A DNA stretch of 36,460 bases from a virus. Under the pieces are notes generated by a model. The model was not told where the DNA came from, ran no database searches, and was given only the letters and a program-made list of their open reading frames with translations. The position numbers and the translations under genes were made by a program. The DNA lies in IMG/VR virus record IMGVR_UViG_3300008459_000155, positions 1 through 36,460 of that record. One strand, written 5' to 3'. Of the stretch, positions 1 through 36,460 are shown in pieces. Positions within the stretch are counted from its first letter, which is position 1, and each line of letters opens with the position of its first letter.

Positions 1-510
1 TGAGTTTTGAATTAATGCTGCAACTCTATCGTCCACTCTCTCGTTCGTGAAATAGAGCCTAGACCCTTCTACAAGATCAGTAGTGCTAAATGGTACTAGC
101 GTGACTCCTAGAGTCAGGGAGTCTGCTCCATCATTGTATGACTTAGTAATTCCAGTCCCAGCAAGAAGTAGAGCATTGACTCGGTCGTCAACTCTTTCGT
201 TAGTAAAGTAGAGACGACTTCCCTCAACTAGGTTAGTCGTGCTAAATGGAGAAAGACTAACGTCGCCTCGTAATATTCCCGGAGAGATCTGAGTCCACGT
301 TAATCCTGTGCCGTTTACTATGCTAGAAGGATTAAGCAAACCTAGAGATGAGATGTTAACGAATGAAAGGTTTCCCACTCCATCAGTCGAAATGAGCTGG
401 CCAGCTAATCCGTCAGTTAGAGGCAAGGAATACTCTCCATCAACTGTGATCTTCTTTCCAGTTATCTCGCCGTCTGCATATAGATCTGAATAAACTTTCT
501 TTGATGCCAT
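1..510 (-). CDS. Tail fibre protein, N-terminal part, cut by the left edge
   Basis: The frame is open for 170 codons from the ATG at 510 to the window edge, so only the N-terminus is present. It starts MASKKVYSDLYADG and contains two copies, 52 residues apart, of a unit reading LVEGSRLYFTNERVDDR preceded by FSTT. Such LYFTN-type repeats are known from long phage tail fibres and usually form trimeric beta-structured shafts. The gene begins 8 bases after the stop codon of the other minus-strand fibre-like gene, so the two are probably co-transcribed. The role in host recognition is inferred from the family and position. The receptor-binding end lies outside the window. Confidence 0.85.
   Translation of the reverse strand, partial: MASKKVYSDLYADGEITGKKITVDGEYSLPLTDGLAGQLISTDGVGNLSFVNISSLGLLNPSSIVNGTGLTWTQISPGILRGDVSLSPFSTTNLVEGSRLYFTNERVDDRVNALLLAGTGITKSYNDGADSLTLGVTLVPFSTTDLVEGSRLYFTNERVDDRVAALIQNS
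31..249 (-). repeat. 156-bp-period repeat in the tail fibre gene
   Basis: Positions 31-93 and 187-249 are two diverged copies of the same 63-base stretch, offset by 156 bases (52 codons). At protein level they are almost identical (FSTT, one variable residue, then LVEGSRLYFTNERVDDRV), while many third codon positions differ. This is a protein-level fibre-shaft repeat under selection, not a recent DNA duplication. Confidence 0.85.
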
Positions 511-518
511 TTACTTAA

Positions 519-1943
519 TTATATTTTTGCCTGGAATATCATCACTCCAGCACTAACGTTTCCAGTAGTCGTCACTTGAATGGTATTACTGTCAATTATC
601 GTGTAATCGATATCGATAAGGCTTCCGCTATCGTATGCATTAAACACAAAGTTGGAAGTACCTAAGTTGTGAGAAATGTTGACTGGTACCAATGCAGTGG
701 ACGTAAATTGTTTTACTGCTCCTAAGAATGAATCTCCAGTCGCAAGGTTAACGATCGTTAACGTCCCTAGACCCAAGTTATTGAACTGTCCTCCTGGGAG
801 TATACTAAGAGTTCCGTTCATGATCACAACCTCTCCACTATTGTCGACTACTCCTTCAACCGTAAAGTTTCCATAGATCATGTACTGATAATCTGCATCA
901 ATTGTCAAAGTCTCACTAGGAGCAATGTATTTCTTATTTCCCTGTTTTATTGAGATGTCTGCTTGACCTGGAGTAGAAGTAGTTGCCTCTATTCCAAGAC
1001 CGACTATGTTTATCGCGGTCGCTGCCGCGACTACTTGTGTACCGTCTTGAAGAACCTCAACCGCTCCGCCGCCTCCTCCACATTCTGCACTAATCACAAC
1101 AACTCGAACAGCAGCAATAGTCTGGGAAAAGGTGATGTCTACGCTGTTGCTAAGGTAGTTATTTACAAAGGCATCAACTAATTCTCCAGTGTCAGTTCTT
1201 ATCGTCTGAACCTGCACGTTTTGTGTACCTAAGTTATGGTTGATCGTTTGAGGTACGTTCGCTGTAAAGTTGTCGATCGTGAAATATCCGCAGCTACCTG
1301 AACCGCCGCCTCCTCCAGACATCAAGTCATAGACATCACAGTTCTCATCAGTGAAATAAATAGTTTGACTTGTAGGGACTGAGTTAGTGGCGTATCCTGG
1401 AGGTCCTACCCATATCGTCGCTTTATTTGCACCAGGACACGGAGGAACTGGTGGACTTCCTTCTAATAAAGTAAGAATAAGATAGCCAGTGCCTTGACTA
1501 TCAGTCAAGCTCACCCAGCCTCTTCCTTGTAAGTAACCGATAAAATCTTCGCCAAATTCGGGTCTTTGGTTTTGAATGCCTGTGTAAATTATCTCACCAG
1601 GAACGCCGACAGTCGGCCAGTCAGGAAAATCAGTCAGTCGTAATCTCTTAGTCTCGGCAACTTTAACCAAGAGCTCTTGGCCCTCAGCCCTACCCAAAGA
1701 GTCGATAGTAAAGGTCGGAATCCCGTCCAATTTTAGACTAAGTGTGTCGGTGATATTTACGAAATCAAAGTTACCTTCATAAAGAGTGAAGGCATTCAAA
1801 GTCTCATCGTAACTGATATTATTAAGAAACTCTAAATTTGCGTCAGAAAGACTCCTAAAATTTAGGTTAGTTATATCAATGATTGATGTTAAACTTGAAT
1901 TAGTTAATCGTCGTATCGCCTTTAAATTATTATAGACGGCCAT
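519..1943 (-). CDS. Putative tail fibre / virion adhesin with duplicated HNLGT domain
   Basis: A 474-residue beta-rich protein that I do not match to a named family. Two related domains, at about residues 218-288 and 409-474, share the core HNLGT and an ending rich in hydrophobic beta-strands (V-x-V-V-V-I-S-A-E and A-G-V-M-I-F-Q-A). Gly-rich hinges at 210-216 and 289-293 and a Pro/Cys-rich stretch near 165-170 separate the modules. The N-terminal 100 residues look like a fibre attachment region. It lies immediately upstream of the tail fibre gene on the same strand, with a late-type promoter motif upstream, so a fibre or adhesin role is likely. Secreted-enzyme motifs are absent. Confidence 0.6.
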   Translation of the reverse strand: MAVYNNLKAIRRLTNSSLTSIIDITNLNFRSLSDANLEFLNNISYDETLNAFTLYEGNFDFVNITDTLSLKLDGIPTFTIDSLGRAEGQELLVKVAETKRLRLTDFPDWPTVGVPGEIIYTGIQNQRPEFGEDFIGYLQGRGWVSLTDSQGTGYLILTLLEGSPPVPPCPGANKATIWVGPPGYATNSVPTSQTIYFTDENCDVYDLMSGGGGGSGSCGYFTIDNFTANVPQTINHNLGTQNVQVQTIRTDTGELVDAFVNNYLSNSVDITFSQTIAAVRVVVISAECGGGGGAVEVLQDGTQVVAAATAINIVGLGIEATTSTPGQADISIKQGNKKYIAPSETLTIDADYQYMIYGNFTVEGVVDNSGEVVIMNGTLSILPGGQFNNLGLGTLTIVNLATGDSFLGAVKQFTSTALVPVNISHNLGTSNFVFNAYDSGSLIDIDYTIIDSNTIQVTTTGNVSAGVMIFQAKI

Positions 1944-1963
1944 CCTAGTATCAGCTTATTTTG

Positions 1964-1973
1964 TTTATTTATC
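1964..1973 (-). promoter_or_regulatory. Late-promoter-like motif (GATAAATAAA)
   Basis: Read on the minus strand, this is GATAAATAAA, 20 bases before the ATG at 1943. It matches the recurrent element found before virion genes throughout the window and resembles the T4 late -10 element TATAAATA. It sits in the loop of an imperfect inverted repeat (1954-1963 with 1977-1986). Confidence 0.5.
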
Positions 1974-2004
1974 TTGCAAAACAAGCACCAGACATTATAC
2001 TTAT

Positions 2005-3324
2005 TTATGGTTGAATAATTTTAGTAGAGTCGTCCATCTTACAGGAAAGAGAAAGCTTTCCCCTATTTATCACGCATTCCTTAAGATTGCCAGTTATCGG
2101 CTTATCTATGGAGTTATCCAAGAAGCTAGATATGATCTCATTTGACTCTCCTAAATAGTCACAGTCTAGTACCTTTGAGAACTTGATTAGGTTACTGTAA
2201 TGGATGGAGCACTCAGTGAGCTTGGAGTTTCTAATTATACATCTATCGAGAAGGCAGCCTTTAATGTCTCCTTCGATCTCGCAATCAAAGAATTCCACTC
2301 CCTCCAAGACAATACTTCTTTTTAGCTTTGCTCCCTTTACTTGAATGGTGCCCCTGTATGTATCGTAATTTATGTGACCTTCTGTGATTCCTCCGCCTAC
2401 CACCAATTGGTATACCTTTTCCCTGATCTGAGGATACCCTGCCTCTACTGAATACTTGTCTGACTTAAGGTCAACATACAGCCCGATGTTTGGGTAAGAA
2501 GATTTAAAGGTAAGAGGATTTCTAGTAGAATCAATAGCGCTCTTGAATTCATTCACTATTCCAGAGATGCGAATGTCCTCCTGATTAGTGTAATCATAGT
2601 TATTTTTAAGAGTCTCATAAAGGTGATCTATGACTAGGTTGATTGCCTCAACCGCTTCTTTCTTCTTTTTAGTGTAATCCTTTCCTCCTATGTAATTGAT
2701 CTTGAGCTTTCCTCTACCGATCTCAGAAAAATCATTTCCGAAAAAATCAGATTCTGGTATGCTAAGATCCATCAGGTTTGCTCTTTTCACAACGTTTGGA
2801 GAAAAGATCGTCTCATAGAGTCGCTTAGGTCTGATGAAATTTATCTGATTCTGATAAACTAGACGTCGGTCATTCTCTGGCTGTGGCCATAATTCAAATA
2901 GCCTTTTTTCGTTCAATCCCAAGAGATATTTCACCCTATTCAACTTGTCCATTCTTACCGGTAAACTCAAAGCAGTCTCATTTATCTTGATTCTGGTCGT
3001 TACTCTGCATCTATCTGTGGTAAAGCCGACTGCTTCTATGATGTTTGAGATCTTTAAGAACATGTGAAGACCTTCTTGATAAGGAAGCATTCCCGTTGAG
3101 AGTCTCATTTCCTTATAGCCGTTCGAATAGGTAGGTGATAGAGAAAAAGTCTCATTAGTCGCTTCAAACTTAGGATCAATTGTGCTAAACCACTTTACTT
3201 TTTTACCCAGTGCTCTTGCAATCTTTGCTGCAGCGTCCATCTTTCTCATCGGAGAAAAGAACTCAAAGCAGAACCCAATGCTTGAATTATCATATATGTC
3301 TTTCTTGTCCAGGGACTTAAACAT
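2005..3324 (-). CDS. Divergent amidoligase-like N-terminal domain plus beta-helix tail (tentative)
   Basis: A 439-residue protein of uncertain family. The N-terminus (GFCFEFFSP, then a stretch beginning YKEMRLSTGMLPYQEGLHMF, TTDRCRVTTRIKIN, and a later LFELWPQPENDRR) has the layout of COOH-NH2 amidoligases of the glutamate-cysteine ligase superfamily: an E-F-F start, a middle with a long helix, then a region corresponding to the usual C-G-L-H-V-H motif. Here that motif reads C-R-V-T-T-R, so the canonical histidines are missing. Residues about 340-435 are rich in short Cys/Ile/Leu repeats (CEIEGDIKGCLLDRCIIRNS), like a pentapeptide or right-handed beta-helix. It is transcribed toward the fibre genes and diverges from the gp6-like gene. 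It may be a virion or fibre-associated protein. The enzyme assignment is inference and the fold may be inactive. Confidence 0.35.
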   Translation of the reverse strand: MFKSLDKKDIYDNSSIGFCFEFFSPMRKMDAAAKIARALGKKVKWFSTIDPKFEATNETFSLSPTYSNGYKEMRLSTGMLPYQEGLHMFLKISNIIEAVGFTTDRCRVTTRIKINETALSLPVRMDKLNRVKYLLGLNEKRLFELWPQPENDRRLVYQNQINFIRPKRLYETIFSPNVVKRANLMDLSIPESDFFGNDFSEIGRGKLKINYIGGKDYTKKKKEAVEAINLVIDHLYETLKNNYDYTNQEDIRISGIVNEFKSAIDSTRNPLTFKSSYPNIGLYVDLKSDKYSVEAGYPQIREKVYQLVVGGGITEGHINYDTYRGTIQVKGAKLKRSIVLEGVEFFDCEIEGDIKGCLLDRCIIRNSKLTECSIHYSNLIKFSKVLDCDYLGESNEIISSFLDNSIDKPITGNLKECVINRGKLSLSCKMDDSTKIIQP

Positions 3325-3340
3325 CTTAGCAATCTTTATT

Positions 3341-3350
3341 CTATTTATCT
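3341..3350 (-). promoter_or_regulatory. Late-promoter-like motif (AGATAAATAG), leftward
   Basis: Minus-strand AGATAAATAG followed by AATAAAG, 16 bases before the ATG at 3324. It forms the leftward half of a divergent control region whose rightward half is at 3411-3430. Confidence 0.5.
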
Positions 3351-3410
3351 AATCGAATCCTTTTAGACACAACGAAGTATTAGATCAATAGGCTAGCCCA
3401 GCCAAAAAAT

Positions 3411-3430
3411 GAATAAATAAAATAAATAGA
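3411..3430 (+). promoter_or_regulatory. Late-promoter-like motif, rightward (tandem AATAAATA)
   Basis: GAATAAATAAAATAAATAGA, two overlapping AATAAATA units ending 8 bases before the ATG at 3439. It faces away from the leftward motif at 3341-3350 across the 114-base divergent region, the only strand switch in the window. Confidence 0.5.
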
Positions 3431-3438
3431 TTCGAATA

Positions 3439-5097
3439 ATGGCTAAAGTTGTAGATAACTACAAGATCTTTAAGACTCTAAGTTTTTTTGTTGAAGACAT
3501 ATTAAGAGACACCATAAATTACCTGACCCTAAAGTACGGTCAGAGTAAAGCAGTATTCACGTCAGCCTCTCCATTTGGACAGTTATTGCTGGTGGTTGAA
3601 AACCTTACTCAATTGGTATTTTATTACATTGAGGACTCCATCACCGAGCTTAACATAAATGAAGCGACACGCTTGACCTCAGTCTACTCATTGGCTTCTC
3701 TTACCGGCCATAACCCAAGCCGAGCAGTCTCGGCGGTCGGGGAGATTAGCCTATCCACTATTGCAGGAATGGAGCCACCTGACACTGATCTTGTGATCAT
3801 TCCAAACCTTACTAAGCTAAGATGCAAGAGAAATGGACTCATCTATGTGTTAGACCTTCCTCAGGACGAGATAAAATTCTCCTTCAATGGATCGAATAAC
3901 GGGATCAAAATCGGAATTCGTCAAGGGATCGTTGAAAACCAGAGAGTGACGGCTAAGGGCGAACCGATTGAAAGCTTCTCAATAGGTAGCCCTCAAAACT
4001 TTTACATGGATAACTTCTTAGTGAACGTCTATGTTAATGGTGAAAAATGGACCAAGTATAATTCTATCCTAGACATGCCTAGGGGAGAAAAAGGATTTAT
4101 CGCTAAGACTGGGATCACCAGCGGATTAGATATCTATTTTGGAAATGGAAGTTATGGAAAGATTCCTACCCGTGGAGCCGATATTGATGTTGAGTATCTT
4201 ATCACTGAGGGTGCAAACGGGAACATTCAGACTCAAGACAAGGCTGCGATACTGTTTGAATTCATTGATACAGGTTTTAGTATTCTAGGAGACGAGATCG
4301 ATCTAAACAAGTACATAGAGATCACAACAACGAATCCTCCTTTCTTTGGAGCAAACTCTGAAGACTCTAAGCTTACTCGACTAATCGCGCCAAAACAATC
4401 AAAGAGTTTTGCCCTAGTCAATGTTGATCACTATGAGAGCGTGCTTAGAAAGCTAAAGCTCTTCTCCATAATCAACGTCTATCTCGATGAAGTGGATAGC
4501 CGAATACTAAACCTATTCCTAATCCCTGATATCCGAAAGACCTTCAGCACCGCACAGGACTATTTTAGTGCTGCAATCGAGAGATTCATACTCACAGACT
4601 ATCAGAAAAATCAGCTTCTTGCATACATCGAAAAGTCTGGATCCAAGCTGATCTCAACTGACATTAGAATAGTCGACCCGATTCCTAGCGAATACGTGAT
4701 CAATACTTCAATAATCGTGTTCGATGACGTCTCGACAGAAATCATCAAGAGAGACATTCTCAATGGGCTCGGAGACTATTTCATTCAGAACACACGACTC
4801 ACTAGAATTCCAAAGAGTGACTTAATAAAGCTCATTGAGGAGGTGAACGGAGTCGATTCAGTCTCTGTAAACATTGTCTGTCGAAAGAATGAGGTTGCAA
4901 AAATAGCTAACCCAAGCGCACCAGACGTTGGAGTCGACGAGTTTAATGACATAATAGTGGACGTTCAGGAACTTCCAATAATTCGAGGAGGATTTAGCGA
5001 TAGATACGGAAACGTTTACTCTACTGGAATCACCGAGGATGCACTCGGACCGGTAAACATCCAGATAAAAGACATTGTAGCAAGACCTAAAAAATGA
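3439..5097 (+). CDS. Baseplate wedge protein, T4 gp6-like (baseplate J family)
   Basis: A 552-residue protein, somewhat shorter than T4 gp6 (about 660). The diagnostic stretch is FGNGSYGKIPTRG at 234-246, followed by a V-E-Y-L-I-T-E-G-A-N-G-N segment. This matches the pattern F-G-[DN]-G-x-x-G-x-x-P-x-x-G plus Y-x-x-T-x-G-x-x-G-N of baseplate J/gp6 proteins. In contractile tails gp6 dimers form the ring joining baseplate wedges around the hub. The C-terminal third (about 330-520) has the alpha/beta repeats expected of the family. It leads a plus-strand run into the terminase genes, with a late-type motif just upstream. Confidence 0.85.
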   Translation: MAKVVDNYKIFKTLSFFVEDILRDTINYLTLKYGQSKAVFTSASPFGQLLLVVENLTQLVFYYIEDSITELNINEATRLTSVYSLASLTGHNPSRAVSAVGEISLSTIAGMEPPDTDLVIIPNLTKLRCKRNGLIYVLDLPQDEIKFSFNGSNNGIKIGIRQGIVENQRVTAKGEPIESFSIGSPQNFYMDNFLVNVYVNGEKWTKYNSILDMPRGEKGFIAKTGITSGLDIYFGNGSYGKIPTRGADIDVEYLITEGANGNIQTQDKAAILFEFIDTGFSILGDEIDLNKYIEITTTNPPFFGANSEDSKLTRLIAPKQSKSFALVNVDHYESVLRKLKLFSIINVYLDEVDSRILNLFLIPDIRKTFSTAQDYFSAAIERFILTDYQKNQLLAYIEKSGSKLISTDIRIVDPIPSEYVINTSIIVFDDVSTEIIKRDILNGLGDYFIQNTRLTRIPKSDLIKLIEEVNGVDSVSVNIVCRKNEVAKIANPSAPDVGVDEFNDIIVDVQELPIIRGGFSDRYGNVYSTGITEDALGPVNIQIKDIVARPKK

Positions 5098-5103
5098 TTT
5101 AAT

Positions 5104-5349
5104 ATGGTAAAAGATAGCATATATCGACCGATATACGAAAGACGAGAGAATCGCAAAAACTTGGGATTCAATTATAAGGGTCAAATTCTTAAGAGGACTC
5201 TTTCCTCCCAGATGTTTGGTGCAAACGAGACGTTGGACTACTTTTTAGAGCAAGTAGAGAAGGTCGTTTATGAATGGGTTGAGTCAGTAAAACAGATCAA
5301 GATCCACGCGAACCCAGCTCTAGAAAAGTACGAAACTAAAATTCGTTAA
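5104..5349 (+). CDS. Small conserved-looking protein of unknown function
   Basis: An 81-residue protein starting MVKDSIYRPIYERRENRKN, with a basic N-terminus and an acidic/aromatic helix near residues 43-62 (LDYFLEQVEKVVYEWVES). It begins 6 bases after the gp6-like stop and ends one base before the small terminase start, so it is translated as part of that operon. I do not recognise a family. A small baseplate or packaging accessory is plausible from position only. Confidence 0.6.
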   Translation: MVKDSIYRPIYERRENRKNLGFNYKGQILKRTLSSQMFGANETLDYFLEQVEKVVYEWVESVKQIKIHANPALEKYETKIR

Positions 5350-5350
5350 T

Positions 5351-6082
5351 ATGTCTGCAGGTAAAAAATCCGGCATGAGCCGAGAAAATCGTGCCCACCT
5401 AAGGGATGAGATAAGCTCTCTCCTACAGAGCATAGGTACTGAGACTCACGATGACATGGTTGTAGATAATGAGATCTCGCAAAAGACTCGACCTGAGAGC
5501 CCATATGATTTTGAAGACATGAGCAATCAGTTCACTAAAAAGGCTCGTGAGATAACTGATTCACTATTTAAGAATTTCGTAGATATTGGAGTCTTTGAGG
5601 AGAACGACTATGCTAAACACAAAAAGGAGCTAGATACTATCAATATCTCAAACCTTTTCTTCCAGCTAAAGACTATCAAGATCACCATCATCAAGGTGAT
5701 GGAAGAGATAACTTCTGGAAACACTCACCCTCGTTTGATTGAGGTAATGGGACAGTTACAGGATAAGATGGCATCCATCACAAAGATGCAGGCAAACTAT
5801 GTCCTCTTTTTAGAAGACACATATCGATCTTTAAATTCAAAACCGTCAGTCAATCCTGAATCAGACATAGTTGGATCAAGTCCAGAAGAGGGACAGTTCT
5901 TTATTACGGTCGGAACAAAGAACGTGATTAAGAGCTTACCTGCAAATACTAAAGGCGATGGACACCGCCCTGGAGAACTAACGGATCCTAGCAAGAAATC
6001 AGAACTAATGCGTGAAAGAAACATCGAATTTGGGGACGATGAGGCACCGGATGATTTTATTGACTTAACTGAAATAATTTAA
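5351..6082 (+). CDS. Terminase small subunit, T4 gp16-like
   Basis: A 243-residue protein directly before the large terminase, the same order as T4 genes 16-17. The central helix (about 110-160) contains HPRLIEVMGQLQDKMASI, which parallels the SPRHMEVFATLMGQM region of T4 gp16 as I recall it. This is the coiled-coil core used for oligomerisation. A later F-F-I-T-V-G-T-K-N segment near residue 180 resembles the conserved V-F-x-G segment at the gp16 C-terminus. It is longer than T4 gp16 (164 aa) because of an extended charged N-terminus and an acidic C-terminus. The role is to recognise DNA and regulate the large terminase during packaging. Confidence 0.7.
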   Translation: MSAGKKSGMSRENRAHLRDEISSLLQSIGTETHDDMVVDNEISQKTRPESPYDFEDMSNQFTKKAREITDSLFKNFVDIGVFEENDYAKHKKELDTINISNLFFQLKTIKITIIKVMEEITSGNTHPRLIEVMGQLQDKMASITKMQANYVLFLEDTYRSLNSKPSVNPESDIVGSSPEEGQFFITVGTKNVIKSLPANTKGDGHRPGELTDPSKKSELMRERNIEFGDDEAPDDFIDLTEII

Positions 6083-6086
6083 TCAC

Positions 6087-8063
6087 ATGAAAGATATTAT
6101 GTCAAGTCGTGGGGCGTTCACGCCCAGAAGAGTGTCGGGTCTTTCTGGTGCATCTGATGATACTAACACCTCGATATGGACGACTGAGAGAATAAACAAG
6201 CTCTTAGAAGAGATCGATAATGGTATGGATATCAAGGGTTTACACAACTCTCCATTCAAAGACAATGACATAAATCTAAAGAGGGCAAACCTGCCCTTTG
6301 AATACACACCAGAGGAGTGGGAAGAGCTTAAAAAATGTAAATTAGATCTTCTATATTTTGCTTGGAATTACTGTAACATACAGACTGGTGATGGAATTCA
6401 ACTAGTAAAGGATGCTGGAGGACTAAGAGACTTCCAAGAGGAGATTCTCCAGTCATTTAAGGCTAATAAGTTCAATATTCTTATGGCAAGTAGACAGACT
6501 GGAAAGTCAGTGACCTCTGCGATCTTTATTCTCTGGTTCCTCTTATTCCATTCAGAGAAGACTGCACTAATTGTTGCTGATAATTTTACCACGACTCGAG
6601 AACTTATTGATAAGTTTCGTATAGGACTAGATGGATTACCATTCTTTATGAAACCAGGAATTAAACACATCAATAGCGGAAACATTAAGTTCGATAACGA
6701 CAGTAGAGTAGTTGCCCGAACAACTACTAAAAAGTCAGGTATCGGTCTCTCAGTAAACTTGCTCTACATGGATGAGTTTGCCCACATTAACGAGTCTAAC
6801 CTAAATGACTTCTATAAGGCAATACTTCCAACAATCACTGCTGACCCTGAGGCGAAAGCGATCATTACTTCAACTCCAAACGGAAAGAATAAGTTCTATG
6901 ATATTTGGGCAGATGCGATAGCCAGTGAGAGCGACTACGTTCCGCTAAGAGTTGATTGGTGGCAGATTGCAGGTAGAGACGAGGAATGGAAACAAAAAGT
7001 AATTGCTAATCTTGGATCAGTTGAAGATTTTAATCAAGAATACGGTCTTCAATTCTTCTCTTCAGATCAGCTCTTATTAAACTCCAATGAGTTAAAGAGG
7101 CTCTATAATATCAAATGTAATTATGAGAACTCGCGATTCGTGCTGGGAGAGGATCAGGCATACATAAACGATTATTTTACGTTACACCCAAACTATGCGA
7201 AGAGATCTATTCATGACTTTAAGACTGATCCTGCATATTATGTGTTTTCAATAGATACTGCAGATGGAGTGGGCGGAGATTACTCAGTGCTAAACATCTA
7301 CAAGGTGGTCGCGATGCCAGTAAGGGAGCTATTAAAGAAAAAAGACGCGATTCGAAGCGAACTAGACACAGTCTCACTGGTGCAGATAGGACACTTAAGA
7401 TCGAACGAGATTGACATAAACCAATTCGCTGCAGCAGTCGAATACATCACGTATCGAATATTCAATCCAGACAAAGTCAGAATAGTCTTGGAAATGAATC
7501 ACAAGGGAGAGATCATCAACAATCGTCTAATGGATAACGAAGACTATTGGACTTCACAATTGGTGCACACTAAGCACACTGAAATGGCGGTGCATCCCAA
7601 GCCTGGACTCAGGTTAGGGCCGACTAATAAAATAAGATATTGTGAAAAATTTAAGTATTGGATCTCCATCAATAAGATCATACCTACGGATTACCTCACC
7701 ATCATGGAGCTCATGTCCTTTGGTAAATCTAAGGGAGGAACTTATCGCGGACAAAACGGAAACGATGACTTGGCAATGACTAGCGTCAATCTAACTCCTT
7801 TCTTTGATTCGTCTCAATACTGGGATCTAGCTACTCTTACGTATGAAGCGATGTCGCCTGAATATCACAAAGAGGTTGAGGAAAAGATCTTTAATCTCTT
7901 TAGGTCTGGACAGAGCAAGCCTCTCTATGATTACGATGCTCTTAGAGGAATGAACTCCACTGAAAAGGGTGCAGAGACTGCCCTGAATAGGTCTCCACAC
8001 GTCTTTGACCTAGAAGCTTTACAAAAAATGAAAAATATTAAAGGAAAATTTTTTAAAGACTAA
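6087..8063 (+). CDS. Terminase large subunit, T4 gp17-like packaging ATPase/nuclease
   Basis: A 658-residue motor protein. The ATPase domain has Walker A ASRQTGKS at 134-141 (Lys140), Walker B L-L-Y-M-D-E ending in Asp229-Glu230, and coupling motif TSTPNG at 261-266. The nuclease domain starts near VFSIDTADG, with Asp390 the first expected metal-binding acid. An acidic pair in G-N-D-D near 570 is a candidate later metal-site residue. The length is close to T4 gp17 (610). The start chosen is the ATG at 6087, 4 bases after the small terminase stop. It packages DNA at the portal vertex; the portal gene is not in this window. Confidence 0.97.
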   Translation: MKDIMSSRGAFTPRRVSGLSGASDDTNTSIWTTERINKLLEEIDNGMDIKGLHNSPFKDNDINLKRANLPFEYTPEEWEELKKCKLDLLYFAWNYCNIQTGDGIQLVKDAGGLRDFQEEILQSFKANKFNILMASRQTGKSVTSAIFILWFLLFHSEKTALIVADNFTTTRELIDKFRIGLDGLPFFMKPGIKHINSGNIKFDNDSRVVARTTTKKSGIGLSVNLLYMDEFAHINESNLNDFYKAILPTITADPEAKAIITSTPNGKNKFYDIWADAIASESDYVPLRVDWWQIAGRDEEWKQKVIANLGSVEDFNQEYGLQFFSSDQLLLNSNELKRLYNIKCNYENSRFVLGEDQAYINDYFTLHPNYAKRSIHDFKTDPAYYVFSIDTADGVGGDYSVLNIYKVVAMPVRELLKKKDAIRSELDTVSLVQIGHLRSNEIDINQFAAAVEYITYRIFNPDKVRIVLEMNHKGEIINNRLMDNEDYWTSQLVHTKHTEMAVHPKPGLRLGPTNKIRYCEKFKYWISINKIIPTDYLTIMELMSFGKSKGGTYRGQNGNDDLAMTSVNLTPFFDSSQYWDLATLTYEAMSPEYHKEVEEKIFNLFRSGQSKPLYDYDALRGMNSTEKGAETALNRSPHVFDLEALQKMKNIKGKFFKD

Positions 8064-8070
8064 TTTTTTT

Positions 8071-8078
8071 AGTATTAT
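8071..8078 (+). promoter_or_regulatory. AGTATNAT-class promoter candidate
   Basis: AGTATTAT directly after a run of seven T (8064-8070) and 30 bases before the ATG at 8109. Similar elements occur before 20832, 31396 and 32745, all of which start non-structural groups. It also follows the terminase stop directly, so the sigma-factor group may have its own promoter. Confidence 0.4.
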
Positions 8079-8108
8079 TTGTTTGAGCAAATTATTTAAT
8101 ATTACATT

Positions 8109-8417
8109 ATGAACATGCTAAAATTTCAAGGCGACATAGGACTTGATGAAGTCTTCAAACGCCATCAGATCGAGATTTACGACAACTTGTTTAAATCCAT
8201 TAGGGAACACTATTTGGACAAAACAAAGAACGAGGTGACGGTTGTAAGGATCTCTATAAACGAAACAGAATATACGATCAACCTTTCTCGGGACAAGTTC
8301 ATCACCGGTTTAGAAGGCGCGATCACTTTTTATGAATCCTGCGAAGAGTATGAAAAATGCGCTGAATGTTTAAAGATAATCAACGCCCTAAAAAATAAAC
8401 ACATGGAAGTAAACTAA
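8109..8417 (+). CDS. Small protein of unknown function upstream of the sigma factor
   Basis: A 102-residue, mostly helical, soluble-looking protein. A C-terminal helical hairpin (about 75-98) contains spaced cysteines ([16 protein letters not shown]). The N-terminal [14 protein letters not shown] and central [12 protein letters not shown] form short strands. The stop lies 4 bases before the sigma factor start, so the two are probably co-translated. A regulatory or anti-sigma role is possible from position, but nothing in the sequence proves it. Confidence 0.6.
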
Positions 8418-8421
8418 AATT

Positions 8422-9048
8422 ATGAAATACGAGTCAACCAACAACAAAATCAATGAAAGAATTCAAGAAATATCGCAAATTTTATTAACTAAAGAAAACT
8501 CAGAAAGAGAACGTAATGAGCTTGCGACGCTAATTTATCCAAAATTAAAGTATTATATCTGGAAGTTCTGTAAGAACGAGATCGATACTGAGGAGGCACT
8601 ACAGTGGACCCTCAAAAAGATCTTTAAGAACATAGCACAGTTTGACTTTGAAAAGGGTAGATTTACCACTTGGATCTACACCATCGCTAGAAACGAGACC
8701 CTATATTACCTACATCTTCAGAAAAAGCACAGCCACTATGATATCGACGTTATGTACGCTAAAGTCGATCGCGAAGATGACTTCCTTGATCCGAACCACT
8801 CTCACACCGACATTGATGATCTCTATAACACAACGGTTGATGAGATCTATCTCATAGAGGATCCTCTCCTAAAAAACATTGCTATCGATAAGATGATCAA
8901 GAATAAGAAGGTCAGACAGATCGCAATCGACTATGAGATCAACGAAAATACAGTCAAGACAAAACTTAGAAAGATAAGACTTGACATAAAAAATTCAGTG
9001 ATTCAAAAGAATCCTCACCTAGTCGAAAAAATAAAATCGATGTTATGA
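8422..9048 (+). CDS. Phage RNA polymerase sigma factor, ECF-like (candidate late sigma)
   Basis: 208 residues. Region 2 spans about 37-101: [24 protein letters not shown], then [11 protein letters not shown]. These are the hallmark -10-binding and core-binding helices of sigma-70 group 4 factors. Region 4, about 150-192, contains the helix-turn-helix [20 protein letters not shown] that reads the -35 region or contacts an activator. The linker (102-148) is acidic and His-rich. The length resembles T4 gp55 (185 aa), the late sigma factor, but the sequence looks more like a cellular ECF factor. It is the natural candidate to read the recurrent GATAAATA elements. Its stop overlaps the next start by 4 bases (ATGA). 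Confidence 0.85.
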
Positions 9049-9509
9049 ATCTAAATTACTTATCTCCAATATTCGCATACAGGAAGATGAGAGCAAACTT
9101 GAATGAGCTCTCAAAGTATAAGACCTACAAAAAGATAATCTTTGAGCTCAATGAAGCGGGAAAGCTTGACCAGATAGGTTTCAAAGCTGATTCAGACGCT
9201 AACTTGTATTTGGGAATAGACTTAAACCCTGAACTGTTACTCTATTCGGAGGGTTCACAAGAATCAGTAGAGCTAAAACTTATTTCTGAGAAAATGAATC
9301 GCTATAATGACTTTCTCACAAAGGAGGGCATCCTGGATTCTATAACTGTAGAATATGAGAGAATAAAGAACGATGACTTTTATGGATACGTTTTGCAGAT
9401 AGGATTCAATTTTTCCAAGTACAGTAAAAAGGACTTAAGATATTCGATTGCTTACCTGGCAAGCCTTCTTGTAGCGACTGCGAGCCTCGGATATTTACTA
9501 GTAAGATAA
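9045..9509 (+). CDS. C-terminally anchored membrane protein of unknown function
   Basis: A 154-residue protein with a soluble N-terminal domain and one hydrophobic segment near the C-terminus (about 135-152, [17 protein letters not shown]) ending in a single Arg. This is a tail-anchor topology. The start overlaps the sigma-factor stop by 4 bases, implying coupled translation. It is the first of three consecutive membrane-associated genes. I do not recognise the soluble domain. Confidence 0.6.
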
Positions 9510-9520
9510 ATAATAGAGTT

Positions 9521-9823
9521 ATGAAGAAGTTTACAGATTTTTTAAAGAAGGAAGGTTGGAAGTTAAGTACTGCCCTCTTTCTATTGCTTTATTTAGCTAA
9601 GAGCTGCACATCTAATAAGATTGCAAACATTCAAGAAGACACTCGAGCTCTAGAAAAAAGAATCAAGTCCCTTGAAACAAGAGTGGAAGAGAACGCTACA
9701 ACTAAACAAGTAAGAGACGAGATGGAGAGAACCATGTTCAATTATCTAATCTATGAGGACGACTTAGACAAGGGAAAGAGCAGTCTTAGTGACATTAAAA
9801 ATAAGATAGAATCTAATGACTAA
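9521..9823 (+). CDS. Single-pass membrane protein with coiled coil
   Basis: 100 residues: a basic N-terminus (MKKFTDFLKKEGWK), a hydrophobic segment at about 15-28, then a charged coiled coil at 32-70 (E-D-T-R-A-L-E-K-R-I-K-S-L-E-T-R-V). Cys29 follows the hydrophobic segment, but the preceding A-K-S is a poor lipobox, so a membrane anchor is more likely than a lipoprotein. The gene overlaps the next start by 8 bases. The topology would fit an inner-membrane spanin, a holin accessory or a superinfection-immunity protein. The sequence does not decide. Confidence 0.6.
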   Translation: MKKFTDFLKKEGWKLSTALFLLLYLAKSCTSNKIANIQEDTRALEKRIKSLETRVEENATTKQVRDEMERTMFNYLIYEDDLDKGKSSLSDIKNKIESND

Positions 9824-10478
9824 TTGGTTCAACGAAAACAAGAGGCTAATCATTCGATTGGCTTTTCTTGTTCCTATACTATCAGTTGCGATCATTTCAA
9901 TATCTCACGTAGTATCGTGGTATGACTTGGCGAATCCAATTAGCTGGGCAGTATATCTTTCAATTGCTGTAGAAATCGCTGCAATGTCCGCGATCGCAGC
10001 GTCCTCAGTAAAAGTAAAAGGATTCTCCGTTTGGTTCGTGTTCATCATCGTGACTTTGATACAATTCATCGGAAACATATTCTTTAGTTATTCTGAGATC
10101 GATGTGAGCTCTAAAGAATTCAAGGATTGGGCTGAGTTAACTCTTCCTCTCTTTGATGGAATGGGATTCGATACGGCAGACACTGTCTCTCAGAGAAGAT
10201 TCTTAGCGGTTTTGGAAGGAGGACTTTTACCTCTAATATCCCTTACGTGTCTACACTTCTTTATTAAATATGGAGATTTGGACGAAACTCCGAATGATGT
10301 AATTGAGCCAGAAGATGATCCAATTTCAGAAATAGAGCCTGAACTCGTTGAAGACTCTCAAATAGTTGAAGAGACTAAAGCTGACTCCAATAAGACGGCT
10401 GATGCTAAAAATACTAAATCTACAACCAATTCTAACAACTTAAACGCAAAGGCTAGGAGAAGACTCAGATTTTCGTAA
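9816..10478 (+). CDS. Four-span membrane protein with acidic cytosolic tail
   Basis: 220 residues with hydrophobic segments at about 11-31, 42-62, 70-91 and 132-151, then an acidic Glu/Asp-rich and Asn/Thr-rich tail (155-205) ending in a basic patch KARRRLRF. Between spans 3 and 4 is an extracytoplasmic loop with DGMGFDTADT. No transporter or holin motif is recognisable. It overlaps the previous gene by 8 bases. Possible roles include holin, superinfection exclusion or membrane remodelling. Confidence 0.6.
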   Translation: MTNWFNENKRLIIRLAFLVPILSVAIISISHVVSWYDLANPISWAVYLSIAVEIAAMSAIAASSVKVKGFSVWFVFIIVTLIQFIGNIFFSYSEIDVSSKEFKDWAELTLPLFDGMGFDTADTVSQRRFLAVLEGGLLPLISLTCLHFFIKYGDLDETPNDVIEPEDDPISEIEPELVEDSQIVEETKADSNKTADAKNTKSTTNSNNLNAKARRRLRFS

Positions 10479-10490
10479 ATAAATAAAAAA
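10475..10490 (+). promoter_or_regulatory. Late-promoter-like motif (GTAAATAAATAAAAAA)
   Basis: An AAATAAATA core beginning inside the preceding stop codon region, 12 bases before the ATG at 10503. It would start a virion transcription unit after the membrane genes. Its A-rich tail may also serve as the ribosome entry region. Confidence 0.4.
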
Positions 10491-10502
10491 AAGCGAAATC
10501 CA

Positions 10503-11039
10503 ATGATTCCTAACTTAAACGATGTTTGTGATTGCTGTGGAGGACACGGCAGCCAAGCAATACTTCAGTTATTTGATAACAAATGTTTTGGCATTGCTGA
10601 GGGAAAGGACGTACATGGTGAGTTTTGCTTAAATGATTTTGCGTTTCCAGTAGACGGCTATTCTTGTGTTGGAGTCACTCTAATGGCAGACGGTGGGTTG
10701 ACCACATTATTTGATAATAACTTAATGATGATGTCTCCTCTTACTAACTTGGAAAGCGGTAAGGCATATGCTAGAGGGATACTTCTTAAAGTCACCTATC
10801 CAGCAAAGGATAATAACTCAGAGGAGATCTTGATTCAGGATAAGAATGTGACTCTTACTATTGAGACATTTGATGGATTGAATTATACTGACTATCCATT
10901 GTATACATTCTTCTCAATGTTCACTAATCCTAAATCCAATGAGCCCTCTCACCTAATAAATAAAATAGAATTGTCCAATCCGAATCCTAACTACTCAGTT
11001 AGAGTGAGCGCTCTAGTGCTATTTGGAAACGCAATATAA
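10503..11039 (+). CDS. Putative virion protein with N-terminal Cys cluster
   Basis: 178 residues. The N-terminal CDCCGGHG at 9-16, with further cysteines at about residues 28, 42 and 55, could bind a metal. The rest is beta-rich with a jelly-roll-like alternation (Y-A-R-G-I-L-L-K-V-T-Y and V-T-L-T-I-E-T-F-D-G) and an ending typical of packed strands (Y-S-V-R-V-S-A-L-V-L-F-G). I recognise no family. Position at the head of the baseplate/virion module and a late-type motif upstream suggest a structural protein. Confidence 0.6.
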   Translation: MIPNLNDVCDCCGGHGSQAILQLFDNKCFGIAEGKDVHGEFCLNDFAFPVDGYSCVGVTLMADGGLTTLFDNNLMMMSPLTNLESGKAYARGILLKVTYPAKDNNSEEILIQDKNVTLTIETFDGLNYTDYPLYTFFSMFTNPKSNEPSHLINKIELSNPNPNYSVRVSALVLFGNAI

Positions 11040-11050
11040 AAAACTAAAAG

Positions 11051-11470
11051 ATGATGATCAATAGCGGAACTGAATTGATTAACCTAATTGCTGGAGAAAA
11101 TTACTCACCAACCTTTGTTAGTGCGGATAGAAGAAGACCTTCAACTGAAAGAACAACAGTAGGTTACTGGCAGATCGGTGACACCACTCAACATGGATTC
11201 GCCAGAGGACCAGTGTTCAAAGTAGAATTCGTAGACCTTTCTGGAGTAGCAGCAAATTACATCAAGATCTGGGGAGTAGATAACTTAGATAATGATGCTC
11301 CAATCTATCCTATCACTTATTTTTCAGATACCACTGCTCCTTGGAGAACAACAATCGAAGTATATCTTCAAAAATTCATATTCTGTGATGTAAACGGTGA
11401 TGAGGTCGTAGAAGAAGGAGATTACACAATTGTTGGATATAAAAAGAGAGTCATTCCTATCGCTTGGTAA
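11051..11470 (+). CDS. Putative small virion protein
   Basis: 139 residues, beta-rich. It contains Y-I-K-I-W-G-V-D-N-L-D-N-D and a C-terminal acidic loop FCDVNGDEVVEEGDYTIVG that could hold calcium, although it is not a clear EF-hand or dockerin. Start is the ATG at 11051, with a second ATG at 11054. The stop codon TAA shares its last A with the next ATG at 11470, indicating coupled translation. No family is recognised. Confidence 0.6.
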   Translation: MMINSGTELINLIAGENYSPTFVSADRRRPSTERTTVGYWQIGDTTQHGFARGPVFKVEFVDLSGVAANYIKIWGVDNLDNDAPIYPITYFSDTTAPWRTTIEVYLQKFIFCDVNGDEVVEEGDYTIVGYKKRVIPIAW

Positions 11471-11934
11471 TGCAGAAGATAAACGAAGATATGTTTGGAG
11501 CAATGGCTCGCCGTGACTTTGCAAACGGTCTACCTTTCTATGGAACAAAGGGCGACTTTAATTTCACAGTAGGCAAGAGTCAGTTTACTCCAGGAATCTC
11601 AGTAAAGCAGGTGCCCTTGACTGACATGTCAGTGAAAGGAGATCCTGGAAATAGTCCTTTGGATGATGAGATGAGCAAGCTTCGTATGTTCTTTAGGCCT
11701 GGCGACAGAGTCAGAGGAATCATTGTTAACTCTCAAATAGGCTCAGAAAAGGGAAGAGTCATGATAGGAAAGATCGTTAAGATTCTTCCGAACTATTCAA
11801 ATGGAACCATTCGTTGTTGGGTTAGAAATCCCAAGAACTTTGAGATAGTTGAAGTATATGTAGACACCATTGAGAGAATCTACGAAAGAGCAAGCCACCG
11901 TGCCTCATCATTCTCACGTTTCATAAATTCTTAA
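11470..11934 (+). CDS. Putative virion protein with SH3/KOW-like C-terminal half
   Basis: A TTG codon at 11464 would also open this frame, but the ATG at 11470 overlaps the preceding stop by one base (TAATG) and is the better start, giving 154 residues (MQKINEDMFGAM). The C-terminal half (about 75-140) alternates short strands around F-R-P-G-D-R-V-R-G-I-I-V, V-M-I-G-K-I-V-K-I-L and I-R-C-W-V-R-N, consistent with a small SH3-like barrel. The function is unknown. The gene sits just before the gp26-like hub protein. Confidence 0.6.
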   Translation: MQKINEDMFGAMARRDFANGLPFYGTKGDFNFTVGKSQFTPGISVKQVPLTDMSVKGDPGNSPLDDEMSKLRMFFRPGDRVRGIIVNSQIGSEKGRVMIGKIVKILPNYSNGTIRCWVRNPKNFEIVEVYVDTIERIYERASHRASSFSRFINS

Positions 11935-11973
11935 AGCAAAGACACCATAATTAGAACCATTGATTCTTTTTTG

Positions 11974-11989
11974 TATATAAGATAAAAAA
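11974..11989 (+). promoter_or_regulatory. Late-promoter-like motif (TATATAAGATAAAAAA)
   Basis: A degenerate version of the late element in the 63-base gap before the hub gene, 8 bases before the ATG at 11998. It matches less well (GATAAAAA instead of GATAAATA). Confidence 0.3.
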
Positions 11990-11997
11990 GCGTCATT

Positions 11998-12996
11998 ATG
12001 TCAGAAATCATAGATGAGGAAGAAGCTGCAAGATTCTTGGATGAACAGGATAGGCTTCATGGAGTAAACACAATAGTTGAAGAAAAAGAAGAGGTAAGTA
12101 AACCTGAACCTCCTAACTTGGGAAAGGTTGCAAATTATGCTAATGAGATAGAAATATCGCCAGCCGGTGATTCCACCTGGAAGATGTTAAGGCTGGAGAC
12201 TCTTCCTTCTAAGGGAATTTTTTATCCAGCTGAGGCTGAGATCCTACTAAGATCTGCTAAAACCAAGGAAATCAGACACTGGTCGACCATTGATGAGGAC
12301 GATCCAATCGACGTTCGAGATAAGATCAATTTTATCCTTAACTCATGTACAAAATTCCATAATAAGTCTGGGAGGCCTTTAAACTTCAATGACTTTCTTG
12401 AAATTGACAGGTACCATATCCTATTTAGAATATACGAATTAACTTTTCCGAACCAGGAAAATAAATTGTGGGCGAACATCAAGTGCGACAAACCTACGTG
12501 TGGACACATCAATCGAACTCAAGTACTAAGCATGAACTTAAAGGGATTTGAATTACCTCAAGAGCTAATCAAATGGTATTCAGAAGAACACCGATGCTTT
12601 GTGATCGTGTCTGAAAAACTTAATGAGACTTTTACTATTCACATGCCGACAATTGGAGTAGACTCAAAATTCAGACAAAAGAGAGCCGACGAGCTTACTA
12701 GAGGAATTGAAGTCGATGAATCCTTCTATGACTTTGGACCGTATTTGATCCAAGAGTGGAGGACTCTTACTCCTCAAACCTTGACTGATCTTAAATTCTC
12801 TTCCAATGCATGGGCAGACAACAAGTTCATGTTCATTCACAAGTTTACTAATGAGTTGAAGAAGGCAAGTTTAAATCGAGCGGCTTCTCTTTGTGAAAAG
12901 TGTAAGCAAGTCACGGAGAGCCACATTTTTTTGGAGGGAAGCTTCACTGTCAAAGATTTTTTCATTGTTTCAGCTGGACTTGATGAGCTTATTTAA
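11998..12996 (+). CDS. Baseplate hub protein, T4 gp26-like, with zinc-finger cysteines
   Basis: 332 residues. The conserved start of the T4 gp26 baseplate family is visible at about 64-95: L-R-L-E-T-L-P-S-K-G-I-F-Y-P followed by E-I-L-L-R-S-A-K-T-K-E-I. The central region has Cys163 and Cys168-Gly-His170 (C-D-K-P-T-C-G-H), and a second pair CEKC lies near residue 300. Together they could form a split zinc site. T4 gp26 (208 aa) helps assemble the central hub; this protein is longer, with an acidic N-terminal 40 residues. It is followed by a small overlapping gene, as is common for tail assembly proteins. Confidence 0.7.
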   Translation: MSEIIDEEEAARFLDEQDRLHGVNTIVEEKEEVSKPEPPNLGKVANYANEIEISPAGDSTWKMLRLETLPSKGIFYPAEAEILLRSAKTKEIRHWSTIDEDDPIDVRDKINFILNSCTKFHNKSGRPLNFNDFLEIDRYHILFRIYELTFPNQENKLWANIKCDKPTCGHINRTQVLSMNLKGFELPQELIKWYSEEHRCFVIVSEKLNETFTIHMPTIGVDSKFRQKRADELTRGIEVDESFYDFGPYLIQEWRTLTPQTLTDLKFSSNAWADNKFMFIHKFTNELKKASLNRAASLCEKCKQVTESHIFLEGSFTVKDFFIVSAGLDELI

Positions 12997-13195
12997 GCTC
13001 AATAAGGACATGGCGGTGAAGCTTGGTCAATCCTTCGAGACTCTTTACAACTTGGAATATGCTGAATATTCCTTACTATTAAACATCGTTAATGCTGAGA
13101 CTGAGGCAAAGAACGAAGAGAATGATTTGTTCTCAGTACCGGAGTCTGCTCCTCCAGTAAGAGTCAACCTTCCGGAACACTTGAGATTAAAATAA
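12983..13195 (+). CDS. Small acidic protein overlapping the hub gene
   Basis: The frame is open further upstream (from 12893) but lies inside the hub gene there. The plausible starts are the ATG at 12983 (70 residues, overlapping the hub stop by 14 bases) or the ATG at 13010 (61 residues). A helical segment (F-E-T-L-Y-N-L-E-Y-A-E-Y-S-L-L-L-N-I-V-N-A-E) is followed by a Pro-rich end. The size and the overlap with a tail hub gene recall small tail-assembly chaperones. That is only positional inference. Confidence 0.5.
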   Translation: MSLFKLNKDMAVKLGQSFETLYNLEYAEYSLLLNIVNAETEAKNEENDLFSVPESAPPVRVNLPEHLRLK

Positions 13196-13206
13196 ATAAT
13201 AAAAAT
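13191..13206 (+). promoter_or_regulatory. Late-promoter-like motif (AATAAATAATAAAAAT)
   Basis: An AATAAATAAT element starting at the preceding stop codon and ending 11 bases before the TTG start at 13218. Confidence 0.4.
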
Positions 13207-13217
13207 AATCGACTCAA

Positions 13218-14969
13218 TTGGGTAAGAAGATTAAAGACTCAGAGAGACCTGCTGAGTTTGCTAGGATTCGTGATATAGTATTTGCAAACGCAAAAATTTC
13301 ATATGATTCTAATAACTTGATTCATTATGAAAGTTATCGTAAAGCTCTCAATAGATTTGGGTTAGTCGATGCTTTCTTAATGGTTAAGTATCCTGAAACG
13401 ATACTTAAATATGATTTGAGTAAAGAGGATGACATTACTAGCCTAATGGGTGAAGTGGCGAGTGAATACTCTGATGTTATTCAACGTAATCAAAGAGATC
13501 CTGCAGGACTACGCGCAGATCTATGGCAACTATTTAGGCCAGATTATAACCCAAAATTTGAAGGATTTGCAGAAGAGCAGCTTGCGCCAATTGAAATGAC
13601 TCTCGATCAGCTTGATAAGATAATTGAGACTGAAGATGATGAGGCAGAAGAATCCAGAGGAAAGGCTAAGGGGACGAGCTTAGAAGGAACGTTTGGAAAT
13701 CCTGTAGATCTTGCCATGACTCTTCGAAAAATAATAGATCTTAGGTACATCAAAAGCTTTGGTTATTCTCTTGAAGGAAACGATGATGACCTTTCCAAGC
13801 GAGACATCTTTGAGTATGTTCAAATGAACTTGACGAGTGAAGCGCCATTCAAAGAGTCAGAAGAAAAAACTTCCGATGCTGGCAAATCTCCTCTAAACGC
13901 TACAACTCCTACTACCGCTGGAGAAAAAACAGCTAGCTCTTCAATAAATGTGTCTGAAGAGAAGAAAGAAAAACCGACTGGCGAAGCAAGCGCAATAAAC
14001 CCAGCAACGACCGGCGGTGAGACTAAGTCTGACGTGTCAGCTGCCTCTCCAACAACATCGTCAGCACAGGCTGAGGTAACCTCAGAGACTCCACCTCCAG
14101 CTCCTGTAGCAGGTGAAAACATTTTAAATGTTCAAATGGAGCCGACTCCGGTAAATGTTACTTCTCCTGAATCCTCGACTATCATTAATCAGACTCAGCC
14201 CGCAGCTACTCCTGCTGCTCCAGTTGAGGCACCTACCTCTACTTCAACTTCTGAAAAGATCCTAAAGACCGAATCAGAAAAGTCCACTGTAAATGAGACT
14301 AAGGTGAAGAAAGGAGGCTTTTCCAAGTTCATGGAAAAGATTACTGAATCTAAATTAGGCCAAAGTTTAAATCTTCCTGGACTGAAGGAAGCAGCTAAGG
14401 ATTTTGCTAAAGTCACAAAGTCCGAAGTATTAGGAAAGCTTCCAGACTTTGAAAAAGTAAAGACTGGACCAAACTTGATAAATCAACTTAAGGAATCTTC
14501 CAAAGAGTCTGTTCAAGCATTCAAAGAGTCGACCAAGACTAATAAAGCATTGGAGGTGATGAATCAAACCAAAGAAATGCTTTCAAGTAAGGAGAAAGAA
14601 AAGATTTTAGAGACGTCTCCATCAACTTCGACTGCAACCGTTAAGACTGAGACCATTGAAAAATCCACGCCGGCTGTCGTTCCGACTGCTGTCTCTAACA
14701 CGACTAACCTTACTCAGAATCAAGGAGGAGATCAGACGTCTACTAATGTTTCAGCTCAAACTACTCAAGAAGGATCCACTTCTTCTCAAACTGTGCAGAA
14801 CACTACGCCGACAACCTCGTATCAACCTGCTCAAATGACTACTGATCTTCCTCAGACTCAAGTCGGAGGTCAGCCTGGAGTCTTTAATACTGGTGAGATG
14901 GAAGAAAGATTAAGAAGAATAGAGCATGTGCTCATGAATGGATTAGAAGTAACCATAAAACAATACTAA
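13218..14969 (+). CDS. Large virion-module protein with long disordered Thr/Ser/Pro/Ala region
   Basis: 583 residues. An in-frame stop at 13206 and no upstream ATG make TTG at 13218 the likely start (MGKKIKDSERPAEF). Residues 1-210 are a folded, charged helical domain. Residues about 215-350 are low-complexity Thr/Ser/Pro/Ala. About 355-455 are helical and Lys-rich with repeated K-E-S-S-K-E-S and K-E-S-T-K-T. About 470-555 are again Thr/Gln/Ser-rich. The last 25 residues are a short coiled coil (E-M-E-E-R-L-R-R-I-E-H-V-L). The length is like T4 gp29 (590 aa, tail-length ruler), but I see no homology. It may be a tail or hub-associated scaffold. It overlaps the next start by one base. Confidence 0.6.
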   Translation: MGKKIKDSERPAEFARIRDIVFANAKISYDSNNLIHYESYRKALNRFGLVDAFLMVKYPETILKYDLSKEDDITSLMGEVASEYSDVIQRNQRDPAGLRADLWQLFRPDYNPKFEGFAEEQLAPIEMTLDQLDKIIETEDDEAEESRGKAKGTSLEGTFGNPVDLAMTLRKIIDLRYIKSFGYSLEGNDDDLSKRDIFEYVQMNLTSEAPFKESEEKTSDAGKSPLNATTPTTAGEKTASSSINVSEEKKEKPTGEASAINPATTGGETKSDVSAASPTTSSAQAEVTSETPPPAPVAGENILNVQMEPTPVNVTSPESSTIINQTQPAATPAAPVEAPTSTSTSEKILKTESEKSTVNETKVKKGGFSKFMEKITESKLGQSLNLPGLKEAAKDFAKVTKSEVLGKLPDFEKVKTGPNLINQLKESSKESVQAFKESTKTNKALEVMNQTKEMLSSKEKEKILETSPSTSTATVKTETIEKSTPAVVPTAVSNTTNLTQNQGGDQTSTNVSAQTTQEGSTSSQTVQNTTPTTSYQPAQMTTDLPQTQVGGQPGVFNTGEMEERLRRIEHVLMNGLEVTIKQY

Positions 14970-15205
14970 TGGAAAAAGAGATATTGGAGATAAAATCGAT
15001 ATACTCAAAGTATATTGAGCTACATGAGGAATATAAACGCATTGAGCAAGAAGCAAATCGTTTAGAGTCTGAAAGAAAAAACATTAAGGAGATACTTGAT
15101 CAAAACCGAGAAAGGGAGATTTCGTTAATAAATAAAATAGAAGAAGAGCACGGCATAAAGTTAACAGCCGACGACCTTCTTGAAATTATCAAACACCATG
15201 GATAA
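14969..15205 (+). CDS. Small coiled-coil protein
   Basis: 78 residues, nearly all helical and charged, with heptad spacing from residue 5 to 60 (Y-I-E-L-H-E-E-Y-K-R-I-E-Q-E-A-N-R-L). The start shares a base with the previous stop (TAATG) and the end overlaps the next gene by 8 bases. It has no membrane segment. It probably works with the following membrane-anchored coiled-coil protein or in tail assembly. No family is recognised. Confidence 0.6.
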   Translation: MEKEILEIKSIYSKYIELHEEYKRIEQEANRLESERKNIKEILDQNREREISLINKIEEEHGIKLTADDLLEIIKHHG

Positions 15206-15989
15206 CAGAAATAATAGGTTTCAGCAGATATTAATTGCCGCTCTAATAGGAATAGTCATATTCTTAGCTTGGAGAATGGCAGGGATTCAAGGATCAATTG
15301 AAGACCAAACAGATGACTTAAAGAAATCAATAATCGCTTCAGATAAGTTACTAAAGGAGTCTGAGGGAAGATATGCAAAGTTAGTGGACTATTATAAGAC
15401 TGAGAAAGATCTTATGAAACAGTTAAAGGGAGATAATGAGGAACTTTATCAGACCATCAAGAAGCAGGACGAAAAATTGCTTAGCATAACTAGTGCAATA
15501 ATCACACTTGATAGAAAAGTGGTGGAAGGCTTTGGTCAGACCGACCCTGTCGATACTAATAAGTTAAACATCTCTCTAAAGTATCCTAACGAGAAAGATC
15601 CTTTTGTTTTTTGGGACGGATGGGTAAATAAGAACACTGCTGCATATAGAGGAACCTTCTCATTCGGTAAGCTTCCAATACAAATAGTTCTTACTGAGGA
15701 GTCGCGAGGACTTTGGAAGAGTCGATTAGTTGGCCCAGAATGGTTGAAAGTAGATTCTTTACAGATAACAAGCCTTCCTCCAGAAGAATATCAAGTAGTC
15801 AAGGAAAAGAAAGTACAATGGCTAGTCGGTGGAACTTATAGTTATGGACTAAACTCAAAACTTAGCGGAATCGGAATAAACTTTGGAGTGAATCTATTTA
15901 ATTCTCACAACATAGTGCTAGGAGCCAATACTTTCCAACAAGTGAGCGTAGGCTACCTATTTAAGATTAAAAGCTTTAAAAGAAAATAA
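15198..15989 (+). CDS. Membrane-anchored coiled-coil protein with C-terminal beta domain
   Basis: Start chosen at the ATG at 15198 (263 residues). A TTG at 15180 would add six residues but overlaps more. There is a hydrophobic segment at about 9-26 (I-L-I-A-A-L-I-G-I-V-I-F-L-A-W), then a coiled coil (about 30-110), a beta domain (about 120-200), and a C-terminal pair of amphipathic strands with alternating Gly/aromatic residues (V-G-G-T-Y-S-Y-G-L-N-S, I-G-I-N-F-G-V-N-L) ending Y-L-F-K-I-K. An inner-membrane anchor, periplasmic coil and outer-membrane-like end would suit a protein spanning the periplasm, such as a spanin. However, it is encoded among virion genes, so a membrane-contacting tail component is an alternative. 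Confidence 0.6.
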   Translation: MDNRNNRFQQILIAALIGIVIFLAWRMAGIQGSIEDQTDDLKKSIIASDKLLKESEGRYAKLVDYYKTEKDLMKQLKGDNEELYQTIKKQDEKLLSITSAIITLDRKVVEGFGQTDPVDTNKLNISLKYPNEKDPFVFWDGWVNKNTAAYRGTFSFGKLPIQIVLTEESRGLWKSRLVGPEWLKVDSLQITSLPPEEYQVVKEKKVQWLVGGTYSYGLNSKLSGIGINFGVNLFNSHNIVLGANTFQQVSVGYLFKIKSFKRK

Positions 15990-15994
15990 CAAGC

Positions 15995-17989
15995 ATGGCA
16001 CAGAGTAGATTCGTTAGTTTAACTCCATATTGTGTGGCAGAATATCAGTTCGAGCCACTTGGATCCAGTAATTTTTACACGGATGATTTCATATTAGTGG
16101 AGAATTCACTAACCGACTCTCACCAGATATTCAATGATGATGGCTCATATAACACGACACGTAACATCAAGGACTTGACTGTCGTGCCGATAGGAAGCAA
16201 TACTTTTGCATACTTGGACAGCGAAAAGTTACCAGACTATTTAGCATATGATTCTAATCTAACTGCTACTACCTTAACTGGTTACAATGTTGTGATGGAT
16301 AAGGTACGCTTCCATTTTGTTGCTGGCTTTGACTTTGATAACTTTGTTTCCCTAATATTGACTATTTCTCACACTGAGAATGATGGTAAGAATAGCCTGT
16401 TTGCTAGTATTCTTCTTGCACCAGAAACCATTGCTGAATTGATCATATTCAATCCTAGGCCATTATTCCTTTCTAATTCGCTTTACGATAGATATGTTGA
16501 TGTCTTAGTGCCGTCGATTAAGAATATAAATGAAGACTATAAAACAGCATTAAACCCAGCCACCACTTTCGTTGCTGCGATAACTCCAAATGCGATTGGT
16601 TCAACTGGATTCATCTACAATAATCCAATAACAATTGGTCTTGCTGAGTGTGGTAAGAAGAAAGTTATTTATACGAATACTTCTACTAATTATGATTCTT
16701 ATGAGATCTCTGACTTCTATTCAGCAACCGTCTCACAGAGCAATGAATTCGATAATGTCGGTACATCAATAGCCGAGTCTCTTACTGGAGATTTCATAGA
16801 GTTCTACATGACATGGAACGGAGGATTTCCTGAGGAACTTATTTCCATCCTGAATCGTAGAAACCCGTCAGACGATTGGATCATCATTCATCAATTGAAC
16901 GTTTTTGAGCAAGTAGGAAGTGCTTTCATCAATACATCACGACTCGTATTCTTTCAAGAGGATTCATTTGATGAACCCAACACGTTTAGACCTGTCCTAA
17001 AATACGCGAACGAAGCAGTAAGTTTAGTCGTAGATTATCTAGTTCGTTTGACTAATCGTAGAAACGGAGAACAGATAATTAGAGAAGGATCCTTTACTCT
17101 AGTCTCTCCTAAGAAATATGGAAAGAAACTACTTAACCTTGCGTTATTAGACAAACCGCAATCTCAAAAGATCTATAACAAGATAATTAAGAAGAACTTT
17201 GAAGCGACTCCTTTATTCATAGAGCCGCCTCAAATCGGGCAGGCAAATCCTTTTAATCAAGCAGCGCCGACTACTCCAGTCATAACTGAGGTGGTTAGAA
17301 CTGAATTTGTTCCGATCTTCTTTACAAATAATAACATTTCAGTCTCTAATGAAAGTTCTTTAGTAAAGACTAAGGATTCTTCTGAGGAGGTTGTATTTGG
17401 TCCTGGAAAATTGAGATTCATCTTTTCTCCATTTGATAACATAATCAAGGTAAAGGTATACACAGCAAGCGATGTGACTGATAGTAATACTCTGATTCCA
17501 CTAGATCTAAACGTTAATGCTCCAAAGTATAGAATGGTATTTGAGACGACTACTGGAAAGGTCTCAATCGATAACGTAAATGATTCTATGCAAGAAAACC
17601 TATCTACTGGACAGGTTACTTTTAACGTTTCTAAGAAGGATAGCGAGGCCATAATACAATCAAAGAATCGAACAGTCTATCTTACTTCTGTTTCTCAAGA
17701 TGATCGCGAGACTCTCATGTATACTGGAGAATGGAGAAAACCCAGCGAGCAGGCCGATGTTGATGCCGCAATCGCTCAAGCAAGAAAGGACGCGGCCAAT
17801 TCAAAGGACATCAAGCAAATATTGTCTGGAATAAGGGACAGAATAGGTAAACTTGCTGGATCGAACACTTCGAATACTCTCGCTTCTGCCAGTCAAGTTA
17901 AGGGCACTGGATTAGCGTCAATAGTCAATAAATTCGGTACGCCTAGTCCAAAATCGATCCAACCCAATACTCGTAACACTAAAAAGTAA
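15995..17989 (+). CDS. Large unrecognised virion-module protein
   Basis: 664 residues, predominantly beta with no signal peptide or membrane segment. The N-terminal 390 residues look like one or two globular domains (for example F-H-F-V-A-G-F-D-F-D-N-F). A Pro-rich linker (about 405-430) leads to a second beta domain (about 430-590) with regular strand/turn spacing. A helical, Ala/Lys-rich region and an unstructured Ser/Asn-rich end follow. The expected product of such a late gene is a structural tail or baseplate component. I cannot assign a T4 equivalent. It starts 5 bases after the previous stop. Confidence 0.6.
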   Translation: MAQSRFVSLTPYCVAEYQFEPLGSSNFYTDDFILVENSLTDSHQIFNDDGSYNTTRNIKDLTVVPIGSNTFAYLDSEKLPDYLAYDSNLTATTLTGYNVVMDKVRFHFVAGFDFDNFVSLILTISHTENDGKNSLFASILLAPETIAELIIFNPRPLFLSNSLYDRYVDVLVPSIKNINEDYKTALNPATTFVAAITPNAIGSTGFIYNNPITIGLAECGKKKVIYTNTSTNYDSYEISDFYSATVSQSNEFDNVGTSIAESLTGDFIEFYMTWNGGFPEELISILNRRNPSDDWIIIHQLNVFEQVGSAFINTSRLVFFQEDSFDEPNTFRPVLKYANEAVSLVVDYLVRLTNRRNGEQIIREGSFTLVSPKKYGKKLLNLALLDKPQSQKIYNKIIKKNFEATPLFIEPPQIGQANPFNQAAPTTPVITEVVRTEFVPIFFTNNNISVSNESSLVKTKDSSEEVVFGPGKLRFIFSPFDNIIKVKVYTASDVTDSNTLIPLDLNVNAPKYRMVFETTTGKVSIDNVNDSMQENLSTGQVTFNVSKKDSEAIIQSKNRTVYLTSVSQDDRETLMYTGEWRKPSEQADVDAAIAQARKDAANSKDIKQILSGIRDRIGKLAGSNTSNTLASASQVKGTGLASIVNKFGTPSPKSIQPNTRNTKK

Positions 17990-18023
17990 ATTAAGAAACG
18001 TTAATGAATTGACGATTTATTAA

Positions 18024-18032
18024 GATAAATAA
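18024..18032 (+). promoter_or_regulatory. Late-promoter-like motif (GATAAATAA)
   Basis: GATAAATAA followed by an A-tract, 10 bases before the ATG at 18043, in a 53-base gap. Confidence 0.45.
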
Positions 18033-18042
18033 AAAAAATAAT

Positions 18043-19989
18043 ATGCACGAAATGAAAGGCTTCGTAGACAAGATAATTACTGAACTTAAGACTAACAGTA
18101 GACTTAAATCAGATCCGCTTGTAAAAATGTTGACTGAATCAATCGACAAATCAATTTCTTTAGGAGAAAGCGAGGCGGCCATTTACAATAACCTGAAGAC
18201 AGGAATCTCTTCAATAAACGCTAAGATCAAGAACAAGAATCTTGATGTGATCTTAGAGCAATTTAGAAGAGCTGAGGTGACTCCTGAATCTCAAGTGACT
18301 GGGGTCGCAAAGAAGGTAAACCTTTCTGGAAAGATCGCAGCAATCGAAAAATCGCATGCAGCATCAAACCCAATAATCAAGACAAACCTAGACTTGTTTA
18401 AGTCTCAACTTGATATGGGAACTCCTGACTTTGCGCTTTGTGAGAGTTTTATTACATTTTTTTCACAGCACAATTACGATTCAACAATTAAAGCTCAAGT
18501 AAACAAAGTAAAAAGGTATTTGAATGAGAACAAATCGACTATTCTTTTCTTGAATGCGATCTATTCTATGGATTCAATGCCGAATCAAAACTACGCAAGC
18601 GTTAGTGCAGATCTTAAAAACTTACTAATCAGTGAGTCTTATACTTCAGACATCCTTAAGTTGAAGTACGGAACTTCAGTTCCTTTAGTAAGTCAATTGA
18701 TCTCAGACTTAAGAGTCCTAGAATCTCAGAAAATGGGATACTTTACTCTAGGTGAGGGTGACTCTTTTACTAAGGTAACTAATCTGATCACTCCTGCGAC
18801 TAAAGCAAAGGACGGGTTAATCGTTTATATGGACAATAGATTCGTTTCAATCCGTGAATCTAAGGGACTTACTGGAAAGGAGACTCAAGTATTCATTGAC
18901 GGTAACTTTAAGATCGCTGAAGTGGATCCTAACTACGTAAAAGAAAAGTTTCCTAGATTCTTTAGCGTTGCTGAGTCTTTCGCTACGTTAGGATTCAAAA
19001 AGAACTTGGATGGAACTGGAGTAGATTCTAGCTCTATCAGAAACTTCAACATCAGCTTTAAGTCAAACGATGAAAGGGAATTAGACCTGTATTTGAATGA
19101 ATCTAAAGTAGACGGTCTAGAAAGCATAAATATCATGGAAGCTCTTGCATTAGAGGATGCTACTGTAAAACAAAGAGTCGTAAATCTTTTTGAGAACACT
19201 AAGAACTTATTCAATTTTGATTTCATTAAGGAACTTACGAATGACCGAACACTTAGCGAAGCAACTGTGCTCAAGTTAAATGATGAATACTATGTCTGTG
19301 AAAAACTAAATGCAGTAGAAAGAGACTGGAAAAAAGTGGACGAATATGAGCTGTATGAGTTCTGCATGAACAAGTTTCAATACGACATTAGCAACATCTT
19401 CCAGAGCAAGATCGATGAGACTGTCAATTCATACAAAAAGATCGAAGCAAAGAAGAACGAGATCAATGTAGACATCGCTAAATTAAGTACGGTAATGGAT
19501 AAGTTACAGGCAGCAATCTCAAATCCTGATCTAGATTCAGAAGCAATCAAGAAATTAGAAGGAATCAGAGAATCTGTTGAGTCTACTATCAATTCTTTGA
19601 AGCACGATTATGTTGGAATTGACTTATTCAAAAGAGACATTTTAGGTAATCCTACAAGTCACCCTGTCTCAGAAGCTTACGATTATAACGCTATTGAGAA
19701 TTACACTGATCCTGCGGTGATTGCTAAGACTATCTATAACGCAAATGGTAACTTTAGTGACGACGAAGCGGCAGCTGAGGCAGCTTTTATGGCAATAGCG
19801 AAAAACGTTAACCCTTGGAAGATGTTTGCTACCATAAATCGTACCTATACAGGTTATTGGGGATCAAGTAATGATGTATACACATACGCTCAATCATTTA
19901 TGGACACTTCACAGGTATACCACAAACAATCGATTGATCAATCGATGAATTTGATTCATAAAAATAGCGGTCTGGCGTGGAAAAGCTAA
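18043..19989 (+). CDS. Large helical protein of unknown function (virion or internal protein candidate)
   Basis: 648 residues, strongly helical and rich in Lys/Asp/Ser. There is a predicted coiled coil at about 465-530 (Y-K-K-I-E-A-K-K-N-E-I-N-V-D-I-A-K-L). The last 80 residues contain D-D-E-A-A-A-E-A-A-F-M-A-I-A-K-N-V then M-F-A-T-I-N-R-T-Y, a helix-turn-helix layout reminiscent of annexin-like repeats found in some large-phage proteins. That comparison is by eye only. No enzymatic motif is seen. A late-type motif precedes it. The tiny lipoprotein gene starts inside its last codons in another frame. Confidence 0.6.
   Translation: MHEMKGFVDKIITELKTNSRLKSDPLVKMLTESIDKSISLGESEAAIYNNLKTGISSINAKIKNKNLDVILEQFRRAEVTPESQVTGVAKKVNLSGKIAAIEKSHAASNPIIKTNLDLFKSQLDMGTPDFALCESFITFFSQHNYDSTIKAQVNKVKRYLNENKSTILFLNAIYSMDSMPNQNYASVSADLKNLLISESYTSDILKLKYGTSVPLVSQLISDLRVLESQKMGYFTLGEGDSFTKVTNLITPATKAKDGLIVYMDNRFVSIRESKGLTGKETQVFIDGNFKIAEVDPNYVKEKFPRFFSVAESFATLGFKKNLDGTGVDSSSIRNFNISFKSNDERELDLYLNESKVDGLESINIMEALALEDATVKQRVVNLFENTKNLFNFDFIKELTNDRTLSEATVLKLNDEYYVCEKLNAVERDWKKVDEYELYEFCMNKFQYDISNIFQSKIDETVNSYKKIEAKKNEINVDIAKLSTVMDKLQAAISNPDLDSEAIKKLEGIRESVESTINSLKHDYVGIDLFKRDILGNPTSHPVSEAYDYNAIENYTDPAVIAKTIYNANGNFSDDEAAAEAAFMAIAKNVNPWKMFATINRTYTGYWGSSNDVYTYAQSFMDTSQVYHKQSIDQSMNLIHKNSGLAWKS
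19929..19946. repeat. Perfect 18-bp palindrome
   Basis: ATCGATTGATCAATCGAT is fully self-complementary. It lies inside the end of the 648-residue gene, where it encodes part of Q-S-I-D-Q-S-M, 30 bases before the start of the lipoprotein gene. It could be a protein-binding site or simply chance caused by the repeated amino acids. Confidence 0.6.
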
Positions 19990-20093
19990 TAGCGATAATC
20001 ATTGTTCTTAGTTTCGCTAGCTGCAAATCATCTCAAACGACGTGCGATGCATACGGCAAGATCGATAATGACAAGAAAAGTACTAACATATGA
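19977..20093 (+). CDS. Mini-lipoprotein (38 residues), overlapping both neighbours
   Basis: A GTG start at 19977 (in-frame stop just upstream at 19965) opens a 38-codon gene reading (M)EKLIAIIIVLSFASCKSS, then Q-T-T-C-D-A-Y-G-K-I-D-N-D-K-K. This is a short signal sequence with a basic residue, a hydrophobic core and a lipobox F-A-S-C at 13-16, followed by Lys-Ser-Ser. In the Bacteroidota such signals and tiny lipoproteins of this C-D-A-Y type are common. It overlaps the 648-residue gene by 13 bases and the next gene (from 20068) by 26. Outer-membrane spanin or another membrane role is inference. The weak points are the short length and GTG start. Confidence 0.5.
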   Translation: MEKLIAIIIVLSFASCKSSQTTCDAYGKIDNDKKSTNI

Positions 20094-20766
20094 TCAGTTT
20101 TTAAGAGACTCCCAATTAGGCGAGTCTCTTGATCTATCTTGGGGTTCTAAAATATTTGAGATTGGAGATCCTAGGCACGCAATCACCCCAATGGATTGGG
20201 AACTAGTTGATGAGAGAGATCGGGTGACAGACTATATATTTTCACTCAATCCGAGCACAGACTATCTAGTAAAACTAACTAGGACATTTGACGCAAAGGA
20301 CGTGAACGTTGAGTTCTATGCAAATGGCGACAGGGATTCAGTAACCAATGATGGAAATCCGCTAACTGTGATGTCGACGGTCATTGACATAGTTAAAGAT
20401 TACCTTAATAATAATCCTGATATAGAATCATTCTCATTCGTTCCAGCAAAGGCCGACTATGATGACGACCGCAGGTTAAAGTTATATTTAAGATACATAA
20501 GAGGTTACTTCAATCGTCCTAGAATCATCAAGGAAGACTTTGGTGGAGGTTATGTTTCAATTAAGGTGATTCTCAATAGACCAACTAACGAGTCTTTGAC
20601 TCCTCACATGAAGAAGAGCAAATTTAAAGTTGGACAAATGGTCAGAGCTGGTCGCGCGATTGGAAAGATCTATTCTTATCGTAATGGAGAATATCTAGTT
20701 CTAATAGGTTCAGACCAGAGATCTTTCGCAGAGTCTGAGCTCAAGCCAGTTAGGATCAAAAAATAA
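20068..20766 (+). CDS. Unknown protein with C-terminal SH3/KOW-like domain
   Basis: Possible starts are TTG 20002, ATG 20047 and ATG 20068. The upstream part is better used by the lipoprotein gene, so 20068 is chosen (232 residues, MTRKVLTYDQFL). Residues 10-20 (Q-F-L-R-D-S-Q-L-G-E-S) resemble the L-x-E/small-residue pattern found at the N-termini of the later internal-protein candidates. The C-terminal 50 residues (F-K-V-G-Q-M-V-R-A-G-R, I-G-K-I-Y-S-Y, Y-L-V-L-I-G) look like a small beta-barrel of the SH3/KOW type. The function is unknown. The transcription unit appears to end here, before an AGTATNAT element. Confidence 0.55.
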   Translation: MTRKVLTYDQFLRDSQLGESLDLSWGSKIFEIGDPRHAITPMDWELVDERDRVTDYIFSLNPSTDYLVKLTRTFDAKDVNVEFYANGDRDSVTNDGNPLTVMSTVIDIVKDYLNNNPDIESFSFVPAKADYDDDRRLKLYLRYIRGYFNRPRIIKEDFGGGYVSIKVILNRPTNESLTPHMKKSKFKVGQMVRAGRAIGKIYSYRNGEYLVLIGSDQRSFAESELKPVRIKK

Positions 20767-20801
20767 AATCATTGTAAAATTTTTAATTTAGGTTTTTTCG
20801 T

Positions 20802-20809
20802 AGTATAAT
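20802..20809 (+). promoter_or_regulatory. AGTATNAT-class promoter candidate
   Basis: AGTATAAT preceded by GGTTTTTTCGT and 22 bases before the ATG at 20832, in an AT-rich 65-base gap. It would drive the methyltransferase/glycosylase/glycosyltransferase group. Confidence 0.45.
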
Positions 20810-20831
20810 AATCAAAAATAAATTATTTTCT

Positions 20832-21116
20832 ATGAAAAATTCAATTGTGATCGGCCCGATTCAAAAGGCAAAAAGGACAGACTCTCGTCACCGAATCCTA
20901 AAAGACCGTTTAACTAAGATGCAATTAGGCAACTACTTTGAGATTTCTGGAATCTCAGGTAAGCAAGAAGCGACTAACATTCGTGCGGCATTAAGTTACA
21001 TCTCAAAGCGAGAAAACGTCAAAATTGCAACGGTTCTTACTGGAAGCACTCTTAGAGTTGAGAGGGTAAAAAAAGGAAGACTCGAAACTAAAACGACTAA
21101 CGAAGTACAAAAATAG
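20832..21116 (+). CDS. Small basic protein, possible nucleic-acid binder
   Basis: 94 residues, strongly basic, starting MKNSIVIGPIQKAKRTDSRH. The central I-S-G-K-Q-E-A-T-N-I-R-A-A-L-S-Y-I-S-K-R looks like a helix-turn-helix that recruits nucleic acid, followed by V-L-T-G-S-T-L-R-V-E-R-V-K-K-G. The pattern is similar to small phage regulators, but I do not recognise a family. It is the first gene after the AGTATAAT element and lies 12 bases before the methyltransferase gene. Confidence 0.6.
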   Translation: MKNSIVIGPIQKAKRTDSRHRILKDRLTKMQLGNYFEISGISGKQEATNIRAALSYISKRENVKIATVLTGSTLRVERVKKGRLETKTTNEVQK

Positions 21117-21128
21117 AAAAGTTAGTTA

Positions 21129-21929
21129 ATGGATACTCGAATCGATTTTAAGACAGCTCAAAAATTCAATCAAATAGAACTCATTGATTGGAAGACGAGA
21201 TACGCGGACTTTCAGTTCTACATTAGAAAAGGGCTAAATGAGATACAGTACAATGTGAGTACGAATGTCTCAAAGAGCCCAAAGAGTGGGGAATACATCA
21301 AGCCGCTAACCTCAGCTGCATACGGTCCTGAAATGGACGTGAATGCAGTCTTCAATCAAGAGGATACTTGGTTGGACGTTGGAGGCCATATCGGACTCTT
21401 TGCAGTAAGAATGGCAAAGCAATTTCCTAGGATAAAAAAGATCTTAGCATATGAAGCGTTGCCACATAATGCTTCCTTTGCGATCGAGAACATCGCGATC
21501 AACAACGTTGGAGCAGAGTGTGAAGTGGTCCAAAAGGCAATAGTCCCAGGAAATGAAGAGACTATTGACTTCTTCATCTCAACTGATTCTGGAAAACACT
21601 CTATACTTCCGATCAGAGGAAGGGAAGTGATGCACCTTCCTGCAATAAACATTAACGATGCTATCGCTAATCATGGAGCGACTGCCATCAAGATGGACGT
21701 TGAGGGTGCTGAGTATGAACTGATCAAGGCAGTCACTGACTGGTCAAATATCAGAGTCTTTATCGTTGAATATCACTTCATGTACAAGCCTCTTAAAGCA
21801 AATCGCGTACAAAAGTTTCAAGAGATAATTTCCATACTTGAGAACAACTTTGACGTTGTGAGAAAGATTGATGCAGTGGAATATGGAAAGAATTTTATCA
21901 CTCACGTAGTGGCGATCAAAAATGATTAA
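21129..21929 (+). CDS. FkbM-type SAM-dependent methyltransferase
   Basis: 266 residues. Motif I is LDVGGHIGLF at 82-91 (SAM-binding Gly-rich loop), the acidic post-strand residue is in A-Y-E-A near 107-110, and the family hallmark I-K-M-D-V-E-G-A-E spans 187-195. FkbM family enzymes typically methylate hydroxyls on sugars or polyketides. The gene is followed, with 8 bases of overlap, by a DNA glycosylase and then by a glycosyltransferase, which suggests a joint role in nucleotide or glycan modification. The substrate cannot be told from the sequence. Confidence 0.85.
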   Translation: MDTRIDFKTAQKFNQIELIDWKTRYADFQFYIRKGLNEIQYNVSTNVSKSPKSGEYIKPLTSAAYGPEMDVNAVFNQEDTWLDVGGHIGLFAVRMAKQFPRIKKILAYEALPHNASFAIENIAINNVGAECEVVQKAIVPGNEETIDFFISTDSGKHSILPIRGREVMHLPAININDAIANHGATAIKMDVEGAEYELIKAVTDWSNIRVFIVEYHFMYKPLKANRVQKFQEIISILENNFDVVRKIDAVEYGKNFITHVVAIKND

Positions 21930-22347
21930 GCAAGTAAGCCCCTACCTGCTTCTTCAAGAGATCTACAACGAGCACCCATGGCGGGTGCTCGTTTGTTGTA
22001 TCATGTTAAACTGTACCTCCAGAAAGCAAGTAGACAGGGTAAGAGACGAATTCTTTAAGAGATATCCGGATCCGTCAGAAGCGGAAAGAGCCGATCTTAA
22101 TGAGATGGCTGAGCTCCTGGCGCCATTGGGCTTTAGGAACCGTCGTACAAACACCATCAAACGCTTCTCAAGTGACTGGCTCACACTCAATTGGCAAGAA
22201 CCTAAAGAACTATATGGAATAGGCAAGTATGCGCAGGACTCATGGGAGATCTTTATGAAGGGCAACCTTGAGGTGAATCCAACTGATGGAGTCCTAGCAA
22301 AATACTTGGCTTGGGCCAGAACCCAAGCTGAAAATCCAGTAAAATAA
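21922..22347 (+). CDS. MBD4-like HhH-GPD DNA glycosylase
   Basis: 141 residues, about the size of the MBD4 catalytic core. It has P-W-R-V-L-V-C-C-I-M-L-N-C-T-S at 19-33, L-L-A-P-L-G-F-R-N-R-R near 65-75, the helix-hairpin-helix L-Y-G-I-G-K-Y at 97-103, and V-N-P-T-D-G-V-L-A-K-Y at 118-128. Asp122 sits where MBD4 has its catalytic Asp. The string of matches (N-x-T-S, F-S-x-x-W/Y-L-T, E-L-Y/H-G-I-G-K-Y, H/N-P-x-D) is very close to MBD4 as I know it. MBD4 removes T or U from mismatches with G. It lacks the iron-sulphur Cys cluster of endonuclease III. It overlaps the methyltransferase by 8 bases and contains a strong hairpin at 21967-21993. Confidence 0.85.
   Translation: MIKQVSPYLLLQEIYNEHPWRVLVCCIMLNCTSRKQVDRVRDEFFKRYPDPSEAERADLNEMAELLAPLGFRNRRTNTIKRFSSDWLTLNWQEPKELYGIGKYAQDSWEIFMKGNLEVNPTDGVLAKYLAWARTQAENPVK
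21967..21993 (+). other. Perfect 11-bp hairpin inside the glycosylase coding region
   Basis: AACGAGCACCC (21967-21977) and GGGTGCTCGTT (21983-21993) are exact reverse complements separated by five bases (ATGGC), followed by TTTGTTGT-like sequence. It lies in codons 16-24 of the glycosylase gene. The stem is GC-rich for this genome. It could slow ribosomes or polymerase, or control the operon. The T-stretch is too short for a confident intrinsic terminator. Confidence 0.6.
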
Positions 22348-22350
22348 GAT

Positions 22351-23421
22351 ATGAAAGCATTATACGCGTATTTTGGTCTACTTGATCTACATGACATTGA
22401 TTCTCCCGGACACAGCCTCTATCAGATAGGGCTGGTCGATTCAATAAAAGAGACTTTTAATTGTGAAAAATTCGATTTTTACAGTTATTATCCAGACGAT
22501 GTAATTAAGTCGGCTAAACTAAGTGGTTTCCCAGACACTCCATTAGGTAGGCTTTTTGCTGGATATCGAGCTGACCTCTTTGATTCTCCGATTCATCGAA
22601 TAGAAACTGTTGTTGAGGATATTAAGTCAATCAAATATTCTAAGCTTTTCTTAAAGGCTAGATTTAGAAACCTTTCCACTCTAGCTAAAAAATGGAAGGA
22701 CGCTAGAGACTTTGAAATAATCATTCAGACTGCAATTGATAGCGGATACTCTAAAGAACAGATCGTCATCTTGGACACTGATCTCTCCCTACCTGATTCC
22801 TTCTTTGAAAAATTTTCACATAAAGTCACAATATCTGTTCCATCGATAGACTTTCCAGGAATATCTAACAGGTTCTTAAAGGAGTGTGTTGAGATAAACT
22901 TAGCGACTAAGGACTATTCTAGTCATGTGAGCGTCTTTTATGGAAATATCGATACTTCCAAGTACAAGGCAGGAAACTCAAAGAATGCTATTCTTGGCGA
23001 AGTGATAGATTGGATTGAATCGAATAACGACGCAAGATCGACATTAGCTTTGATCTGTAAAGCATCAGATTATTCAGGCCATGAGAAAACTGCAGCACAC
23101 GTTCCAAGAAACGATAGAGCAGGCATATGGGAGATGCTCGAGATCTCAACCTTAATGATAAACGTGACTAAAGACAAGTATGATACTGCTCAATTCATTC
23201 CGGCAAGAGTCTTTGAAGCCATGATCTTTGGGATGATCCCAGTATCCTACAAGTTTGAGTTCTTATGTAAGACTTTTTCTTTTGATAACTTAGATGATTT
23301 TATTGAGATCTATAAATACTTGAAAGAGTGTGATGACACAGGTTTGAAGCAAGCGTACGTTCACTTCGTGGATAACTATGTTAATTATGTAGACCGCTTA
23401 CATGAAAAAGTCATAAATTAA
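22351..23421 (+). CDS. Glycosyltransferase, GT-B-like fold
   Basis: 356 residues. The C-terminal nucleotide-sugar site shows IPARVFEAMIFGMIPVSY at 283-300, the pattern [IS]-P-x-R-[VI]-F-E-A-x-x-x-G-x-[IV]-P-V of GT4/CgeB-like enzymes. An acidic/hydrophobic N-terminal half gives the other Rossmann domain (starting MKALYAYFG). It starts 3 bases after the glycosylase stop. Possible substrates include modified DNA bases (as in T-even phages), virion proteins or host glycans. Nothing here separates these. There is no hydroxymethylase in the window. Confidence 0.75.
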   Translation: MKALYAYFGLLDLHDIDSPGHSLYQIGLVDSIKETFNCEKFDFYSYYPDDVIKSAKLSGFPDTPLGRLFAGYRADLFDSPIHRIETVVEDIKSIKYSKLFLKARFRNLSTLAKKWKDARDFEIIIQTAIDSGYSKEQIVILDTDLSLPDSFFEKFSHKVTISVPSIDFPGISNRFLKECVEINLATKDYSSHVSVFYGNIDTSKYKAGNSKNAILGEVIDWIESNNDARSTLALICKASDYSGHEKTAAHVPRNDRAGIWEMLEISTLMINVTKDKYDTAQFIPARVFEAMIFGMIPVSYKFEFLCKTFSFDNLDDFIEIYKYLKECDDTGLKQAYVHFVDNYVNYVDRLHEKVIN

Positions 23422-23431
23422 GATCGGGCTC

Positions 23432-23440
23432 AATAAATAA
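23432..23440 (+). promoter_or_regulatory. Late-promoter-like motif (AATAAATAA)
   Basis: A CAATAAATAATTTT element after the glycosyltransferase stop, 37 bases before the ATG at 23478. It suggests the secreted protein gene is expressed late, separately from the modification cassette. Confidence 0.4.
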
Positions 23441-23477
23441 TTTTAAGAGCACCAGCTTTTAAAATAACCAGCCCATC

Positions 23478-24551
23478 ATGCGACTTTTATTACTATTCTT
23501 GATCATAAGTTTAGGCTTAAATTCCCAAACAGTCATTCGTTACGATTACATGGAAACTTGGAACTGGGCAGGTCTCTGGTGGACTCCCGCTGCTACTGCT
23601 AACTGGTACACTAATGCATCTGTCACTCCCACTGAAAGCGCCGTTATTTATGGGTTAGGTAACGGATCATCGGCCATTGAACAGGACTGGTATTCTATGC
23701 CAAATGTGACAGGTTTGAATTCAGCATATCAATATCAATTTAAGTTTAAACTTGCCTCATATACTTTCTCCAACTCAACTGCTACTACTAGAGGAGTCGA
23801 CGCAGCCGATTACGTATCAGTTCAAGTTTCAACAAACGGAGGAGTGAATTATACGACAGAGCTACGAATAACTGGAAACAGTAATGCTACATGGACGTAT
23901 ACTTCTACTGGATCAATCACTCATACTGCCAACGGATCTTTTACTAATTCAGCTGCTCCTGCAGGAGACGTATATCAATCTGCTTCTGGAGCAAATTCAA
24001 CTAGTCCATCGACGATTCTTTTAAACTTGCCGATTGGCATCACTCAAGTCGCGGTCGACATTTACTGTAGAATAAATTCAGCAGGTGAAGAATGGTGGAT
24101 AGATAACGTTGAACTTATCGAGATTGCGCCGATCTCCTTACCTATTGAGCTCATATCCTTTGATGGAGAGAATTTTGAGGAGGCAAACACCATTACATGG
24201 AAAACAGCTAGTGAACACAACACTGATTACTATATGATAAAGAGATTGACTGGTGATACTTCTAAATATGAGGTAGTCGGCACGGTCGGCGCAGCTGGGA
24301 ACAGCACGACTCCTCTTACCTATCAAATCATAGACAAAACGTATTCTCCAGAAATAAATTATTATGTCCTTACTCAATTTGATTTAGACGGAAAATACGA
24401 GGAATTTGGACCCATTGCAATAGACAATCGGAAATCAATAAAGAAAATAATTAAGGTTACTAATCTACTTGGACAGGAGGTTTCATTAGATTCTAGCGGG
24501 ATCCTAATCGTAACTTATTCAGACGGCTCATGTAAAAAAGTATTCAAATAA
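23478..24551 (+). CDS. Secreted protein with T9SS-type C-terminal sorting domain
   Basis: 357 residues. The N-terminus MRLLLLFLIISLGLNSQ is a classic Bacteroidota Sec signal. Residues about 20-215 form a beta-sandwich (jelly-roll) domain ending E-W-W-I-D-N-V-E-L-I. Then S-L-P-I-E-L-I-S-F-D-G opens a second domain that reads W-K-T-A-S-E-H-N-T-D-Y-Y, A-A-G-N-S-T, Y-Y-V-L-T-Q-F-D-L-D-G, as in many flavobacterial surface proteins. The last 40 residues (K-V-T-N-L-L-G-Q-E-V, G-I-L-I-V, Y-S-D-G-S-C-K-K-V-F-K) match the type A sorting domain of the type IX secretion system. Such proteins cross the outer membrane and are surface-anchored or released. The gene looks intact, but a T9SS cargo is unexpected in a phage. 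Confidence 0.85.
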   Translation: MRLLLLFLIISLGLNSQTVIRYDYMETWNWAGLWWTPAATANWYTNASVTPTESAVIYGLGNGSSAIEQDWYSMPNVTGLNSAYQYQFKFKLASYTFSNSTATTRGVDAADYVSVQVSTNGGVNYTTELRITGNSNATWTYTSTGSITHTANGSFTNSAAPAGDVYQSASGANSTSPSTILLNLPIGITQVAVDIYCRINSAGEEWWIDNVELIEIAPISLPIELISFDGENFEEANTITWKTASEHNTDYYMIKRLTGDTSKYEVVGTVGAAGNSTTPLTYQIIDKTYSPEINYYVLTQFDLDGKYEEFGPIAIDNRKSIKKIIKVTNLLGQEVSLDSSGILIVTYSDGSCKKVFK

Positions 24552-24562
24552 GATAAATAATA
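24552..24562 (+). promoter_or_regulatory. Late-promoter-like motif (GATAAATAATA)
   Basis: GATAAATAATA directly after the stop of the secreted protein gene, 19 bases before the ATG at 24582. A second AAATAAATA follows at about 24564-24572. Confidence 0.5.
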
Positions 24563-24581
24563 AGAAATAAATACTCTAAAT

Positions 24582-26492
24582 ATGATCCAATTAAACGATC
24601 ATCAAAGACACAAGCTTGCTCTAGCAAATAATTTTTTTGATACTGCAGGACCAGTTATCGCACAAAGGCTGACTCTTGATAACGTGACTAATGAGTCATA
24701 CGCGATAGGAACGATCGAAAGAAGCATACCTGAAAGTGAGCTTTTTGGCTTTCACTTTGACATGATACTTAGACCTGGAGGACTTACTAACTATTACAAG
24801 TCCATGAATAGAGGTCACAATGAGATATTAGAGGCCGCTAGAAAGATATTTCCAAACTCCCCTCAGATAACTGAATCTATTGAGACTTTCAAGTCCTACA
24901 TGAGATCGCTCATCAGCGAATCAACGGTTGCGCTAGGTGATCCAGTTACGGCAATGAGCGGATCGGTTGATGCTGCACTAGGTGGAGGAGAATACGCAGG
25001 AGATTCAGGCGGAGGCTTTTGGGGAACCTTAAAGGGTTTATGGAACGCGATCACTGAGGGAGGATCAGTCATAGGAATAATTCACTTTGTCTTGGATGTC
25101 ATCGGAGTAGTCGGAGATTTCATTATCCCAGGAGTAGGAGTCGCCGCTGATATCATAAACGGTATCATATACTTGATTCGAGGAGAATGGCTTCTTGCAG
25201 CAATCAGCTTAATCGCGGCGGTAGTAGTCGGAGGAGGAGACATGCTTAAGCTTGGAAAGGGTGCAGCAAAGGCAGCAAACCCAATCTTCGTTAAGTTAGC
25301 TAAAGGTCAGACTGCGGATGCCGCACAAGCCGTAGCTAAGATGGGACCAGCGAAGTCTGGCCCAGCGATGAAATTCCTAAAGAATGTTGCTGGTTTTATT
25401 GGAGGGGCAGTATCCAAAGCTCTTACGATTCTAGGTAGCTTTATCGGTGGAGTATCAAAAGTAGTTCGCTGGATTCCAGGATTAGGGACACTCCTAAAAC
25501 CTTTATTGGATGGGATGTCATCTGCCTTGACTAAGTTTGGAACTAAGATGTCAGACTTTTGTACTGGACTTAAAGTAGTCGATACACAGATAACTAAAGA
25601 GGCTCTTGAAAAGTTAGAGAAAGGAATGGTCAACGGCAACACATTTAAGATGAGCAATGACGGTAAAGTTATCTATGCATTCGATGATGCCGGCAAGAAA
25701 GTTGGAGCGTTATCTTCTGAAAAATTAGTGAAATCAGGTTTTGTTGAGATTAGATACGGAAAGGATGCGTCTAATGTCTCTAAGCTATTTACGACTCCAG
25801 CAGAATTCGTGAAATATCAAAAGGGAGTCGCTAGACTAGGAAGTAACGCAAAGTTTGGAAGCAGATTCAAAGCATACTTTAAAAACATACCTAAAGCTAC
25901 AAAAACCATGTCAGCCGCTTTACCGTTCTTTATCGGTAAACAGATATACAAGATCGTGACTGGGAAGGAATGGGATGCAAGTGGTTGGCCTAAGTCTGAG
26001 GTTGAGGGACACGGTAATGCCGCTCTCAACTCTTGGATAAACGATCGCATCACTAAGGAAAAGAAGGAGACTGGTGCAGTTTACCTACCTTCAGTAATGT
26101 TAGATTCTAGTGATAAGGAAGTCTACGATAAGATGACTGAATATCAAAACAATTACGCTAAGATGTTAGGTCAACCTGCAATTATACCTGCAGTTTACGA
26201 CAAATTCAAGAACGAGCCAGTGATGGAAGAGTTTGACGCGTTTTGGGCGGAGGTAGAAAAAGGAAACGTTACTCCAGGATCAGAAGGAGATAAGATTGAG
26301 CATTCAATTGCTGATGATCTTAAGAAAGAGGAGGAGAAGAACTCATCCTCTCCTGAAGGAGAAAAGGAAAAATCAGCAGAGGAAGCTAAACCCGCAGAGC
26401 CTGTATATTATTCACAATACGCAAGCAAAGCTCCTGAAGAGAAAAAATCTCTTTTTAGTAGAGCCAAAAGTTTTTTAGATTTTAGAAAGTGA
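24582..26492 (+). CDS. Virion or internal protein with pore-like hydrophobic core
   Basis: 636 residues. A Gly-rich hinge (about 132-146) precedes a long hydrophobic block at 162-219 (I-I-H-F-V-L-D-V-I-G-V-V-G-D-F, then I-I-P-G-V-G, and L-L-A-A-I-S-L-I-A-A-V-V-V-G-G-G-D). A second Gly/Ala/Val-rich stretch lies at about 268-312. The G-V-V-G-D...P-G-V-G...D-I-I-N-G pattern recalls the pretoxin/hydrophobic linker of polymorphic toxins and some phage ejection proteins. The C-terminal third is charged, with an acidic Lys/Glu tail. No catalytic toxin motif is visible. A membrane-penetrating role during DNA entry is inference. Confidence 0.55.
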   Translation: MIQLNDHQRHKLALANNFFDTAGPVIAQRLTLDNVTNESYAIGTIERSIPESELFGFHFDMILRPGGLTNYYKSMNRGHNEILEAARKIFPNSPQITESIETFKSYMRSLISESTVALGDPVTAMSGSVDAALGGGEYAGDSGGGFWGTLKGLWNAITEGGSVIGIIHFVLDVIGVVGDFIIPGVGVAADIINGIIYLIRGEWLLAAISLIAAVVVGGGDMLKLGKGAAKAANPIFVKLAKGQTADAAQAVAKMGPAKSGPAMKFLKNVAGFIGGAVSKALTILGSFIGGVSKVVRWIPGLGTLLKPLLDGMSSALTKFGTKMSDFCTGLKVVDTQITKEALEKLEKGMVNGNTFKMSNDGKVIYAFDDAGKKVGALSSEKLVKSGFVEIRYGKDASNVSKLFTTPAEFVKYQKGVARLGSNAKFGSRFKAYFKNIPKATKTMSAALPFFIGKQIYKIVTGKEWDASGWPKSEVEGHGNAALNSWINDRITKEKKETGAVYLPSVMLDSSDKEVYDKMTEYQNNYAKMLGQPAIIPAVYDKFKNEPVMEEFDAFWAEVEKGNVTPGSEGDKIEHSIADDLKKEEEKNSSSPEGEKEKSAEEAKPAEPVYYSQYASKAPEEKKSLFSRAKSFLDFRK

Positions 26493-27346
26493 GATTAAAG
26501 AATTTTGATAGCTACTCTAGGGCATACTCAAGTGACCCGAAGAGATTTAACCAGCGAGTGGCAATAGCCTCTCCTACTGCTAATGGATTGGGAATGTTTA
26601 GAGTCATAAAGACTGCAAACGAAGCATTTAGTTTAGATGAAGACTTGCCGATAATTCCCTGGAACAACTTTTCCTTTTCATCAGGTTCTATAAACGAAAA
26701 CTTTCACAACGTAATCTACAACAGAGAACCTCTGCCTGATCGTGCACAAATGAGGCAAGACTTTAAGGACACCACATTCTTTCCATCAACTGTGAAGGAT
26801 AGATCGCTAGTAAAAAAGATGAAGTTTCCCATAATTGGGATCAATAAGGTCGGTGAGACTGACTTTAAGACATATGGAAAGTTTAAAAAGTCAGAGGACA
26901 GGTTTGACGAGTTTCAAGAAAAGATAACTCCTCTGTCTAGGTTTGAGATTCTGGCCTCAGGGGATCGCCCTTTGCATGCACAAAAAAGAGTAAATAAGAT
27001 CCCGTTTGATGTGGATCTCTCTAGGTTTAAATACTTGGATGAAGCCTCTTCGATATGCAAGAAGATAAACGAAAAATATCGACCAGATTTTTATCTAGTC
27101 TCCTTACTAGAAGCGAACGGTAAGATCTATTTAGAGTCCGTTTCTAGGGACTGTTCTCTTACTCCTTCACAGGGGCTTAAGATGTACGAGTCGGCCTATG
27201 AAAAACACTACAATAGTAAGATTCCAAACTGGTTTAAGAAGGAAATGTTTGATTCCCACGTAAAACCTTACTATAAGAAGAGATATTACGACTCTCTTCT
27301 CTTAAAACCAAGTGGGATAATTTCTTTAGAAAAATATTTAGGCTAA
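26489..27346 (+). CDS. Internal-protein candidate with N-terminal signature
   Basis: 285 residues from a GTG start at 26489, overlapping the previous stop by 4 bases. It begins (M)RLKNFDSYSRAYSS and thus shares F6 and an aromatic at position 9 with the genes at 27515, 28031, 30115 and 30578, although no L-x-E cleavage-like site follows. The rest is a charged, beta/alpha-mixed domain with V-D-L-S-R-F-K-Y-L-D-E and a C-terminal region rich in Lys/Tyr. I recognise no family. It overlaps the next gene by one base (TAATG). Confidence 0.55.
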   Translation: MRLKNFDSYSRAYSSDPKRFNQRVAIASPTANGLGMFRVIKTANEAFSLDEDLPIIPWNNFSFSSGSINENFHNVIYNREPLPDRAQMRQDFKDTTFFPSTVKDRSLVKKMKFPIIGINKVGETDFKTYGKFKKSEDRFDEFQEKITPLSRFEILASGDRPLHAQKRVNKIPFDVDLSRFKYLDEASSICKKINEKYRPDFYLVSLLEANGKIYLESVSRDCSLTPSQGLKMYESAYEKHYNSKIPNWFKKEMFDSHVKPYYKKRYYDSLLLKPSGIISLEKYLG

Positions 27347-27534
27347 TGTTAATAGTTAAGTGTTCAAACTGTAAGATAGAATGGGCTCTTAAAAAATACC
27401 GTCAAAAGGTAGAAAAGACTCGGCAGGTCCATGAATTAAGGGATCGACAGGAATTTGAAAAACCAAGCATAAAGAGGAGAAGAGAAAGACAAAAGGCTTC
27501 GTATAGACAGAAACATGGCAATTCTAACATTTAA
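27346..27534 (+). CDS. Small basic protein with N-terminal Cys pair
   Basis: 62 residues. A single Cys-x-x-Cys (VKCSNCKIEW at 4-13) is followed by a highly basic, helical tail (K-R-R-R-E-R-Q-K). Half a zinc ribbon is the best description; a second Cys pair is missing. It overlaps both neighbours (1 base with the upstream stop, 20 bases with the NUDIX gene), so it is probably translationally coupled. Confidence 0.5.
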   Translation: MLIVKCSNCKIEWALKKYRQKVEKTRQVHELRDRQEFEKPSIKRRRERQKASYRQKHGNSNI

Positions 27535-28015
27535 TGATTTTATCAATGAGGATCTTGATGATTCTCCAAAAAGATCTCCTAAGGTGGCTGCAGGCATCGC
27601 AGCAATTTGGGATAACAAGATCCTGCTAATCCATCCGACTGGTTCTTCTTGGCAAAAGGGAACATGCGGAATTCCCAAAGGAGGAATTGAACCTGGTGAA
27701 GACACGATGGAAGCCGCCATTCGAGAGTTTAGAGAAGAGGCCGGAATAGACGTTTCACCTGAAATGTTGGATTCAGAACCTCACAAGGTGATCTTCTACA
27801 ATAAGAAGATGAAAGAAACTGGTCACATGATCTACTATGTTTGCAAGATAAACGACCTTTCTGAGCTTGGACTCTCTAGTGAGAGGCTTCCCAAGGACAA
27901 GCTTCAATTAGAAGAAGTGGATTGGGGAAAGTTTGTTTCGGCTAAAGAAGCGTATCCAATAATGAATCGCGCCCAACTAATAATACTCGATAGACACTTA
28001 AGCTTAGATAAATAA
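27515..28015 (+). CDS. NUDIX hydrolase with N-terminal targeting-like sequence
   Basis: 166 residues. The NUDIX box is complete: Gly56-x5-Glu62-x7-R-E-F-R-E-E-A-G-I (70-78), which binds the metal that hydrolyses nucleoside diphosphate-linked substrates such as oxidised dNTPs, sugar nucleotides or RNA caps. Ahead of the fold, residues 1-13 (MAILTFNDFINED) do not belong to a usual NUDIX enzyme. They match the N-terminal signature of neighbouring proteins, with I-N-E then Asp as a possible proteolysis site. The substrate is not predictable. It may be a packaged enzyme. Confidence 0.85.
   Translation: MAILTFNDFINEDLDDSPKRSPKVAAGIAAIWDNKILLIHPTGSSWQKGTCGIPKGGIEPGEDTMEAAIREFREEAGIDVSPEMLDSEPHKVIFYNKKMKETGHMIYYVCKINDLSELGLSSERLPKDKLQLEEVDWGKFVSAKEAYPIMNRAQLIILDRHLSLDK
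28007..28015 (+). promoter_or_regulatory. Late-promoter-like motif (GATAAATAA)
   Basis: GATAAATAA overlapping the NUDIX stop codon, 15 bases before the GTG start at 28031. Confidence 0.4.
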
Positions 28016-28030
28016 CTAAAAAGGATTCTA

Positions 28031-29545
28031 GTGAGATTGCTTGATTTTAATTCTTGGTCCTCTTTAAATGAGGCTGTTGCTTTTGACCCAGCTGCGAAGT
28101 ATCCAGACCAGACCTTTGGTTTTACAATAGGCACAGTTGACAGCGGCAAGGCAGTCACTGGCGGCAATGGTGGAAACTGGGGAGGATCTATGCCTCGAGC
28201 CTTATGGTTTGCGTCACTAGCAAACGATTTTATGTCAAAGACCTATAAAAAGTCAAACACTGTTTCTTCACAAAAGAGATCTAAGAAGTTGACCGCTTCC
28301 GGTAACACTTCAGATCACTATGAGGGAAACCAAGACGCATACGCGGTCGATCTTGCGTGTGCTGGTGCAGAGGGAGACGCCCTATTAGCTCACCTGATGC
28401 AAGCGTTCGGTCATCCTGAATACAAGGGAGGATCGTGGTTTAGCGTAGTCAAGGGAGGATATAGGTATCAAGTAGGTTGGAAAGTAAAGAATCATTACGA
28501 TCATATTCACGTAGGAGTAAAGAAGTCAGACTCTTCTGATACTACAACTACTGCAACATCCACGACGCCAGTATCATCTGCTACTACTGCGATCGCAGGA
28601 AACACCTTTGCTGAAAAGTTATTCAACAATCCAATGTTTAAACAGTGGAGCGTGACTATGATGCCAGGAGGAGCGAGTGGTATCCAATTAAAGGACGTTG
28701 AGTATGCATTAGCTAGACCTGGTGCAAAATCGTGGTTCATGCATTCATTTAACCTTGATTCTGAGGGCAACCTCATGGACACTCAAGGAAACAAGGTTGA
28801 GTTACAGTCAGATGCAGCAACGACTACAACAGCTGCAGCTAGCACAACGGCCAGTACAACGACAGCAGTTGACCCTAGCCTTGCAACAAAGAATATCAAG
28901 TCGAATTACAGTGGAGAAAAAGCAAAGAACATAGACCTGCTCATAGATGAGATGAAAGCACAGGGCATAACTAACAAGTATGCACAAATAGGGATACTCT
29001 CAACGATTGGAAAGGAGAGCGGATTCGTTCCACAGAATGAGATAGGTTATAGTAAAACCAGCAACGATAGAATACGAAAGATATTTGGAAAAAGAGTTAA
29101 GGGCCTGACTGATGAACAGCTCAATTCTATTAAAGCAGATGATTCTAAGTTCTTTGATCAAGTATACGGGCCACCGGCGAAAGCCTTTCTTGGATTCAAC
29201 ACCGGAAATGACGCAGTAGGAGACGGCTACAAGTACAGGGGCCGAGGATTTAATGGAATAACATTTAAGACTGGTTATGAGAAATACAGTAAGGAGACTG
29301 GAATGGACTTAGTCTCAAATCCGGACCTACTCAATGACATAACAGTTGCGGCAAAAGCAGCAATCGCTTTCTTTAAGAATAACTTAAAGACCATGGGACA
29401 CGACGTGTCCGATCCAAATGTCTTTACTAGCAAGGATGCAGCGATAACTGCCGCAGTTAAAGCCAATCATGGAGGAGTGATGCCTGGCGGAGTTGACGCA
29501 TTAGCTAAGGCTAAGGAAGTGTCAGCGAATCTAGATCTAGTTTAG
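28031..29545 (+). CDS. Bifunctional peptidoglycan hydrolase: M15-like peptidase plus GH19-like lysozyme
   Basis: 504 residues from a GTG start. Residues 1-14 form the shared signature (RLLDFNSW) ending S-L-N-E, followed by Ala15, a good T4-protease-type site. The first enzyme domain (about 20-165) has H96 in S-D-H-Y-E-G-N, D107 in A-V-D-L and H158/H160 in D-H-I-H-V-G, the zinc pattern of M15-like D,D-peptidases. A Thr-rich linker, a 70-residue spacer domain (about 191-258) and a second Thr/Ala linker lead to a GH19-type lysozyme domain (about 285-504). That domain has G-K-E-S-G-F (Glu329, probable acid) and G-D-G-Y-K-Y-R-G-R-G-F. No signal peptide is seen. It is either the endolysin or a packaged/virion lysin. 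Confidence 0.8.
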   Translation: MRLLDFNSWSSLNEAVAFDPAAKYPDQTFGFTIGTVDSGKAVTGGNGGNWGGSMPRALWFASLANDFMSKTYKKSNTVSSQKRSKKLTASGNTSDHYEGNQDAYAVDLACAGAEGDALLAHLMQAFGHPEYKGGSWFSVVKGGYRYQVGWKVKNHYDHIHVGVKKSDSSDTTTTATSTTPVSSATTAIAGNTFAEKLFNNPMFKQWSVTMMPGGASGIQLKDVEYALARPGAKSWFMHSFNLDSEGNLMDTQGNKVELQSDAATTTTAAASTTASTTTAVDPSLATKNIKSNYSGEKAKNIDLLIDEMKAQGITNKYAQIGILSTIGKESGFVPQNEIGYSKTSNDRIRKIFGKRVKGLTDEQLNSIKADDSKFFDQVYGPPAKAFLGFNTGNDAVGDGYKYRGRGFNGITFKTGYEKYSKETGMDLVSNPDLLNDITVAAKAAIAFFKNNLKTMGHDVSDPNVFTSKDAAITAAVKANHGGVMPGGVDALAKAKEVSANLDLV

Positions 29546-29593
29546 TTAAAACCTAATCATAACTGAGTAGTTTAATAACTAAAAGATTAAATT

Positions 29594-30085
29594 ATGTCAG
29601 AAGAAACACAAAACGTTGAAGAACAGGAGGTAATCATGGAAGAGCCTCAAATGGATGATTCTCAAATCTCTGAGGAACCTCAAGCAGAAATGAGTGAGTT
29701 AGATAAGGCCGTTCAAGCTAGAATGGGTCACTTTGAAATCTCGATCTCTCCATCAGATTTAAAGTATGTAAAGAACTTACTTAATAATAAGATTGAGTGG
29801 AAGGGGCCAAACGAGGCTTATTTAATGCTAATGGCTCTACTTAACCTTTCAAATGAGCTTAAGGAATCGGGTGATTCTTCCTCTAACGAGAGAAAAAGAA
29901 TATCTCTTCCGTCAACAACACTAGAGTCAATTAACTTCTTCTTGGCAAGAGTCACAGGAAAAGGAGAAGAATCAGCGCACAGGTTGTTTGCAGTCTCAAT
30001 GTTGCTTCGCCCAGCAATGGAAGAAATAAAGAAATTAGACGAACTTATCGAAAAGTTGCAGTCTGAGGAAAATTCTACAAAGTAG
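29594..30085 (+). CDS. Unknown protein, acidic N-terminus and helical C-terminus
   Basis: 163 residues. The first 45 are acidic and probably disordered (E-E-Q-E-V-I-M-E-E-P-Q-M-D-D). Residues 55-155 are a helical domain with E-A-Y-L-M-L-M-A-L-L-N-L and L-F-A-V-S-M-L-L-R-P-A-M-E-E-I-K-K. It precedes the two acidic internal-protein candidates, so a prohead-core or scaffold-related role is possible. No family is recognised. Confidence 0.55.
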   Translation: MSEETQNVEEQEVIMEEPQMDDSQISEEPQAEMSELDKAVQARMGHFEISISPSDLKYVKNLLNNKIEWKGPNEAYLMLMALLNLSNELKESGDSSSNERKRISLPSTTLESINFFLARVTGKGEESAHRLFAVSMLLRPAMEEIKKLDELIEKLQSEENSTK

Positions 30086-30087
30086 TA

Positions 30088-30103
30088 GATAAATAATAAA
30101 AAA
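30088..30103 (+). promoter_or_regulatory. Late-promoter-like motif (GATAAATAATAAAAAA)
   Basis: A textbook copy of the recurring element, 11 bases before the ATG at 30115, right after the previous stop. Confidence 0.5.
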
Positions 30104-30114
30104 GTTTATTAAAG

Positions 30115-30501
30115 ATGAAAGTAAAAAACTTTGCAGGATTTATGAGAGCTCGCCGCCTAAACGAAAGTGATGAAATTGGCGGATGGGACGAATCTGGAAT
30201 GGACTCTGCACCAGAAGCAGCTGACCCAGATGACGAGGACGGATACTTTGGTGCTGGATACTATGGTGCCAATCCAGAAGACGAAGAAGCTGAAGACACT
30301 GAAGACGTTGAAAGCGAAGACGGAGAAGAAGCTGAAGAGGAGCTTACTATGGAAGACCTTAAAGCTATGATTGAAGACCTTGAGGAAAGAGTTAAAAAAC
30401 TTGAGCCTGAAGAGGAAGAAGACGAAGAAGCTGAAACTGAAGAAGGCGACGAAGAAGAGGGAGAGGCAGGTGCGGCAACTCCAGCAGCTGCAGCAAAGTA
30501 A
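30115..30501 (+). CDS. Highly acidic prohead-core-like protein with N-terminal signature
   Basis: 128 residues. It starts MKVKNFAGFMRARRLNESDE, in which L-N-E followed by Ser is a possible processing site at residue 17. The middle and end are extremely acidic (Glu/Asp runs) around a short helix MEDLKAMIEDLEERVKKLEP, and the last residues are Ala/Pro-rich. T4 prohead core proteins gp67 and gp68 are similarly acidic, so a core/internal protein role fits. It is paralogous to the next gene: the same N-terminal signature and the same C-terminal helix. A strong terminator follows. Confidence 0.6.
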   Translation: MKVKNFAGFMRARRLNESDEIGGWDESGMDSAPEAADPDDEDGYFGAGYYGANPEDEEAEDTEDVESEDGEEAEEELTMEDLKAMIEDLEERVKKLEPEEEEDEEAETEEGDEEEGEAGAATPAAAAK

Positions 30502-30521
30502 ATATCAAACATAGATAATAG

Positions 30522-30549
30522 AAAGCGAATGGAAACATTCGCTTTTTTT
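30522..30549 (+). terminator. Intrinsic (rho-independent) terminator
   Basis: Stem GCGAATG (30525-30531), loop GAAA, stem CATTCGC (30536-30542), flanked by AAA and followed by seven T. It lies 20 bases after the acidic protein gene and is immediately followed by a late-type motif at 30551, giving a terminator/promoter pair. Confidence 0.9.
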
Positions 30550-30550
30550 G

Positions 30551-30562
30551 TATAAATAATAA
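30551..30562 (+). promoter_or_regulatory. Exact T4 late-promoter core TATAAATA
   Basis: TATAAATAATAA, whose first eight bases equal the T4 late -10 element, 15 bases before the TTG start at 30578. It directly follows the terminator, so transcription of the second acidic paralogue restarts here. Confidence 0.55.
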
Positions 30563-30577
30563 AAAGTCTGTCCCCAA

Positions 30578-30922
30578 TTGAAAATACATAATTTTACTGG
30601 GTTTTTAAAGAATCATAAGCTTTATGAAAACTCTGACATGGACTTTAGCATGCAAACTTGGGGAGAAGCGGGTCAGGAAAGCCAGCCGCCTAACTCTGGA
30701 TTTGAAGGAACTAGTGGAGAACCGATGGATTACACTGCAGGTTACGCTGGCGAAGAACCGGAAGATCCTGAGATCCAAATAGGTGATGACAAGAAAGAGA
30801 GCAAAAAAGAATCAAAGGAATCTAAGAAAAAGGGCATCAAGGAGATCCAAGCTCTAATCAAAGATCTTGAAGGAAGAATCTCTGCTCTAGAGCCAGAAAC
30901 AAAGCCCTTACCTGAGGAATAG
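30578..30922 (+). CDS. Acidic paralogue of the preceding gene, TTG start
   Basis: 114 residues. It starts at TTG (30578): the protein (M)KIHNFTGFLKNHKLYENSD aligns residue for residue with the start of the upstream gene product (MKVKNFAGFMRARRLNESD), which fixes the start despite the rare codon. L-Y-E followed by Asn would be the equivalent of the processing site. The C-terminal helix KEIQALIKDLEGRISALEP matches the paralogue's helix. It is less acidic, with a Lys/Glu/Ser stretch in the middle. It is probably an internal/prohead-core protein. Confidence 0.6.
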   Translation: MKIHNFTGFLKNHKLYENSDMDFSMQTWGEAGQESQPPNSGFEGTSGEPMDYTAGYAGEEPEDPEIQIGDDKKESKKESKESKKKGIKEIQALIKDLEGRISALEPETKPLPEE

Positions 30923-30928
30923 TGAAAT

Positions 30929-31366
30929 ATGAGTCAAGTAACCCAAATATTCCAAATTCCTCTATTTGAGTCGTACTGTATGAGAAATCAGATAGATGGC
31001 AAGGAGATCTCTGCCGAGATATCTGGTGTTCCTCTAAAGCTTAGGGTTGCAAGCACTCCTGAGAGCCAAATGAAAGGTTACATGCACCATGAGACTGGAC
31101 CCATTGGAAATCAGGGTTTGCTCTTCGTTTACGATCAACCTCAACCTCTATCCTTTTGGATGAAGAACGTTAGATTTCCACTAGACGTCATCTTTTTTGA
31201 TGACTCCATGCGTTACGTTGGTCACGAGACAATGGATCCAGCTCACGACGTTGAAGAGGATCAAGTTCCTCAATACCATAGCAAGGAGCCTGTTCGATTT
31301 GCAGTAGAGCTTGAAGCCGGTTGGTGCGAGAAAAATATGCACCCAAATTGTAAACTTTCTTTTTAG
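30929..31366 (+). CDS. DUF192 family protein
   Basis: 145 residues. It contains the DUF192 pattern: L-R-V-A-S-T-P-E-S-Q-M-K-G-Y-M, G-L-L-F-V-Y, F-W-M-K-N-V-R-F-P-L-D-V-I-F-F and P-V-R-F-A-V-E-L-E-A-G-W-C. The family folds as a small beta-barrel of unknown biochemical role, usually in bacterial envelopes. Here there is no signal peptide; the N-terminus I-P-L-F-E-S-Y weakly resembles the L-x-E signature of nearby genes. It starts 6 bases after the previous stop, and the DNA ligase follows behind its own candidate promoter. Confidence 0.85.
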   Translation: MSQVTQIFQIPLFESYCMRNQIDGKEISAEISGVPLKLRVASTPESQMKGYMHHETGPIGNQGLLFVYDQPQPLSFWMKNVRFPLDVIFFDDSMRYVGHETMDPAHDVEEDQVPQYHSKEPVRFAVELEAGWCEKNMHPNCKLSF

Positions 31367-31369
31367 TTT

Positions 31370-31377
31370 AGTATCAT
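31370..31377 (+). promoter_or_regulatory. AGTATNAT-class promoter candidate
   Basis: AGTATCAT preceded by TTTTTAGTTT, 18 bases before the ligase ATG, which has a good AAAAGGAAAA ribosome binding site in between. Confidence 0.4.
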
Positions 31378-31395
31378 AGCTAAAAGGAAAAAACA

Positions 31396-32700
31396 ATGCA
31401 CCACACAGAAGATTTTAAGGAACTTAGAGAGTTCGTTGACGAGATGAACTCGTCAAACTCAACCAACCACAAGGTAGAGATTCTTACTAAGTATCAATAT
31501 CATCCCTTCATCAAAAGGGTACTGTTTTATACATATCAGCCTTACTGGAATTTTGGAGTAACTTCTACCAATCTTAAGAAGAGAAGCGATCTTATTGCAC
31601 CGAAAGAAGTATATGATGACTTATTCTTGATGCTAGACGACTTTAATGAGCGTCACATGACTGGACATGCAGCAATTCAGGCAGCAAACCGATTCATTAA
31701 GGATTATGAGGAGTGGGCGGACCTGATCTATCAGATAATCGACAGAAACCTTGAGACCAGAGCGACAGTTACTCTAATAAATCGAGTGAATCCAAAATTC
31801 ATTCCTACTTTTGAGGTCGCTTTAGCTCACGATGCGGCAAAGGTAAAGGGCATAGATCTATTCGATCGATCGTGGTACCTTTCTAGAAAGTTGGATGGAG
31901 TTCGTTGCATCTGCATGGTGCATGGAGACTCAGTAAGGTTCTTTTCACGTAACGGCAAGGAGTTTCACACGCTAGGAAAAGTAGCGGACGAAATAAGACG
32001 CCTGGGGATCACAGACGTAGTCTTTGACGGAGAAATATGTCTCATGAATGAAGATGGCTCAGATGACTTCCAGGGAATCCTGAAGCAGATCCAACGTAAG
32101 GATCACACCATAGAGAATCCAAAGTATTGGATATTTGATATACTTGAACATGCTGAGTTCGCAGGTGAAGAATCTTCAGTTCTCTTTTCAATGAGAATAG
32201 AGTGGAGACCCTCTCAGTTCAACGATTTTAAAGGTTCTGAGATCTTGGAGTTACTTCCACAGATAAAGATAATCGATGAGGATTCCTTTGATGAGATGAA
32301 GAGTCAGTCTAAGGACTTTAATTGGGAAGGGCTCATCGCTAGAAAGGACGCTCCATACAAATTTGGCAGGTCTAAGGACATGTTAAAGATCAAGGAGTTT
32401 TTCGACGCAGAATATGTGGTCACTGGTGCAATAATCGGCCCACAGCGAGTGATAGTCGACGGCAAAGAAGTTGAGGAGCAGATGCTAAGCGCAGTAACAA
32501 TCGACCATAAGGGTTCACAGGTACAAGTCGGAAGCGGATTCACACTAGACGAGAGAAGACACTATTATCGAAACGGTGGAGAGATCATGGAAGCTACTAT
32601 AACTGTGCAGTATTTTGAAGAAACGACTGACCAGCATGGCAACCACTCACTAAGATTTCCAGTCTTTAAAGCAAACCATGGAAAAAAGCGCGAAGTCTAA
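31396..32700 (+). CDS. ATP-dependent DNA ligase
   Basis: 434 residues. Motif I is KLDGVR with adenylated Lys165 (165-170), motif III DGEICLMN at 211-218, motif IV EGLIARK at 311-317 and motif V MLKIKEF at 329-335 with Lys331/Lys333. Residues 1-120 form a helical N-terminal domain, as in T4 gp30 (487 aa), and the OB-fold follows motif V. It seals nicks during replication, repair and recombination. It has a Shine-Dalgarno-like AGGA upstream, unusual in this window. A following separate promoter suggests independent control. Confidence 0.97.
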   Translation: MHHTEDFKELREFVDEMNSSNSTNHKVEILTKYQYHPFIKRVLFYTYQPYWNFGVTSTNLKKRSDLIAPKEVYDDLFLMLDDFNERHMTGHAAIQAANRFIKDYEEWADLIYQIIDRNLETRATVTLINRVNPKFIPTFEVALAHDAAKVKGIDLFDRSWYLSRKLDGVRCICMVHGDSVRFFSRNGKEFHTLGKVADEIRRLGITDVVFDGEICLMNEDGSDDFQGILKQIQRKDHTIENPKYWIFDILEHAEFAGEESSVLFSMRIEWRPSQFNDFKGSEILELLPQIKIIDEDSFDEMKSQSKDFNWEGLIARKDAPYKFGRSKDMLKIKEFFDAEYVVTGAIIGPQRVIVDGKEVEEQMLSAVTIDHKGSQVQVGSGFTLDERRHYYRNGGEIMEATITVQYFEETTDQHGNHSLRFPVFKANHGKKREV

Positions 32701-32719
32701 AACTTGAGACTCTTGAAAA

Positions 32720-32727
32720 AGTATAAA
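32720..32727 (+). promoter_or_regulatory. AGTATNAT-class promoter candidate (weaker)
   Basis: AGTATAAA after TCTTGAAAA, 17 bases before the ATG at 32745. It would drive the compact run of small genes up to thymidylate synthase. Confidence 0.35.
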
Positions 32728-32744
32728 ATATAAAATTAAAAGTT

Positions 32745-32951
32745 ATGTATTATATCGCAAAAGTAAAGTTTGAAACGGTTGATGACAACACCGGAAGAAT
32801 CAAGAAAGTCTATGAACAGTACATTGTCGACGCTGAGACCATCTCAGAGGCTGAGGAGATCCTAAACGATAGATTTAGAGACTCAATCGCAGAGTGTGCA
32901 GTAGCATCAGTTCAAGAGTCGAAGATAATGGGAATTGTGACTCGCCGATGA
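32745..32951 (+). CDS. DUF4494-like small protein
   Basis: 68 residues. It matches the layout of the DUF4494 family common in Bacteroidota and their phages: Y-I-A-K-V-K-F-E-T, then G-R-I-K-K-V-Y-E-Q-Y-I-V-D-A-E-T-I-S-E-A-E. The function is unknown; a small antiparallel beta-sheet plus helix is expected. The ATGA overlap with the next gene shows coupled translation. It supports a Bacteroidota host. Confidence 0.75.
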   Translation: MYYIAKVKFETVDDNTGRIKKVYEQYIVDAETISEAEEILNDRFRDSIAECAVASVQESKIMGIVTRR

Positions 32952-33244
32952 AAAGGATGCCGACTCGCCTTGCGGAAAAAGTATACGACGTCCTGTGCAG
33001 GTTTGCGCAGGCCGAGTCTACTTACTGGGAAAGAGAGTCGTTCGTCTTTCATTATGGCGTGATTGCTGAAGCGTCGTCTGACTACAAGCTTTCTTGTATG
33101 GACGATGGGCAGAGAGTCTTTCACTGCACGACAAACGGTAACATGTGGGTGGAAGGAACATCTACGTCAAGGGCAAACTCTATATTACGCAAGATGGCAG
33201 AAGAACTAAAACAAGAAAAAGATCATGAGACTATCAGTACCTAA
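32948..33244 (+). CDS. Small protein of unknown function
   Basis: The frame is open upstream to 32894 but there it overlaps the DUF4494-like gene; the ATG at 32948 gives the 4-base ATGA overlap and 98 residues (MKRMPTRLAEKVYDVLC). It is a helix followed by a beta-sheet with F-H-Y-G-V-I-A-E-A and V-F-H-C-T-T-N-G-N-M-W-V-E-G. No family is recognised. The end overlaps the next gene by 20 bases. Confidence 0.6.
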   Translation: MKRMPTRLAEKVYDVLCRFAQAESTYWERESFVFHYGVIAEASSDYKLSCMDDGQRVFHCTTNGNMWVEGTSTSRANSILRKMAEELKQEKDHETIST

Positions 33245-33653
33245 AGAAAAGGATTCGGTATTTGCTTCAGAACTATTCAATGCTATTCTAACTAACATTG
33301 ATGATCTGACTCAAGAAAACCTAACGCATCCTAAAAAGATCGTATTTATGGGTCACCTTGGAAAGGAAGTATTCTCCTTTATTCAAGCGAATGGCTGGAA
33401 CTTCGATGGATTCTCTTTAGAAAAGATCGACGGTCTTGTAAACTCGATAGTCTTCAAGTATGACGCTCCGCTGACCGTGTCAAATGACCCTGGACAAGTG
33501 ACCTTTGAGGAGGGATCTATACACGGAAAGATAATAAATGGGATTCCTGGAGACGGAACAGTTCACAAGCTGATCTCTTCGTATTCGTCACCTAGTTTCA
33601 AAGTAGAAAAAACGGTTCGTCCTGAGCGAAGAGTCCAATTAACTAGAAGATAA
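33225..33653 (+). CDS. Small protein of unknown function
   Basis: 142 residues starting MRLSVPKEKDSVFASELF. Helical N-terminal half, then a beta-hairpin region with K-I-V-F-M-G-H-L-G-K-E-V-F. The C-terminus is Arg-rich (R-P-E-R-R-V-Q-L-T-R-R). Its TAA shares a base with the ATG of the phosphoesterase gene. No family is recognised. Confidence 0.6.
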   Translation: MRLSVPKEKDSVFASELFNAILTNIDDLTQENLTHPKKIVFMGHLGKEVFSFIQANGWNFDGFSLEKIDGLVNSIVFKYDAPLTVSNDPGQVTFEEGSIHGKIINGIPGDGTVHKLISSYSSPSFKVEKTVRPERRVQLTRR

Positions 33654-34174
33654 TGTCAAAGGTTCGATTCATAGCTGATTTACACTTAGGTCACAAGAAC
33701 ATGGCGACTCATCGTGGATTTAAGGACGAGTTAGAGCATGATGAACACATCATTAGCATGTGGAATTCAATCGTACACAAGAGAGACCTTACGTATATCT
33801 TAGGAGATGTCACGATGGAGACCAGTAAGTGGTACTTTAGATTAGATGAACTGTCTGGAAGAAAAATAGTCGTGTTAGGAAACCATGACATGCCAAAGGA
33901 CATTCCAGAACTCTTAAAACACGTTGATAAGGTTGCTGGCATGATTCAATATAAGGGCATCTTTCTTACGCATGCACCGATCCATCCAATGGAACTCGAT
34001 TATCGGGTTTCCAGAAACATACACGGTCACATCCACGAAAAGGTGGTCACTCGAGAAAAATGGGAATCCGGCAAACCTATAGTGCAAGTGCCTCATGAGA
34101 AATATCACTGCGTCTCATGCGAACAAGTTAATTATACGCCAAAGACTCTGGAGGAGCTGGGCATAACACGATAA
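33653..34174 (+). CDS. Calcineurin-like metallophosphoesterase
   Basis: 173 residues. The five family motifs are present: D9-L-H11 (A-D-L-H-L-G-H), G-D at 51-52, G-N-H-D at 76-79, H107 in L-T-H-A-P, and G-H-I-H at 125-128. The size fits small phage/bacterial phosphoesterases. These enzymes use two metals to cleave phosphoesters in nucleotides, nucleic acids or proteins; the substrate is unknown. It lies in the middle of a tight group of small non-structural genes. Confidence 0.92.
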   Translation: MSKVRFIADLHLGHKNMATHRGFKDELEHDEHIISMWNSIVHKRDLTYILGDVTMETSKWYFRLDELSGRKIVVLGNHDMPKDIPELLKHVDKVAGMIQYKGIFLTHAPIHPMELDYRVSRNIHGHIHEKVVTREKWESGKPIVQVPHEKYHCVSCEQVNYTPKTLEELGITR

Positions 34175-34177
34175 AAT

Positions 34178-34435
34178 ATGACAGAAAAAGAAATAACGCT
34201 ATTAGGCTTTGAGAGACAGGAAGTCACCAAAGACCAACATTGGGAGCCTTATCATTATTATACATACTGTGTCACAAAAGGACTCGAATTCATATCAGTG
34301 GCGAGCGATGGAGTCAAGGACGGAAAATGGTATGTGGAAATATTCAATACTGAAGAACCTGTACGATTCTATGATTTTGGAGAAGTGCAGGCGTTAATCA
34401 ATAGACTTGAAAAAGCAAAACATGAGAAAGAATAG
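34178..34435 (+). CDS. Small protein of unknown function
   Basis: 85 residues, beta-rich, with L-E-F-I-S-V-A-S-D-G-V-K-D-G-K-W-Y-V-E and a helical C-terminus. It begins 3 bases after the phosphoesterase stop. No family is recognised. Confidence 0.6.
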   Translation: MTEKEITLLGFERQEVTKDQHWEPYHYYTYCVTKGLEFISVASDGVKDGKWYVEIFNTEEPVRFYDFGEVQALINRLEKAKHEKE

Positions 34436-34448
34436 GAAAAACGTAAAG

Positions 34449-34829
34449 ATGGAATACATTGAGCTGGTAAACAGTGAGGGGCCAATCCTTATAGCATACA
34501 AGAAGGAGGGCAGATTCATCATAGTCGACGAGGACAGAGAAAACGTCGAGGTCCTTTCTGAAGAGAACATGTTCGATTGGATCGAGGGAAAGCTTCCGAT
34601 AAAGGATACTAGAGAAAGGATATGGTCCTATCCGAGCATCTCAGAGGGAATGAAGGTGGATAGGGATGAACTAATTGATTTCATAGGTTCCAAATACGAG
34701 ATAGATCGAGGTGGCCTTAGAGATAAATTAGAGAGTCTCGCTACGTTTGATCCAGACTGGAAGGAAGTGTTGGCTTCATGTTGTGATATCTTGGAACAGA
34801 ATCCTCGCTTAATAAGGAGAAAGTCATGA
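34449..34829 (+). CDS. Small protein of unknown function
   Basis: Two starts are possible: ATG 34422 (overlapping the previous gene by 14 bases) and ATG 34449 (126 residues, MEYIELVNSEG), which has AGGAAAA upstream and is preferred. It has an N-terminal beta-hairpin (G-R-F-I-I-V-D-E-D-R) and a helical C-terminus with C-C-D-I-L-E. The stop overlaps the next start (ATGA). No family is recognised. Confidence 0.55.
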   Translation: MEYIELVNSEGPILIAYKKEGRFIIVDEDRENVEVLSEENMFDWIEGKLPIKDTRERIWSYPSISEGMKVDRDELIDFIGSKYEIDRGGLRDKLESLATFDPDWKEVLASCCDILEQNPRLIRRKS

Positions 34830-35278
34830 GTCCTGCTCCATGTAAGTTCGATCATAATGGTGAGTGTCTCATTTGTGACTGTTGGCTTGAGCATTGCGCT
34901 CACGATAGATACTTAAACAAAGACTATAAGTGGGAATCTAAAGAAGAACTGGAAGAGATGTTTGAAAAAGAAGAATCAAAAGCAGATAAATCTGCGTTAG
35001 AAATCATATTGGACTCCTTAACTGATGATGAGTGGCAGCAATTAAAACTTAAAGCGGATTCTCGCAAGGCTTTTCAAGCTTCTCAAGTATTTCAAGCAAG
35101 GAGAAGATCTGCGATAGAGTTTGGGGACTGGATCTTAAAGCATAACGTCGTGAGCGGGTACGATGATGGAGGATCCGCATGCTGGGTGGTTCCGGATGGA
35201 AACGGAGAGTGTTTTACAACGTTTGGTCTATACGCTATTTACATTAATGGAACCTGGGATGACCTGGAAGATGAATAA
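34826..35278 (+). CDS. Small Cys/His-rich protein (possible zinc site at N-terminus)
   Basis: 150 residues. The N-terminus holds a compact Cys/His cluster (C6, H10, C14, C17, C19, H23, C24, H26 by my count), suggestive of a zinc-binding fold. A charged acidic helix, then A-I-E-F-G-D-W-I-L-K-H-N-V and a beta-hairpin with G-G-S-A-C-W-V-V-P-D-G-N-G follow. No family is recognised. Confidence 0.55.
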   Translation: MSPAPCKFDHNGECLICDCWLEHCAHDRYLNKDYKWESKEELEEMFEKEESKADKSALEIILDSLTDDEWQQLKLKADSRKAFQASQVFQARRRSAIEFGDWILKHNVVSGYDDGGSACWVVPDGNGECFTTFGLYAIYINGTWDDLEDE

Positions 35279-35636
35279 GGAAAGAAACATATCTGAGACG
35301 CCACAAAGGTGGGTCATCGTTGGCTTTAAGAAGGGAGAGGAGACTTATCACAAGGTCTTTGCTAGCTGGGCAGGAGGTTACCTTGATGGGGACAGTTGGA
35401 GAATGAACAGTGGAATCACTAAAGTGGAAGAGGATGATCGCCATTTTTACTTTTATGGATTCTCCGGAAGCTGCTATAAGTGTCATAAGGACGGATATGG
35501 AGTAGCGACTACGTATTCACAATCTGTACTAGAAGGAAGCTGTGAAAATGCCAAGGAGCTGGGAGGAGTCGACATGTGGGTGATGGCACAAGATAATGAT
35601 TGGATGAACTTATTAAACACTAAAGAAGATGAATAA
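35271..35636 (+). CDS. Small protein of unknown function
   Basis: 121 residues from the ATG at 35271 (MNKERNISETPQRW), overlapping the previous gene by 8 bases. An upstream ATG at 35259 is possible, and the open frame extends back to 35163 inside the previous gene. It is beta-rich with F-Y-F-Y-G-F-S-G-S-C-Y-K-C and M-W-V-M-A-Q-D-N-D-W. The next gene also starts MNKER, but the proteins are otherwise dissimilar. Confidence 0.55.
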   Translation: MNKERNISETPQRWVIVGFKKGEETYHKVFASWAGGYLDGDSWRMNSGITKVEEDDRHFYFYGFSGSCYKCHKDGYGVATTYSQSVLEGSCENAKELGGVDMWVMAQDNDWMNLLNTKEDE

Positions 35637-35964
35637 AGAGAGATACGATCAAATAATCGATGAGGTGTATCAGAACTATTTAGAAAATCACCATGAAGAG
35701 TTTTTCATCATGGCAGATGAGATGGACCTTACTAGAGAAGAATTTATCGAAAAAGCAAAGACGAGTCATGGATTCGGAGCCTTATTTGGAATAAATTTAA
35801 AGGAAATAGAGATGACCTTTGAAGAAAAACTGCAATGGGTCATGAGATACACTGATGTCGAGCTTGAAAACCTTGCGATCACCGAAAGAGCCTACGATCC
35901 GACTACTCCAACTAAAAGGATCTCCCTGACATATAAAAAAGAAACTATTGAGATCTATGAATAG
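35629..35964 (+). CDS. Small acidic protein of unknown function
   Basis: 111 residues, acidic and helical in the N-terminal half ([17 protein letters not shown]), with a short beta end. It overlaps both the previous gene and the thymidylate synthase start by 8 bases. No family is recognised. Confidence 0.55.
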
Positions 35965-36460
35965 TTTAGATAAACAATATCAAGCTCTTCTCCAAGAAAT
36001 ACTAGATAAAGGTGTAAAAAAGGAAGACCGTACTGGAACAGGTACACTATCCTTATTTGGAAGACAGATCAGACACAAGATGTCAGAAGGGTTTCCTTTA
36101 CTTACAACAAAGAAAATGTATTTCAAAGGAATTGTAACAGAATTGTTATGGTTCTTACATGGTGATACAAACATCAAATTCCTTGTTGATAATGATTGTC
36201 ATATTTGGAATGGAGATGCCTTCAAAAAATATGTAACTACATATAAAGGAAATTTTCCAATGGATATGGAAGAATTCATAGAAGCAATTAAGACTAATAA
36301 AGAATTCTCTGAAACTTGGGGTGAACTAGGTCCAATTTACGGTAAACAATGGAGAAGTTGGACATATCAAACTAATGAATGGTATGATGGTAAAAATCAC
36401 TATGATGAAGAATCAAAAACAATAGACCAAATAGCAAACCTAATCCGTGACCTTAAAACA
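35957..36460 (+). CDS. thyA: Thymidylate synthase, N-terminal part, cut by the right edge
   Basis: 168 codons are present from the ATG at 35957 to the window edge. The signature stretches are DRTGTGT at 24-30 (dUMP-phosphate Arg25), FPLLTTKK at 46-53, [15 protein letters not shown] at 62-76 and [12 protein letters not shown] at 124-135. The catalytic Cys lies beyond the edge. Compared with E. coli ThyA there is an insertion of roughly 25 residues between H-I-W-N and L-G-P-I-Y-G and a smaller one after R-S-W. It makes dTMP from dUMP using methylene-tetrahydrofolate. The standard R-T-G-T-G-T and T-T-K-K argue against a hydroxymethylase. Base composition differs from the neighbours: A/T-ending codons and very few CpG. 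Confidence 0.92.

Follow-up and report, generated by a model that had tools for sequence, protein, structure and literature searches.

MBD4 of animals and plants excises the wrong base from T:G and U:G pairs, and is viewed as the protector of methylated CpG in eukaryotes. Its Tyr540 presumably occupies the place of the Lys of lyases, and replacement of this Lys by Tyr yields a monofunctional glycosylase. Archaeal MIG (PDB 1kea), a thymine glycosylase according to its title, is likewise an HhH-GPD protein and has an extra Fe-S part. Residues Arg468 and Leu508 of MBD4 intercalate DNA, and Asp560 or a water attacks, according to excerpts of one study (PMC5406665). Arabidopsis has a G-specific uracil glycosylase, MBD4L, and a beta,delta AP lyase of the Fpg family, FPG, encoded by separate genes, and its FPG prefers AP sites opposite C (PMC8395712). 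In a search of open-access journal papers we found no description of a phage MBD4. One apparent report was rejected, as the letters in the matching passage belong to an accession number (PMC9294509). The passages retrieved from a metagenome paper mention methyl-CpG-binding proteins in general terms only (PMC10140301), and those on phage S-CREM1 describe a different enzyme, a pyrimidine-dimer glycosylase (PMC9964418).

The DNA analysed here, called the window, is an IMG/VR virus contig of 36,460 bases that is classed as linear and also has terminase, baseplate wedge and sigma-factor matches. One of its ORFs encodes what is, judging by sequence and modelled structure, an MBD4-type HhH-GPD glycosylase (Table 1). 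The initial annotation described this protein as a bare catalytic core, and the ORF indeed has exactly the predicted extent and comprises the glycosylase domain only, with no N-terminal methyl-CpG-binding domain.

Table 1. Features of the window discussed in the text
Feature	Position	Strand	Remarks
Sigma-70 region 2 protein (phage sigma factor)	8422-9048	+	PF04542, 9e-12
FkbM-type methyltransferase	21129-21929	+	PF05050, 6.8e-11; overlaps glycosylase start by 8 bp
Predicted MBD4-like HhH-GPD DNA glycosylase	21922-22347	+	ATG start, 141 aa
Antisense open frame	21963-22397	-	144 aa; overlaps glycosylase gene
Unknown-function protein	22351-23421	+	356 aa; downstream flank of accessory site
ATP-dependent DNA ligase	31396-32700	+	PF01068, 5.7e-18
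Thymidylate synthase, truncated by contig end	35948-36460	+	PF00303, 5.6e-42; PHROG 160

The motifs on which the initial annotation based its comparison with MBD4 are all present in the protein, namely P19-W-x-x-L-V, L29-N-C-T-S33, A67-P-L-G70, L97-Y-G-I-G-K-Y103 and P120-T-D122, with Asp122 in the catalytic position. Its three Cys residues are at positions 25, 26 and 31, so the C-terminal Fe-S cluster motif of endonuclease III, MIG and MutY is absent, also as proposed. The HhH-GPD family of Pfam (PF00730) matches at 4.2e-6, which is over the curated cut-off, and at E-values up to 1 the only other Pfam match is a sub-threshold DUF. In phmmer comparisons with the PDB, 15 MBD4 sequences match residues 6-132 with E-values of 7e-28 to 2e-25 (best catalytic domain, 6.6e-28), whereas endonuclease III and MIG match no better than 0.012-0.013. 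The NCBIfam Nth and MutY models score far under their own cut-offs (27.1 bits against 211.7 for nth), and the best PHROG has an E-value of 0.015. The protein is 40-42% identical to the catalytic domain of animal MBD4 (approximately residues 438-575 in human), with which it shares the fold, the Asp, the Tyr, the GIGKY sequence and the lack of an Fe-S cluster. Unlike animal MBD4, it lacks a methyl-CpG-binding domain, has Cys for Arg468 and Phe for Leu508, and is encoded by a virus.

An AlphaFold2 model built from 58 locus-derived alignment rows (mean pLDDT 96.6, pTM 0.90) has the HhH-GPD fold, whose absence had been named beforehand as grounds for abandoning the proposal. The top 16 Foldseek matches in the PDB are all MBD4 (TM-score by query 0.87-0.92, rmsd 1.1-1.4), and the next is MIG, with a TM-score of 0.62. 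VIA-align Z-scores are 21.7-22.4 for MBD4, 14.4 for MIG and 13.8 for Nth, and MIG, Nth and MutY all fit the model much less well than MBD4 does. By sequence and by structure, the closest solved relatives are MBD4 and not enzymes of the MutY or Nth type, the other outcome that would have told against the initial annotation. The one close structural match in BFVD, a 245-aa insect granulovirus protein (U5KBB0), has the same predicted fold (TM-score 0.89, 34% identity), so MBD4-like domains appear to occur in a eukaryotic virus too.

Alignments and aligned residue ranges, with an offset of 437, or 438 past a one-residue insertion, map Cys31, Phe71, Tyr103 and Asp122 of the window protein to Arg468, Leu508, Tyr540 and Asp560 of human MBD4. 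Among 95 aligned viral proteins, a set that includes the window protein and retains near-duplicates, Asp122, Tyr103, Asn30, Thr32, Gly99 and Gly101 never vary. Gln occupies position 31 in 38 of these proteins, Leu in 34, Cys in 22, Met in one and Arg in none; on a tree of 88 dereplicated rows this position has changed 12 times or more. Since the intercalating Arg468 is replaced, we call the protein MBD4-like and not MBD4, and it may recognise the opposite base in another way than MBD4 does. HhH-GPD-derived enzymes may serve in thymine hypermodification, and the alteration of the wedge residue in all phage members might be taken to mean that the protein has lost excision activity and is now a binding factor or part of a base-modifying pathway. 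We regard this as very improbable, given the catalytic Asp in all 95 proteins, the lack of any further Pfam family beyond the sub-threshold DUF, and the linkage of the gene to an AP-lyase-type enzyme described below.

The glycosylase gene is under purifying selection, because pN is well under pS in comparisons with six relatives (0.08-0.25 versus 0.49-0.77), and third codon positions vary most. Antisense frames comparable to that in Table 1 are present at seven loci of the window phage group, and the 144-aa frame is most plausibly a by-product.

The family proved to be wide, which, like the Arg468-to-Cys change and the Fpg/Nei partner, goes beyond the initial annotation. A scan of IMG/VR with the window protein returned 20 loci, and a profile scan confirmed at least 567 relatives, of which 80 were kept. 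In GenBank, 8 of 50,697 phage records match, representing five phages, three of them present twice; these are Xanthomonas, Stenotrophomonas and Janthinobacterium phages and cyanophage S-TIM54. The MBD4-like glycosylase is common in viral contigs and frequent in aquatic phages. Public labels on four of the five GenBank homologues ("hypothetical protein", "ENDO3c" or "endonuclease III") can be corrected accordingly, and this large family offers small stand-alone enzymes for work on the mechanism of the MBD4 core.

A bacterial origin of the gene was considered and rejected. A search of the genome collection for the exact motif, a demand that undercounts cellular copies, found six loci; by eye and from shared clusters, five of these lie among phage-type genes. 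Surveys of two phyla by profile matched 1 of 398 and 1 of 396 bacterial genomes (794 together, in a selection exclusive of Bacteroidota and archaea), and each match was the survey centre itself; family members score 134-155 bits, and other HhH matches at most 48. On plasmids only partial matches were found, with 0 of 85 covering 80% of the protein, and the named ones are of the Nth/MutY type. The sixth locus of the motif search, in Candidatus Actinomarina (L097:5959-6348, + strand), has chromosome-like surroundings by eye and possibly reflects phage-to-host transfer.

The relationship between the phage and eukaryotic domains was addressed with a tree of phage rows, mouse MBD4 as the sole eukaryotic sequence, and six outgroup sequences of the Nth/MutY type. 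A test of all phage rows as one clade gave p-AU 0.327, and neither nesting of MBD4 within the phage sequences nor the reverse is shown. The row nearest mouse MBD4 is a marine phage homologue (L073), with 53% identity over 128 residues, compared with 44% for the window protein. With this phage family, the question of where the eukaryotic domain came from can be put to the test.

In the window phage group the glycosylase gene is a dispensable accessory insert. Of 27 loci examined in the group, 25 have both the FkbM gene and the gene for the 356-aa protein; the glycosylase gene sits between them in 19 of the 25 and is absent from that site in the other six (L371, L372, L374, L375, L377 and L383), where the 356-aa-type gene directly follows FkbM. 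Although a constant neighbour, FkbM is probably not functionally linked to the glycosylase. The 356-aa protein has no significant Pfam match and no PHROG or PDB match.

What is new here is that many phages have, beside the glycosylase gene or elsewhere on the same record, a gene for a zincless AP-lyase-type enzyme of the Fpg/Nei family. When neighbours at 101 loci were clustered, a gene of the Fpg/Nei type emerged as adjacent to the glycosylase gene. Such a gene is within the flank of 26 of the 95 viral loci, always on the same strand and in 17 cases at a distance of approximately 50 bp or less; it is downstream of the glycosylase gene in 22 and upstream in four. The two gene orders do not mix on the tree, where L065/L084 stand apart from the rest, and presence in the flank requires at least six changes over 52 dereplicated rows, eight of these rows being positive. 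When the search started from Fpg/Nei, 44 of the best 80 of 300 loci had the glycosylase gene within approximately 8 kb, again always on the same strand, and 23 of these 44 had it within 250 bp, most of them with genes that overlap by 4 bp; among the other 36, two had it in a more distant part of the record. A further set was collected by way of ribonucleotide reductase and comprised the 50 of 80 loci with the longest contigs; two of its glycosylase matches are partial. Both genes were found in 12 of these records, the glycosylase gene alone in 10, Fpg/Nei alone in four and neither in 24 (Fisher p 0.005). All these association counts ignore relatedness and contain near-duplicates, and some records recur between sets.

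In the longest 50 of the 95 loci, searched as whole records, Fpg/Nei was found in 23 and not found in 27, many of which are fragments. None was seen within the 36-kb window, which is itself a fragment. Among close relatives of the window phage the longest is a 207-kb record (G002, locus L002), whose glycosylase is 81% identical to that of the window and which has an Fpg/Nei gene approximately 99 kb from the glycosylase gene. The two that follow in length (131 and 91 kb) have neither Fpg/Nei nor a hydroxymethylase-like gene, but they may end before that region, and if gene order is as in the 207-kb record these absences would carry little weight.

In 15 aligned partners P2, E3, K60 and the finger residue R257 are invariant, and the last 50 residues contain at most one Cys in every case, so the zinc-finger cysteines are absent. 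The best PDB match is 3a45 (2e-42), which we take to be mimivirus Nei1, compared with 2e-27 for bacterial Fpg. The partner thus resembles the viral and NEIL1-type zincless enzymes; unlike them, it is encoded by phages and its gene overlaps an MBD4-like gene in many loci. The Fpg/Nei protein of the 207-kb relative, a T4-like phage record (L264:6252-7040, - strand), is NEIL1-like, with E-values of 5e-48 to human NEIL1 and only 9e-12 to bacterial Fpg. At one locus (L171:7560-8801, + strand) the glycosylase frame continues into Fpg/Nei as an open frame of 414 codons. Fpg requires a free N-terminal Pro, and for this reason we rejected a fusion protein and read the frame as a lost stop codon or a sequence error, with an internal start.

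Pairing of a glycosylase with an Fpg/Nei enzyme has eukaryotic precedent in Arabidopsis MBD4L and FPG and in human NEIL1 and TDG; for phages, the open papers searched yielded no account of it. Excerpts of one study state that NEIL1 processes abasic sites left by the monofunctional TDG in vitro, and that it gave no stimulation of TDG on a T/G mismatch (PMC5566547). The Arabidopsis parallel is an analogy only, because its FPG prefers AP sites opposite C. Animal MBD4 differs from the phage family in this respect, since the phage proteins are often paired with Fpg/Nei, as well as in the replacement of Arg468 by Gln, Leu, Cys or Met.

The family, fold, catalytic residues and selection described above, with the operon-type Fpg/Nei linkage in relatives, make it quite probable that the phage produces a monofunctional MBD4-type glycosylase that removes uracil, thymine or a 5-substituted uracil opposite G. 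Deamination of cytosine or modified cytosine in phage DNA would generate these bases, and the enzyme would flip the base into its pocket, where Asp122 and a water would hydrolyse the bond to leave an abasic site. This site would pass to the Fpg/Nei lyase or to a host AP endonuclease; the co-encoded zincless enzyme of many relatives would open it by beta,delta-elimination, and a polymerase and a ligase would complete the repair. The ATP-dependent ligase of the window could seal the repaired nick. Activity, substrate and sequence of steps are inferred, as is the presence of the partner in the window phage itself. UDG-superfamily enzymes are nearly absent from the records with a glycosylase (1 of 50 whole records), and the MBD4-like protein could therefore stand in for them. 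Three observations count against this reading: Arg468 is replaced, the gene is dispensable, and Fpg/Nei is present in fewer than half of the 50 records. The findings suggest that base excision repair specific for mismatches is something with which some phages equip themselves.

A narrower reading is that the glycosylase is dedicated to phages whose DNA contains 5hmC or 5mC, where deamination would give 5hmU:G or T:G pairs that uracil-specific enzymes miss and that an MBD4-like enzyme would excise. The initial annotation had suggested repair of deaminated modified cytosines, and in part the genomes bear this out. Asp in place of Asn177 of E. coli thymidylate synthase marks dCMP use and modified-cytosine contigs, according to passages of PMC8670742. 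A thymidylate-synthase-family protein with Asp at this position is present in 16 of the 50 glycosylase records, all 16 matches having Asp and one being weak, although this uniformity is partly a result of selection because the query was itself a hydroxymethylase. Among the 16 are the 207-kb relative and three Bradleyvirinae-type phages (L022-L024). In all three of the latter, the glycosylase gene clusters with genes for a pyrophosphohydrolase, the Asp177 enzyme (two genes downstream of the glycosylase) and dCMP deaminase; their genes labelled or placed as thymidylate synthase bear Asp177 and more likely encode dCMP-modifying enzymes. In the 207-kb relative, a dCMP deaminase gene (PHROG 174) adjoins one for a family member with Asp at ThyA position 177, a predicted dCMP hydroxymethylase that in the PDB is closest to T4 dCMP hydroxymethylase (4e-20) and CMP hydroxymethylase, with thymidylate synthase at 2e-11. 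The same record has a separate, ordinary thymidylate synthase with Asn at 177 (L265:4154-5278), and because this is the homologue of the truncated window protein, the latter would appear to be an ordinary ThyA that supplies dTMP. Titles of PDB entries also include MBD4 structures with 5hmU:G.

Other counts run against dedication to modified cytosine. In the reductase-drawn set, a hydroxymethylase-like gene is present in 3 of 22 records with the glycosylase and 3 of 28 without it (one borderline match, G916, with E 8e-6 and a broken frame, is omitted from this count), and with no association in this control a tight link between the two genes was rejected. Only 16 of the best 80 of 266 hydroxymethylase loci have the glycosylase gene within the flank, most marine glycosylase records lack a hydroxymethylase-like gene, and a 176-kb record of the window group has a hydroxymethylase (L341) yet an empty glycosylase site (L374, under the same contig name). 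Methyltransferase-linked repair of deaminated 5mC is the pattern of MIG and Vsr. As a C5-cytosine methyltransferase (PF00145) was found in only 2 of the 50 glycosylase records, deaminated 5mC produced by such an enzyme was rejected as a general cause. Dedication to modified cytosine is therefore possible in our estimation but doubtful. Less likely still is a broader proposal, that aquatic phages carry a complete eukaryote-like module, an MBD4-type glycosylase coupled to, or on the same genome as, a zincless lyase of the NEIL1/mimivirus-Nei1 type, tuned to 5hmU:G or T:G for modified-cytosine genomes, and that the eukaryotic MBD4 domain, elsewhere almost lacking in prokaryotes, has its nearest living relatives, and perhaps its source, in this viral pool.

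The initial annotation also raised the idea that the enzyme attacks host or rival-phage DNA, for which nothing was found in support. An antiviral glycosylase is known in the bacterial protein Brig1, which acts on T4 DNA but belongs, in the same excerpts, to the uracil-glycosylase superfamily and not to the HhH enzymes (PMC11078745). The position of the glycosylase gene as an accessory insert among structural genes in the window group would also fit an offensive role. The active-site residues are of the mismatch-enzyme type, however, a PADLOC search gave only a weak match (E 0.003), and the usual neighbours, named by eye, form a setting of repair and nucleotide metabolism (AP lyase, dUTPase-like protein, ribonucleotide reductase and thymidylate synthases). 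Damage to foreign DNA is accordingly a most improbable role, and base excision repair of phage DNA remains our preferred reading.

A gene at L265:13797-15530 (+ strand) encodes a 577-aa protein with a DFSGSM stretch, which we take to resemble a Ro60/TROVE-type protein.

Follow-up and report, generated by a model that had tools for sequence, protein, structure and literature searches.

A gene located at positions 23,478 to 24,551 on the plus strand of the window, which is the whole 36,460-nucleotide stretch of viral DNA analyzed here, is a regular component of a T4-like phage. The explanation that best accounts for its product overall, and which we moderately favor, is that of a late phage protein that passes through two host export steps, Sec followed by the type IX secretion system (T9SS). 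The frame is open and intact, and the predicted product of 357 amino acids consists of a Sec-type signal peptide, a jelly-roll domain, an FN3/Ig-like linker, and a short C-terminal tail. We annotate the gene (23478..24551, +) as encoding an exported adhesin-like protein on the basis of its open frame, the conservation of its family, the neighbors that it shares with related contigs, and Ka values far below Ks in the informative pairs.

Signal peptide, jelly-roll domain, and linker

The N terminus of the window protein, MRLLLLFLIISLGLNSQ, resembles a signal peptide and ends in the Bacteroidota-style SQT, and a Sec-type signal peptide was placed at about residues 1 to 17 (23478..23528, +). By a simple rule, all 62 family members examined have a signal-like start, which bears out the Sec signal that an earlier, sequence-only reading of this DNA had proposed. 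That reading had also claimed a beta-sandwich. Residues 16 to 216 (23523..24125, +) were modeled with AlphaFold2 from 49 sequences at a pLDDT of 93.4, and the resulting N-domain model was compared with known structures using VIA-align. The match to the MAM domain of meprin beta had a Z score of 13.5 over 147 residues at 3.0 A, that to CBM61 a Z score of 13.2, and those to the cleaved-adhesin domains K1 to K3 of Kgp had Z scores of 10.8 to 11.7 (K3 = 11.7). The model and its matches agree with the claimed beta-sandwich and assign the domain to jelly rolls of the MAM / cleaved-adhesin type. When searched by sequence, neither the window protein nor the aligned members gave a MAM or cleaved-adhesin Pfam match. 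Foldseek matches to glycoside hydrolases (TM about 0.2) came from the first full-length model, which was poor in the N-domain, and were discarded. The N-domain profile matched 24 of 395 cellular genomes, and 6 of the 12 cellular N-domain loci that were read (L240, L241, L247, L248, L249, and L250) ended, by eye, in PNP-type T9SS domains.

The jelly roll is followed at about residues 220 to 316 (24135..24425, +) by an FN3/Ig-like linker of the flavobacterial T9SS type, with FN3-like fold matches at residues 222 to 321. This LPIELISF...AAGNST...QFDLDG linker matched T9SS-type proteins of Flavobacteriia, Crocinitomicaceae, and Saprospiraceae, in keeping with its first description as flavobacterial. 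Because of the jelly-roll fold matches and the FN3/Ig-like residues, we call the exported portion, as modeled, adhesin- or lectin-like, and the jelly roll and FN3-like domain together would probably constitute a ligand-binding module, for either a glycan or a surface protein. The same fold matches bear on a different explanation, in which the product is a T9SS-exported carbohydrate-binding adhesin, bound to the surface or released, that alters attachment involving infected cells, new hosts, or polysaccharide particles rather than acting as a phage shield. Close fold matches to the carbohydrate-binding modules CBM61, CBM16, and CBM4 argue for such an adhesin, as do the gingipain adhesin domains, whose fold is equal to that of the window jelly roll. 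However, a shared jelly roll is no proof of sugar binding, and MAM/Eph-type domains of that fold bind proteins; we regard this explanation as rather unlikely.

The C-terminal tail and T9SS sorting domains

The C terminus had been read as a type A T9SS sorting domain, and this assignment failed. What follows the linker is a stretch of about 39 residues (KKIIKVTNLLGQEV to SSGILIVTYSDGSCKKVFK; residues 319 to 357, 24432..24548, +), approximately half of the 72 positions of the TIGR04183 model. Type A domains comprise about 70 to 90 residues in seven strands, and the window tail is without their PNP-containing first half. When the C terminus was checked against TIGR04183 and PF18962, the window protein gave no match to either at an E value of ≤1, so its direct membership in TIGR04183 was rejected, and a search of the whole record with the two models found none. 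We interpret the tail instead as a putative reduced T9SS export signal, on the basis of its profile (A3), its C-terminal position in cellular proteins, and its exchange in relatives. The glycine and the K/R-rich end of the tail are conserved in profile A3, and an hhalign comparison of the short tail with the canonical CTD aligned only 13 columns at 37.6% probability, upstream of both of these features.

Other members of the family carry the canonical domain. Three relatives (L040, L043, and L142) passed the TIGR04183 cutoff, and 3 of 30 aligned family members matched the model. The short tail and the canonical TIGR04183 domain thus replace each other on a constant N-domain family, and since this secreted domain stays the same while the type of end is swapped, the exchange is the strongest indication that this end acts in sorting. 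It also amounts to a natural experiment, on one phage family, on the minimal T9SS signal. According to the literature, the final 22 residues of HBP35, with motifs D and E, are sufficient for export. By inspection, the short tail retains the region corresponding to that described in PMC11285876.

To reach the genomes of Bacteroidota, we searched with a consensus of the linker and tail. The tail profile matched five of the nine Bacteroidota genomes selected and, in a sample of 395 genomes from one class, 27, and a shuffled-sequence control for the profile gave matches in 0 of 370. Judged by eye, the cellular proteins with this tail have propeller-like, leucine-rich, beta-lactamase-like, and adhesin-like folds; most of them start like signal peptides, and in several an LPIEL linker precedes the tail. 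Among the fetched cellular loci, the tail lay ≤8 residues from the C terminus in 24 of 25 matches. A signal-bearing look was noted for 16 of the 17 cellular tail matches that had an upstream stop, and under a stricter rule a signal-like start was present in 16 of 23 tail-bearing ORFs versus 30% of other ORFs. SprA was found in all 27 tail-bearing genomes but also in 385 of the 395 sampled overall, so its co-occurrence with the tail says little.

These results bear on whether Sec alone would account for the protein, which would then act in the periplasm or outer membrane, with the short tail serving as a folding element or in some other role and not as a T9SS signal. It would accord with this that the window tail is recognized by no T9SS model and has a weak profile link to canonical CTDs. 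Against it, canonical T9SS domains occupy the tail position in some relatives, the linker is typical of T9SS proteins, and the tail is found at the end of many secreted proteins of cells, whose folds differ. We consider export by Sec alone unlikely.

The phage family and the leader of the gene

The window encodes a large terminase (phrog_5989, E value of 1.5e-51), a baseplate wedge protein, and an endolysin-like protein. Its terminase was closest to those of huge uncultured phages, Sphingomonas phage PAU, and Flavobacterium phage MaF61, among others. The large terminase and baseplate wedge of the window, together with the Gp23 (PF07068) that adjoins relatives, make up a T4-type late-gene setting. 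A search of viral contigs with the window protein gave 48 related loci, and a search with the N-domain profile found relatives in at least 80 viral contigs. After duplicate removal, the family set contained 63 distinct ORFs with the N-domain, of which 49 end in the short tail, 5 end in a canonical type A domain, 5 are cut by contig ends, and 4 (L172, L174, L190, and L194) are divergent or borderline. Across the family, conservation is higher in the N-terminal domain than in the tail. Two contigs (L034 and L036) have ten window genes, the focal gene among them, in conserved order, and in a third (L038) the neighborhood is kept, with neighbors up to 99% identical and a focal protein 68% identical. 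In the informative pairs, Ka was much lower than Ks for both the N-domain and the C-terminal 100 residues, some of the other pairs being saturated and others too close to inform. The family is under purifying selection in phages. In the phage collection, no annotated cultured phage had the family, the matches being to four huge uncultured phage records only, and a canonical-tail member had no match there.

In two contigs (L023 and L181), the family gene immediately follows gp23, the major capsid gene, and in L015 one gene intervenes between them. This adjacency to gp23, along with Foldseek matches to phage minor tail proteins, would suit a virion decoration protein such as a tail fiber or head-binding adhesin. 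However, the signal peptide in all members would take the protein out of the cytoplasm, where virions are assembled, its C terminus is of the secreted-protein type, and the tail-protein matches (TM about 0.4) are generic jelly rolls, making a place in the virion improbable. A host gene joined to phage DNA during assembly, or cargo that was acquired recently and is carried passively, is hardly credible at all: the linker and tail are host-like and distant jelly-roll relatives occur in cellular proteins, but the same neighbors recur in independent contigs (L034, L036, and L038), which rules out an assembly join with host DNA, relatives are found in the many viral contigs noted above under purifying selection, and a single-protein scan of genome contigs gave no close copy of the window protein. 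The intact phage gene first proposed is thus supported by the open frame, the terminase and baseplate wedge, and the synteny, and it is one that related phages have kept.

The sequence-only reading had also noted a late-type motif upstream of the gene, and this observation holds. The motif, ATAAATAA (23433..23440, +), lies 45 nt upstream of the start codon. There are 12 plus-strand copies of it, and 10 are within 45 nt 5' of an annotated start. Since they are concentrated just before start codons even though intergenic sequence is scarce (only 1,056 intergenic bases before position 32745), the late-promoter reading of the motif is a good one. A predicted leader hairpin (23422..23477, +) surrounds the late promoter and reaches up to the start codon; in its outer stem, the stretch upstream of the late promoter pairs with the bases immediately 5' of the start codon. 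This fold was the strongest and most significant of the 26 window leaders tested (z of about -5.7), and L038, L034, and L036 have hairpins at the matching position, with a different sequence in L034 and L036. In T4, the hairpins of some genes block translation on early transcripts, and late transcripts start within the hairpin. The arrangement found here would fit such a scheme, and the leader hairpin may possibly act as a T4-style block to translation on early read-through transcripts.

Several other features of these genomes were observed. The N termini of the proteins starting at window positions 20002, 27515, 28031, 30115, and 30578 consist of short leaders, such as MAILTFNDFINE followed by D and MKVKNFAGFMRARRLNE followed by S, that resemble the capsid-targeting sequences of T4, in which the head protease cleaves after (L/I)xE. 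The window proteins bearing these leaders, one of them Nudix-like and one peptidase/endolysin-like, may be internal head proteins. Many small ORFs with common leaders, for example MKKIIRLTESDLNRIIKRVLNE and MKRIKLFEEFLNE, are present in the flanks of L015, L039, L045, L164, and L190, and these are perhaps of the same head-targeting kind. In the lineage of L002, L011, L022, and L028, the family gene is near genes for a GroEL chaperonin (phrog_5725, E value of 8.7e-175 in L002) and a CobT/VWA-like protein and near a ClpS-like ORF.

Probable export and possible role at the host surface

For export by Sec and then T9SS, the steps would be as follows. The late promoter would cause the protein to be made late in infection, the Sec signal, for which the sequence support is good, would direct it to the periplasm, the short C-terminal tail would hand it over to the host T9SS, and the T9SS would place it on the outer surface of the infected cell or release it from there. 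From its sequence features, T9SS export of the protein to the infected-cell surface or the medium is likely. The surface product that had been proposed at the outset therefore stands in its Sec signal, beta-sandwich, linker, late promoter, and conservation, with T9SS export as the best reading, and falls in its type A domain.

Flavobacterial gliding and T9SS proteins influence how phages adsorb, and a mutation in GldM makes cells phage resistant (PMC13288928); for this reason, a phage product at the host surface might hide receptors or restrict superinfection. We offer the conjecture, which we think more apt to fail than to hold, that late coating or modification of the surface masks receptors against superinfection or against readsorption of progeny to the cell or its debris. 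Competition for the export machinery, also raised in the sequence-only reading, would be another possible effect. Slightly more doubtful, and put forward tentatively, is the broader proposal that widespread T4-like phages of Bacteroidota apply a lectin-like adhesin to the surface of infected cells at a late stage by means of a reduced T9SS signal missed by curated models, shielding them from superinfection or freeing progeny, and that this signal marks an overlooked class of host cargo. If this is right, T4-like Bacteroidota phages routinely exploit the host secretion machinery by which adhesins regarded as candidate phage receptors are also built, and this would provide a concrete route to surface remodeling or superinfection control in a phylum in which little is known. 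The putative export tail is missed by present annotation in both phages and hosts (including the 27 sampled genomes), and the T9SS secretome may therefore be undercounted.

The belief that no known phage uses the T9SS did not survive comparison with the literature. Cryophage, described in 2020, has three T9SS-tagged cargo genes, for which the authors proposed that the phage hijacks the T9SS of its host and excludes superinfecting phages (PMC7468147). Like the window phage, Cryophage encodes proteins with T9SS sorting ends, but its cargo, in a genome of 76 kb, consists of endoglucanase, GH39, and PA14 proteins that end in canonical type A domains, whereas the window family comprises MAM-type adhesins of T4-like phages, mostly with the short tail. 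In a second case, cluster 2 of the crAss-like phages, BACON / T9SS-domain proteins are encoded near head genes in phages of Bacteroidetes (PMC6949934); this cluster differs from the window family in its BACON cargo domain and in its phage group. Phage-encoded T9SS cargo is thus already known. The novelty of the window family lies in its occurrence in T4-like phages, in how widely it is distributed, in a cargo of the MAM type, and in a short tail that lacks annotation. Among cellular proteins, the cleaved-adhesin domains of the gingipain Kgp and MAM-type T9SS cargo are like the window protein in fold and in their T9SS route, but the window protein is without the protease domain of Kgp and is about 11 to 13% identical to its adhesin domains. 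A previously deposited protein that belongs to the family is A0A6J5PHN9, an uncharacterized protein of 354 amino acids from an uncultured Caudovirales phage, which is 75% identical over the jelly roll. Separately, a 634-kb uncultured phage (LR745206.1, locus L259) encodes a secreted protein of the T9SS-linker type, the matching part of which is out of frame with the upstream ORF, and the adjoining ORF at 4038-4751 looks, by eye, like a GH16-type glycoside hydrolase.
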